This document shows positions 1-45,760 of a stretch of 45,760 nucleotides of DNA, in pieces. Position numbers and translations under genes: made by a program. The DNA lies in assembly GCA_905235385.1 (NCBI GenBank), contig CAJOLB010000006.1:1-45760 (forward strand), given 5' to 3'. The first letter of the stretch is position 1, and the number at the start of each line of letters is the position of its first letter. Origin of the DNA: an uncultured Alphaproteobacteria bacterium (GTDB lineage Bacteria; Pseudomonadota; Alphaproteobacteria; RF32; CAG-239). Under the pieces are notes generated by a model, which worked only from the letters and a program-made list of their open reading frames with translations, made no database searches and was not told the DNA's origin.

Positions 1-1418
1 ATATCAAACGTCACTTCAATTTGCGGCATACCGCGCGGTGCAGGCGGAATACCGACCAAATCAAATTGACCTAAGAGCTTGTTGTGAGCGGCAATTTCAC
101 GTTCGCCTTGGAACACACGGATCGTCACAGCCGTTTGCCCGTCTTCAGCCGTTGAAAACACTTGAGATTTGCGTGTCGGAATCGTCGTGTTGCGGTCAAT
201 AAGGCGTGTAAACACACCGCCCAATGTTTCAATACCGAGTGATAACGGCGTTACATCAAGAAGCAAAACATCTTTGACATCACCCATCAACACACCGCCT
301 TGAATAGCCGCACCGACGGCCACAACCTCATCAGGGTTAACGCCTTTATGCGGTTCTTTACCGAAAATTTCTTTCACTTTTTCTTGAACCTTCGGCATAC
401 GTGTCATACCGCCGACCAAAATCACTTCGCTGATTTCACTTGCCGACAAACCGGCATCTTTCAAAGCTTTTTTGCAAGGTTCAACCGTTTTATCAATCAA
501 ATCATCGACGAGCGATTCAAGTTTTGCACGCGTCAATTTAATATTAAGGTGTTTCGGACCTGTTGCATCAGCTGTAATAAACGGCAGGTTGACATCTGTT
601 TGTGTCGCAGATGAAAGTTCGATTTTAGCTTTTTCTGCGGCTTCTTTCAAACGTTGCAATGCAAGCCTGTCATTTTTAAGGTCAATACCTGATTCTTTTT
701 TGAATTCTTCGGCGAGGAAGTTAACGATTCTTTGGTCAAAGTCTTCACCGCCCAAGAATGTATCACCGTTTGTTGACTTAACTTCAAACACACCGTCGCC
801 GATTTCCAAAATAGAAATATCAAACGTACCACCGCCAAGGTCATAAACCGCGATTGTACCGCTTGCCTTTTTATCCATACCATAAGCAAGCGCAGCAGCC
901 GTCGGTTCGTTGATAATACGCAAAACATCCAAACCTGCAATTTTGCCGGCATCTTTTGTGGCCTGACGTTGAGAGTCATTAAAATATGCCGGAACAGTAA
1001 TAACCGCTTTTTCAATCGTTTCACCGAGATAACTTTCGGCATATTCCTTAATTTTTTGCAAAACGATAGCTGAAACTTGAGACGGAGCATATTTTTGACC
1101 TTTAACTTCAACCCAAGCATCACCATTATCACCTGAAACAATTTTAAAAGGCGCTGTGGCTTTGTCTTTTTGCACTTCGGCAGAATCAAAACGACGCCCG
1201 ATTAAACGCTTAATCGCAAACAACGTGTTTTCAGGATTTGTCACGGCCTGACGTTTTGCGGCCGCACCGACTAAACGCTCGTTGTCCGTAAACGCTACCA
1301 TTGAAGGCGTTGTACGCGCACCCTCGGAGTTTTCCAAAACCTTTGCATCTTTGCCTTCCATAACAGCAAAGCAGGAGTTTGTCGTGCCAAGGTCAATACC
1401 AATAACTTTATTGCTCAT
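1..1418 (-). CDS. dnaK: Chaperone DnaK (Hsp70), N-terminal part
   Basis: ATP-dependent cytosolic chaperone that folds and refolds proteins with DnaJ and GrpE. Reading the minus strand from 1418 gives the Hsp70 start, with phosphate-loop [10 protein letters not shown] near the N-terminus, [21 protein letters not shown] and the [11 protein letters not shown] motif. The start is preceded by GGAAG. The ORF runs off the left edge of the window after about 472 codons, so the end of the substrate-binding domain and the lid are not seen. A candidate heat-shock promoter lies upstream. Identification is secure; only the length is incomplete. Confidence 0.98.
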
Positions 1419-1462
1419 ATTATAACTTCCTTTTTATATTAAAAATCTTTTTCTAAAAGCTT

Positions 1463-1491
1463 ATATAGGAAGCCGATTTTTTTCATGCAAG
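1463..1491 (-). promoter_or_regulatory. Candidate RpoH (sigma32) promoter of dnaK
   Basis: On the minus strand CTTGCA is followed after 16 nt by CCTATAT, close to the alphaproteobacterial heat-shock consensus (CTTG ... CYTATNT). It sits about 45 nt upstream of the dnaK start, as expected for a heat-shock chaperone. Position and motif match are seen; activity is inferred. Confidence 0.5.
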
Positions 1492-1523
1492 AGGCAAGAA
1501 AATTTTTTTTGATTTTTTTATCA

Positions 1524-1550
1524 TTGACAAGAACGGGTAAAAATTATAAT
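1524..1550 (+). promoter_or_regulatory. Candidate sigma70 promoter of the metallophosphoesterase gene
   Basis: TTGACA at 1524-1529 and TATAAT at 1545-1550 are both consensus boxes, but the spacer is only 15 nt, shorter than optimal. The gene starts 45 nt downstream, divergent from dnaK. Confidence 0.45.
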
Positions 1551-1594
1551 AGATAAATAATTTTATATATCTTTTAATAATGAGAATATCTTAA

Positions 1595-2569
1595 ATGTTG
1601 TTAAAAAAAATATCTTTTCTCACTTTTGCCGTAATACTCTTTACCATTCAAATGATGACACAACCGGCTTTTGCCGAAACAAAAGATCTGCGCATTATTG
1701 CAACCAGCGATCTTCACGGAAAATTCTTTCCTTATAACTATATTTGGAATGCCGAAGACCCATCAGGCAGCGTAACACAACTTGCTACCTTGATTTCGCA
1801 ATACCGCACTCCGGATACTCTGCTCATAGATGTTGGCGACACCATGCAAAACAACTTTGCTGAAATTTTTGTAAACGACAAAGACATACACCCTATGATA
1901 CTGGCGCTCAATGCCTTAAAATACGACATATGGGTTACCGGAAATCATGATTATGATTATGGTTTGGACATACTTAAAAAAAGCATGTCCGATATTCAAG
2001 CTAAAGTGCTGGTTGGAAATGTATATGATCAAAACGGAAAACCAATTGCCGACGGGTATGTTATCAAAGATATTGGCGGCGTGCGTATTGCGGTCATCGG
2101 AATGCTTACCCCAAATGCCGCCAAATTAGATAATCATTCCGAAGAGCTTGAAAAGTGTATGATCACAAACCCTTTAGAAGAAACACAAAAAATAATCAAA
2201 AAAATTCAAGGAAAATATGACGTCCTCATCGGTGCATACCATATGGGTATTCATAACGAATACGGCGTTGTAAACTCAAGTGTTGCAGATATCCTCGAAG
2301 CCTGTCCGGAATTTGACGTGATGATTTCATCTCATGAGCATACACTCATTCCCTCAAAAGACATCAACGGTGTATTGGTTGTTCAAAATAAAGGATGGGC
2401 AAAAACCGTATCTATTATCAATATTAAGATGGAAAAAACAAAAACAGGCTGGAAAATTGCTGAAAAAAATGCCGGAAGCCTTGATGTCGGAAAATATAAA
2501 CCAGATCTAAAATTCACTAAACTTCTTACTCCTTATCACAAACGCGCCCGCGCTTATATCGAAAAGTGA
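1595..2569 (+). CDS. Secreted metallophosphoesterase (5'-nucleotidase/UshA-like catalytic domain only)
   Basis: A 324-residue protein with an N-terminal signal peptide (probable cleavage after AFA, residue 27). The calcineurin-like metal-binding motifs are all present: D39-x-H41, G-D82, G-N117-H118-D119, H216, and S-H247-E-H249. These are typical of 5'-nucleotidase/2',3'-cyclic phosphodiesterase enzymes that hydrolyse nucleotides in the periplasm. UshA-type enzymes normally carry a further C-terminal nucleotide-binding domain; it is absent here, so substrate specificity is uncertain. The ribosome binding site is weak. The gene is monocistronic and divergent from dnaK. Confidence 0.9.
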   Translation: MLLKKISFLTFAVILFTIQMMTQPAFAETKDLRIIATSDLHGKFFPYNYIWNAEDPSGSVTQLATLISQYRTPDTLLIDVGDTMQNNFAEIFVNDKDIHPMILALNALKYDIWVTGNHDYDYGLDILKKSMSDIQAKVLVGNVYDQNGKPIADGYVIKDIGGVRIAVIGMLTPNAAKLDNHSEELEKCMITNPLEETQKIIKKIQGKYDVLIGAYHMGIHNEYGVVNSSVADILEACPEFDVMISSHEHTLIPSKDINGVLVVQNKGWAKTVSIINIKMEKTKTGWKIAEKNAGSLDVGKYKPDLKFTKLLTPYHKRARAYIEK

Positions 2570-2660
2570 TACGTTGGCTCGTTAAGTTTTTAACCAATGA
2601 TTATATTGCTTTAATTTTAAGAGAAGCTATATCGTTCATGTCAATAACAAAAAAGGAGAA

Positions 2661-2762
2661 ATGAAAATGGCATGTAAATGTCCCTCATCTAAATCAAGCA
2701 CCTCAAAAAGTGCAAAAGAAGAAAATAAATCTTCTTCAAAAACAACAAAATCTTCTAAATAA
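2661..2762 (+). CDS. Lys/Ser-rich 33-residue microprotein with a CxC motif
   Basis: A short ORF that begins MKMACKCPSS and continues almost entirely in Lys and Ser. It has a strong ribosome binding site (AAAAGGAG, 5 nt before ATG) and is followed eight bases later by a perfect rho-independent terminator. Those signals, rather than homology, are the argument that it is real. No family is recognised. The basic, low-complexity tail could bind nucleic acid or be secreted; the C-K-C pair could bind metal. Nothing more can be said. Confidence 0.55.
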   Translation: MKMACKCPSSKSSTSKSAKEENKSSSKTTKSSK

Positions 2763-2769
2763 AAAACAC

Positions 2770-2797
2770 ACCGCCAAAACTCAAGGCGGTTTTTTTT
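2770..2797 (+). terminator. Rho-independent terminator after the microprotein gene
   Basis: ACCGCC and GGCGGT form a 6-bp stem with a nine-base loop, followed by seven T residues. Confidence 0.85.
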
Positions 2798-2853
2798 ATT
2801 AATATTGTAAAAATTTAATTGCAAAACATCTTAATTTTTCTCATAATTATCAT

Positions 2854-3726
2854 ATGAATATCGTATATGCCATAGATAAAAACGTTTATAAACTTGCATT
2901 GGTTTCTGTTTCAAGCCTGCTTGAAAACAACAAAAATGAAAAGATAACCATTTACTTGCTCTATCAAAAAATATCGCCTTTCATATTCAAAAAATTCGAA
3001 AGCCTGCAAAAAATCAGAGCATTCAATCTTAAAAAGATTAAAGTCGATATATCACATTTTAAGGGTCTACCCTTTCTTCCGCTCACGGTAGAAACATGGT
3101 TCAGATTAGAATTGGCTGAATTACTGCCAAATGAAGACAGAACCTTATATTTAGACTGCGACACCATGATCTGCTCAAGCTTGTCAGAAATCTATAACAG
3201 ACCGATGGACGATAATGACGTTATGGTCAGATATGAGAACAACCTTTTTGCAAAAGAATATTTAACCTTAAAGAGCAAAACATACTTCAATGCCGGCGTC
3301 ATGCTTTGCAACTTAAAAGCATGGCGCGAACATAATTTAAGCAAAAAATTATTTGAAATTGCTTATAGATATAAGGGAAAGCTCAAATATAACGATCAGG
3401 ATGTGTTCAATATTGTATGCGATTCCTCAAAAATTTTATTCAACCCCGGAGATGTGTTTTTAACATACCATCCCGATAATGCCGAAAATCACACAATTGT
3501 TCACTTTATCGGTCCCAAACCGAACACCATCGAGTGCGTAAACAAAAAATATCAACAAGAATGGTGGAACTACGCAAGGAAAACACCTTGTTACAAAAGC
3601 TTGAAACATGAATATTTTATGAGCATGTTGAAACTATTTTTAAATAGGCTTTACTCCATTTCTAAAATAGAAAACAAAACAATTATACGCATTTTAGGCA
3701 TAAAAATATGCATTAAACGAAAATAA
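2854..3726 (+). CDS. Glycosyltransferase family 8 (LgtC/GspA-like)
   Basis: A 290-residue retaining glycosyltransferase expected to move a hexose from a UDP-sugar onto lipopolysaccharide or another surface glycan at the cytoplasmic membrane face. It has the GT8 hallmarks: an N-terminal Rossmann start (MNIVYAIDKN), the metal-binding D101-C-D103, FNAGVMLCN at 146-153, NDQDVFN at 180-186, and the C-terminal HFIGPKPN with H217, the second metal ligand. The length is normal for the family. No good ribosome binding site is visible. It stands alone between a terminator and tRNA-Gln, so its acceptor cannot be inferred from neighbours. Confidence 0.9.
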   Translation: MNIVYAIDKNVYKLALVSVSSLLENNKNEKITIYLLYQKISPFIFKKFESLQKIRAFNLKKIKVDISHFKGLPFLPLTVETWFRLELAELLPNEDRTLYLDCDTMICSSLSEIYNRPMDDNDVMVRYENNLFAKEYLTLKSKTYFNAGVMLCNLKAWREHNLSKKLFEIAYRYKGKLKYNDQDVFNIVCDSSKILFNPGDVFLTYHPDNAENHTIVHFIGPKPNTIECVNKKYQQEWWNYARKTPCYKSLKHEYFMSMLKLFLNRLYSISKIENKTIIRILGIKICIKRK

Positions 3727-3829
3727 CTATAAGAAAAAACAGACTTATTAAGAACAAAAGTAAAAAAAATAAAAAAAGTTCTTGCATTTAAATAAATTTT
3801 ATTTTATCTATTTGCTTACCAAAAGAGAT

Positions 3830-3904
3830 TGGGGCGTCGCCAAGTGGTAAGGCATCGGCTTTTGGTGCCGACATTCGTAGGTTCGAATCCTGCCGCCCCA
3901 GCCA
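3830..3904 (+). tRNA. tRNA-Gln (anticodon TTG), CCA encoded
   Basis: Cloverleaf with a 7-bp acceptor stem (TGGGGCG at 3830-3836 with CGCCCCA at 3894-3900), anticodon stem TCGGC/GCCGA around the loop TTTTGGT giving anticodon TTG, and a T-loop GGTTCGAATCC. Discriminator G3901 is followed by encoded CCA. The 3' end lies in a 31-bp direct repeat, making this a likely integration site. Confidence 0.97.
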
Positions 3905-3928
3905 ATAAAAGAGCCGCCTTTATGGCGG
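3898..3928 (+). repeat. 31-bp direct repeat, left copy (tRNA 3' end plus terminator stem)
   Basis: Begins with the last bases of the tRNA-Gln acceptor stem, covers CCA and runs through the terminator stem to GGCGG. It is identical over 31 bases to 10196-10226. This is the expected geometry of an attL/attR pair left by integration at a tRNA 3' end, although the shared block contains only about seven tRNA bases. Confidence 0.75.
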
Positions 3929-3942
3929 TTTTTTTATTGGCT
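3900..3942 (+). terminator. Terminator of tRNA-Gln inside a longer inverted repeat
   Basis: GCCGCC and GGCGGT form the inner stem with loop TTTAT, followed by seven T residues. The outer arms AGCCAATAAAA (3900-3910) and TTTTATTGGCT (3932-3942) extend the hairpin to a nearly perfect 43-nt inverted repeat. The right outer arm is missing from the copy at 10196. Confidence 0.8.
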
Positions 3943-3970
3943 AAGATGACGGATTTGAAGCTGCGGGAAA

Positions 3971-4083
3971 GTAGGTTCGGAGTCAAGCGAAAGGCGGGCG
4001 TGAGAACGCCGATCGGCTGAAAGCCGATGAGCGCAGACCGAGCAAGCATTGCAAAGCAATGCCGCGCTCCATCCTGCCCCTAC
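3971..4083. other. GC-rich cluster of perfect hairpins
   Basis: Three tight perfect hairpins lie in a row: GGCGT/ACGCC around GAGA (3997-4010), ATCGGC/GCCGAT around TGAAA (4012-4028), and GCATTGC/GCAATGC around AAA (4046-4062). The third is enclosed by GAGCGC (4029-4034) and GCGCTC (4064-4069), and GTAGG (3971-3975) can pair with CCTAC (4079-4083) around the whole. The block is far richer in GC than its surroundings. No ORF fits it. It could be a structured RNA or a dispersed palindromic element. The remaining bases to 4258 are AT-rich, with no other feature seen. Confidence 0.5.
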
Positions 4084-4258
4084 CCCAGACAATCTTCGAA
4101 CTTTTTAAAATGAGAATCTAACACATTCAATGAGTTAGAAAGTTTGAATTTAAAATATACTAGTGAGATATATTAATTTTACTTACAATTAATTATTGAT
4201 TTTTTACTGAATATATGCTTAAAAATATGTAGCATAATTTAATTATGAGGTAAAAACA

Positions 4259-4522
4259 ATGAAATATCTTTTAATTTTAAGCTTATTTTTTATCCCTAAT
4301 GCTTATGCTTGGGATGGTTATGATGATAATGGGCATAGCATCGAAATAGAACAAGGAAACTTAGTTCGAGAAGGTGAAGATATTGAAGTATACAATTATG
4401 ATGATGGTGAATATAAAGATGTTACGGTTGAAAGTATTACTTCTTATGGTAGCTCTGTGGAAATTGAAGCGTATGATTACGATTCCGGTGAATATGTAAC
4501 ATATGAAATGGATAAATATTAG
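4259..4522 (+). CDS. Small secreted acidic protein (DUF5334-like)
   Basis: An 87-residue protein with a clear signal peptide (cleavage probably after AYA, residue 17). The mature part is acidic and Tyr-rich, with two similar blocks, each containing YNYDDGEYKDVTVESI or a variant (YDYDSGEYVTYEM). The start WDGYD and this repeat resemble DUF5334 proteins of unknown function, recalled from memory and not searched. A good ribosome binding site (ATGAGGTAAAAACA) precedes ATG. It overlaps the window of the next small secreted gene and probably shares its transcript. Confidence 0.75.
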   Translation: MKYLLILSLFFIPNAYAWDGYDDNGHSIEIEQGNLVREGEDIEVYNYDDGEYKDVTVESITSYGSSVEIEAYDYDSGEYVTYEMDKY

Positions 4523-4532
4523 GTTTTTCGAA

Positions 4533-4742
4533 ATGAGAAAAATACTCTTTTTACTGCTTTTAATGATAGGTTTGCCTGTGCTAGCCGCTGATAATACTAT
4601 TGTTGTTCTAAATACAAACAGAATGATATATCATAATGTAAATTGTCAATGGGCACATAAATGCACAAAAAATTGCATCAACGTAACCAAACAAGAAGCC
4701 ATTGAATCCGGTGCACGCCCTTGCAAGGTTTGTGGAGGTTAA
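4533..4742 (+). CDS. Small secreted Cys-rich protein, probable zinc-binding
   Basis: A 69-residue protein starting MRKILFLLLL with a signal peptide ending LAADN. The mature part contains VVLNTN, YHxxxC, AxxCxxNC and GAxPCxxC, a spacing seen in small Cys-based zinc-binding modules. It is clearly a paralogue of the lipoprotein at 26225, which carries the same motif series. I chose 4533 over an in-frame ATG at 4503 because it gives a proper signal peptide; the ribosome binding site is weak and coupling to the upstream gene (stop at 4522) is likely. Function is unknown. Confidence 0.7.
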   Translation: MRKILFLLLLMIGLPVLAADNTIVVLNTNRMIYHNVNCQWAHKCTKNCINVTKQEAIESGARPCKVCGG

Positions 4743-4843
4743 AACATGTTTTCTAATCTTCAAACTAATTTTAGAAAGAAGATAAGAAAATCAAAGAGTT
4801 ATGGATTTATATCAATTTTTAATAACTAAATTGGATAATAATT

Positions 4844-5040
4844 TTACTGTTTAACAACTTCCTTTGTTTTTGCTATGACAGCATCTTTCCAATCAACGAC
4901 ATTTTTTATGACCTTCTTTTCAATCGCTCGGATGTACGCCTCCATTAGATTATAATTTATTTTACCGTTTTCATTGCTTGGTAAACTGATATTCATTAAA
5001 TATCTATTGGGATTATGATAAAAAAATAATTGCTTTTGTT
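4844..5040 (-). pseudogene. Remnant of a restriction/specificity protein C-terminus
   Basis: On the minus strand the last roughly 60 residues (ISLPSNENGKINYNLMEAY, then an IEKKVIKNVV stretch and IAKTKEVVKQ) look like the C-terminal end of Type IIG or specificity-type restriction proteins, which often finish with a LMExFIxAIEKxVIKxVV pattern. The upstream part of the frame has no recognisable protein character and runs into the oppositely oriented nuclease gene at 5091, so a 5'-deleted gene is the best reading. The family call is from memory of the pattern. The rest of 4743-5090 shows no other gene. Confidence 0.45.
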
Positions 5041-5090
5041 CTTCATATAAGGTAGAGATTAAATATATCTTCACTTTAGGAATAAAAACT

Positions 5091-5873
5091 ATGCTGTATA
5101 AAGAACTAATAGACTTTGCTCGCCCTCGATTGGAAGAATTTTTCAAAAATATTAAAACTTTTGATAATCAATTTACGTATGATAATTCATCTGAGAAGTA
5201 TTACGACCTTATGTATACTCAGAATAGTTATGATAAAATACGCACCGTAAAAGAATTGAAGCAAGAAATTCCAGAATTACAAGCCCAATGCAAACAGTGT
5301 GGCAATTTCTTTATGAATCAGAGAAATAACAGTATTCCAAAGTACGATATAATAATGGGACAACAATTTGAAAACATCTTAATCGATTTTTTGCAATATA
5401 AATTCAAATTCAACGTTGTACATGGTGATAAAAGCGATAAGAGATACCCAGACTGTATGATATTAAGTGGTGACAAAGGTATTGTGGCATATTTTGAAGT
5501 AAAATATCATGCTGCTCCATTTATTTGTGCTATAAATAAAATAAATCGATATTGTTATGAAGGTAGTGCTACGTTAGATTACCAGAAAACAATCAAGCAA
5601 TTAGAAATAATTGATTCCGATATAGAAAGACCTGTCTTTTATATTCATTGGATTGATTATCCTTGTTTGAAAGGAATTTTCTTTGAAACATCAGAACAAA
5701 TTAAAAATTACATATATGATTCTGATAATTTGTTTGAAAGAAAAGAAAGAGAAGGAGATGCTATGAAATCTCCAAAATCTGTTTATTTGAGAAAAATATA
5801 CTCGCCTCTCTTATACATGGGAACTTTTGAGGAATTTATTGATAAAATTCAACATTTAATAAAGGGGGTATAA
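5091..5873 (+). CDS. PD-(D/E)XK restriction-type endonuclease
   Basis: A 260-residue protein whose centre carries a PD-(D/E)XK core: P120-D121 followed 15 residues later by E136-V-K138, with E94 on the preceding helix as the usual extra acid. This is the fold of most Type II restriction enzymes, cutting DNA with Mg2+. C67-x2-C70 may form half of a metal site. There is a good ribosome binding site (TTTAGGA). Its stop codon overlaps the start of the DpdA-like gene (TAATG), so the two are translationally coupled. No closer family is recognised. Target and cutting behaviour are unknown. Confidence 0.8.
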   Translation: MLYKELIDFARPRLEEFFKNIKTFDNQFTYDNSSEKYYDLMYTQNSYDKIRTVKELKQEIPELQAQCKQCGNFFMNQRNNSIPKYDIIMGQQFENILIDFLQYKFKFNVVHGDKSDKRYPDCMILSGDKGIVAYFEVKYHAAPFICAINKINRYCYEGSATLDYQKTIKQLEIIDSDIERPVFYIHWIDYPCLKGIFFETSEQIKNYIYDSDNLFERKEREGDAMKSPKSVYLRKIYSPLLYMGTFEEFIDKIQHLIKGV

Positions 5874-7258
5874 TGAATAATATAACTATACATAATAAAA
5901 CATTACCTATTCCCTCGTTTTTCCAGGTATTTAACTATGGTGGTGGCGCTGGTGATAAGACCAGAGAACTTGTGTATGCACGTTTATCAGGAGATACTCC
6001 AGCATTATTGAATTATTATTACATCAATAATGAGTATACCCATTTATTTCAGAGTTCTTATTTCAATAACATATTGTCTTTTAATAAAATTGGCGATGCG
6101 TTAAATTATGTAACAGAGCAGATAATCACTAAGGATTGCTGTTTCTACAAAGAAAGCAATATTAAACCTTACGATTTCAATCAGAAGGTTATTCTATTGG
6201 ATTCTGGTTCAAGTAATATCGTTAAATATGTTGCAAAAGACTGTAATTATGATATAGAAAAATTCAAAATTAAAATTATTGAGCACGCTATAAATTATTA
6301 CAATTTTGCCAATAAATTAAAAGTTGATATGGTTGTTGCTTTTGATTTAGGTGGAAAATATACATTTAAGGACGACGAAGCTAACAACATCGAACTTCAA
6401 AACTTTTATCGTCAATTAAACAAAAAAGAGATAAACCATCTATTACTTGAAGAAACGATAAAATATTTAAAACAAAACCAAGGATTTTATCCTTATGTTT
6501 TGGCAACGGTTCACGGTGATACACCTCATAATTACGGAAATTACACAAAAGAAATCTTAAAACTAGAGAATAGTTTTAATTATCAATTTTTCGGCTTTGC
6601 TTTAGGTGGTATTGCCAGTTCAAAAAATATAGATTCATCTTGGTATGACGGGATAAAATTACCTAAAAATAAAAAAGCAAAAGATGCTACTTTACCTGCT
6701 AGAGCAATAAATATTGTGCGTAGAATTGTTGGAAACAGATACATGCACGCTTTAGGCTGTGGAGGTTATCCTAATATACCAATGAATTACTATTGCGGAG
6801 CAAGTTCTTTTGATGCAGCATCTCCCGCAAGGCGGGTTGGTGACGGCAATGGACTGTCAACATCTTACATATTTTCACCCAGAGCGGCTATACCTCCCAA
6901 AGCTAAATTCAGTAAATACTTTGTCGGTGGCTATAATGTAGATAACAGTATGAGAAAAGAAAATTTTGATTATATTTCATTATATGATATTGATAATAAC
7001 CTACCTTTATGCGGGTGTGATGCGTGCAATCAGATTAAGGATATTACTGAATTAAAGCTCTTATACTCACAACAAGCAAATAATGCTGAATCTTTTTATT
7101 ATGCAAAACAACTTATGAATATACACGCTATTTTGCAACATAAAAAGCTATGTCAGGTTGTATCTTCATATAACACAATGAAAGATTTTTGTAATAATTA
7201 CTCAAATGAGCTGAATCGTGCTTTATTATTTATATATAACCAAATAGTTAGCACCTAA
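5873..7258 (+). CDS. tRNA-guanine transglycosylase-like (DpdA-like) base-exchange enzyme
   Basis: A 461-residue protein with the ordered signature of the TGT fold: LLD110-SG (general-base aspartate, compare DSGGFQ), VVAFD158 (compare DIVMxFDE), H214-GD in place of the usual QG loop, FALGGI at 242-247, SSFD314-x4-PARR (nucleophile motif, compare DMFDCVxPTR), and the zinc ligands C380-x-C382-x2-C385 with H418. It is longer than housekeeping bacterial TGT (about 380) and its N-terminus (NYGGGAGDKTRE) is different. DpdA enzymes are TGT relatives that swap guanine for 7-deazaguanine in DNA. Coupling to a nuclease and proximity to two DNA methyltransferases argue for a DNA rather than tRNA substrate; that is inference. 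No preQ0 synthesis genes are nearby. Confidence 0.75.
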   Translation: MNNITIHNKTLPIPSFFQVFNYGGGAGDKTRELVYARLSGDTPALLNYYYINNEYTHLFQSSYFNNILSFNKIGDALNYVTEQIITKDCCFYKESNIKPYDFNQKVILLDSGSSNIVKYVAKDCNYDIEKFKIKIIEHAINYYNFANKLKVDMVVAFDLGGKYTFKDDEANNIELQNFYRQLNKKEINHLLLEETIKYLKQNQGFYPYVLATVHGDTPHNYGNYTKEILKLENSFNYQFFGFALGGIASSKNIDSSWYDGIKLPKNKKAKDATLPARAINIVRRIVGNRYMHALGCGGYPNIPMNYYCGASSFDAASPARRVGDGNGLSTSYIFSPRAAIPPKAKFSKYFVGGYNVDNSMRKENFDYISLYDIDNNLPLCGCDACNQIKDITELKLLYSQQANNAESFYYAKQLMNIHAILQHKKLCQVVSSYNTMKDFCNNYSNELNRALLFIYNQIVST

Positions 7259-7290
7259 ACTTTTTTTGTGATTATATAACTATTTTTTTC

Positions 7291-7319
7291 TTGACCCTTA
7301 TGATTTTTTGGTATATCAT
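7291..7319 (+). promoter_or_regulatory. Sigma70 promoter of the methyltransferase pair
   Basis: TTGACC (7291-7296) and TATCAT (7314-7319) are separated by exactly 17 nt, 35 nt before the methyltransferase start. The methyltransferases therefore seem to have a promoter separate from the nuclease/DpdA-like pair, a usual way to let protection precede cutting. Confidence 0.65.
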
Positions 7320-7354
7320 AACTTGCTATTAAGGAATATTTTATTGAGGACACT

Positions 7355-8128
7355 ATGAAAACGGATATTATTTATTGTAAATCAAGTGAAACCATGACAG
7401 AAATAGAAGATGAATCTGTTGATTTAGTTGTTACTTCGCCACCATATAACATTGGCATAAAGTACGGCAACAAAACAGCCAAAGGTTCTGTTGTTGAAAG
7501 TAAATCAATAAAATATCAAGATAATTTACCAGAAAATAAATATAGAAAACTTCTCAAAACAGTTTTTTCTGAATGTAAGCGTGTTCTAAAAAAAGATGGT
7601 TCTATATGGATTAATATAAAAAATAGATATATCAATGAATGTATTGTTCCTCCATTTTGGATTCAAGATTACTTCAAAGATATGTATTTGAAAAATCTGA
7701 TAATATGGAATTTTGATTGGGGCGGTTCAACAAATCGCAGATTTTCACCTAGATATGAGTTTGTATTTTGGTATACTAAGGCCAAAGATAAATACAATTT
7801 TGACTTAGATGCTGTTAAAATTCCAGCTTTAAATTATAGACCAGATAGATATAAGTCACAATTGAAAAACCCAAGTGATGTATGGAAAATACCAATGATT
7901 TCTGGTAATTTCTTGGAACGTACAGGACATCCAGCACAATTTCCAGAAAAACTAATTGATAGGATAATAAAAGCTGGTGCTAAACCTGGAAGTATAATTT
8001 TGGATCCTTTTATGGGAAGTGGGACGACAGCGGTAGTAGCTAAGAAAAATGGTTGTAATTTTATTGGTTATGAAATAGAACAAACCTATGTTGACATGGC
8101 AAATAAAAGATTAAGAGGTATGCGTTGA
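7355..8128 (+). CDS. Beta-class DNA methyltransferase 1 (N4-cytosine or N6-adenine)
   Basis: A 257-residue amino-methyltransferase using S-adenosylmethionine. The catalytic motif IV TSPPYN is at 27-32 and the SAM-binding motif DPFMGSGTT at 217-225; this N-to-C order defines the beta class. SPPY is common in N4-cytosine enzymes, but N6-adenine enzymes with it exist, so the base is open. The ribosome binding site is TTGAGGAC. It overlaps the next methyltransferase by four bases. Two such enzymes together usually modify the two strands of an asymmetric recognition site. Confidence 0.9.
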   Translation: MKTDIIYCKSSETMTEIEDESVDLVVTSPPYNIGIKYGNKTAKGSVVESKSIKYQDNLPENKYRKLLKTVFSECKRVLKKDGSIWINIKNRYINECIVPPFWIQDYFKDMYLKNLIIWNFDWGGSTNRRFSPRYEFVFWYTKAKDKYNFDLDAVKIPALNYRPDRYKSQLKNPSDVWKIPMISGNFLERTGHPAQFPEKLIDRIIKAGAKPGSIILDPFMGSGTTAVVAKKNGCNFIGYEIEQTYVDMANKRLRGMR

Positions 8129-8919
8129 TAATAGATGATAATTTACATATCGAGTTTGGAGATTGTCGAGTACTGCTAAAAAATGTTGAAACAAGCAGTA
8201 TTACTACTATTATAACCTCTCCTCCATACAATATAGGCAAGAAATATGGCAAATACCAGGATAATATAGACCTAGATGAATGGCTCCAATTAATAGAGGA
8301 TGTTTCGGAAGAAGCTTTTAGGGTTTTAAAACCAAATGGAAGTTTTTTTCTTAACTTATCTCCTATTCCCTACGGCAAGGATAAAGAGATATTGCCTTTG
8401 CCATATTTAGGTTACGATGCTTTACATAAAAAAGGATTCAAAATTCGAAACATTATTACGTGGACATTTAATAATATGCAAAACTGCATCAACCGGCTAT
8501 CTGGTCGATATGAAAATATTATTTGGGCTGTAAAAGATTTAGAAAATTATGTTTTTAATTTAGATGATATTCGAATTCCATATATAACCCAAAATGACAA
8601 ACGATTAGAAGGTGGTAAAGGACGCAATCCAACCGATGTATGGTACTTCAATAGAGTAAATAATATGACTAAAATGTCGCTTGGGTTAAAACATCCAACC
8701 ATATACCCTATCGAAATGATTGAGCGCATAATTAAGATGTCCTCCGATAAAAATGATGTGATACTTGATCCATTTTTAGGTAGTGGAACAACGGCTGTGG
8801 CTGCATTAAAATTAGGAAGAAAAGCTGTTGGGTTTGAACTTGATGCTTCATATGAGGCGGAAATCAAGAAAAGACTACTCCACGAATGTTGTCAAGGACA
8901 ACAATTAGAGATGTTTTAA
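8125..8919 (+). CDS. Beta-class DNA methyltransferase 2 (TTG start)
   Basis: A 264-residue relative of its neighbour, with TSPPYN at 31-36 followed by the same IGxKYG, and DPFLGSGTT at 215-223. I place the start at TTG 8125, which overlaps the previous stop (TTGA) and gives translational coupling; no in-frame ATG lies nearby. It shares the beta-class arrangement but the middle, target-recognition part differs from methyltransferase 1, consistent with the two methylating different strands or sequences. It probably protects DNA from the coupled nuclease upstream; this pairing is inferred from position only. Confidence 0.88.
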   Translation: MIIDDNLHIEFGDCRVLLKNVETSSITTIITSPPYNIGKKYGKYQDNIDLDEWLQLIEDVSEEAFRVLKPNGSFFLNLSPIPYGKDKEILPLPYLGYDALHKKGFKIRNIITWTFNNMQNCINRLSGRYENIIWAVKDLENYVFNLDDIRIPYITQNDKRLEGGKGRNPTDVWYFNRVNNMTKMSLGLKHPTIYPIEMIERIIKMSSDKNDVILDPFLGSGTTAVAALKLGRKAVGFELDASYEAEIKKRLLHECCQGQQLEMF

Positions 8920-9021
8920 CATTACGCAACTTCTTCTAAAGTTATAGGATCTATTTTATATCAAAATCAAAATTGCTTATACAGGGTAGAAAAATCAACT
9001 TCTGTTATCAAAAAATAAAAG

Positions 9022-10029
9022 TTAATAATGAGCTTCTAATTTTGCAGTACATTCTGTAAATTGAGGATTTTCTTTAATTATATTTAGCGCATAATTAAAA
9101 CAATTATGCTTTGCAATTAAGTATCTACTAGAATAGCATAGTTGCAGATAATTGAAAAAATCTGTAACACCCTTTTGATATATACATCCACCTGTTTCCA
9201 TAGTTGTATAAGTTTCATATAAATAATTCTGGCAATTAGACTGAGCATTGTATGGTGGCACCAAAGTTTTACAATGATATGCTAAAATTATGTGAGAAGA
9301 TAATGGCATATAAATTTCTATACCAGGTACAAGAATTCCAATATTACCATAAGGTCCGTAATGTTTTTTATTATGCAAAACAACAGGAGAATCAGAAACA
9401 TATAAATTATCATCTATGGTATCAATTAAAAATATGTTTTTTGTATAAAATAATATATTTGCAAAAGTTATAGTTTCTTCTCCTAAAAATTTTAAGCTCA
9501 TAAACTTGGCTGAAATATCAAAATTATTTCCAATATTATCTTCTACCCAATCTTTATACGAAACAGTGCTTTGTAATCCAGCATCATAAAACTGTTTTAC
9601 TTTATTGGCAGTGGATTCCATAATTGTTTTTAAATCATTACGAAAATGTGAGGTTCTTAGCATTTGTAATGATATGAATATACATAACATAAATCTTTCT
9701 TTATCGCTAAGTATTGTTACGTTTTTATTTGACAATATCTTTTTTACAATTTCCCCCGTTTTAGTTTCTATTTCTGTAATTGCTTTATCACAAGATAAAT
9801 AAATATCTTTGGGAATTTCACCAAATTTACGCTCTAATAGTCCTTTTATTTTAGATTGATTTTCACACAACTCCTCCAGAGATAAATTGTAAAAATTATC
9901 TTGAGAACAAACACTTTTTATACTTTTTTTTTCAATACGTCCCGTTTTTTTATCATATCTATAAACCACTTTATGCTCTGAAAAGTTTTTTAGTAAAAAT
10001 TGTGGAACGTAATGTTGATTTGAACCCAT
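9022..10029 (-). CDS. DUF4238 protein, defence-island type
   Basis: A 335-residue protein with the DUF4238 start HYVPQFLLKNF at 6-16 followed by YRYDKKTG, and the later block LYVSDSPVVLHN with PLSSHIILAY. The biochemical role of this family is not established; members are frequent beside restriction and other antiviral genes. It has a ribosome binding site AAGGAT. It faces the methyltransferases (convergent) and is the last gene before the right direct repeat, so it most likely belongs to the island. No signal peptide or membrane segment is seen. Confidence 0.8.
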   Translation of the reverse strand: MGSNQHYVPQFLLKNFSEHKVVYRYDKKTGRIEKKSIKSVCSQDNFYNLSLEELCENQSKIKGLLERKFGEIPKDIYLSCDKAITEIETKTGEIVKKILSNKNVTILSDKERFMLCIFISLQMLRTSHFRNDLKTIMESTANKVKQFYDAGLQSTVSYKDWVEDNIGNNFDISAKFMSLKFLGEETITFANILFYTKNIFLIDTIDDNLYVSDSPVVLHNKKHYGPYGNIGILVPGIEIYMPLSSHIILAYHCKTLVPPYNAQSNCQNYLYETYTTMETGGCIYQKGVTDFFNYLQLCYSSRYLIAKHNCFNYALNIIKENPQFTECTAKLEAHY

Positions 10030-10195
10030 TGAAATTTTATCCTTGTATTATAGTCACTACTCTTATTTATAATTTAGTGTATTGGATATGTAATCGCAAG
10101 TATTCGACCGATTTAAATCCAACCCCGGGTTCTTAACAACCAGAAGTTAGCCTGTTCAAAAATCAAAATTTTATCTCGCAAACTGCAAGCTCACT

Positions 10196-10226
10196 CCAGC
10201 CAATAAAAGAGCCGCCTTTATGGCGG
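10196..10226 (+). repeat. 31-bp direct repeat, right copy
   Basis: Identical to 3898-3928. It lacks the rest of the tRNA and the right outer arm of the inverted repeat, and continues into eight T residues. It also acts as a terminator (GCCGCC/GGCGGC stem). In 10030-10195 no gene is seen; the stretch is AT-rich apart from CCAACCCCGGG near 10120. Confidence 0.75.
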
Positions 10227-10235
10227 CTTTTTTTT
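10210..10235 (+). terminator. Terminator hairpin in the right repeat
   Basis: AGCCGCC and GGCGGCT pair around TTTA(T), followed by a run of T. It may have been the original terminator of tRNA-Gln before the island inserted. Confidence 0.7.
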
Positions 10236-10246
10236 GTGATATCATT

Positions 10247-10678
10247 TTAAAAATACATTTTAACAGTATTACCCTCTGCCTCGCATGTCCCTCCGCCGTT
10301 TATTTCCACACGATTGACAGCAGCTTCATTATTTCTGCAGACTTGGCACAACCGTGCATTTAAATGATTAAATTCAAGCACGGTTTCATAACCTTGGCTT
10401 GAGATATTCCAGTCAATCCCTTGAAAGCCGTTAAAAGAAACCACCGATCTATCAATCTGCATGTTCTGCCCATTCATCTGAATATCTGTAATCAAACGGA
10501 TCAAATCATCTTGAAAACGCAAGTTGTTTAAGGCGCCCTGCCCTTTGGCAATCATTTGTGCATCATTTACCCCCATCGCACCACCGATTGCAAGAGTCCC
10601 TAACGCATCTGCCATTTGTGCACTTGCCACATTTACTGTCAAAAAAATTGAAAGTATTGTTAAAACTATTTTTTTCAT
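10247..10678 (-). CDS. Secreted protein with a pilin-like C-terminal disulphide region
   Basis: A 143-residue protein with a signal peptide (MKKIVLTILS ... ASA, cleavage near residue 20). The C-terminal part reads LEFNHLNARLC, CRNN, then VEINGGGTC and NTVKMYF, a pattern like the C-terminal Cys-containing region of secreted type IV pilin-like (PilS-type) proteins. This resemblance is weak and based on pattern only. Ribosome binding site GAGGAATTT. It is a single gene between the island and the WYL regulator. Confidence 0.7.
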   Translation of the reverse strand: MKKIVLTILSIFLTVNVASAQMADALGTLAIGGAMGVNDAQMIAKGQGALNNLRFQDDLIRLITDIQMNGQNMQIDRSVVSFNGFQGIDWNISSQGYETVLEFNHLNARLCQVCRNNEAAVNRVEINGGGTCEAEGNTVKMYF

Positions 10679-10769
10679 ATCAAATTCCTCAGTTGTTATT
10701 TTCTTCTGTTTTTAACACATCAGAAAACTTTTTTCAATATCAATCTCTATGTTTTCCTGCCCTATGCGC

Positions 10770-11729
10770 TCAGTCTTTTTGAGCCGGACTTTTGGGCTTG
10801 ATAACCTTAACATGATTACCCCATGTATATAAAAACCAATCCATTTCCATTTTTCCGCCGGCTTTGAATTTAACGGTTAGTGTTCCGTCCGGATTTTCAA
10901 TCAGCTTTTGTTTAGGGTGAAAGACAAAGTTTTTCGCCTCCTCTGCCACTTCGTCATCAAAAAGCCACTCGACTTCAAAAGGCTCTTCATGAAACGCGCC
11001 GAAAGATTCTTCCGCATATTTTTGCAAATCAAATTCCGAACTGTCAAAAACATCAGGCAAAAGCTCAACATTTTTGATGTGTTGTAACGAAAAATTATGC
11101 GCCTTGCCGTTGTCAAAACCGTCATTATGTTTTGCAACCAAATAGTGATCTCTCTGTCCATATAAAAAACCGTATGGCACAAGTTTATAAACATGAGCCT
11201 TTGCAGAGCCTTTGGCTTGATATAACATTTTGATATGATGACAAGAAAGAATAGCTTGACGCAATGTATTCAAAATCTCTTTATTAAGTTCGATGCGCGG
11301 CCCGGGGCGCAAAACCAACCCCTCTGCCTTCATCAGCTCATCTGCATCAACCTCGATTTTATTCTTCTGCTCGGGCTTTAAAAGGTTGCGCAGCTTGATT
11401 TCAACTCTTGACAATGTGTCGGCCTTTTCTTTCAAATTGCTCTGCTTTAAGCTATCAATCGCAGTTTTAAAAACAGCTAATTCTTCAGCGGAAAAAGAAA
11501 TAAAACTGTTTAAACTTCGCTGAGAAATCCGCCAACGTTTTGTACGCTCGCCTGTTTCAACTTCTTCCATTTGCGGAAAATATTTTAACAACGCGTTTCT
11601 CATACGTTCGGCGGTTCGGCGCGAAACATTATACTTTTGTGCAATATCTTCAAGAGAAATCCCCTCGCTTGATTCTTGCATAACAAGAGCCAAATCAAAA
11701 AGGTCATACATTTTTTCATAATTTGCCAT
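10770..11729 (-). CDS. WYL-domain transcriptional regulator (HTH-WYL-WCX)
   Basis: A 319-residue regulator. An N-terminal winged helix (ISLEDIAQKYNVSRRTAERM, about residues 24-43) precedes a WYL domain (LVPYGFLYGQRDHYLVAKH, about 184-202) and a C-terminal WCX-like extension. WYL domains sense ligands, often nucleic acid or nucleotide-related; relatives such as CapW and BrxR repress antiphage operons. It is transcribed divergently from the nuclease-like gene at 11851, with about 120 bp between the start codons, so that gene is the natural candidate target. Ribosome binding site AGAGGTG. The family is secure; the target is inferred. Confidence 0.88.
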   Translation of the reverse strand: MANYEKMYDLFDLALVMQESSEGISLEDIAQKYNVSRRTAERMRNALLKYFPQMEEVETGERTKRWRISQRSLNSFISFSAEELAVFKTAIDSLKQSNLKEKADTLSRVEIKLRNLLKPEQKNKIEVDADELMKAEGLVLRPGPRIELNKEILNTLRQAILSCHHIKMLYQAKGSAKAHVYKLVPYGFLYGQRDHYLVAKHNDGFDNGKAHNFSLQHIKNVELLPDVFDSSEFDLQKYAEESFGAFHEEPFEVEWLFDDEVAEEAKNFVFHPKQKLIENPDGTLTVKFKAGGKMEMDWFLYTWGNHVKVIKPKSPAQKD

Positions 11730-11850
11730 ATCACACCTCTGCTTAATCTCTAAGTTGTTTATCCGCCATATTCTGTCGTATTAAAAATATATAATAAAAT
11801 TTAATAAATGGTGTATAGAATAAAGAAAAATGAATAAAAGGGTTATCAAA

Positions 11851-13311
11851 ATGTATCTGTCAAAATCTGATTATCTGATGGGGCTTAATTGTGTCAAAGC
11901 TTTGTGGCTCAAAAAAAATCGCAAAGAAATAATGCCGGAATACGATGAGGCAACACTTGCCTCTTTTAATATCGGCAATCAGGTGCAAGATTTGGCTCGC
12001 GGTTTTTACAAAGACGGAATTATGGTTGAAGCTGAAAGTTGGGATGTTGAAAACGGCTCACTATTAACAAAAGAATTGAGCCTAAAACATAATGTCCTTT
12101 TTGAGGCTTTTGCAAAACTGTCAAACGGCTGTTTTTGCCGAATTGATATTTTAGCTAAAAACAGCAATGCATGGGATATGATTGAAATTAAATCGTCAAC
12201 CGGTGTTAAAGATTATTACCTTGATGACTTAGCTTTTCAAAAATATGTTTTTGAAAACGCCGGTTATCCGATTAAACGTTGCAAAGTATTGCACCTTAAC
12301 AGTAATTATGTTCGCCACGGAAAACTTGATATTAAAAAGTTGTTTGCTGAAGATGACGTAACGGAAGCCGTCATTCAGAGGCAATCTGAAGTTGAAATGT
12401 ATGTCAAAGGTATGCTCTCATACCAATCCATGCCCGACGAACCGGAAGTTAAACTTCATTGTGGCTGTTCTGACTGCCCTTTTTACGGTTATTGCGGGAA
12501 AGATGTGCCAGAATATTCAATATTTAACTTGCTTCACGCAGCTAAGGCAGATGAATTTTATAACACTACAAATTCGTGCGATATTCATGATTTGCCCTTA
12601 GCTTATTGCACAACCGATAAGCAGTTGATAGATCGAGACTGCTTTTTAAATAATAAGATCCATGTTGAAAAAGAAAATATCAAGGAATGGCTACGAGGCC
12701 TAAAGTACCCGCTCTATTATCTTGATTATGAAACGGTTATGCCTGCAATCCCGATGTTTGATAACACATCGCCATATTCGCAAGTTCCGTTCCAATTTTC
12801 TTTACATATTCAAAAAACACCTCAAGGAGAATTGGAGCATATTGAGTTTTTACACCAAGAGCGTTCTGACCCGCGGCGTTTCCTTGCCGAAGCATTGGTA
12901 AAAAGTTGCGGAAAAAAAGGTTCCGTTGTGGTATATAACCAACAATTTGAAAAAACACGCAACAAAGAATTAGCTGATTTATTTCCCGATTTAAAAGCTG
13001 ATATTTTAGCCATCAATGAACGTGTGGTTGATCAGTTAGTACCTTTCAGAAATCGTTATTTATATAGCCCGAAACAAAAAAGTTCTGCTTCGATTAAATA
13101 TGTATTGCCGGCATTTTCTGATTTGTCATATAAAGGAATGGATATTGCAAACGGCGGTGATGCCATGAGCAAATATTTAGCATTTTTAGAAGGCTTTCAA
13201 ACAGCAGATGAAAGCAAAAAAATGTTTGATGATTTGCTCAAATATTGTGGACAAGATACCTTTGCCATGGTGGTTTTAATGGACGTTTTGTATAAGTGGG
13301 CTGAAAAGTAA
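11851..13311 (+). CDS. DUF2779 protein with Cas4/RecB-like nuclease module
   Basis: A protein of 486 residues (starting MYLSKSDYLMGLNCVKALWL). The start at 11851 is preferred over 11830 because AAAAGGG precedes it and family members begin there. The N-terminal half resembles PD-(D/E)XK exonucleases of the RecB/Cas4 type: MIEIKSSTG supplies the E-x-K, and a four-Cys region (CGCSDCPFYGYCG) looks like an Fe-S or zinc site. The C-terminal DUF2779 region has LYYLDYETV and a late CGQDTFAMV, typical of a DnaQ-like RNase H fold. A nucleic-acid degrading role is likely; the biological process is unknown. It is divergent from the WYL regulator. Confidence 0.85.
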   Translation: MYLSKSDYLMGLNCVKALWLKKNRKEIMPEYDEATLASFNIGNQVQDLARGFYKDGIMVEAESWDVENGSLLTKELSLKHNVLFEAFAKLSNGCFCRIDILAKNSNAWDMIEIKSSTGVKDYYLDDLAFQKYVFENAGYPIKRCKVLHLNSNYVRHGKLDIKKLFAEDDVTEAVIQRQSEVEMYVKGMLSYQSMPDEPEVKLHCGCSDCPFYGYCGKDVPEYSIFNLLHAAKADEFYNTTNSCDIHDLPLAYCTTDKQLIDRDCFLNNKIHVEKENIKEWLRGLKYPLYYLDYETVMPAIPMFDNTSPYSQVPFQFSLHIQKTPQGELEHIEFLHQERSDPRRFLAEALVKSCGKKGSVVVYNQQFEKTRNKELADLFPDLKADILAINERVVDQLVPFRNRYLYSPKQKSSASIKYVLPAFSDLSYKGMDIANGGDAMSKYLAFLEGFQTADESKKMFDDLLKYCGQDTFAMVVLMDVLYKWAEK

Positions 13312-13569
13312 CTACATACCGACAAATGTCAGACATTCCTGTCTGCTGTCATTGTGATCTATCTGCCAACAATAACTGGAATCTTTTTTGACTATGGCTA
13401 AGCAATAGTTTCTTTGATTGTTATTAGCGATTTGCCAACAATAGCTATCACTTTTTTGAGAAACAGCCAGACAAAAATTGCGCCGATCAATATCAGATAT
13501 TTGCCAACAGTCAGCATATGCTAAGGTGGGGAGCAAATAAACCGCCAAAATACAAATAAGCTTTTTCAT
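13312..13569 (-). CDS. Secreted Cys-repeat protein (three CWQI units)
   Basis: An 85-residue protein with a signal peptide ending AYA, followed by three tandem units of 23 residues, each starting CWQI, with a second Cys in the context RxxCLA and ending SY. The third unit is shortened. The even Cys count (two per unit) suggests disulphides in the periplasm. There is a strong ribosome binding site AGGAGATT. It ends immediately next to the convergent DUF2779 stop. No family is recognised. Confidence 0.75.
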   Translation of the reverse strand: MKKLICILAVYLLPTLAYADCWQISDIDRRNFCLAVSQKSDSYCWQIANNNQRNYCLAIVKKDSSYCWQIDHNDSRQECLTFVGM

Positions 13570-13639
13570 AATATAATCTCCTGAAATCTACCATAGGTCA
13601 CAAAAGCAAATTTTGCAATCAATTAATTTTTATATTATA

Positions 13640-13678
13640 CGACACATTTTGTCGCACTGGCATTTTATATATAAAATG
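13640..13678. promoter_or_regulatory. Palindromes upstream of the AAA gene
   Basis: A perfect 18-bp palindrome CATTTTATATATAAAATG (13661-13678) follows CGACA and TGTCG (13640-13654). They lie between the divergent starts at 13569 and 13701, where operators would be expected. No regulator can be named. Confidence 0.4.
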
Positions 13679-13700
13679 TAATCAAACGAAAGGAATTGCA

Positions 13701-15749
13701 ATGCGAAGAAGATCTTTAAAAACCATATCAACATCAACCAAAAGCAACTTTGAAAAAAAACAAATGTTTGCCTATCTCGAAGCATTTTTATCAAAAAAAG
13801 CAAACATTAAAAACTTTTTGGAAAAAATTGCAGAGTGGTATGATGATTATGGTTCAAAACAAATAAAATGTATATTAATGAGCAGTGAAGAACTTGAAAA
13901 ATATGATGATTTTAAGACCTTCTCAAAAAAGAAACCTCATGATGCCATAAAAAGGACGGATATTCTTTATCAAAAAATCTGTTCTGAAATAATCACAATC
14001 AAGTCAATCTCAACAAGTCCGTTACAGCAAAAAATTGAAAACGTTTCCAAGTTAATAAAATTGTCTGACATCGAAAAAGACATATTAGGCTATTATGTGC
14101 GCCTAAAATTTAATGCTGATGTCGAAAACCTAAAAAACACATTATTGGGACATTGTAATGATTCCAAAACATCAAGCTCTTTATTTTTGAAATATTCCGA
14201 AAATCAGATCGATAATTATTTAAATCCGAGTGACAAACTCATTTCTTGCGGGCTGCTTGATATGGAATATGACGGAGATATCAGATTAAGCCCGAACGGA
14301 TCACAGCTTTTTTCTCAAAAATTTAAGAATGTAAAAGATCTGAAAAAAATAATCTTAGGTGCACAACTGATGCCCACACTCCTTTGGAAAGATTTCAAAG
14401 ATATTGCCGACAAAGATTATTGCTCAAAACTCTTAAAAAAGAGTGTCACTTCAAATTGTCAAGGGATAAATATTTTATTTTACGGCGAGCCGGGTACGGG
14501 CAAAACAGAATTTGCAAAAACATTATCTCATAAGGCCGGTGTTGAGTTATATGCAATCGGTGAAAAATACGACGACAAAGGCCGTATGGAATGCTTGAAC
14601 ATGGCACAAAACACCATTCACAAATCAGATAAAGTCTGTTTTTTAATTGATGAAGCAGATGATTTAATATGTGAAAAGAAAATTCATATCAACCGCGTTT
14701 TAGAAAACAACACAACCCCTTGCATATGGATTGTTAATTCTATTCGTTATTGGGACAAGGCTTATCTTCGCCGCTTTACTTATGCCATAGAATTCAAAAA
14801 ACCATGTTTAGAAACCAGAACAGAAATCATCAAAAAATCGCTGAACCGATATAACATTAAAATCGACAACAAAAAAGCCGAAGAACTGGCAAAAGAATAT
14901 AGTTTAACCCCATCGTTTATTGCAAGCGCCGCAAAAACGGCTCAAATTATAAAAGGGGGTATAAAAGAGGTATGTCAAAATCTTGATGCAATGGAAAAAG
15001 CCTATAACAACGGCATGGAAAAACCCAAAAAAACAGAAAAGAAAAAGGATGAAAAAAAGCCGATGGATTTCAATGTTGCCTTGCTCAATACCGATACGGA
15101 TTTGGCAAAATTAGCAGAACAAATTAAAGCGCTTAAAAGAAACAAGTTTTCACTTTGTTTATACGGCGTTTCAGGCACCGGAAAATCAGCTTATGCCGAA
15201 TATCTCGCCGAACAATTAAAAATACCTGTCGTAAAAAAACGCTGTTCTGATTTGCTCTCTAAATGGTTTGGCGAAACGGAACAAAATATCGCCCATGCAT
15301 TTAATGAGGCTAAAGACAAACGTGCTTTATTGATTTTTGATGAAGCAGACAGCTTTTTATATACCAGAGAAGGTTCAACGCATTCTTGGGAGGTAACGCA
15401 GGTCAATGAAATGTTGACTCAGATGGAAAAGCATGAATTTCCGTTTGTTTGTACCACAAACTTAATGGATAATTTAGACAAGGCTTGTTTGCGCCGTTTT
15501 ACCTTCAAGGTGGAATATAAATATATGACACCTGAACAAAACGCACTTGCCTTTGAGCATTTTTTTAACATCAAAGACGTTGACTTATCTCACCTCACCA
15601 CACTTGCGCCCGGAGATTTTGTTGTGGTCAAAGAAAAGGCGGAAATCATGGGCTATATGGAGAATAAAGACGAGCTGATTAAAATGCTTGAAATGGAACA
15701 ACGGCAGAAAACACCGATTGAAAAGACACATCATATCGGTTTTCTATAA
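13701..15749 (+). CDS. Tandem AAA+ ATPase
   Basis: A 682-residue cytosolic protein with an N-terminal region of no recognised fold (about 1-235) and two AAA+ modules. Module 1 has Walker A G262EPGTGKT269 and Walker B FLIDEAD; module 2 has G489VSGTGKS496 and LLIFDEAD, followed by the arginine motif LRRFTF. A Lys-rich linker near residue 440 separates them. The layout resembles Cdc48/SpoVK-type remodelling ATPases. It has a good ribosome binding site AAAGGAAT. The small gene and the GmrSD-type enzyme follow on the same strand. Substrate is unknown; a defence role would be inference from context. Confidence 0.85.
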   Translation: MRRRSLKTISTSTKSNFEKKQMFAYLEAFLSKKANIKNFLEKIAEWYDDYGSKQIKCILMSSEELEKYDDFKTFSKKKPHDAIKRTDILYQKICSEIITIKSISTSPLQQKIENVSKLIKLSDIEKDILGYYVRLKFNADVENLKNTLLGHCNDSKTSSSLFLKYSENQIDNYLNPSDKLISCGLLDMEYDGDIRLSPNGSQLFSQKFKNVKDLKKIILGAQLMPTLLWKDFKDIADKDYCSKLLKKSVTSNCQGINILFYGEPGTGKTEFAKTLSHKAGVELYAIGEKYDDKGRMECLNMAQNTIHKSDKVCFLIDEADDLICEKKIHINRVLENNTTPCIWIVNSIRYWDKAYLRRFTYAIEFKKPCLETRTEIIKKSLNRYNIKIDNKKAEELAKEYSLTPSFIASAAKTAQIIKGGIKEVCQNLDAMEKAYNNGMEKPKKTEKKKDEKKPMDFNVALLNTDTDLAKLAEQIKALKRNKFSLCLYGVSGTGKSAYAEYLAEQLKIPVVKKRCSDLLSKWFGETEQNIAHAFNEAKDKRALLIFDEADSFLYTREGSTHSWEVTQVNEMLTQMEKHEFPFVCTTNLMDNLDKACLRRFTFKVEYKYMTPEQNALAFEHFFNIKDVDLSHLTTLAPGDFVVVKEKAEIMGYMENKDELIKMLEMEQRQKTPIEKTHHIGFL

Positions 15750-15792
15750 ATGAAATTTTAAGATATTTATGATAATAAAACAGGAGACTAAA

Positions 15793-16014
15793 ATGGAAGA
15801 CCTACCTGAGCGACAAAAATTAGCCAAAGCCAGAATGGAGGGTGTGCAAGCTATCTGCACCTCAGTAAGCATTGACTTTAAGCCGGTATTAAATAAGGTC
15901 AAAGATCTGGTTAATACGAACGCTCCCAAAGAAGAAATTATTAAAGAGATAGACAGCTTGCTTGGTCTTATTGCTCAAATGGAAAGGTTTAGCCATAGAA
16001 AAAAGGAGAAATAG
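15793..16014 (+). CDS. Small helical protein preceding the GmrSD enzyme
   Basis: A 73-residue protein, charged and probably all helical, with no signal peptide or known motif. I use ATG 15793, preceded by CAGGAGACT, rather than the upstream ATG at 15769. It lies 43 nt after the AAA gene and 2 nt before the GTG start of the GmrSD enzyme, so it is almost certainly cotranscribed and perhaps coupled with the latter. It could be an accessory or control factor of the nuclease; no homology supports this. Confidence 0.7.
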   Translation: MEDLPERQKLAKARMEGVQAICTSVSIDFKPVLNKVKDLVNTNAPKEEIIKEIDSLLGLIAQMERFSHRKKEK

Positions 16015-16016
16015 AA

Positions 16017-18107
16017 GTGAGAGATAAAAATAAATTAGCATTATCTGAAATTTTCGGAAAGACAATATTTAGAATCCCTGATTATCAACGTGGATATGCA
16101 TGGCAGATAATGCAATTAAATGACTTTTGGGAAGACTTAATAAACTTAGATATAAAACATAAACATTATACAGGGCTACTTTCACTAAAGGAAGCTACTA
16201 ATGAAGAAATCGAAAAAATTGACGAGAATGAAAAATATTTAATAAACCAGAAACATTTTAATTATTATTTTATTGTTGATGGCCAGCAGAGATTAACAAC
16301 TTCTTTGATTCTTCTTGAAGCTATAATTACATTAATATCCTCACTACCTGACAACCAAAACAAAAATGATAAAGCCATTGAATTGGAGGATGGAGAACCT
16401 CTATCAGAAATAAAAAAACACTATATTTGTTACCCTGCAGGAAATTTTTCTGTTGTATATTTATTCGGTTATGCAAAAAACAATCCTAATACGGACTACT
16501 TAGAATACAAAATATTTAGAAAAGAATGTAGCGGAAGCGTTGAAGAATCTTTTTATACAAAAAATCTACAAAACGCCCAAACTTTTTATAAAGACAAGAT
16601 TGATGGGTACTATAAACAATATGGAATTGAAGGAATATTAAAGTTATATAATCTTTTAACCAATAATTTTATTTTTTACATTCAATATATTGATGATGAT
16701 TATGATGTATGTGTAGCATTTGAAACAATGAATAACAGAGGCAAAGCCCTTTCTAATTTAGAATTATTAAAAAATAGGCTTATATACTTAACTTCGTTAT
16801 ATAAAGAACAAACATTTGGAGAAAATCCTGCAGGAAACCGCAGTGCTTTACGTAATAGCATAAATAAAGCTTGGATTGAAGTATATAAACAATTGGGTAG
16901 AAATTCGTCGCATTTACTTTCAGATGATGAATTTTTAAGGGCACATTGGATTATGTATTATACATATAGTAGAAAAAAAGGTAATGATTACAAAGATTTT
17001 CTGCTAAATAAATTTTCTTATCGAGCAATATATGAAAATATATCAGAAACCACTGAGATAAATTCATCTGATCAAGAAATAATTTATCCTGAAAGAATGA
17101 TTGATCAAACAGAGGAAGAATATAATTATGACAAAGAAAAAGTGATTGATAACATAAGTAAAATTACTCCTGAAGATATTAAAACATATGTAGAAAGTTT
17201 ACAAGAAATGGCTCAATACTGGTTTTATTCTTATTATCCTGAAGTAAATACTAATTTATCAGAAGAAGAAATCAATTCGATTAAACGACTTAATTACATC
17301 GGCATAAACTATTTTAGGCCACTAATTGCTGTTGCAATAAAAGATAACAGATCAAGTAGCGAGGAAAAATTAAAATTTTACAAAGCGATTGAACGTTTTA
17401 TTTTTGTTAATTTTAGAATGGCTCAATATTTTTCCAATTATAAAAGTAGCGAATTTTACAGAATAACGAAAGATTTGTATTATAAAAAAACAACAATCAA
17501 AAAGATAACTGAAGATTTGGAATACTATACTAACGATAATCTAATGGATGCAAGAACAAGATTTGAGTCAAAAATAACACGTTTATTTGAAAATGGTACA
17601 GGATTTTATGGATGGAGCGGATTAAAATATTTTTTATATATCTATGAAGAACATCTTAGTAAGAAAAAAGAAAGGAAGATAAATTGGAATAATTTGCAAA
17701 ATAAAGATTCCATAGAGCATATTTTACCTCAAGAATATAGCAAAAATCCTTATTGGAAAAAGATGTACAATAACTTTAATGAAAATCAAATAAATAGCCT
17801 TCAATCATCACTTGGAAATTTTTTAGTCTTATCTAAGCCCGCAAATTCAGCTCTCAAAAATTATGATTATCAAACAAAAAAGAACAAAGTTTATCACGAA
17901 GGCTCTTATTCTGAAATTAAAGTTTCCACAGAAAATCCAGACTGGTGTGCGGAAAATATATATAAAAGAGGATTAGAATTAATGAACTTTATGAATAATA
18001 CATATAATCTCAACATAGACGAAGAAACAAAAAAGAAATTATTGCATTTAGATTTTCTAAAAGAAAAGGCAACAACGAATGGAGTTTCAACAAATAATCA
18101 AGATTAA
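16017..18107 (+). CDS. GmrSD-type (Type IV) restriction enzyme, DUF262-DUF1524 fusion
   Basis: A 696-residue protein joining the GmrS-like DUF262 domain (IP21DYQRGYAW and D88GQQR92, the NTP-binding/DGQQR motif) with a GmrD-like DUF1524 HNH nuclease (IE-H568-ILPQ, then LGNFLVLSKPANSALKN). Such proteins cut DNA with modified bases, typically glucosylated hydroxymethylcytosine of phages, in an NTP-dependent manner. The start is GTG with AAAGGAG. The gene is visibly more AT-rich than the helicase gene it meets, a sign of transfer. Its stop overlaps the stop of the convergent helicase gene. Substrate specificity here is not known. Confidence 0.9.
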   Translation: MRDKNKLALSEIFGKTIFRIPDYQRGYAWQIMQLNDFWEDLINLDIKHKHYTGLLSLKEATNEEIEKIDENEKYLINQKHFNYYFIVDGQQRLTTSLILLEAIITLISSLPDNQNKNDKAIELEDGEPLSEIKKHYICYPAGNFSVVYLFGYAKNNPNTDYLEYKIFRKECSGSVEESFYTKNLQNAQTFYKDKIDGYYKQYGIEGILKLYNLLTNNFIFYIQYIDDDYDVCVAFETMNNRGKALSNLELLKNRLIYLTSLYKEQTFGENPAGNRSALRNSINKAWIEVYKQLGRNSSHLLSDDEFLRAHWIMYYTYSRKKGNDYKDFLLNKFSYRAIYENISETTEINSSDQEIIYPERMIDQTEEEYNYDKEKVIDNISKITPEDIKTYVESLQEMAQYWFYSYYPEVNTNLSEEEINSIKRLNYIGINYFRPLIAVAIKDNRSSSEEKLKFYKAIERFIFVNFRMAQYFSNYKSSEFYRITKDLYYKKTTIKKITEDLEYYTNDNLMDARTRFESKITRLFENGTGFYGWSGLKYFLYIYEEHLSKKKERKINWNNLQNKDSIEHILPQEYSKNPYWKKMYNNFNENQINSLQSSLGNFLVLSKPANSALKNYDYQTKKNKVYHEGSYSEIKVSTENPDWCAENIYKRGLELMNFMNNTYNLNIDEETKKKLLHLDFLKEKATTNGVSTNNQD

Positions 18108-19072
18108 TCCCTCTCCATATCCCAAAACAAACCTGTTGACCAGTCAAAGCCCAGTTTGACTGTGCCGTAAAAATCGTTTGAGTTTTTGACAATCCATACT
18201 TCGCATAAGTTTTCAACTTCTTTGCAGCGATTGCGCCATTCCAAAAGCCGAAGCTGATAGTGTTCTTCGGTTTCTCTTTTGCGTTTTGTCGGCTCGCTCC
18301 AACGAATATAATAAATCTCGCGAAATAAAAAGAGAATATTATCTGCCGCCGATTGATTGCGTGAATATCCGCGAATATCGCAAAGCAGCGGATGTTTATC
18401 TGCCCTGCTTTCAACTTCTCGTTTGAGCTGCGAAAGAACCACAACCGGCACATTTAAATTCACCGCCATAGATTTCAGCTCTCGCATGGCAAAAGAATAA
18501 TCTTCTTTTAAGGTATATTCCTCGCCCAAGAGTTGCAAATAATCAACAACGACAAAATCGATTTCTTTTTCTTTTTGGATTTTTTGCAATTGAAGCATTA
18601 TTTCATTAACCGAATACACATCATTGATAAAATAAATCGGAAGTTCTTTAAGTGCTGTTGTTGTTTCAAGAATTTTATCAAAATTTTCTTCTAAATCTTC
18701 ACCTCTCCGAAGCTTATATTGTTCAATGGCCCCATACACAGAAATAAGCCGCCTTGCAAACGTTTTTGCCAACAACTCCAACCCCACATAAACCACACAC
18801 CTTTCATCTTCAGGATTTTGCTTGTTTTTTGCATAAAAGTTTGAGGCAATGCGATGCGCCAAATTGATGGCAAAACTTGTTTTGCCCATTGCCGGCCTTG
18901 CGCCCACAAGAGTCACTTCGCCGGCTCTAAATCCGCCGAGTTTTCGATCAAGTTCATCAAAACCTGTCGAAATCCCCCTTAACTCGCCTTTGTGATTGAG
19001 TTTAAAATCCAAATCTGCCAAACACTCTTTCAAGCCTGCAGAAATATGAAAATTTTGTTTGCTTTTAGCCAT
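18104..19072 (-). CDS. DnaB-like helicase core, without N-terminal domain
   Basis: A 322-residue protein corresponding to the RecA-like C-terminal half of the replicative helicase: ISTGFDELDRKLGGF, Walker A GARPAMGKTS, Walker B VVVDYLQLL, and the VVLSQLKREVESR/DIRGYSRNQSAADN segment. The roughly 150-residue N-terminal collar of true DnaB is missing. The start at 19072 (ATG with AGGAG) replaces an upstream ATG at 19117. Domains like this occur in phages and plasmids and as chromosomal strays, so it may be an accessory helicase or an RadA/KaiC-like ATPase. It converges on the GmrSD gene with overlapping stop codons. Confidence 0.85.
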   Translation of the reverse strand: MAKSKQNFHISAGLKECLADLDFKLNHKGELRGISTGFDELDRKLGGFRAGEVTLVGARPAMGKTSFAINLAHRIASNFYAKNKQNPEDERCVVYVGLELLAKTFARRLISVYGAIEQYKLRRGEDLEENFDKILETTTALKELPIYFINDVYSVNEIMLQLQKIQKEKEIDFVVVDYLQLLGEEYTLKEDYSFAMRELKSMAVNLNVPVVVLSQLKREVESRADKHPLLCDIRGYSRNQSAADNILFLFREIYYIRWSEPTKRKRETEEHYQLRLLEWRNRCKEVENLCEVWIVKNSNDFYGTVKLGFDWSTGLFWDMERD

Positions 19073-19154
19073 TGTTTTGCTCCTATGATGATTAAACCAA
19101 ACACACCATAAAAACAAAACACGACAGTTTATGACGTTTCAGATTGAAGGCTGC

Positions 19155-19694
19155 TTAAATATTTTTGCCCAACTCGTATGCTTTTTTAAGCAAATCTTCG
19201 CGTTGCGCAGCATCTTTCGGATCATTCACCCCGCCGCCGACAACCGCACCCGAAAATTTAGACTGAGCAAAACACTCTATCCAGCCGTTTAAACCGTTGA
19301 TTGCCCTATCAGCCGCATTTGGCGCATCGTCATATGAAGATGTAATCAAATAAACGTCTTTGAACTTGTTTTCTTGCGCGAACAAGGGGTTGCAACGATC
19401 TAAAAACGTTTTGAGCTGACCGCTCATTTCGTAATAATAAATCGGGGTTGCAAAAATGAGTACATCAGCATTTTGAACCTTGAGAATCAAATCCGCCATA
19501 TCATCTTTTTGAACGCATTTATACGTTTTTTGACACGCTAAACAACCAATGCAGAATTTAATATTTTTGCCTTTAAGGCTGATGAATTCGACCTCATTTC
19601 CGGCATCTTGCGCACCTTTTTGAGCCTCACGCGCCAAAATTTCGGAATTGCTCCCGCCCCTCAAACTGCTTGATATAATCAAAACCTTTTTCAT
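19155..19694 (-). CDS. NADPH-dependent FMN reductase / iron-sulphur flavoprotein family
   Basis: A 179-residue flavodoxin-fold protein. The FMN phosphate loop SSSLRGGSNS is at the N-terminus, IGCLACQKTYKC carries three Cys in the position of the iron-sulphur flavoprotein family, and FATPIYYYEMSGQLKTFLDR is the characteristic middle motif. It probably reduces quinones, flavins or metal using NAD(P)H. Ribosome binding site AGAGGAAC. It lies between the helicase and the GNAT gene on the same strand. Confidence 0.87.
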   Translation of the reverse strand: MKKVLIISSSLRGGSNSEILAREAQKGAQDAGNEVEFISLKGKNIKFCIGCLACQKTYKCVQKDDMADLILKVQNADVLIFATPIYYYEMSGQLKTFLDRCNPLFAQENKFKDVYLITSSYDDAPNAADRAINGLNGWIECFAQSKFSGAVVGGGVNDPKDAAQREDLLKKAYELGKNI

Positions 19695-19729
19695 TTTCTG
19701 TTCCTCTATTAAAAAAATTAAACAAATCC

Positions 19730-20185
19730 TTATTTTTTCAAGTCTCTGACATAAACTTTTGTTGGCATCCCTTCTCGGTTAAACATCATTTGCCAAAACG
19801 AAAAGCCGAATTTTTCATATAAGCCGATTTCTTGTGTTGATGCATAAACCTTTTTCACGCCCATCAATTTCAAAATGCTGCAAATATGCTCAATCAACAA
19901 GCTCGCGCAATGTTGACCGCGGTATTCCTTAAATGTATATAAAAACCCGAGCCATGGCGTCAACCGCGGCGCATCAACCTCATCTTGCTCCGCTAAAATA
20001 GCAAAAGAAACAAGCTTGTCTCCGTCGGTCAATAAATAAACATCCGTCGAATAGCCGCAGATTTCTTTCAACTTATCACTCTCTAACCATGAATAAAGAA
20101 GTTTAGCCGCCGACCAATCACCCTTTCCTATCTCTTCTTTCCAATGGTCTTGGTTCTTTGATTGATAATATTTAATGATGCGCAT
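19730..20185 (-). CDS. GNAT-family N-acetyltransferase
   Basis: A 151-residue protein with the GNAT core: the strand LVSFAILAE, the acetyl-CoA loop following YTFKEYRGQHCASLL (R/QxxGxx region), and the terminal YEKFGFSFW typical of motif B. The substrate cannot be told. Ribosome binding site AAAGGAT. It is upstream of, and co-oriented with, the flavin reductase gene, 35 bases away. Confidence 0.85.
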   Translation of the reverse strand: MRIIKYYQSKNQDHWKEEIGKGDWSAAKLLYSWLESDKLKEICGYSTDVYLLTDGDKLVSFAILAEQDEVDAPRLTPWLGFLYTFKEYRGQHCASLLIEHICSILKLMGVKKVYASTQEIGLYEKFGFSFWQMMFNREGMPTKVYVRDLKK

Positions 20186-20277
20186 TTTTTAATCCTTTGA
20201 GAATATATCTATTCAAATTTTCACAAATTATGATAAAAATGCAAGAAAAATTTGCTCGAAAATACCCTTTTTTCACA

Positions 20278-20335
20278 AAAAAAGCCCGACTTTAAAGCCG
20301 AGCTCAATAAAATTCGTTCAAAAAATTATTTTTTC
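20278..20335 (-). repeat. 58-bp duplicated 3' sequence with terminator, copy 1
   Basis: Identical over 58 bases to 21415-21472. On the minus strand it begins at the stop of the dolichol-kinase-like gene and ends with the hairpin GCTCGGCTTTAAAGTCGGGC plus a T run. It therefore works as that gene's terminator. Confidence 0.85.
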
Positions 20336-21274
20336 CTAAAAGAATGCGCAAATGCCATAGAGCAAAGAAAAACCAATAAGCATCATCAGCGGCGTATCCA
20401 TAGAATGAGGCGCGAAAGCTTCAGACAAAGTCATCACTGGTGGAAAAAGAAGCACAGAAAGCCAAAACTCCTGCGGATTTTCAAACTGCCCTTTATAGAG
20501 CAAAACAAACAATAGTGCAAAGAAATAAACACAGGCGCTACCAGCGTATGAGCGCACATATCTGTTTTTCAAATTCCAAGAGGGAACGACATATTTTTTC
20601 TTACCCAAATATGTTCCGACCGGTTCGGCAAGCCCGTCTCCGATGGCAACCGTAAAAACGACAACGGAGGCTAACAACGGTAAATTCAAAGATATTTCAA
20701 AAATCTGCTTAAAAATCGTAATAATCAAAAGCCCCGGCAACATATTGCCCAACACAATCCATTTAAGCGTGTTTGGTCTGTCTTCAACCCTGTCAAGCGA
20801 GTTAAATTGCAACATAAAAAAAGATGAAGCCTCTCTAATGGGCTTAATCAAAACCAAAAACATGAAAAGCACAAAAAGAGATTCCCAAAGGTGCGGCAAA
20901 ATGCCCCAAGGCTCCGTCGGTGGACTTAACAAGGGCACAAGATAAGCTGCAAAATGCTGAATCTTTCGCGTGTAATTGACCTTAAACCACCCGTTTTTGG
21001 AAGTGGTGATATACCCCTTCTTATCAGTATGGCAATAATAACGGCACAGCATTCCGCCCAAAAGCGCCAAAACCATCATCACGGAAAGCTTAACGACAGA
21101 TTTCATAAAAAACGCTTTTGCTTCAAACAAATGCGGATCAAAAGCAATGGTGTAACAGAGCAAAAGCATAAACAAAACCAGCCATAAAATCAAAAATGTT
21201 AAATCAAACGTTCTTGTCCATTTTTCGTTATAGTTTCCAGCGGCATCACCCGGCATCAATATATTGTCTTGCAT
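20336..21274 (-). CDS. Integral membrane protein of the dolichol/phytol kinase (CDP-alcohol related) type
   Basis: A 312-residue protein with about seven to eight hydrophobic segments. Three motifs match polyprenol kinase/phosphatidate cytidylyltransferase-like proteins: RKIQHFAAYL, AIGDGLAEPVGTYLGKKKY (D-x2-A...G-x3-G-K/R), followed by a KNRYVRSYAGS segment, and SEAFAPHSMDTPLMML. It likely phosphorylates a polyprenol or a related lipid alcohol using a nucleotide at the membrane. The start at 21274 has GGAAGGGTT upstream; an earlier in-frame ATG at 21349 lacks this. Specific substrate is not determinable. Confidence 0.75.
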   Translation of the reverse strand: MQDNILMPGDAAGNYNEKWTRTFDLTFLILWLVLFMLLLCYTIAFDPHLFEAKAFFMKSVVKLSVMMVLALLGGMLCRYYCHTDKKGYITTSKNGWFKVNYTRKIQHFAAYLVPLLSPPTEPWGILPHLWESLFVLFMFLVLIKPIREASSFFMLQFNSLDRVEDRPNTLKWIVLGNMLPGLLIITIFKQIFEISLNLPLLASVVVFTVAIGDGLAEPVGTYLGKKKYVVPSWNLKNRYVRSYAGSACVYFFALLFVLLYKGQFENPQEFWLSVLLFPPVMTLSEAFAPHSMDTPLMMLIGFSLLYGICAFF

Positions 21275-21381
21275 AAAACCCTTCCTTGCATATTTTTTTT
21301 GAAGATATATCGGATTATATAGAAAGCAACATCCTAAATCAACAAACATTTTAATTTATGGACAATATTATTTTGAATTAA

Positions 21382-21405
21382 AAAATCGTCTTTAAAGGCG
21401 ATTTT
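21382..21405 (-). terminator. Second terminator after the DUF378 gene
   Basis: AAAATCG (21382-21388) pairs with CGATTTT (21399-21405) around a TTTAAA-containing loop; on the minus strand a T run follows. It lies directly after the terminator in the second 58-bp copy. Confidence 0.65.
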
Positions 21406-21414
21406 CTTATATAC

Positions 21415-21472
21415 AAAAAAGCCCGACTTTAAAGCCGAGCTCAATAAAATTCGTTCAAAAAATTATTTTTTC
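21415..21472 (-). repeat. 58-bp duplicated 3' sequence with terminator, copy 2
   Basis: Matches 20278-20335 exactly. Here it covers the last four codons of the DUF378 gene (its stop lies inside the repeat) and the same terminator hairpin. Confidence 0.85.
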
Positions 21473-21633
21473 AATTTAATAAAAATCGTCCAAATAGCTG
21501 CCACAGCGATAGCTATCGAAATAATTGAACCGATATTTGCCGGCAATTTTTCCAAAAAATTATAACCAAATGCCATCAAACCATAGTTCGATGCACCAAT
21601 GACCACTAACCAATAACAAATTGTATTTAACAT
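21463..21633 (-). CDS. DUF378-family small membrane protein
   Basis: A 56-residue protein with two transmembrane segments. YWLVVIGASNYGLMAFG matches the DUF378 (YuzA-like) start, usually LVIIGALNWGL. ATG 21633 has AAAGGA upstream; earlier in-frame ATGs at 21648 and 21678 are less likely. The function of the family is unknown. Confidence 0.8.
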   Translation of the reverse strand: MLNTICYWLVVIGASNYGLMAFGYNFLEKLPANIGSIISIAIAVAAIWTIFIKLKK

Positions 21634-21780
21634 ATTTTTTCCTTTCATAAAATTTCGTTGCAAATTCACTGCAACCATATATCAGCTTACTATGTTATAA
21701 ACAAATTCCAATTGATATTTGAACCTTATCAACCAAAAATTTCTTTCCCCTTTGCTGCCCTATTCTCTAAAAAAGGCCCA

Positions 21781-22485
21781 TTAATCCGTGCGTTTATTAA
21801 AGTCCCAATGAGTCAAAAGAGCCAAGATTTTTTCGGTCGGCTTTCCGTTTTCGGTGATGAACACAACCTCGAGCCTTCTTTCATTATCAAAATTCTCTTT
21901 GAACATCTCGCGAACCTCGTCAACGGTAATATTTTTAGGCACAAAGCGATATTCTATATCCGGATCATTATATAAATCACAAAATTCGCCTAAATCTGAA
22001 ATTTTAAGATTCTTTGTGTCGTCTGCAACATCAGGCCTTTCTTCATTAAAATATAACATCAGCGAATGAGCCGAAAAAACGCCCTCAATAATCCCCTTCC
22101 CGTTAACAATCGGCGCGCATGTATAGTTTTCATCAAGCATTGTTTGAATAACCGTGTTCACATTTTCGTTTTTTGTGATTTTATATATCTTGTTTGAGGG
22201 AACGGCGATATCAATTGCTTTTTGCGGACGCATAACCCGCTTAGCCTCAACATCGAAGGCATGATATAACTCATCAGTTAAAACAATAAATTTGCCGTTT
22301 CGCGCATCATTTTGATGCGTGAGCAAATTGCGAAGCGATTTATAAAACTTCCATATTTCAGCATTTTTCTTAATAGCCTTATCATCCAAAATATCAAACT
22401 TTGCATTATTATCAGTCTGATTTCGGCTTCGAAGAAAACTTTCAACTTCGGTATATTTACTCAAAAAATCATCAATAATCGACAT
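21781..22485 (-). CDS. CBS-domain protein
   Basis: A 234-residue soluble protein. An N-terminal helical region (MSIIDDFLSK to about residue 75) precedes a CBS pair: YKITKNENVNTVIQTMLDENYTCAPIV (shortened motif) with GVFSAHSLML, then ITVDEVREM with LALLTHWD. CBS pairs bind adenosine nucleotides and act as energy or regulatory sensors. No enzymatic domain is attached, so it probably regulates a partner. ATG 22485 follows AAAGGGG; an ATG at 22503 is also possible. Confidence 0.8.
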   Translation of the reverse strand: MSIIDDFLSKYTEVESFLRSRNQTDNNAKFDILDDKAIKKNAEIWKFYKSLRNLLTHQNDARNGKFIVLTDELYHAFDVEAKRVMRPQKAIDIAVPSNKIYKITKNENVNTVIQTMLDENYTCAPIVNGKGIIEGVFSAHSLMLYFNEERPDVADDTKNLKISDLGEFCDLYNDPDIEYRFVPKNITVDEVREMFKENFDNERRLEVVFITENGKPTEKILALLTHWDFNKRTD

Positions 22486-22568
22486 TCTAAACCCCTTTAA
22501 CAACCCTTCCCTATTTTAGATTATAATCAATATAACTTAACAAAAATTACAATAATTGTGCCAAAATT

Positions 22569-23207
22569 TCAAATCAAATCTTCAAACCTGTTGAATTTAA
22601 AGAAAATATGGTGCTTCGCATTTTTGATGACCGTTAATTTTTCTTTATAAAAATCCTTTTGGCTCTCGAGCTTGAAAATCAAATCGTTTTCTGCCACAAT
22701 CGCTTTATCAAAAGCCGGATCAATCTTGTCTTTTTGCTTTTTATACATTTTTTCCAAAGCTTTCAGCTCACTTTCGCAGCTTTCAATCGTGCGCAAAGAT
22801 TGGAGCTTGTTATACTTTTCATATTCCTCATCTGAAAACACCATATATTTTCTTCTAAAGTCTAAATAATTATCAAGCGTGATGTTCTTAAAAACATCTA
22901 TTGTTTTTTTATCAACGCCCAAAGTCTCGTCAAACAAATAAGGATTGCCGCAAACAGCCACTTTCAAGCGCACATTTTTGATAGAGTTTGCCATAATTGA
23001 GGCAACAAAAACACCTGCCGAATAGGCAATCAGATAAACATTTTGATATTTCATAAAATCAAAATCCAAATTCAAATCCTGATAATCATACAAAATCAAA
23101 ACATCTTTTTGATCGTGTAGGTTTGTGAACTGGTTTTCATCACACCCCCAACCCGCAAAAAACACGATTAAATCGCAAGAATTGTTATTTTGATAAAAGT
23201 ATTGCAT
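22569..23207 (-). CDS. DUF452/BioG-like alpha/beta hydrolase
   Basis: A 212-residue protein with the DUF452 signature LIVFFAGWGCDENQF near the N-terminus and the nucleophile elbow AYSAGVFVAS. BioG members demethylate pimeloyl-ACP methyl ester in biotin synthesis. A catalytic His is expected near the C-terminus (KHHIFF). The start at 23207 has a perfect GGAGGAAC site; the frame extends upstream to 23303 but without support. There are no other biotin genes nearby, so the biotin role is only suggested by family. Confidence 0.72.
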   Translation of the reverse strand: MQYFYQNNNSCDLIVFFAGWGCDENQFTNLHDQKDVLILYDYQDLNLDFDFMKYQNVYLIAYSAGVFVASIMANSIKNVRLKVAVCGNPYLFDETLGVDKKTIDVFKNITLDNYLDFRRKYMVFSDEEYEKYNKLQSLRTIESCESELKALEKMYKKQKDKIDPAFDKAIVAENDLIFKLESQKDFYKEKLTVIKNAKHHIFFKFNRFEDLI

Positions 23208-23315
23208 TGTTCCTCCTGTATTATCGCAAAAATTATAAACGCCATATCCTAATATTTCTTTAAACTTCCGGCATATTGCCGGACATTGAAATAAAATCGC
23301 CATCTAGAGTCTTTA

Positions 23316-23347
23316 AAAAAAACTCCCTCACAAAAGGGAGTTTTTTT
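23316..23347. terminator. Bidirectional terminator
   Basis: AAAAAAACTCCC and GGGAGTTTTTTT form a 12-bp perfect stem with an eight-base loop. It follows the ogt gene (minus) and separates it from the BioG-like gene. Confidence 0.85.
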
Positions 23348-23385
23348 CTTTGCATCCATCAATAGAAATGTTAAAAGATATTTTT

Positions 23386-23898
23386 TTATCTACCTGTTTT
23401 GATAATTCCCTCAAGACAAAGAAGCCTTCTCTTCGTCTCAAGACCTGCGGCATATCCCGTCAGCTCCCCTTTGGAACCGACAACACGGTGACACGGCACA
23501 ATAATCGAAATCGGATTTCGCCCGACTGCAGCGCCCACCGCCTGTGCCGACATATGCTTTATGCCTTGAGATTTTGCAATCATTTGAGCAATTTGCCCAT
23601 AGCTCATAACAAATCCGAAAGGAATTGTCAGCAAAACTTGCCAAACAGCTTCCTGAAACGGCGTTGAACAAAACGAAACGGGCGGCATAAAATCAGGCGC
23701 CTTTCCGCTAAAATAAATATTGAGCCATTTATCACAAAGCGCAAAAACACGAAGATTTTGCACTTTTGCTTTTTCATAATCAATCAACTCTGAAAAATAT
23801 TTCTGCCCCTCAAACCACAGACCAGTTAAGGCCTCACCATTGCTCGAAAGAAAGAGCTTTCCCAAAGGGGATTGATAATGATGTATATATTCCGTCAT
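23386..23898 (-). CDS. ogt: Methylated-DNA--protein-cysteine methyltransferase
   Basis: A 170-residue suicide repair protein that removes alkyl groups from O6-methylguanine. The acceptor motif IIVPC136HRVV is intact, with the helix-turn-helix region FGFVMSYGQIAQMIAKS and AVGRNPISI in front, and the usual GYAAGLETKRRLL after it. The length is standard for Ogt. Its ATG directly abuts the stop codon of the BOF-protein gene (TAA then ATG), so both are on one transcript. Confidence 0.95.
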   Translation of the reverse strand: MTEYIHHYQSPLGKLFLSSNGEALTGLWFEGQKYFSELIDYEKAKVQNLRVFALCDKWLNIYFSGKAPDFMPPVSFCSTPFQEAVWQVLLTIPFGFVMSYGQIAQMIAKSQGIKHMSAQAVGAAVGRNPISIIVPCHRVVGSKGELTGYAAGLETKRRLLCLEGIIKTGR

Positions 23899-24243
23899 TT
23901 ATTGAATATTGAATGAATCGACATCAACTTTTGTCGGCTCAAACATTTCTTTATCAAGCTCACCGAAAATCTCAACCGTATTTTCCGGCGTCACTTTTCT
24001 GCCACCCCAATCTTCATCGTCAATTTCAATCATAACTTCTGCCGTACCATCGGTAAAAGTATATTTTTCATCACCTAAACTTTTCGTGATATGCCCTCTT
24101 AAAGCAACTCTTGCATTATCGCTCAAATTCAAAGCCTGTTTAACCGTTATCACCGGATTATTAGAAGACGGACCTTCAAACTGCGCATAAGACGCATTTG
24201 CAAAAAGAAACGAAGCCAATAAAGCTAAAACTGTTTTTTTCAT
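23899..24243 (-). CDS. BOF (YgiW/YdeI) family periplasmic stress protein
   Basis: A 114-residue protein with a signal peptide ending ASYA (residue 20). The mature part is the bacterial OB-fold: VITVKQALNLSDNARVALRGHI, KYTFTDGTAEVMIEIDDEDWGG, and VEIFGELDKE. Family members bind cations or small ligands and aid stress tolerance. Ribosome binding site GGAGAAAG. It is the first gene of a two-gene unit with ogt. Confidence 0.9.
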   Translation of the reverse strand: MKKTVLALLASFLFANASYAQFEGPSSNNPVITVKQALNLSDNARVALRGHITKSLGDEKYTFTDGTAEVMIEIDDEDWGGRKVTPENTVEIFGELDKEMFEPTKVDVDSFNIQ

Positions 24244-24579
24244 AAACTTTCTCCATTCATAAAAAGAATTAAAACCAAGATTAGCATATTTGAATATTTT
24301 GTATCTTACAAGATTTTTTTCAAGGATTCAAAATGTTTTAAATAAAATCAATTCCGGAACAAGTCCAATCAATCTCATCAAATTCATCGGATTGGCATCT
24401 CTACACTTTGGCAAAACACATCAAGATTGTCAACCTCAAAGAATTAGCTATCTCTTGATATCTTTTACAATGCAGATAAATAAAAGAATATTATTTGATT
24501 CTTTGAAAAATAAATTTGCTTTTTTTTTTATTTCTGGTACTATGTTCCAAATTATAACAGACAGAGGGTAGAATATATA
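24244..24579. other. Intergenic region without a supported gene
   Basis: This 336-base stretch separates the divergent BOF and GT4 genes. A 93-codon open frame at 24290-24571 has no ribosome binding site and no family resemblance. The only signal I see is the promoter at 24516-24543. Confidence 0.6.
24516..24543 (+). promoter_or_regulatory. Extended -10 promoter of the GT4 gene
   Basis: TTGCTT (24516-24521), 16 nt, then TACTAT (24538-24543), with TG one base before the -10 box (extended -10). The gene begins 36 nt downstream. Confidence 0.5.
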
Positions 24580-26103
24580 ATGAAAAAACTAAAAGTAATG
24601 TTCTCGACACACGGTCTCGTTGAAGGAGACTTTGCATTTAACACCGATGAAAAAGGTTTTCCCACAACCGAAGTTATCTCAAAAAAAGTTATTACCGGTC
24701 AAGATACTGGTGGACAGGTGTATTACGTAAAAGCCTTAGCGACCAGTTCAAACAATTATGATATTGACCTCGTAACACGACGCATCGATCCAAGAATCTG
24801 CCCTGAATTTGGTGGAATATATAAAGATTTAGGAAAAGATATCAACTACACTATTGAACAACAATGGCACGAGAGCAAAACCATCAGAAGCCGTGTTTTA
24901 CGTGTTCCGGCCGGTGGAAATTTTGAATTTTTGCCCAAAGAAGAAATTGTGCCGCTTTTACCTGAGCTTGTTGACAATTTATTTGAATTTTATAAAAAAG
25001 AAGGTGCTTTGGACAGGATTGAAGTTGTTGAAGGACATTATCGTGACGGAATGCTCGCCGCAGACTTGCTTTGTAACAAAATTGAACAAGAAACCGGCAA
25101 AAGACCAATTATGTTGGTCACAAGTCACTCATTAGGACACAAAAAATACGAACGAAACCTTCCTCAATATCAAGAAGGAAAAATTTCAGATGAAGAATGG
25201 CAATGGCACAACTTCAAAGACCGGATTAAACATGAAAAATACGCATTCGATCGTGCTGATATCATTATTGCCACATCTCCCGATGAAGAACGCCGTCTTA
25301 TTGCCGCCCCCTATCTGCAAGACATCAATAAAATTACAGTTATTCCTCCCGGATATAACTCTTCCGTCTTTTCTCCAATTTCTGCTCAAGAAGCAAACAA
25401 ACTAAGATATAAATTTGAATACAAAGATGCTGATGGAAATGTTCAATTTATCAATTTAATGAACAAAAAAGTTGTCTCATCACTCGGTCGAGTCGTTCGC
25501 GATAAAGGCTATTCCGAGCTCTCTCGCTCAATGGCTGAAATTATGAAATCAGACCCGAATGTTGTATTCATGCTCAGCAGCGAAAAATCAAATCCTGTGA
25601 CAGAAGAATGCAAGCAGATATTAAAAGGATTTGAAGACCGTGTTGTGTATCTTCCTTCACTCAATCAGCAAGAAATGGCAACAATCTACAGAGTTTCGGA
25701 TATTTTCGTTATGTCAAGCTTGAATGAAGCATTCGGTATGGTTCCGATTGAAGCCATGGGTTGCAAAACAGCCGTCATTGTCGGCCGAAGCGGATTCAAC
25801 GATTTTGCACATTGCGCTGACATTCGTGATGACAGCATCGATTTGAGCAAAGAAATCGGTATTTATGCCCCTGCTCAGGAAGAAGATCGTTGGCGTCAAA
25901 TTAAAGCCTTGCGAATATTGCTTGACAACGAAAAACTTCGTTTACAAATAGCAGAAAACGGATATGCCTTTGCGCGTTCAAAACTCACTTGGGAAAAAAT
26001 CTCGGCCCAAAAAGATACTTTGGTCAAAGAAGCCTTAAAAAAGAAGCGGACTAAAAGCATATCACCAGCGTTTAATATAAAAAATACCGATTTTTGTTTA
26101 TAG
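24580..26103 (+). CDS. GT4 glycosyltransferase, sucrose-phosphate synthase/sucrose synthase-like
   Basis: A 507-residue two-lobed glycosyltransferase. TGQDTGGQVYYVKAL is the donor-side glycine loop typical of sucrose(-phosphate) synthases, followed by VVEGHYRDGMLAADLL and TSHSLGHKKYE (acceptor side), VIPPGYNSSVFSP, GRVVRDKGYSEL, and the EAFGMVPIEAMG E-x7-E region. It probably transfers glucose from a nucleotide-sugar to fructose-6-phosphate or a similar sugar. No sucrose phosphatase domain or gene follows, so the product is uncertain. It is a single gene with its own promoter and terminator. Confidence 0.85.
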   Translation: MKKLKVMFSTHGLVEGDFAFNTDEKGFPTTEVISKKVITGQDTGGQVYYVKALATSSNNYDIDLVTRRIDPRICPEFGGIYKDLGKDINYTIEQQWHESKTIRSRVLRVPAGGNFEFLPKEEIVPLLPELVDNLFEFYKKEGALDRIEVVEGHYRDGMLAADLLCNKIEQETGKRPIMLVTSHSLGHKKYERNLPQYQEGKISDEEWQWHNFKDRIKHEKYAFDRADIIIATSPDEERRLIAAPYLQDINKITVIPPGYNSSVFSPISAQEANKLRYKFEYKDADGNVQFINLMNKKVVSSLGRVVRDKGYSELSRSMAEIMKSDPNVVFMLSSEKSNPVTEECKQILKGFEDRVVYLPSLNQQEMATIYRVSDIFVMSSLNEAFGMVPIEAMGCKTAVIVGRSGFNDFAHCADIRDDSIDLSKEIGIYAPAQEEDRWRQIKALRILLDNEKLRLQIAENGYAFARSKLTWEKISAQKDTLVKEALKKKRTKSISPAFNIKNTDFCL

Positions 26104-26116
26104 TTTCACTCACTTA

Positions 26117-26150
26117 AAAAACTTCTTTCATCAATTGGAAAGAAGTTTTT
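26117..26150. terminator. Terminator of the GT4 gene
   Basis: AAAAACTTCTTTC pairs perfectly with GAAAGAAGTTTTT (13 bp) around an eight-base loop. Confidence 0.88.
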
Positions 26151-26224
26151 ATTTGTGATTCACTTAATATTAACCAAAAAATGACATAATATTTGAAGTG
26201 TTTGAGTTAAAAAAGGAAAAGGAA

Positions 26225-26497
26225 ATGAAAAAAATTGCCCTTTTAATTTTGTTTTGCATTATGTTGCCTGCCTGTCAGGAATTGGACGGCTTATTAAATC
26301 CGAACAATTCCGTTTATATAATTCCGGAAGCTGACGACACTCGAATGGTCGTTTTAAACACAAACACGCATGTTTATCACGATACAAAATGCAAAATAGC
26401 TAAGAGCTGTTCAAAAAACTGTATTATGACAACAAAATCCGATGCAAAATTAAAAGGGGCAACACCTTGTCAAAAATGTAACGGCGGAAATAAATAA
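26225..26497 (+). CDS. Small lipoprotein with Cys-rich zinc-binding-like motif
   Basis: A 90-residue protein with a lipoprotein signal (ILFCIMLPAC, lipobox LPAC at residue 18). The C-terminal half repeats the motif series of the protein at 4533: VVLNTN, YHDTKC, AKSCSKNC, GATPCQKC. The two are paralogues, one lipid-anchored and one secreted. Four or more conserved Cys suggest a metal site. ATG 26225 has AAAAGGAA upstream. It is followed 19 bases later by the HD-domain gene. Confidence 0.75.
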   Translation: MKKIALLILFCIMLPACQELDGLLNPNNSVYIIPEADDTRMVVLNTNTHVYHDTKCKIAKSCSKNCIMTTKSDAKLKGATPCQKCNGGNK

Positions 26498-26516
26498 ACA
26501 CAATTAAGAGGTTAAA

Positions 26517-27182
26517 ATGTCAGAAACAAACTTAAAAACGAACGATGACATCTACAAAACAAAAGTCAAGGCCATACAATATTTTGAGGAAGTCCTCATT
26601 CCGATTGTGAAAACATTCACACGTCAGACCATAAGAGGTTATCACGGTCTTGAACACACAGAACTTGTGGCGATGAGAATTATTGATATTGCGACAAATG
26701 AGGGATATACTGACTTTCATGCAGAGTTGCTTCCTCTTCTATTAGCTGCAGTTCTTCACGATTCGGCCAGAACGGATGATTTATATAACGAAACGCACGG
26801 ACCTGATGCTGCAACCCGCCCCGAAACTCAATCTTTTTTAGATAAATCAATTTTCAGACTGACCGATGTTCAAAAAATGGAAATCAAAAGCGCCGTCGCC
26901 AAACATACAAATGTGATGCCGAGTTTATTTAAAAAGCATCCGTATATTTTACGTTGTTTATGTGATGCGGACAGAGCTCGCCTTTCATGGGAACACGGCT
27001 ATAAATCAAAATATTTTTTTACCAAAACAGGACGTCTGCTTGCTTCAATGACACCAAGCCAAACAAAAGAATATTTAAAAAACTGGGATCAGTTGTTAAA
27101 ACAAAATAAAATTCGAAACATCGGCAGAAATATTTTAAGCAGATACAGCTTTAACGATAATGTTCAATTTATTGAGCCGTAA
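26517..27182 (+). CDS. HD-domain phosphohydrolase
   Basis: A 221-residue protein with an HD metal site: H43/H47 in RGYHGLEHTEL, VLH81D82SAR, H94 in NETHGPD, and the late LCDADR. Such enzymes hydrolyse nucleotides or cyclic nucleotides. The substrate is unknown. The ribosome binding site is AAGAGG. It may be cotranscribed with the lipoprotein gene. Confidence 0.82.
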   Translation: MSETNLKTNDDIYKTKVKAIQYFEEVLIPIVKTFTRQTIRGYHGLEHTELVAMRIIDIATNEGYTDFHAELLPLLLAAVLHDSARTDDLYNETHGPDAATRPETQSFLDKSIFRLTDVQKMEIKSAVAKHTNVMPSLFKKHPYILRCLCDADRARLSWEHGYKSKYFFTKTGRLLASMTPSQTKEYLKNWDQLLKQNKIRNIGRNILSRYSFNDNVQFIEP

Positions 27183-27293
27183 GCCTTTAATCAAAAACAA
27201 TCGCCGCATTTTAAAATGCTAATTTAAGATTTTTTTCTTGCATTATGTTTAAATATGCCATAATAATCCTTTATCATTTCATAAAGGAAAAAC

Positions 27294-28057
27294 ATGTTAA
27301 ATCAATTTTCAAGAACAGAACTTGTTTTCGGCCGTCAGGCTCTTGAAAAGCTCAATGCTTCAAGAGTTGCCGTTTTCGGCGTCGGCGGTGTCGGCGGCTA
27401 TGTGGTTGAAGCGCTTGTGCGTTCCGGCATCGGTGAAATTGATTTAATTGATGATGACAGAGTTTGTTTAACAAACCTCAACAGGCAGATTTTAGCCACA
27501 CGCAAAACAGTCGGCAAATTTAAAGTTGATGTGGCAGCCGAACGCATTGCGGATATCAACCCGAAATGCAAATTAAGACTTTTTATCTGCCCCAAAACGC
27601 GGACGAATTTGATTTTACAAAATATGACTATATTGTTGACACGATTGATACCGTCACGGGCAAAATCGGTCTTGTGATGGCGGCAAACGCTGCCAATGTG
27701 CCGATTATTTCCGCCATGGGCGCCGGCAATAAGGTCAATCCGACAGCTTTTGAAGTCGCGGATATTTACCAAACATCCATCTGCCCCCTTGCGCACGTTA
27801 TGCGCAAAGAGCTTCGCAAACGTGGCATTCAAAGCTTAAAAGTTGTTTACTCCAAAGAAAAACCGATACGCCCGATTGAAGATATGGCCATCAGTTGCCG
27901 CGCACATTGTATTTGCCCGCCCGGCACAACACGTAAATGCACGGCAAAAAGAGATATTCCCGGTTCAACGGCTTTTGTACCGCCGGTTGTCGGGCTGATT
28001 ATTGCAAGTGAAGTCATCAAAGACCTCACAAACTTTAACCCCGAAAACAGAAAATAA
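27294..28057 (+). pseudogene. tcdA: TcdA/ThiF-family E1-like gene with a frameshift
   Basis: The first frame (27294-27677) encodes the ATP-binding start typical of TcdA/ThiF: VAVFGVGGVGGYVVEALVRSGIG, DDDRVCLTNLNRQILA, then runs off at about INPKCK. The matching continuation (FYLPQNADEFDFTKYDYIVDTID, split by me here as FYLPQNADEF and following) lies in the next frame to 28057, with the Cys-rich SCRAHCICPPGTTRKC. A single missing A in the run near 27572 explains it. TcdA makes cyclic t6A in tRNA. It may be a recent pseudogene, or an assembly error; both halves look otherwise intact. Confidence 0.82.
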
Positions 28058-28060
28058 CTT

Positions 28061-28540
28061 TTAAAAAGATGAAAGAATTTTCAAAAAAACTTCTCTCCAA
28101 ATTTGAAGTTTTTCATTTCGTGATAAAGACGCATTGGCTGGGCTTGTTGATGGCAAAACAAAATAATTGCTTTCATTTAATAAATCAGCATTGCGCATTT
28201 TGAAAAAACGAAAAGCTTTCTGCCCGTTAAAAAGAAAATATCTGATTTGCGGATATTTATGAAAGTCGTTATAAATCATATCCGTAATATTTGAATCAAG
28301 GCTCCCTTCCCGTTCGCAAGATTGCAAAGAATCCCACAAACCGACATGGTGTGAAAGTAAAAAAGTTTTGCGATTTTTAATTGCTTGCCCGTTATTTAAA
28401 ATTTCTGCCATAAAGCGCCAGAAATTATTCTGCGGATGCGCATAATACATCTCATTTTCCAAAGACTTCACACTCGGCATTGTGCCGATAACGACAGCTT
28501 TTGTTTTTTGATCAATCCACGGTTCAAAACATTTAATCAT
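28061..28540 (-). CDS. Hypoxanthine-DNA glycosylase-like (UDG family 6)
   Basis: A 159-residue protein with the family-6 UDG signature: VVIGTMPSVKSL, then YYAHPQNNFW, and the late LPSTSPANAS. These enzymes remove deaminated purine (hypoxanthine) from DNA. I start at 28540 (MIKCFEPWID), matching the usual family start; an ATG at 28582 would add 14 residues. No strong ribosome binding site is seen. It diverges from the NAD salvage operon. Confidence 0.85.
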   Translation of the reverse strand: MIKCFEPWIDQKTKAVVIGTMPSVKSLENEMYYAHPQNNFWRFMAEILNNGQAIKNRKTFLLSHHVGLWDSLQSCEREGSLDSNITDMIYNDFHKYPQIRYFLFNGQKAFRFFKMRNADLLNESNYFVLPSTSPANASLSRNEKLQIWREVFLKILSSF

Positions 28541-28569
28541 AACTTGCAATTTACATCTTATTTTTGAAC

Positions 28570-28597
28570 TTGACAACATCAAATTTTGAGATATATT
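28570..28597 (+). promoter_or_regulatory. Strong sigma70 promoter of the NAD salvage operon
   Basis: TTGACA (28570-28575), 16 nt, TATATT (28592-28597). Transcription would begin near 28604, leaving a leader of about 109 nt before the first start codon. Confidence 0.6.
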
Positions 28598-28603
28598 TAA
28601 AAC

Positions 28604-28712
28604 TGTTCTAGCGGCTCGCAGGGCTTATGAGCCGGGAACATAAACTTAAACTGAGCCGGTTTAGAGAAATTTCTTTTTCAAATGTCGGCTCCTCATTAAA
28701 GGAGTTTTTTTA
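28604..28712 (+). promoter_or_regulatory. Structured leader RNA with exclusive hairpins, candidate riboswitch
   Basis: The leader contains CGGCTC at 28612-28617 and 28686-28691, and GAGCCG at 28629-28634 and 28653-28658, so each CGGCTC can pair with either GAGCCG. The second CGGCTC overlaps CTCCT (28689-28693), which pairs with the AGGAG ribosome binding site (28700-28704) and is followed by seven T residues. Pairing of the second CGGCTC upstream would free the ribosome binding site or stop termination. A further TAAAC/GTTTA hairpin (28647-28663) shows GAGCCG in its loop. This is the architecture of a riboswitch or attenuator. The ligand is unknown; NAD or its precursors are the obvious guess from the genes. 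Confidence 0.55.
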
Positions 28713-29255
28713 ATGCCTAAATACAAATTCAAACATGGTTTGACCATTATGCGTGCCCAACCTTTCCATATCGGACATCAGAAAATTATCGATCAAATGC
28801 TTGCAAATTGTGAGCTCGTAACTGTTGCTCTCGGTTCCATTCAGGAACAAGGCACGGAGCGTAATCCTTTCAACTACACAACCCGAAAGAAGATGATTCA
28901 AAACATATATCGCGGAAAACCGGAATATGAGCGTCTGAAAATCATCGGCCTGTTTGATATCAATAATCCTGCCGAATGGGGCGAATTTGTCATGGACTTC
29001 CTGAAAGAAAGCTTCAGCGACATTCCCCTTCCCGATGCTTATTATGCCGGCTCGGAATATGACGCACATTGGTTTAAAGGCCATATCAAAAACATCTGCC
29101 TCATCGACAGAACCGATCCCTCTTTTCCGTTTGTAACAGCAAGCATGGTGCGCGATATGTTAAAATTTCAAGATAAACGTTGGAAAAATTTCATAGATCC
29201 TGCAAATCATCACATCGTTGAAGAATATTTTAATAAGAAAAAAGGCATTATTTAG
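28713..29255 (+). CDS. Nicotinamide-nucleotide adenylyltransferase-like (NadM type)
   Basis: A 180-residue nucleotidyltransferase of the HxGH superfamily: MRAQPFH19IGH22 binds the ATP phosphates, and the ASMVRDML motif stands at the ISSSxVR position. It would join ATP and nicotinamide (or nicotinic acid) mononucleotide. The next genes (pncB, nadE) make the NAD pathway role likely. NadM from bacteria and archaea is about this length. Ribosome binding site AAAGGAG, sequestered in a hairpin. First gene of the operon. Confidence 0.85.
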   Translation: MPKYKFKHGLTIMRAQPFHIGHQKIIDQMLANCELVTVALGSIQEQGTERNPFNYTTRKKMIQNIYRGKPEYERLKIIGLFDINNPAEWGEFVMDFLKESFSDIPLPDAYYAGSEYDAHWFKGHIKNICLIDRTDPSFPFVTASMVRDMLKFQDKRWKNFIDPANHHIVEEYFNKKKGII

Positions 29256-29265
29256 GAGAAAAAAA

Positions 29266-30750
29266 ATGACACGACCAGATTTACTCAGCTCAGGAACACC
29301 GCTTTTTTGCGATTTATACCATTTATCAATGGCGCAAAGCTGGTTTTTAGACGGCAAAGCAAATGAGATAAAAACATCAGAAGCATTTTTCAGACGCTGT
29401 CCCTTTGGTGGAAGCTACGTGATTTCAGCAGGTCTTGCTGAGTTTGTTGAATGGCTTAAAAACTGGGGATTTTCCAAAGAAGATATCGCCTATTTGCGCT
29501 CTGAAAAATACGCAGACGGAAGCCGAAAATTTGAAGAGGATTTCTTAAATTTCATCAAAGACAGCAAACTTCAAATAAGCATTAAAAGCGTTCCGGAAGG
29601 AAAATTGATTTTTCCAAATGAGCCTATATATTCCGTCACAGGGCCATCATGGCAGATAGAACTCGTCGAGGCTGCTCTGTTAAACATTTTCAATTCACAA
29701 AGCCTGATTGCAACAAAAGCCTCACGCATGGTTTATGCGTCATCCGTTGACGGCAAAAATCGCCCGCTTTTGGAATTCGGTTTAAGACGCGGACAAGAAC
29801 TCGGATGTTTTTCCGCCACACGTGCCGCATTCATCGGCGGAGTGGCAGGAACATCAAACGTTGCCGCGGCGAAGCATTATCATATTCCCTCATCCGGCAC
29901 AATGGCTCATTCGTTTGTGATGAGTTATGACAGCGAGCTTGAAGCATTCAAATCATTTATGAAATCGAACCCGAAAAACACCATTTTGCTTGTCGATACG
30001 TATGACACACGCGAAGGCATTAAAAATGCCATTCAAGCCTCAATTGAAACAAAAATCCCTTTAATGGGTATGCGCTTTGATTCCGGCGATCTGGCTTATT
30101 GGGCTTTTCAAGCAAGAAAAATGATTGATGAGGTCGGCCACAAAGACTTGTTTAAAAATGTCAAACTTGTTGCCTCAAACGATTTGGACGAACATTTAAT
30201 CGAAAATCTGATTGCCGTTCAACATGCGCCATATGATGTTTTTGCCGCCGGCACAAAACTCGTTACGGCATATGACACACCTGCTTTAGGCGGTGTGTTC
30301 AAAACAAAATCATATAAGGGCAAACCTCAAATCAAAATTGCAGAAGGCAAAACGACAATCCCCGGTGCAACGAACATCATTCGCATCGAACGGAACGGGA
30401 TTTTTGAGGGCGATATCATATGCCGCCAATCCGATACAAATCTTGTTAAAAACAAAAAGCTCACAACAAATATTACATCATATAACCTTGGTGAATTAAA
30501 AGGTAAAAACAGAGTTTTCAAAAAGGGCGAAACAGCCGAATATCTTTTATGTGAGATCATGAAAAACGGTAAAATTGTATGTGAGCCTGAAACAAATTTA
30601 CAAAAGCTCCAACAAAAGACAGCCGAAGAACTCTCTCATTTAGATTCCACATACAAGCGCCTTGAAAACCCGCACATATACGGTGTCGGTCTTGAAAAAC
30701 ACCTTTATGACTTAAGAGAAAAACTCATCAAAAAACATCTGAAAGGATAA
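29266..30750 (+). CDS. pncB: Nicotinate phosphoribosyltransferase
   Basis: A 494-residue enzyme making nicotinate mononucleotide from nicotinate and PRPP. It shows the family landmarks: TPLFCDLYHLSMAQSW at the N-terminus, FRRCPFGGSYVISAGL, EFGLRRGQELGCFSATRAAFIGGVAGTSN, SSGTMAHSFV, VDTYDTREGIKNAI, MGMRFDSGDL. The ATG at 29266 follows GGAG; the frame continues upstream without support. It lies 10 bases after the NadM-like gene and ends 1 base before nadE. Confidence 0.92.
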   Translation: MTRPDLLSSGTPLFCDLYHLSMAQSWFLDGKANEIKTSEAFFRRCPFGGSYVISAGLAEFVEWLKNWGFSKEDIAYLRSEKYADGSRKFEEDFLNFIKDSKLQISIKSVPEGKLIFPNEPIYSVTGPSWQIELVEAALLNIFNSQSLIATKASRMVYASSVDGKNRPLLEFGLRRGQELGCFSATRAAFIGGVAGTSNVAAAKHYHIPSSGTMAHSFVMSYDSELEAFKSFMKSNPKNTILLVDTYDTREGIKNAIQASIETKIPLMGMRFDSGDLAYWAFQARKMIDEVGHKDLFKNVKLVASNDLDEHLIENLIAVQHAPYDVFAAGTKLVTAYDTPALGGVFKTKSYKGKPQIKIAEGKTTIPGATNIIRIERNGIFEGDIICRQSDTNLVKNKKLTTNITSYNLGELKGKNRVFKKGETAEYLLCEIMKNGKIVCEPETNLQKLQQKTAEELSHLDSTYKRLENPHIYGVGLEKHLYDLREKLIKKHLKG

Positions 30751-30751
30751 A

Positions 30752-31534
30752 ATGATGGAAACTGTATGGAATACCTTAAAAAAAGGATTAAAAGACTATT
30801 GTCAAAAAAACGGCTTTCAAAAAGTTGTTTTAGGTCTTTCGGGCGGACTTGATTCGGCAATTTGCGCTGTTTTGGCGGCAGATGTATTGGGCGGTCAAAA
30901 CGTAACGACTTTGATGATGAAAACAAAATTCACTTCTGATTTAAGCCTTAAAATCGCACGCGAAATTGCGCATTTCAACAATCTTGATTATCACGAAATA
31001 AACATAGATCCGTTCTTTGAACATGAAGTTATGCTTCTAAAAGAAGCATTTAAAGAAACCCCTAAAGGCATCACCCAAGAAAACCTTCAAGCACGCATCA
31101 GAGGTCAAATCTTAATGGCATGGTCAAATCAGTTCGGCGGGCTTGTATTAGCTTGCGGAAACAAATCAGAAGCCTTAACGGGTTATTGCACGCTTTACGG
31201 CGATACCTGCGGCGGCCTAGCCCCGATCGGCAACGTTTATAAAACAGCGATTTTTGAACTTGCTAAATGGCGCAACACCAAGAGCAAAGCTTTGCCTCAA
31301 GAGGTCATCACCCGCGCCCCGTCAGCAGAATTAGCCGAAGGTCAAAAAGATGAAGACAGCTTGCCGCCTTACTCTATTTTAGACCCCATTTTAAAAGAAC
31401 TTTACGACAATCAAAAAAGCGCTCACGAACTCATTAAAGAAGGATTTGACAGGGAAACCGTTGAACGTGTTCAAAACCTCATAACCCGCTCCGCCTTCAA
31501 ACGCAAACAAATGCCCGAAATGATAAAGATATAA
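30752..31534 (+). CDS. nadE: NAD+ synthetase (synthetase domain only)
   Basis: A 260-residue PP-loop enzyme forming NAD from deamido-NAD: S30GGLDS35 in VVLGLSGGLDSAI, followed by QARIRGQILMAWSNQFGGLVLACGNKSEALTGYCTLYGD and GGLAPIGNVYKT (shown in part). It lacks the glutaminase domain of the larger NadE, so it is either ammonia-dependent or works with a separate glutaminase. Ribosome binding site AAAGGAT; the second ATG at 30755 is equally possible. It ends just before the tracrRNA terminator hairpin, which also serves it. Confidence 0.93.
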   Translation: MMETVWNTLKKGLKDYCQKNGFQKVVLGLSGGLDSAICAVLAADVLGGQNVTTLMMKTKFTSDLSLKIAREIAHFNNLDYHEINIDPFFEHEVMLLKEAFKETPKGITQENLQARIRGQILMAWSNQFGGLVLACGNKSEALTGYCTLYGDTCGGLAPIGNVYKTAIFELAKWRNTKSKALPQEVITRAPSAELAEGQKDEDSLPPYSILDPILKELYDNQKSAHELIKEGFDRETVERVQNLITRSAFKRKQMPEMIKI

Positions 31535-31633
31535 TAATGGGGGTAATCACTTACCCCCTCATCTTACGGCATTCTCAGCCTTATTATATATGCGTTGACC
31601 GTCTAATTAATCTCTGAAAAAAAATCAACACAA
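31531..31633 (-). ncRNA. tracrRNA of the type II-C system
   Basis: The minus strand from about 31633 contains a 24-nt anti-repeat (31594-31617) fully complementary to repeat positions 7-30. A five-base bulge (31589-31593) precedes a six-base lower stem (31583-31588) that pairs with the repeat's GUUAUA. A small nexus stem GGC/GCC (31568-31580) follows, then a GGGGGTAA/TTACCCCC terminator hairpin (31539-31558). The start is estimated from a -10 box TATAAT at 31640-31645 (minus); TTGACA at 31666-31671 is 20 nt away, which is long. Same orientation as the array. Confidence 0.85.
31539..31558. terminator. Shared terminator hairpin of nadE and tracrRNA
   Basis: GGGGGTAA and TTACCCCC form an 8-bp stem with a four-base loop. 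It stands five bases after the nadE stop and ends the tracrRNA on the opposite strand. Confidence 0.75.
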
Positions 31634-31639
31634 TACTTT

Positions 31640-31671
31640 ATTATACTCACATAAAAATCTTGCAATGTCAA
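31640..31671 (-). promoter_or_regulatory. Candidate tracrRNA promoter
   Basis: On the minus strand TTGACA (31666-31671) and TATAAT (31640-31645) are perfect boxes, but with a 20-nt spacer rather than 17. They lie between the anti-repeat and cas9. Confidence 0.5.
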
Positions 31672-31718
31672 ATATAATTTTGTAAACTTTGCATAATTTC
31701 ATTATAGGAGTATTCATC

Positions 31719-34700
31719 ATGAAATATCGTTTAGGTTTGGATTTAGGTGTTGGTTCTATTGGGAGCGCTATTGTTGAATTAGATGAAAAAAACAATGTCC
31801 AAAATATTATTGATGCTGGTGTAAGAATTTTCGAAGTTTCAGAAGGGGCTGAAGAAAGACGAATCAAAAGAACTGCTCGCAAAAACCTTATCAGAACACG
31901 CAAACGTTTAGAATTATTGGCTAAAAAGCTATATGAGAATCATTTGTGGGTTAATGAAACTCCTGAAGGTACAGATAAGCTAAAAGCAAAATCCCCTTAT
32001 AAAATCCGTTATGATGCTCTTAATCAAAAATTGGATAATGAAAATTATATCGGACGAGCTCTTCTTCATTTAGCAAAACATCGTGGTGCCGGTTTTGTAT
32101 CTGCTTCTGAAAACACAGAAGAAGAAATCCTTGATGAAGGGGAAAAATCTAAAAAGAAAATGACTTCCTACGAAAAAATGGCAGCTTATCTGAAGCAAAC
32201 ACATTCTCGCACCATAGGCGAATATTTTTATAGGCGCTTAAATGATTCGGATAACAAGGAAAATCACCATATTCGTCAAGGAGCTTACGCTGTCAGCAAA
32301 AATATTGTAGATTATGCTATCCCTCGCTATCTTGTTAAAGAAGAATTCCATAAAATTTGGGATACCCAATCACAATATTTTCCTCAAATGCAAAAACAAG
32401 GTTTAAAAGACGAAATTTATAAAATCCTTTTTTATGAACGCCCTGCTGCCCCATACGCGATTGGCAAATGTATTTATTATAGAGACGAAGACAGACTTGC
32501 AAAAGCACATCCTTTATCAGAAATGCGCCGAATTTATGAGGAGGTTAACAACATCCGCATTTCAACAAATGATATGCCGCAACGACGATTAACTTTAACC
32601 GAGCGAGATAAAATTATCAACGAGCTTTTACTTAAAGGTTATAACGCGGGTAAAATGTCCATCAAAAAATTGCTTGGACTTTCGGGACAAAATAAAATTT
32701 CATTAACGGAAGACAAAACCATTGCTTCATATTTATATTCCCGACCGGAATTTATGGAAATTCCATATTTTCAAAACTTATCAGAAGAGAAACTGGCACA
32801 ACTGATAGAGTTTATTTCAAACCCATTGAACCCAAACGATAAAAACGGCAGACTTTATAATGAAGATGAACTGATTCAAAAACTTAAAAGCATTATCGGC
32901 ACTAATGATGAAGACCAAATCGGAAAATTATTGACTAAATTCCCTAAAAGCAGAGCAATGCTTGGCTTGACAGCCACAAAAACAATTTTAGAGGAACTGA
33001 AAAAAGATGTGTTATCACATCGTGAAGTGACGGACAAATTGAAAGAAAAAGACCCTCATTTTGAAGCTGCAGAAGAAATTGCCCGCGCGATGCAAGGTAA
33101 ATGTAAAGAACTGCCATATTACGGCGTCGTTTTACCAACCGACACACAACCTCTACCACCATTTACCAAAAGAAACATCACCACATTAAGCAAAGATGAA
33201 ATCAATTACGGCAAAATCGCAAACCCTGCCGTGCACATGATTTTAAATCAACTTCGTCTTGTTGTTAATGATATTATCCGAATATATGGTCGCCCCTATG
33301 ACATTAATTTAGAGCTCGGTAGAGATGTTGGGATGTCTACAAAAAAGAAAAATGAATTTGAAAGACAACAAAACCAAAATCAAAAACTTAATGAAGAAGC
33401 TGTAAACTACCTAAAAGATCATCGCCTCTATGTTAATAACACCAATATCTTGAAATATAAACTAGCAAAAGAACAAGGATGGAAAGATGCTTACGACCCA
33501 ACCATTCAAATCCCCCAAAATTTTAGCGGGATGGAAATTGAACACATTATTCCTCAAGCAAAACACGGAACAGATACTTATAACAATTTGTGTTTGGTCT
33601 CGCGCAATGATAATTTAAATAAAAGTGATGATTTTGCTTATGATTATTTAGAAAAAAAATATGCTAATCAGCAGGAGATGCTGAGAGAAGTTTTAAAAAA
33701 TGCACGAGAAAAAATGCCAAACAAAGCATGGCGCTTTGAAGCAGATGCACGAGAAAAATTTGAAGATAACGGAGATGAAGAAGAAACAAATCGTTATTTA
33801 ACAGACACCCGTTATGTTTCCAAAATGGCTGCTCGCTATTTAAGAGTCATTATTGATTGCGATGATAATGATGAAATCATTCATAACCGTATTTTAGCTG
33901 TTAAAGGAAGACAAACTGCAGAGCTCCGAAAACGTTGGAATTTACTTGGTTTAGAATATAATTTGATGGGATTAAATATTCCAAGATATATTTCTTGTTC
34001 ACCTTATTGGACTGAACAAACCACAGGCGAAATTATTGAAGGTGAAAAAAAGCCTGAGATTGATGGAAATTGGCGTTTTTACAATCAAAAGAAAAACAAA
34101 GAGTGGCTTGAAAAACCACGTATTGACCACCGCCATCACGCAATGGATGCTATAACTGTAGCTTGCGCTAATCGCTCACTTATCCAACGCATGGCAAACG
34201 AAACAAACATCAGCCATATTGAAACACCATTACCCCTCACATCAATGCTATCTGTTGGAGCGTTTAGAGAGCACGTAATTGATGTTTTGAAGAACATCAA
34301 TGTTTCTCATAAACCGAACCATAGTAAACAAGGACAATTTCATAAAGAGACAGGACGTATTGTTTTATGCCAAAATCCAGAAGATAAAAATGCTTTGATT
34401 ACTGTTTATTCCCGAAAAATTCTAGGAGTTTTAAAGTCATTCAAAGACATAAACAAACTTTTAATTCCAGAAACAATAAAAGATGAATGGCATCCTGATA
34501 TTAAAAAACATAAAGAAGCTCAAGCTAAATTAGCAAAAGATTTTGAATTATATATCAATACAGCAGAACAGATTTTGATTGCTGAAAACGAACAAGCTGT
34601 TGCTGACGGAAAAAAAGAAATAAAAATCACGGAAACCCGTATTTTAAACAAAGCCTTTAGAATCATCCAAGAAAAGAATTTATGGAGTGGTGATAAGTTT

Positions 34701-35198
34701 AAATGTTATGAAAACAACTCTTCTCTCGTATTTATTCCCAAACATAATTTAGCATATGAAGGACGGAACAATCACTGCGTTGATTTCTTTGAAAAAGATG
34801 GAAAAGTCGGATGGGAAGTGATTAAACGTTTTGACGTCAATCAGCCTGATTTTATTCCTCAATGGAAGCAGGAAGGCGGTAAAATCATTTGGTCTGCTCA
34901 ACAAGGAGATATGCTTGAGTTGAACACACCGGATGAATGGAAAGGATATACCGATAAGCCAAGATGTTTAGCAAGAGTTAAAAAGTTTAGCAATGGAAAA
35001 TTTAATATTGATTATATCTCAGATGCCAGAATGACTTCCCCTAAAGATAAAAATTTGAAATATATGTTTATCAATACTTTAGAAAGAGGACTTATCTTTT
35101 TAACCAAAAACAAAGCCCGTAAAATAGAATTAACACCTTTCGGCAAAATCAAAAAGAAGCACAAGGCGCTTTGGGATGGCAAGAAGACAGCGGCTTAA
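31719..35198 (+). CDS. cas9: CRISPR-associated endonuclease Cas9 (type II-C)
   Basis: A 1159-residue RNA-guided DNA endonuclease. RuvC-I starts the protein (LGLD8LGVGSIG), the arginine-rich bridge helix follows (RRIKRTARKN onwards), RuvC-II has NLE532LGRDVG, the HNH centre is GMEIEH609IIPQ with NLCLVSRNDN, and RuvC-III has RHH807AMD810A. All catalytic residues are present. Length and the absence of csn2 or cas4 fit subtype II-C. ATG 31719 follows TAGGAG; the frame begins at 31689 without support. cas2 overlaps its end. PAM specificity cannot be read from the sequence. Confidence 0.97.
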   Translation: MKYRLGLDLGVGSIGSAIVELDEKNNVQNIIDAGVRIFEVSEGAEERRIKRTARKNLIRTRKRLELLAKKLYENHLWVNETPEGTDKLKAKSPYKIRYDALNQKLDNENYIGRALLHLAKHRGAGFVSASENTEEEILDEGEKSKKKMTSYEKMAAYLKQTHSRTIGEYFYRRLNDSDNKENHHIRQGAYAVSKNIVDYAIPRYLVKEEFHKIWDTQSQYFPQMQKQGLKDEIYKILFYERPAAPYAIGKCIYYRDEDRLAKAHPLSEMRRIYEEVNNIRISTNDMPQRRLTLTERDKIINELLLKGYNAGKMSIKKLLGLSGQNKISLTEDKTIASYLYSRPEFMEIPYFQNLSEEKLAQLIEFISNPLNPNDKNGRLYNEDELIQKLKSIIGTNDEDQIGKLLTKFPKSRAMLGLTATKTILEELKKDVLSHREVTDKLKEKDPHFEAAEEIARAMQGKCKELPYYGVVLPTDTQPLPPFTKRNITTLSKDEINYGKIANPAVHMILNQLRLVVNDIIRIYGRPYDINLELGRDVGMSTKKKNEFERQQNQNQKLNEEAVNYLKDHRLYVNNTNILKYKLAKEQGWKDAYDPTIQIPQNFSGMEIEHIIPQAKHGTDTYNNLCLVSRNDNLNKSDDFAYDYLEKKYANQQEMLREVLKNAREKMPNKAWRFEADAREKFEDNGDEEETNRYLTDTRYVSKMAARYLRVIIDCDDNDEIIHNRILAVKGRQTAELRKRWNLLGLEYNLMGLNIPRYISCSPYWTEQTTGEIIEGEKKPEIDGNWRFYNQKKNKEWLEKPRIDHRHHAMDAITVACANRSLIQRMANETNISHIETPLPLTSMLSVGAFREHVIDVLKNINVSHKPNHSKQGQFHKETGRIVLCQNPEDKNALITVYSRKILGVLKSFKDINKLLIPETIKDEWHPDIKKHKEAQAKLAKDFELYINTAEQILIAENEQAVADGKKEIKITETRILNKAFRIIQEKNLWSGDKFKCYENNSSLVFIPKHNLAYEGRNNHCVDFFEKDGKVGWEVIKRFDVNQPDFIPQWKQEGGKIIWSAQQGDMLELNTPDEWKGYTDKPRCLARVKKFSNGKFNIDYISDARMTSPKDKNLKYMFINTLERGLIFLTKNKARKIELTPFGKIKKKHKALWDGKKTAA

Positions 35199-35538
35199 CA
35201 CACTAACCGGTTGGTCTATGATGTGGATTATCTGTATGTTTGATATCCCTGTCCGCACAAAAAAAGAACAACGTAAAGCCACGCGTTTTCGCAATCTTTT
35301 GCTTGATAATGGCTTTACAATGAAACAATTTTCGGTATATATCAAACCCGTTAAAAGTCTTTCTGTCGGGCAAAATACTTCTAAAAAACTTTCAAAATAC
35401 ATTCCGGAGAACTCCTCTGTCTCATTTTTATATATCACAGATAAGCAATATTTGATGACTGAAAATTATTTAGGAAAGAATTATACTGAAAATGAAGAAT
35501 CGACTCGTGAAAAAAATGGACAATTATTACTCTTTTAA
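35176..35538 (+). CDS. cas2: CRISPR-associated protein Cas2
   Basis: A 120-residue ferredoxin-like protein, half of the Cas1-Cas2 spacer integrase. MMWIICMFDIPVRTKKEQRKA, read from residue 15 (shown in part), has the FDIP strand with its Asp, and FTMKQFSVYIKP follows. The start at 35176 overlaps cas9 by 23 bases; an ATG at 35218 is an alternative, with no clear ribosome binding site for either. It is separated from cas1 by the whole array, which is unusual. Confidence 0.92.
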   Translation: MARRQRLNTLTGWSMMWIICMFDIPVRTKKEQRKATRFRNLLLDNGFTMKQFSVYIKPVKSLSVGQNTSKKLSKYIPENSSVSFLYITDKQYLMTENYLGKNYTENEESTREKNGQLLLF

Positions 35539-35566
35539 TACCTTCAAATAAATGATTTTAAAAAAG

Positions 35567-35610
35567 AAATAAGCCTTAAAAATATCACTATTTCAAAGGC
35601 TTATTTTTTT
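35567..35610. terminator. Bidirectional terminator between cas2 and the array
   Basis: AAATAAGCCTT and AAGGCTTATTT form an 11-bp perfect stem, with T runs on both strands. It ends cas9-cas2 transcripts and would also stop crRNA transcripts from the minus strand. It takes up most of the 75 bases before the first repeat, so any leader here is short. Confidence 0.85.
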
Positions 35611-35613
35611 CAG

Positions 35614-36439
35614 ATTATATCAGAGATTAATTAGACGGTCAACTATAACTTAAAATGTTTGGCTTGCCATCATCGGCTATTATATCAGAGATTAATTAGA
35701 CGGTCAACTATAACAAAGTTCGTGCATATCAGAAGATTATTCGAATTATATCAGAGATTAATTAGACGGTCAACTATAACGACAAGAATTATGTTGAATA
35801 CTTGCGAGAGATTATATCAGAGATTAATTAGACGGTCAACTATAACTAACAAGGATATAATCCACGAAATACAAAAATTATATCAGAGATTAATTAGACG
35901 GTCAACTATAACGCAAAACAGGTATACCCATTCTTAATCGCCATTATATCAGAGATTAATTAGACGGTCAACTATAACTCTTTGGCCAGTCTTCTGATCG
36001 GTATTTCAATTATATCAGAGATTAATTAGACGGTCAACTATAACATTTGTTCAATTTTGGTTTGTGTTTCAGGTATTATATCAGAGATTAATTAGACGGT
36101 CAACTATAACCTTGTTCGATTTTCGTTTGTGTTTCAGGTGATTATATCAGAGATTAATTAGACGGTCAACTATAACTATAGCGAATCGGTTAAAATGTGG
36201 GTGTTATTATATCAGAGATTAATTAGACGGTCAACTATAACCAATCATACGATTTGGATATGTGATAATATATTATATCAGAGATTAATTAGACGGTCAA
36301 CTATAACTATATCTTTTAAAAATTGTAACAAGCTTGTATTATATCAGAGATTAATTAGACGGTCAACTATAACATTCGGTTTTTGTATTTCGCCGTGATT
36401 TTTATTATATCAGAGATTAATTAGACGGTCAACTATAGT
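35614..36439 (-). CRISPR. Type II-C CRISPR array, 13 repeats and 12 spacers
   Basis: Repeats of 36 nt begin at 35614, 35679, 35745, 35811, 35877, 35943, 36009, 36075, 36141, 36206, 36272, 36338 and 36404. Spacers are 30 nt, with two of 29 (35650-35678, 36177-36205). On the minus strand the repeat starts GTTATAG and ends TATAAT, the same layout as Neisseria II-C repeats, and matches the tracrRNA anti-repeat. The repeats are identical except the last (36404-36439), whose outer two bases differ and whose TAG is the cas1 stop. TTGACC and TATAAT in each repeat are 17 nt apart and form a promoter directed into the next spacer. Confidence 0.97.
36404..36432 (-). promoter_or_regulatory. Repeat-embedded promoter (example: cas1-proximal repeat)
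   Basis: On the minus strand the repeat reads TTGACC, 17 nt ending in TGA, then TATAAT: a -35 box, ideal spacing and an extended -10. The same promoter recurs in all 13 repeats. Transcription would begin about seven bases into the next spacer, giving guides of roughly 24 nt without RNase III trimming of the 5' end, as reported for Neisseria meningitidis. Activity is inferred. Confidence 0.75.
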
Positions 36440-37335
36440 ATAATATCAGGATACCTTAACAAAACTCTTTCTTCTTCGAAGCTCTGAACTAATGTATTGA
36501 CAAACTCACACACGGCCTCATTCAAAGGTATTCGCCCTTTTAATGTTTGCATCTGAACAGTAATAATTTGGGCTAAATATCGTTTAATATCAGGCGTCAA
36601 TTCCAACTGTTTTAAATCTATATTTTGAGACAAATCAAAAACAAGTTTATCTGCCAATGGGCGAAAAGGTTCCATTAAATCGTCAATTAAAGGAAGTGTA
36701 TTTGTTTTGGAACGATGCTTAATTCCAAGATATGGAAACAAACCCGCTCCTGCTACAGCACGAGCGACAATAGCTCGTAAAACAATATACACATAATTTA
36801 ATAACATATTGATATCAGGATTAAGACGTTCGCGCACAAATTCCTTACCAAATAACGCCTTAAAATAAATTGCGGCAGCCAAACCCTCTGTATTCGTTGA
36901 ATCATCACTTAAAGTTTCTTTAGATAATTGCTGTAATCGTAAAATATGCGGACTTGAAGAAACACATTCACTTAAAACGATTGATTGATTTGCAATTTTA
37001 TGTTGAACAATACTTTTCCATAGTTGCTTTTGTAATGGTTTAGAAGCCTCAATTTGCGCCCTAACTCGTGGAGCAACAAGCCAATGTCCCACATACGGCA
37101 TAGTTATTGAAGTTGGTAAATAATCTTTTCCGCAACAAATAATACTTGCCCCCTGCTCTGATAAAGCATTGATAATATTTTTAGAAAGAAAAATATCATG
37201 AGCAGATAAAACCAATGATAAAATATTGTCTAAAGCAATATCATTCTTAATATCTTTATTTTCTAGATGTAAAAAGCCCCGATATAAACTAAGAGCATAA
37301 CCATCTTGACTAATTTCAACTATTTGTCTGTCCAT
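36433..37335 (-). CDS. cas1: CRISPR-associated integrase Cas1
   Basis: A 300-residue Cas1, the catalytic subunit of spacer integration. The metal ligands of the family are visible: E150 in NTEGLAAAIYF, H207 in LGIKHRSKTN, and E222 in DDLMEPFRPLADK. The length is usual for type II. The ATG shares a base with the upstream stop (TAATG), so it is coupled to the membrane-protein gene and through it to htpX. Its TAG stop lies within the first repeat of the array. It faces cas9-cas2, unlike the usual cas9-cas1-cas2 order. Confidence 0.95.
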   Translation of the reverse strand: MDRQIVEISQDGYALSLYRGFLHLENKDIKNDIALDNILSLVLSAHDIFLSKNIINALSEQGASIICCGKDYLPTSITMPYVGHWLVAPRVRAQIEASKPLQKQLWKSIVQHKIANQSIVLSECVSSSPHILRLQQLSKETLSDDSTNTEGLAAAIYFKALFGKEFVRERLNPDINMLLNYVYIVLRAIVARAVAGAGLFPYLGIKHRSKTNTLPLIDDLMEPFRPLADKLVFDLSQNIDLKQLELTPDIKRYLAQIITVQMQTLKGRIPLNEAVCEFVNTLVQSFEEERVLLRYPDIIL

Positions 37336-38123
37336 TACTCATACACTCTGCCGTTTAAGATGACTTTGGTTGTATATAAAATAAAGCACATGCCGGGCGC
37401 CATTCCGTTGACAATCATGTTTTCGTGATACTGTTCTTTTCTTGTGCCTGTGTTTAATCTCATTTGCGGCACATCAACCAAAATACCTTCCAAATAAACG
37501 AGATCACCCGGTAAAAGCATAGACAATGCCTTATTTATCCTCTCCGTCGCCGGTATCGGATGATAGTTATTCTGTTCTTCCTGCTTAATATATTGATGAC
37601 ATTCCCTAAAATTCGCTTGGCTTTTTTCGGCTTCTTCCTGGTTCTTATAAGCGGACATAAATGAGGTTCGATATTTTACACCTTTACATAAAACTCTTCC
37701 AAGCCTTTCTTCATGCTCAAACTTAAACTTGTTGAACACTTCTTTTTCTGCCATCTGTCCGATAACCAAAAAAATATCTCTCGGCACAAGATTAATATAA
37801 GCACCTTGAAATTGACCTCTGAAAAACTTATTCCACAACGTATCATAATGATCCAATATACCAACCCTGCCTGTCACGGCATAATTGGTCTTCGGCTCAA
37901 GAATATATGTATACTTCCCGCGGCTGAAATAAAACGGATTTCCCTTCACATCTTCAAAAAAATCACGCTGCGAAATTTCAAGCCGGCCTTCATATTTCTT
38001 TCCATACAAATAAGGATATATCGCACGTTTAAAGTATGCCGGAAACAAAAACAGCAAAACCAGAAAAATAAATATAATCTGTTTTTGATAACGCCGAATT
38101 TTTTTTCGTAAATTAAAGTTCAC
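37335..38123 (-). CDS. Membrane-anchored protein of unknown function, between htpX and cas1
   Basis: A 262-residue protein with one N-terminal transmembrane segment (about 16-32, IFIFLVLLFLFPAYF) and a large domain that is probably periplasmic. No family is recognised; TGRVGILDHYDTLWNK and LPGDLVYLEGILVDVP are its most regular parts. It starts with GTG at 38123, overlapping the end of htpX by 11 bases, and its stop overlaps the cas1 start. It is therefore the middle of a three-gene coupled chain htpX-this-cas1. Confidence 0.75.
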   Translation of the reverse strand: MNFNLRKKIRRYQKQIIFIFLVLLFLFPAYFKRAIYPYLYGKKYEGRLEISQRDFFEDVKGNPFYFSRGKYTYILEPKTNYAVTGRVGILDHYDTLWNKFFRGQFQGAYINLVPRDIFLVIGQMAEKEVFNKFKFEHEERLGRVLCKGVKYRTSFMSAYKNQEEAEKSQANFRECHQYIKQEEQNNYHPIPATERINKALSMLLPGDLVYLEGILVDVPQMRLNTGTRKEQYHENMIVNGMAPGMCFILYTTKVILNGRVYE

Positions 38124-38952
38124 GTGTCATATTTTCCAATCGTTCAATGCGGTCTTTTGTTGCGGGGTGTGTTGAAAAGAGTGCCGAAAGATTCGCCCCC
38201 GAAAACGGATTGATAATAAACATGTGCGCCGTTTCGTTGGTGGCATTTTTCATCTGTGCCTGCTTGGAATACCCCTCTAATTTTGAAAGAGCGGAAATCA
38301 GCCATTCGGGATGTCCGGTAAGTTTTGCCGAACCTGCGTCAGCGGCATATTCTCTCGTGCGTGAAATGGCAAAGCGGATAATGCTTGCCGCAATCGGCAT
38401 TAAAATGACACCGACAATCGCAAACAATCCGTTTTGGCGGTTGTTGCTTCGTGACGTATTGTTGTTATAACGCGCCATATTGCCAATCATACTGATAGCG
38501 CCTGCAAAAACAGCTGCAACAGATGATGTTAAAATGTCATAATGCTTAACATGGCTCATTTCATGCGCCAACACACCTTCCACTTCTTGTTTGTTCATCA
38601 ATTCCAACAAACCTGTTGTTGCCGCAACGGCCGCATGGCTCGGATTGCGCCCTGTTGCAAAAGCGTTAGGCACTTTTTCATTAATAATATAAACTTTCGG
38701 CATGGGAAGCCCTGCTTTTTCAGACAAGCGCCGAACGATATCATAAAGTTCGGGCGCGCCCTTTGCATTCACTTCTTGAGCTTTATACTGTTTCAAAACG
38801 ATTTTGTCGCTGAAAAAATAGCTGAAAAAATTCATAGCAACCGCCATCCAAAAGGCAATTTTCATACCCTCTGCTCCGCCGATTAAATTGCCGACCTCCA
38901 TAAAAATGAGTATTAAAACAAGCATTAAAATAAAAGTTTTTATTCTTCCCAT
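38113..38952 (-). CDS. htpX: Membrane metalloprotease HtpX
   Basis: A 279-residue M48 family zinc protease of the inner membrane that degrades misfolded membrane proteins. The zinc motif HEMSH is followed by VKHYD, with transmembrane segments at the N-terminus (ILMLVLILIFMEV) and in the middle, and the third ligand region TREYAADAGSAKLTG. ATG 38952 follows AGAGGATAA. The length is normal. It heads the coupled chain ending in cas1. Confidence 0.95.
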   Translation of the reverse strand: MGRIKTFILMLVLILIFMEVGNLIGGAEGMKIAFWMAVAMNFFSYFFSDKIVLKQYKAQEVNAKGAPELYDIVRRLSEKAGLPMPKVYIINEKVPNAFATGRNPSHAAVAATTGLLELMNKQEVEGVLAHEMSHVKHYDILTSSVAAVFAGAISMIGNMARYNNNTSRSNNRQNGLFAIVGVILMPIAASIIRFAISRTREYAADAGSAKLTGHPEWLISALSKLEGYSKQAQMKNATNETAHMFIINPFSGANLSALFSTHPATKDRIERLENMTREL

Positions 38953-38999
38953 AAATTTATCCTCTAATCAAAAATTCAAATATATTATACTTATAAAAA

Positions 39000-39773
39000 T
39001 CACTTAGAAAAGGACGACATAATTTTATTAAACAAGATTTTGCGGGAAGTTTCATGTTTTTTTAAAACATCTGCAATATAAGCCGCCTCTTTTAAATCTA
39101 ATCTGAATGCATGAAGCGCTTTTTCCAAATCTTCTCCGCTGTCTTCGAAATGAACACCTGAAAGAACCACGCGACCTTTGCCATAATTTTGCGCGATAAC
39201 GGCCGGCGGTTGACCTCTCAGATCAGCATAGCGCGCCAAAACCTCGCAACCGTCTTGCAGCTTTTCAAATTTCGGACCGCCATGATAATGCGCATAATGT
39301 ATTTCATCATCTGCCCATTTAAGCTTGACGGTTGTTGCCGAAGCCTCATTTTTCATATAAGGCTTAATATGAAATTCTTTATGAAGCGTACCGATGGCAG
39401 ACACATCAACCAAATCAAGCAGCTCATGATCTCGGATAATACTCAGTGATTGAACATCTGTTTCGAATTCAACTTTTGTGCAAGCGTAATAAGCCCCCGC
39501 ACATATTCCTAAATATCCCCCTCCGTTTTGAATATACTGCCTGATTTTTTCATTGCCCTGAACTTTAAGTTTTTCCAAAAAGGGCGTTGCCGCACCGCCC
39601 GGCATCACAAAACAAAAAACATCTTCATTCAAGGCGTTTTCTTTCAAAATTTCAGAAGCGTCCGTACAATTAACTTCAACATCATAAGGCTTAAAATACG
39701 TTTTTAAACCACGCAGCAAATTTGTCAAATTGCCGACACCGTAATCTCTATAAACCAAAACTTTGGAACGCAT
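39000..39773 (-). CDS. Biotin-protein-ligase N-terminal (BPL_N/GATase1-like) protein
   Basis: A protein of about 257 residues with a class I glutamine-amidotransferase fold: VLVYRDYGVGN at the start, FCFVMPGGAATPFL, and the nucleophile elbow GGYLGICAGAYYAC. It resembles the BPL_N family (N-terminal part of eukaryotic biotin ligase), which has no defined bacterial role. The start is either ATG 39773 or 39788; the first overlaps the end of alr by a few bases, implying coupling. Neither has a good ribosome binding site. Confidence 0.75.
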   Translation of the reverse strand: MRSKVLVYRDYGVGNLTNLLRGLKTYFKPYDVEVNCTDASEILKENALNEDVFCFVMPGGAATPFLEKLKVQGNEKIRQYIQNGGGYLGICAGAYYACTKVEFETDVQSLSIIRDHELLDLVDVSAIGTLHKEFHIKPYMKNEASATTVKLKWADDEIHYAHYHGGPKFEKLQDGCEVLARYADLRGQPPAVIAQNYGKGRVVLSGVHFEDSGEDLEKALHAFRLDLKEAAYIADVLKKHETSRKILFNKIMSSFSK

Positions 39774-39777
39774 AGAA

Positions 39778-40899
39778 CTATCTCGCATTCAAAAGATATT
39801 TTTTCAAATAACGCATATTTTTTCCGATACGTGAAAGAACTTCATAACTGATTGTTTCGGCATCGCGCGCAATATCATCAAGCGTATAATCATCCATAAT
39901 TAAATATCCGAAATCGCCCACATTCAAATCATCAACATTTGTAACATCACAAATCAGATTATCCATTGAAACGCGTCCTAAAACGCGAGCTTCCAGCCAT
40001 CTTTCGGAACTTTTAAAAAACACCTTGCCGACATTGGAAAGAGAGCGAGGCAAACCATCTCCGTAACCGATGGAAAGGATAGCGATTTTTCTTTTTGTGT
40101 TGGCACGATAGGTTGCGCTGTAACCGACAAATTCACCCTTATTTAAATTTGCGATTTGCAAAACAGGCGCCTTTAAAGTGATAATATTTCTCATCTGATT
40201 TTCGCGATAAGGTGCTGTGTTAATGCCATACATGGCCGCACCCAAGCGCACCATATCGAAAGAAAATTCTTTTCCCAAGAATGCACCGTCAGAAGCAGAA
40301 ACCGTTGCGGGAATGTCTTTAAAATACTTTTCTTTAATTGCTCTGAAATGCTCTAACTGATATGTGTTCATAAAGTGGTCTTTTTCGTCCGCACACGCCA
40401 AATGGCTCATCACAAGAGAAAACATTTGCAAATCTTTACGAGAAAGTTTTTTAAGCTCGTTTTCTCTGAACCCCAAACGATTTAACCCCGTTTCAACATG
40501 AATAACCGGCTTAATATCTTTAAGCGCATTTCTTTTCCAAAAATCGAACATCTCCGGCGAGCTGATAACCGGTATAAAGTGATACTTTTTAAAAAGCTCT
40601 ATATTATCTTCACCCATGCCTTGCAAAACGTAGATCGTTGCTTCGGGCAAATCACTGACGATTTTTTCAGCTTCCAGCGCATGAGCCACCCAAAAATGGC
40701 GACACCCTGCCCGTTCATAAAGTATTTTGGAAACAACGCCGGCTCCTATCCCATACGCATCATCTTTAACAACGGCAGAGGGTATAGCGGGCGAAATAAT
40801 CCGACATAAAAGTTCATAATTCTCAAGCAATCTGTTTAGGTCTATTTCTAAAACGGGTTGCGTCAAAACATGCTCGTTTAATCTTTTAAAAAAGCTCAT
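39778..40899 (-). CDS. alr: Alanine racemase
   Basis: A 373-residue PLP enzyme supplying D-alanine for peptidoglycan. The PLP lysine is K45 in AVVKDDAYGIG (usually VKANAYGHG), the catalytic tyrosine lies in VGYSATYRA, and GRVSMDN follows. The substitutions in the first motif are unusual but conserve Lys, Ala-Tyr-Gly. Ribosome binding site AAGAGGGAA. It overlaps the BPL_N-like gene downstream. Confidence 0.93.
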   Translation of the reverse strand: MSFFKRLNEHVLTQPVLEIDLNRLLENYELLCRIISPAIPSAVVKDDAYGIGAGVVSKILYERAGCRHFWVAHALEAEKIVSDLPEATIYVLQGMGEDNIELFKKYHFIPVISSPEMFDFWKRNALKDIKPVIHVETGLNRLGFRENELKKLSRKDLQMFSLVMSHLACADEKDHFMNTYQLEHFRAIKEKYFKDIPATVSASDGAFLGKEFSFDMVRLGAAMYGINTAPYRENQMRNIITLKAPVLQIANLNKGEFVGYSATYRANTKRKIAILSIGYGDGLPRSLSNVGKVFFKSSERWLEARVLGRVSMDNLICDVTNVDDLNVGDFGYLIMDDYTLDDIARDAETISYEVLSRIGKNMRYLKKYLLNAR

Positions 40900-40919
40900 A
40901 ATTCCCTCTTAAATAAATA

Positions 40920-43900
40920 TTATTGATTAAGCATACTTATGTGAAGATTTTTCGGTTGTTCGTGATTTTTATGGCTGACGTTAAATTCCGTCGGCTCGGC
41001 TTCAGGCTCTTGGCTCACATCAAATTCCACAGGCTCAGTTTCAGGCTCTTGGCTCACATCAAATTCCACAGGCTCAGTTTCAGGCTCTTGGCTCACATCA
41101 AATTCCGCAGGCTCGGCTTCAGGCTCTTGGCTCACATCAAATTCTTCATCATTGACGGATTTTTGTTCCGTTACTTCGATTTCATTTAATTCCTGAGCTG
41201 CTTTTTGCTGTATATCTTCGTCATCTGAAACGCTTTCGACACCTAAATCTTCAGCTCTTTTTTCGCTGAGTTTATATTCATAATCATCATCAAATTCATT
41301 TAAGTCAAAGAAAGAGGTATCAAAAGATTCTTCATTCCAAGGCTCTTCATCAAGCTCTATTTCTTTTTCCAAATAAACCGAAACATCATCAACAACAACC
41401 TTCTTCAATTCGCCAAGGATTTCACCGTCTTTATTAACAACAAGTCTGTAAGAGCCGTATTTCAAACCTTCCAACACGAAATATCCTTCCGTATCGGCAA
41501 AAGTTGAAACAGCTAGCTCATCATTTTCATCATAAGCGGAAATTTCATAACCGAACATCATCCGATCATATGTATTTTCAAGCCTACCTTCCAAAGCGCC
41601 TTTATGAACGAAATCAATATTCAAATCACGAATTGTTCCCGGTCTTAAAACGACTTTATATTCTTGTTTTTCGGGAGAAAGTGCAATATCCGGCAAAGTT
41701 TCATCATCAATTTGAACAATTGTTTTTTCATAGGTTTGCAAATCAGGCAACAAGACCTTACCTTCTTCATTGGTATAAACTTCTTTTTCCAAACCGTTAG
41801 CGTTCACACCGACACCTTCCAAAGGCTCGCCGTTTTCATCTTTCAATGTGGCATAAACGCTGCCTGTTTCGCCGAAACGAGAGTTACCTGTTGCGAACAG
41901 GTTTAACTTATCGGGTTCTTTGGCGAAGCTGATATTGTATGTTAAATAAGTGCTGATATTTTCGTCTCTGTCTGCCCTCAATGTTAAGGTTAAGCCGCCG
42001 AAATCGAAAACCTTACCGGCGGAAATAGAGATTGAATCCATATCACGTTTCAAATCGCGTGTATATTCAGCCGTGAAATATGTTCTTCGACCGGTGCGCC
42101 AATCGCCCCTCAAACGAAATTCTTTAAATTCCGCATCAGGCTTAACATCATAAGTCAGCCATGCTTCCGAAGAAAACTTGCCCCACCATTTATAAGCGCC
42201 GAACTGAACTTCATCTCTGTCATCACCGCCGTGCGTTGTATGATAATAGGTATTTTCAAGCGTTAAATTGAAACCGTTTCTGACCTGCTTTGAAACACGT
42301 GTAGAAACATCATGAAACTTTTGAGGAGATTCTTCATAACTGCCGAAGCGATAGCTGACATAATACGGCATATTATAAGGAAGCAGACCGCTCAAACGCG
42401 CTTCATATTGATCTTTCATATAATCATTTCCGCGCGAAGACACGGGAGAATGTATTTTATTATATTTATCGGCGGAAGCATAAAGGGTTCCGATATAGAC
42501 ATCACCTTGTGCTTCCAAATGTTGACCTGTTCTGTCTGTGTCTAAATTTTGTTCTAAATTATATTGAAGAGACAAACCGTCAATAGCATATTGCAAACCG
42601 GCCATGCCGAAGTTTTGAACATCATTTTTATCATCATTCGGGGTTTGGGTATATCCGCTCATTAACGTCAAGTTATCGGTTAAACCGTAATAACCCGTCA
42701 TTTCAAGCAAAGATTTTGAAGTTTGACGATCGGGATCTATATCTCTGTGGTCTTCAATTAAATATCTCTCAGGCTGAAAAGCATTAAACGTATAACCGAA
42801 TTCACCTTTTTTAACGGGGCTTGTGCCGGAATAATAACGTTTATATTCGGTTTTTGTTTCACCATACGGACCATAGAACACGAGTTTAAAGGTATTTAAG
42901 CCGTAAGAAACGGGTAAATTTTCAAAATTATATCTGCCGGCAACGCCGTTTTGCCTATATCCCATCAGTTGATCGTTCCAATAAAGCTCAACCTGCCAGC
43001 CTTCTTGAAGCGGACCTGTAATATCAATGGTTTTATCAGCGGATAAGATAAGATCTTTAAAGCTGCTTAAAGTAACGCCTCGTCCGTAGCTTGCATTTGT
43101 GAAATAAGAATTGCTCACCCCTGAAACATCACCGATTTCCATACGTTTCAAATGGAGCGGATTTTCCGGCTCTTCCAAAAACTCACGGCTACCCGTAATA
43201 CGCGCCGTCGGTTTGCGGTCATGATCAGAATCTCCGGACAAATAAGCCGTAACATCAAGTCCTGCGGCAAGTCCCGCAAAGTTCAAAACATAATTATCAC
43301 TATTTGAAGTTGTGCCGTTGCTTGTGTGGTTCCAGCCTTTGCCGAGCGTAACATCCAAAACCGGTGTTCCGAACCAACGATTATCGAAATCATAATCTTT
43401 AAACGAGTCGCGCTGATAACTGTATAAACCGCCGGCTCTGTTTTTTTCCAAATTTTTCTTAATGGTTGTCGGAAAATCCTGAGGCGCATCAACAGTCATA
43501 GACATATTTAAATAATCGATTTCCGTCTTAATACCGAAGACACGTTCCAAAAACGAAGTTGAAACGAAAACGGTATTTTCGATATATTTAATATCATTCG
43601 GCTCCATAGCCTGTTTCACACCGTCGACTTCTATAAAACGATTTTGCAGATCAATAACAACCACGGAAGGCTTAAGCGCCCAAGAGATTTTATAAAGCGA
43701 GCCTTCTTTTTCAACCTTAAAACCCGTATATGACACAAGCTGTGGCAAAGATATAAAATCTTTGCCATTCTTCTCATAAACATAAGCATAATCTTCTAAG
43801 GTATAATTTTGAATTCTCGGCTCAAGGATAAGAAGTCCGTCGCCGCCATATTCAAAATCTTGAGCATACGCCGCCGTAGAAACAAAAGCGAAGCATGCCC

Positions 43901-43958
43901 AAACAAAAACCTTATATATCAAGCTTTTGTTTAAGTATTTCCTCCTTTGTTCTTGCAT
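40920..43958 (-). CDS. Outer-membrane usher of a chaperone/usher pilus, with a repetitive tail
   Basis: A 1012-residue protein with a long signal peptide (cleavage after AYA near residue 32). The central region resembles fimbrial ushers: LEEPENPLHLKRMEIGD, GRGVTLSSF, and PVSYGLNTFKLVFYGPYGE, followed by many aromatic beta strands of an outer-membrane barrel. Carboxypeptidase-like plug domains follow (DENGEPLEGVGVNANG, TFADTEGYFVLEGL). The end carries four 13-residue acidic repeats EFDVSQEPE(A/T)EP, unusual for an usher. It overlaps the chaperone gene by 47 bases. It exports and assembles pilus subunits. Confidence 0.85.
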   Translation of the reverse strand: MQEQRRKYLNKSLIYKVFVWACFAFVSTAAYAQDFEYGGDGLLILEPRIQNYTLEDYAYVYEKNGKDFISLPQLVSYTGFKVEKEGSLYKISWALKPSVVVIDLQNRFIEVDGVKQAMEPNDIKYIENTVFVSTSFLERVFGIKTEIDYLNMSMTVDAPQDFPTTIKKNLEKNRAGGLYSYQRDSFKDYDFDNRWFGTPVLDVTLGKGWNHTSNGTTSNSDNYVLNFAGLAAGLDVTAYLSGDSDHDRKPTARITGSREFLEEPENPLHLKRMEIGDVSGVSNSYFTNASYGRGVTLSSFKDLILSADKTIDITGPLQEGWQVELYWNDQLMGYRQNGVAGRYNFENLPVSYGLNTFKLVFYGPYGETKTEYKRYYSGTSPVKKGEFGYTFNAFQPERYLIEDHRDIDPDRQTSKSLLEMTGYYGLTDNLTLMSGYTQTPNDDKNDVQNFGMAGLQYAIDGLSLQYNLEQNLDTDRTGQHLEAQGDVYIGTLYASADKYNKIHSPVSSRGNDYMKDQYEARLSGLLPYNMPYYVSYRFGSYEESPQKFHDVSTRVSKQVRNGFNLTLENTYYHTTHGGDDRDEVQFGAYKWWGKFSSEAWLTYDVKPDAEFKEFRLRGDWRTGRRTYFTAEYTRDLKRDMDSISISAGKVFDFGGLTLTLRADRDENISTYLTYNISFAKEPDKLNLFATGNSRFGETGSVYATLKDENGEPLEGVGVNANGLEKEVYTNEEGKVLLPDLQTYEKTIVQIDDETLPDIALSPEKQEYKVVLRPGTIRDLNIDFVHKGALEGRLENTYDRMMFGYEISAYDENDELAVSTFADTEGYFVLEGLKYGSYRLVVNKDGEILGELKKVVVDDVSVYLEKEIELDEEPWNEESFDTSFFDLNEFDDDYEYKLSEKRAEDLGVESVSDDEDIQQKAAQELNEIEVTEQKSVNDEEFDVSQEPEAEPAEFDVSQEPETEPVEFDVSQEPETEPVEFDVSQEPEAEPTEFNVSHKNHEQPKNLHISMLNQ
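40983..41138 (-). repeat. Four 39-bp tandem repeats in the usher 3' end
   Basis: Units at 40983, 41022, 41061 and 41100, each 39 bp and encoding a 13-residue EFDVSQEPE(A/T)EP-type unit. Units 2 and 3 are identical; the outer ones differ at a few positions. In-frame length suits copy-number variation without frame loss. Confidence 0.9.
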
Positions 43959-44676
43959 CTTCCAACTTCAAAATTGTTCCTGAAAAATTACCGTCAACTT
44001 TCACATTAACAGTGGTTTCGCTGTTAGTGGTATAAATTTTAACTGAATCCAAACGACCGAGTTCCTTATTATTTGCATCTAAAACAACCAAATTCACGCG
44101 TGAAGATTTGTTGCCCAAACGTTTTAAGGTAACCGAAAGAGTGTCATTATTCAGTTTTTTATATGAAACGACTTGCGTTTTGCTGACTAAATTATCGCCT
44201 TTTTCAATGGTAACGGGAATTGTCACGGCAAAAAGCGGCGTTAAAGAAATCGAAACGGTTTCTTCGTCGCCGGCATCTTTTTTGGCGGGCTCACCCAAAT
44301 TGACTTCTTGAATTTTTAAGTGAGAAACATATTCCCCGTCTTTAAGCTCGTTCAAACCTCTGCGTGAAACATTGATTGTTTGAACCTCACGCGGATTTAA
44401 GCGAAATTGTCTCGGTGAAAAGACCAGATATTTTCTTGCATACGGTCCGTCATCGGTTTCAACCTCGGTTAATTTGCCGTTTTTATCTTGATTAAAGTTC
44501 ACCAAGCTCACACGATAAACCTGAGGCTTATCAGATGTATTGATAATACGCACCGTCTGAACGCGCTTGCGGCCTTTAGCTTCAAAATCCACACTATATG
44601 GATAGATTGAAATATTTGCTTGTGCGCTGATGGCATAAAGCAAAATCAAAGAAAATATCAAAAGCTTTTTAATCAT
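43912..44676 (-). CDS. Periplasmic pilus chaperone (PapD-like)
   Basis: A 254-residue protein with a signal peptide (ending SAQA, residue 20). The mature part has the PapD-like immunoglobulin fold: ISIYPYSVDFEAKGRKRVQTVRI (shown in part), NTSDKPQVYRV, YLVFSPRQFRLNPREVQTINVSR, and VSISLTPLFAVTIPV. It would bind pilin subunits and deliver them to the usher. The ribosome binding site is AAGGAAG. It lies between the subunit-like gene and the usher. Confidence 0.88.
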   Translation of the reverse strand: MIKKLLIFSLILLYAISAQANISIYPYSVDFEAKGRKRVQTVRIINTSDKPQVYRVSLVNFNQDKNGKLTEVETDDGPYARKYLVFSPRQFRLNPREVQTINVSRRGLNELKDGEYVSHLKIQEVNLGEPAKKDAGDEETVSISLTPLFAVTIPVTIEKGDNLVSKTQVVSYKKLNNDTLSVTLKRLGNKSSRVNLVVLDANNKELGRLDSVKIYTTNSETTVNVKVDGNFSGTILKLEDARTKEEILKQKLDI

Positions 44677-44691
44677 AAGGACTTCCTTCTT

Positions 44692-45630
44692 TTAATAGTT
44701 AACAGTAATTGTATAATTTCCCGAATAAGTGCCGGCAGTGTTTGTGCTTAAAACATGAAGCGTTCCGCCGACGTTAACGTTGGTTGTTGAACCGGCGGCA
44801 ATCGTTGTAATAGTGCTCACATCCGGATAACTTGTAATATCAAGCGCCATTGAGCTCCCGCCCGAGGATTTGTCTAAAGTGATGCTTGAGGGCAAAGTAA
44901 CATTCGTTAAAGCCTGCGCACTTGTGCCGGGGTTAGCAATAGAGAAAATACCGCATTGCACACCGCTTGTTGAGATAATGCCGGCAGGATCCGTGCTTGA
45001 TATTGTGCATCCGTTCGGATTAAGCGTTACATTATGCGATTGATTGCTTGAAACCTGACCGAAATTCATATCTTGCATTTTGCTCACAACAACAGTCGGA
45101 ACTGGAACATTGAGATAAACTCTGATGTTAAAAGTTAAATTTTTCTCAACCAAACCCGTTCCTTGCCAAACCGCCGTGCCGACAAAAACGCCGGAACCGC
45201 AATTAGCAGGAACCGTTAAGGTTCCGCCTATCCCCGGTGTCCACCGACCATTTGCGGGAACGGACCCTGAAGCTGGATACTCGCTCGAGCTACTAGAAAA
45301 ATCAATATAGCATGATTGAGCATCAGAATCACAATCAGATACGCAGGAAAGCACACCATTAGTGATACTCAGATATTCAGTTTCTGCTTGATCTGTTGTG
45401 TTTGTTACCCGAACGGCAAGAGCACTTCCGGTTCCAACTTTTACACGATTAAGCCGAACATCATATGGGGATGATTTCGATAGACTAATCGTATTTACTT
45501 GAGACGGATTTGTGATTGAAACAGTCTTAAAATCCATTGTATCACGAAAAAACTCCGCATCTGACGCCAAAGCCATATTGCCATATAAAGCAAGAGCGAA
45601 TAAAAGAACAGTGCTTAAAACCCGATTCAT
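44692..45630 (-). CDS. DUF4402-domain fimbrial subunit-like protein
   Basis: A 312-residue secreted protein; the signal peptide ends ALAS (about residue 21). The C-terminal DUF4402 part has MNFGQVSSNQSHNV, LPSSITLDKSSGGSSM, and the end VGGTLHVLSTNTAGTYSGNY(T)I-TVNY. Several Cys pairs occur in the middle. As the first gene of the operon before chaperone and usher it probably is the major subunit or an adhesin. ATG 45630 with GAGAAA upstream is preferred over an in-frame ATG at 45726. Confidence 0.82.
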   Translation of the reverse strand: MNRVLSTVLLFALALYGNMALASDAEFFRDTMDFKTVSITNPSQVNTISLSKSSPYDVRLNRVKVGTGSALAVRVTNTTDQAETEYLSITNGVLSCVSDCDSDAQSCYIDFSSSSSEYPASGSVPANGRWTPGIGGTLTVPANCGSGVFVGTAVWQGTGLVEKNLTFNIRVYLNVPVPTVVVSKMQDMNFGQVSSNQSHNVTLNPNGCTISSTDPAGIISTSGVQCGIFSIANPGTSAQALTNVTLPSSITLDKSSGGSSMALDITSYPDVSTITTIAAGSTTNVNVGGTLHVLSTNTAGTYSGNYTITVNY

Positions 45631-45671
45631 CAGTATTTCTCTAAAAAAAATAACAAACTTAAAATAGATAT

Positions 45672-45746
45672 CCCCCAGTAAACTGGGGGTTCTATAGAAA
45701 AGGCTCTCAAAAGAGAGCCTTTTCACTACAGCTCCAGTCGGAGCTG
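45672..45746. other. Three perfect hairpins upstream of the pilus operon
   Basis: CCCCCAG/CTGGGGG (45672-45689), GAAAAGGCTCTC/GAGAGCCTTTTC (45697-45724, 12 bp) and CAGCTCC/GGAGCTG (45729-45746). The middle one is symmetrical and resembles a bidirectional terminator, probably of the gene beyond the right edge. The other two may be leader structures of the pilus operon. Confidence 0.6.
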
Positions 45747-45760
45747 ACCTAAATCCTGTC

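What the first reader, a model, noticed from the sequence alone, without database searches (positions are those of the whole stretch)
35614..36439. Every CRISPR repeat carries a complete, near-consensus sigma70 promoter
On the minus strand each 36-nt repeat is GTTATAG + TTGACC + 17 nt + TATAAT, with TG one base before the -10 (extended -10). Both boxes and the ideal spacing are inside the repeat and end exactly at the spacer. Neisseria type II-C repeats are known to have an embedded extended -10; here a strong -35 is also present, so 13 promoters point in the same direction. Each crRNA would start about seven bases into the spacer.
Basis: partly seen in the sequence, partly recalled or inferred. 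Interest (0 to 1): 0.75.

Follow-up and report, generated by a model that had tools for sequence, protein, structure and literature searches.

The report
CRISPR repeats carrying full sigma70 promoters
In this gut-type alphaproteobacterium every repeat of a Cas9 CRISPR array looks like a complete bacterial promoter, so each guide RNA is probably switched on separately; per-repeat promoters are already known in this CRISPR subtype, and the new part is that the second promoter box (-35) is also present and doubles as the sequence that pairs with the tracrRNA.

Summary
All 13 repeats carry TTGACC-17-TATAAT with TG one base before the -10, on the minus strand. The locus is type II-C: cas9 and cas2 (+), array and cas1 (-), with a tracrRNA at 31535-31650 (-). 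Its anti-repeat confirms that crRNAs are read from the strand that carries the promoters.

Per-repeat promoters and 3'-end spacer acquisition are published type II-C features (PMC3656092, PMC12080349, PMC12638026). The -35 is the less usual part. It lies wholly inside the tracrRNA-pairing segment, so pairing could also conserve it. The -10 is unpaired. In 14 distinct repeats of the same Cas9 branch, TTGAC, TG and the TA of the -10 never vary, while the promoter spacer and the three middle -10 bases do; the perfect TATAAT is particular to this genome. A -35 of at least 5/6 recurs in 7 of 35 repeat groups, against 0.75 expected, and in Treponema repeats without a TG extension.

Best reading: a real full sigma70 promoter per repeat, with a dual-purpose -35. 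No transcript data exist. Read-through from cas1 is not excluded.

The parts
35614..36439 (-). CRISPR array: 13 repeats of 36 nt, 12 spacers of 29-30 nt; each repeat = 7 nt + TTGACC + 17 nt + TATAAT
36404..36439 (-). outermost (oldest, 5') repeat; starts AC instead of GT; promoter boxes intact; cas1 stop codon lies inside it
35614..35649 (-). last (3', youngest) repeat; its promoter faces the terminator hairpin, no spacer follows
35563..35610 (.). hairpin with T runs on both sides, just after the last repeat; bidirectional terminator and conserved acquisition-end (leader) flank; stem changes are compensated across relatives
31535..31650 (-). tracrRNA gene (5' end approximate); anti-repeat 31594-31617 is an exact complement of repeat positions 7-30; nexus and GGGGGTAA..TTACCCCC terminator follow
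31594..31617 (-). anti-repeat: pairs with the -35 hexamer and promoter spacer of the repeat, not with the -10
31666..31671 (-). TTGACA upstream of the tracrRNA; TTGAC[AT] is present at this place in 18 of 18 related loci
31719..35198 (+). cas9 (1159 aa from the ATG preceded by GGAG); RuvC_III and HNH domains
35176..35538 (+). cas2 (type II)
36433..37335 (-). cas1 (type II / NMENI), upstream of the array on the crRNA strand, separated from cas9-cas2

Best explanation
This is a type II-C CRISPR-Cas9 locus in which every repeat is at once a full sigma70 promoter and a tracrRNA-pairing element. RNA polymerase would bind TTGACC / TG / TATAAT in a repeat and start about 5-7 nt into the next spacer. 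The primary transcript would then already have the mature 5' end (about 24-26 nt of guide). The following repeat pairs with the tracrRNA and is cut by RNase III to make the 3' end. New spacers enter at the 3' (cas2-side) end, where a hairpin stops transcription. The outermost repeat next to cas1 is the oldest and has no job except to start the first crRNA. SHOWN by sequence: repeat anatomy, strand, tracrRNA pairing, terminator, polarity, conservation. INFERRED from C. jejuni and N. meningitidis: transcription start sites, RNase III processing, function.
For: The anti-repeat and tracrRNA tail fix the crRNA strand as the promoter strand. In 14 distinct repeats of this Cas9 branch, positions 8-12 (TTGAC), 28-29 (TG) and 31-32 (TA) are invariant and 36 is T in 11; variation falls in the promoter spacer and in -10 positions 33-35, which matches sigma70 base importance. 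In the oldest repeat, freed from crRNA 3'-end duty, the TG and -10 persist (3-5% mismatches) while the first 13 nt erode. There is no leader upstream: degenerate repeats occur only at the 5' end and the conserved flank lies at the 3' end. At least 5/6 -35 at the right spacing occurs in 7 of 35 Pseudomonadota repeat groups (0.75 expected, P about 1e-4), including 4 of 5 groups with perfect TATAAT. Treponema repeats keep TTGAC and TATAAT at 16 nt without a TG extension, while positions 14-18 vary. In L084 and L090 the first two T of the -35 are unpaired with the tracrRNA yet kept. The tracrRNA's own -35 is TTGAC in 18/18 loci, and RpoD has the usual 2.4 and 4.2 sequences. Experimental precedent in C. 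jejuni: PMC3656092.
Against: No RNA data exist. The -35 lies inside the repeat:anti-repeat duplex and changes together with it (TTGACT with GACAGTC in L037 and L046), so pairing alone could keep it. In the outermost repeat the -35 hexamer erodes (23% mismatches) almost as much as the preceding 7 nt (34%), so it is not strictly required. The -10 middle bases drift in sister genomes, for example TATGCT. Other type II-C repeats in the same family lack a -35 (GTTATAGCTTCC..). Match to TTGACA is also fairly high at repeat position 2, which has no promoter spacing. The repeat groups are not fully independent.
Confidence: 0.6

Rival explanations
1. Only the extended -10 (TG + TATAAT) works as the promoter, as in Neisseria and Campylobacter. 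The TTGACC box is conserved because it pairs with the tracrRNA and is handled by Cas9, and its promoter-like sequence and spacing are incidental.
For: The -35 is fully paired in the window and varies with compensation. The whole of repeat positions 1-30 is strongly conserved, not only TTGAC. The -35 erodes in the oldest repeat while the -10 persists. Repeats without any -35 exist in the same family and in Neisseria.
Against: TTGAC at 16-17 nt recurs well above chance in other repeat groups. In Treponema it coexists with a plain, non-extended -10. The first T's are unpaired in L084 and L090.
Confidence: 0.25
2. The array is transcribed mainly as one long precursor by read-through from the cas1 operon, whose stop codon lies inside the first repeat with no terminator between; repeat promoters are weak or minor.
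For: cas1 and two upstream genes lie head-to-tail on the same strand, with cas1 running into the outermost repeat.
Against: Near-consensus promoters sit in every repeat. The outermost repeat keeps its -10 although it has no upstream spacer. Type II-C precedents start inside spacers (PMC3656092).
Confidence: 0.11
3. Chance or composition: an A+T-rich repeat happens to resemble a promoter, copied 13 times by array growth.
For: One repeat copied 13 times is one observation, not 13; TATAAT-like words are common in 36% GC DNA.
Against: 49 in 100,000 shuffles of the repeat; recurrence in other repeat groups and other phyla; conservation at promoter-critical positions.
Confidence: 0.04

Closest known systems
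Campylobacter jejuni type II-C array with a promoter in each repeat (Dugar et al. 2013, PMC3656092)
   Same: 36-nt repeat ending in an extended -10; crRNAs start inside the spacer (position 5); tracrRNA pairing and RNase III make the 3' end; three cas genes only
   Different: C. jejuni repeats have an extended -10 (GGTAAAAT) and the passages read name no -35 in the repeat; here TTGACC is present at the ideal 17 nt
Neisseria meningitidis type II-C (Zhang et al. 2013; paper not held here, recalled; the repeat recalled for Neisseria is seen in L119)
   Same: 36-nt repeat, about 30-nt spacers, TG + TACAAT at the repeat end, array opposed to cas9-cas1-cas2
   Different: that repeat has CTCCCT (2/6) at the -35 place; cas1 lies between cas9 and cas2 there, but beyond the array here
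Flavobacterium columnare / F. psychrophilum II-C repeats with a TTG motif about 33-35 bp upstream of the spacer (PMC8092290, PMC10309648)
   Same: a -35/-33-type element proposed inside the repeat, transcription toward the variable end
   Different: Bacteroidetes promoter type; only the -33 motif was proposed, not a TTGAC/TATAAT pair
Extra-repeat mutation in II-C arrays (Feussner et al. 2025, PMC12080349)
   Same: oldest 5' repeat mutated mostly in its first 15 nt and thought to be kept as promoter; the same pattern is seen in 13 loci here
   Different: the window's own extra repeat has only two changes and no terminator upstream

Membership tests
Type II-C CRISPR-Cas | cas9 with RuvC and HNH domains | tested here: met
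   TIGR01865 468 bits; RuvC_III and HNH
Type II-C CRISPR-Cas | cas1 and cas2 of type II, no csn2 (II-A) or cas4 (II-B) | tested here: met
   cas1 TIGR03639, cas2 TIGR01573; the two genes upstream of cas1 and the gene before cas9 give no defence-family match; genes farther away were not scanned
Type II-C CRISPR-Cas | tracrRNA with anti-repeat, nexus and terminator | tested here: met
Type II-C CRISPR-Cas | 36-nt repeats starting GTT, spacers about 30 nt | tested here: met
Type II-C CRISPR-Cas | usual gene order cas9-cas1-cas2 | tested here: not met
   order here and in the same-branch relatives with all parts on the contig is cas9-cas2-array-cas1 with cas1 inverted; order is typical rather than defining
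II-C arrays with repeat-embedded promoters | extended -10 at the 3' end of every repeat, on the crRNA strand | tested here: met
II-C arrays with repeat-embedded promoters | primary transcription start inside each spacer | not testable with these tools
   needs 5'-end RNA sequencing
II-C arrays with repeat-embedded promoters | spacer acquisition at the 3' end (degenerate repeats at the 5' end only) | tested here: met
   14 loci: degenerate repeats only 5' (13 of them), conserved hairpin flank only 3'; indirect, acquisition itself not observed
sigma70 promoter | TTGACA and TATAAT hexamers 16-18 nt apart | tested here: met
   11/12 plus TG, 17 nt
sigma70 promoter | promoter activity dependent on both boxes | not testable with these tools
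   reporter assay needed

The most novel reading that the evidence does not exclude
A branch of type II-C systems spread over gut Alphaproteobacteria and Treponema uses full -35/-10 promoters in every repeat, with the -35 under double selection, as sigma factor contact in DNA and as guide:tracrRNA stem in RNA. Newest spacers at the 3' end would receive transcription from every upstream repeat as well as their own.
Probability: 0.5. Interest if true: 0.45.

Novelty: new variant of a known kind. Interest (0 to 1): 0.36.

Why it matters
It would show that type II-C repeats can hold a whole strong promoter rather than only an extended -10. It would also be a clean case of one hexamer serving both transcription initiation and RNA pairing, and it offers compact self-promoting guide units for Cas9 arrays. 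It further suggests a simple expression order: transcripts from all older repeats read toward the newest spacers.

Tried and rejected
Three exact-match scans of viral contigs for window spacers, including a degenerate pattern covering two near-identical spacers, found no protospacer, so no PAM could be read. Orientation therefore rests on the tracrRNA and the array polarity. Rfam gave only a tRNA in the window. Repeat L046/L162 was first misoriented because it begins GTTATA on both strands; this was corrected before the final count. A single-linkage clustering merged unrelated repeats and was replaced by founder clustering at 78%. The plus strand was considered as the crRNA strand and rejected: the reverse-oriented repeat (L046 as first read) has only 3/6 for a -35, and the tracrRNA tail fixes the minus strand. 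Zhang et al. 2013 was not held. Literature searches for a described -35 inside alphaproteobacterial repeats found none, but the library is open-access only.

Full report
CHECK OF THE OBSERVATION. The minus strand of 35614-36439 holds 13 repeats of 36 nt. Twelve are identical (GTTATAGTTGACCGTCTAATTAATCTCTGATATAAT) and the outermost starts AC instead of GT. Each contains TTGACC, 17 nt, TATAAT, with TGA directly before the -10: 11 of 12 hexamer positions plus the TG extension. The exact pattern is expected 0.02 times in the window and found 13 times. As the 13 are copies of one unit, the fairer test is a shuffle of the repeat: 49 of 100,000 dinucleotide shuffles hold a promoter this good. In the 1.33-Mb genome, 13 of 21 TTGAC-16..18-TATAAT sites are these repeats. 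There are 12 spacers; the thirteenth promoter reads into a terminator.

WHAT THE LOCUS IS. cas9 (31719-35198, +), cas2 (35176-35538, +) and cas1 (36433-37335, -) are confident family matches, and the nearest neighbouring genes match no defence family. A tracrRNA gene lies before cas9 on the minus strand. Its 24-nt anti-repeat is the exact complement of repeat positions 7-30, followed by UAUAAU that closes a lower stem with GUUAUA across a GCAUA bulge, a nexus hairpin and a strong terminator. This makes it type II-C and sets the crRNA strand as the minus strand, the strand of the promoters. Named relatives with 63-72% identical Cas9 are mostly uncultured gut Alphaproteobacteria, including Azospirillum sp. 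CAG:239.

POLARITY. In 14 loci of the same branch the sequence just after the last repeat is a conserved hairpin (for example AACGCCTTGAAA..TTTCAAGGCGTT) whose arms change together; in the window it is a terminator on both strands. Degenerate repeats occur only at the other end, next to cas1 (13 loci, none at the 3' end). New spacers therefore probably enter at the 3' end and there is no leader promoter upstream. Both are published type II-C traits (PMC12638026; PMC12080349).

THE -10. It lies outside the tracrRNA duplex (positions 31-36), so RNA pairing cannot explain it here. In 14 distinct repeats of the branch (Cas9 51-72% identical to the window's), TG (28-29) and TA (31-32) never change and the last T is kept in 11. 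Positions 33-35 vary freely: TATAAT, TATGCT, TATGTT, TACATT, TATAGT and others. These are the less constrained -10 positions (general knowledge). The perfect TATAAT is thus a property of this genome rather than of the branch. In the outermost repeat, which has no upstream spacer and so no crRNA 3'-end duty, TG and -10 stay at 3-5% mismatches while positions 1-7 reach 34%. Feussner et al. saw the same tendency and suggested a retained promoter role.

THE -35. TTGAC (positions 8-12) is invariant in the 14 repeats, while 8 of the 15 positions 13-27 vary. But it is fully paired with the tracrRNA, and the sixth base changes with a compensating anti-repeat change (TTGACT with GACAGTC, L037 and L046). 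So conservation alone does not prove a -35. Four further facts favour it. First, among 70 distinct Pseudomonadota repeats in 35 groups, 7 groups have at least 5/6 -35 at promoter spacing against 0.75 expected (P about 1e-4), and 4 of the 5 groups with perfect TATAAT are among them. Second, Treponema repeats such as GTTGCAGGTTGACCGGACAAATTAATCAGTTATAAT carry TTGAC-16-TATAAT without TG; TTGAC and TATAAT are invariant in 8 distinct repeats while positions 14-18 vary. Third, in L084 and L090 the first two T of the -35 are predicted unpaired in the repeat:tracrRNA duplex. Fourth, the tracrRNA's own upstream element is TTGAC[AT] in 18 of 18 loci, and the genome has an RpoD with ordinary region 2.4 and 4.2 sequences. 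Against: the -35 hexamer is eroded in outermost repeats (23% mismatches), some family repeats have none, and repeat position 2 also resembles TTGACA without promoter spacing.

MECHANISM. Most likely each repeat recruits the main RNA polymerase, starts RNA 5-7 nt into the next spacer (24-26 nt guide), and the next repeat supplies the tracrRNA-pairing 3' part. The start position and processing are taken from C. jejuni (PMC3656092), not shown here. Transcripts from older repeats would run on toward the 3' hairpin, so the newest spacers should be covered by the most promoters; this is inference. Read-through from cas1, whose stop codon lies in the first repeat, is possible in addition. I put about 0.85 on per-repeat promoter activity of some kind (0.6 with a working -35, 0.25 with the extended -10 alone).

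NOVELTY. Per-repeat promoters and 3' acquisition are known. A TTG motif at about -33 has been proposed for Flavobacterium II-C repeats (PMC8092290; PMC10309648). I found no report of a full -35/-10 pair in alphaproteobacterial or Treponema repeats in the open-access library, which is a limited search. I rate it a new variant of a known kind, of modest interest.

Noticed in passing
window 35176-37335; L034-L046, L151, L156, L157, L160: In this Cas9 branch cas1 is cut off from cas9-cas2: the order is cas9>, cas2>, array<, cas1<, whereas the other II-C loci looked at here are cas9>cas1>cas2>array<. In a Micavibrio relative (L166) cas1 precedes cas9.
   Followed up: partly
window 36045-36074 and 36111-36140: Two neighbouring spacers are variants of one sequence (CACCTGAAACACAAACGAAAATCGAACAAG / ACCTGAAACACAAACCAAAATTGAACAAAT), offset by one base, as if taken twice from related elements. 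No protospacer found in viral contigs.
   Followed up: partly
window 35563-35610; L034-L046: The hairpin at the acquisition end is conserved with compensating stem changes and has T runs on both sides; it may serve as leader for integration as well as terminator for cas2 and array.
   Followed up: partly
L035 7020-7650: Repeat variants sit in blocks: three older repeats have G14, seven younger ones A14, and the two degenerate 5' copies end in CT instead of TA, a visible record of repeat change over time.
   Followed up: no
window 40920-43958 (-): Large outer-membrane-like protein (Cu_amine_oxidN1 and CarboxypepD_reg domains, C-terminal repeat of about EFDVSQEPETEPV) next to a PapD-like chaperone (43912-44676); possibly an unusual chaperone-usher fimbria locus.
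   Followed up: no
loci L034-L066 of the same family: The same bacterial family carries at least three unrelated II-C repeat types (GTTATAGTTGACC.., GTTGCGACTWGAC.., GTTATAGCTTCC..), and one genome (G071) has two Cas9 types, which suggests frequent exchange of type II-C systems.
   Followed up: no
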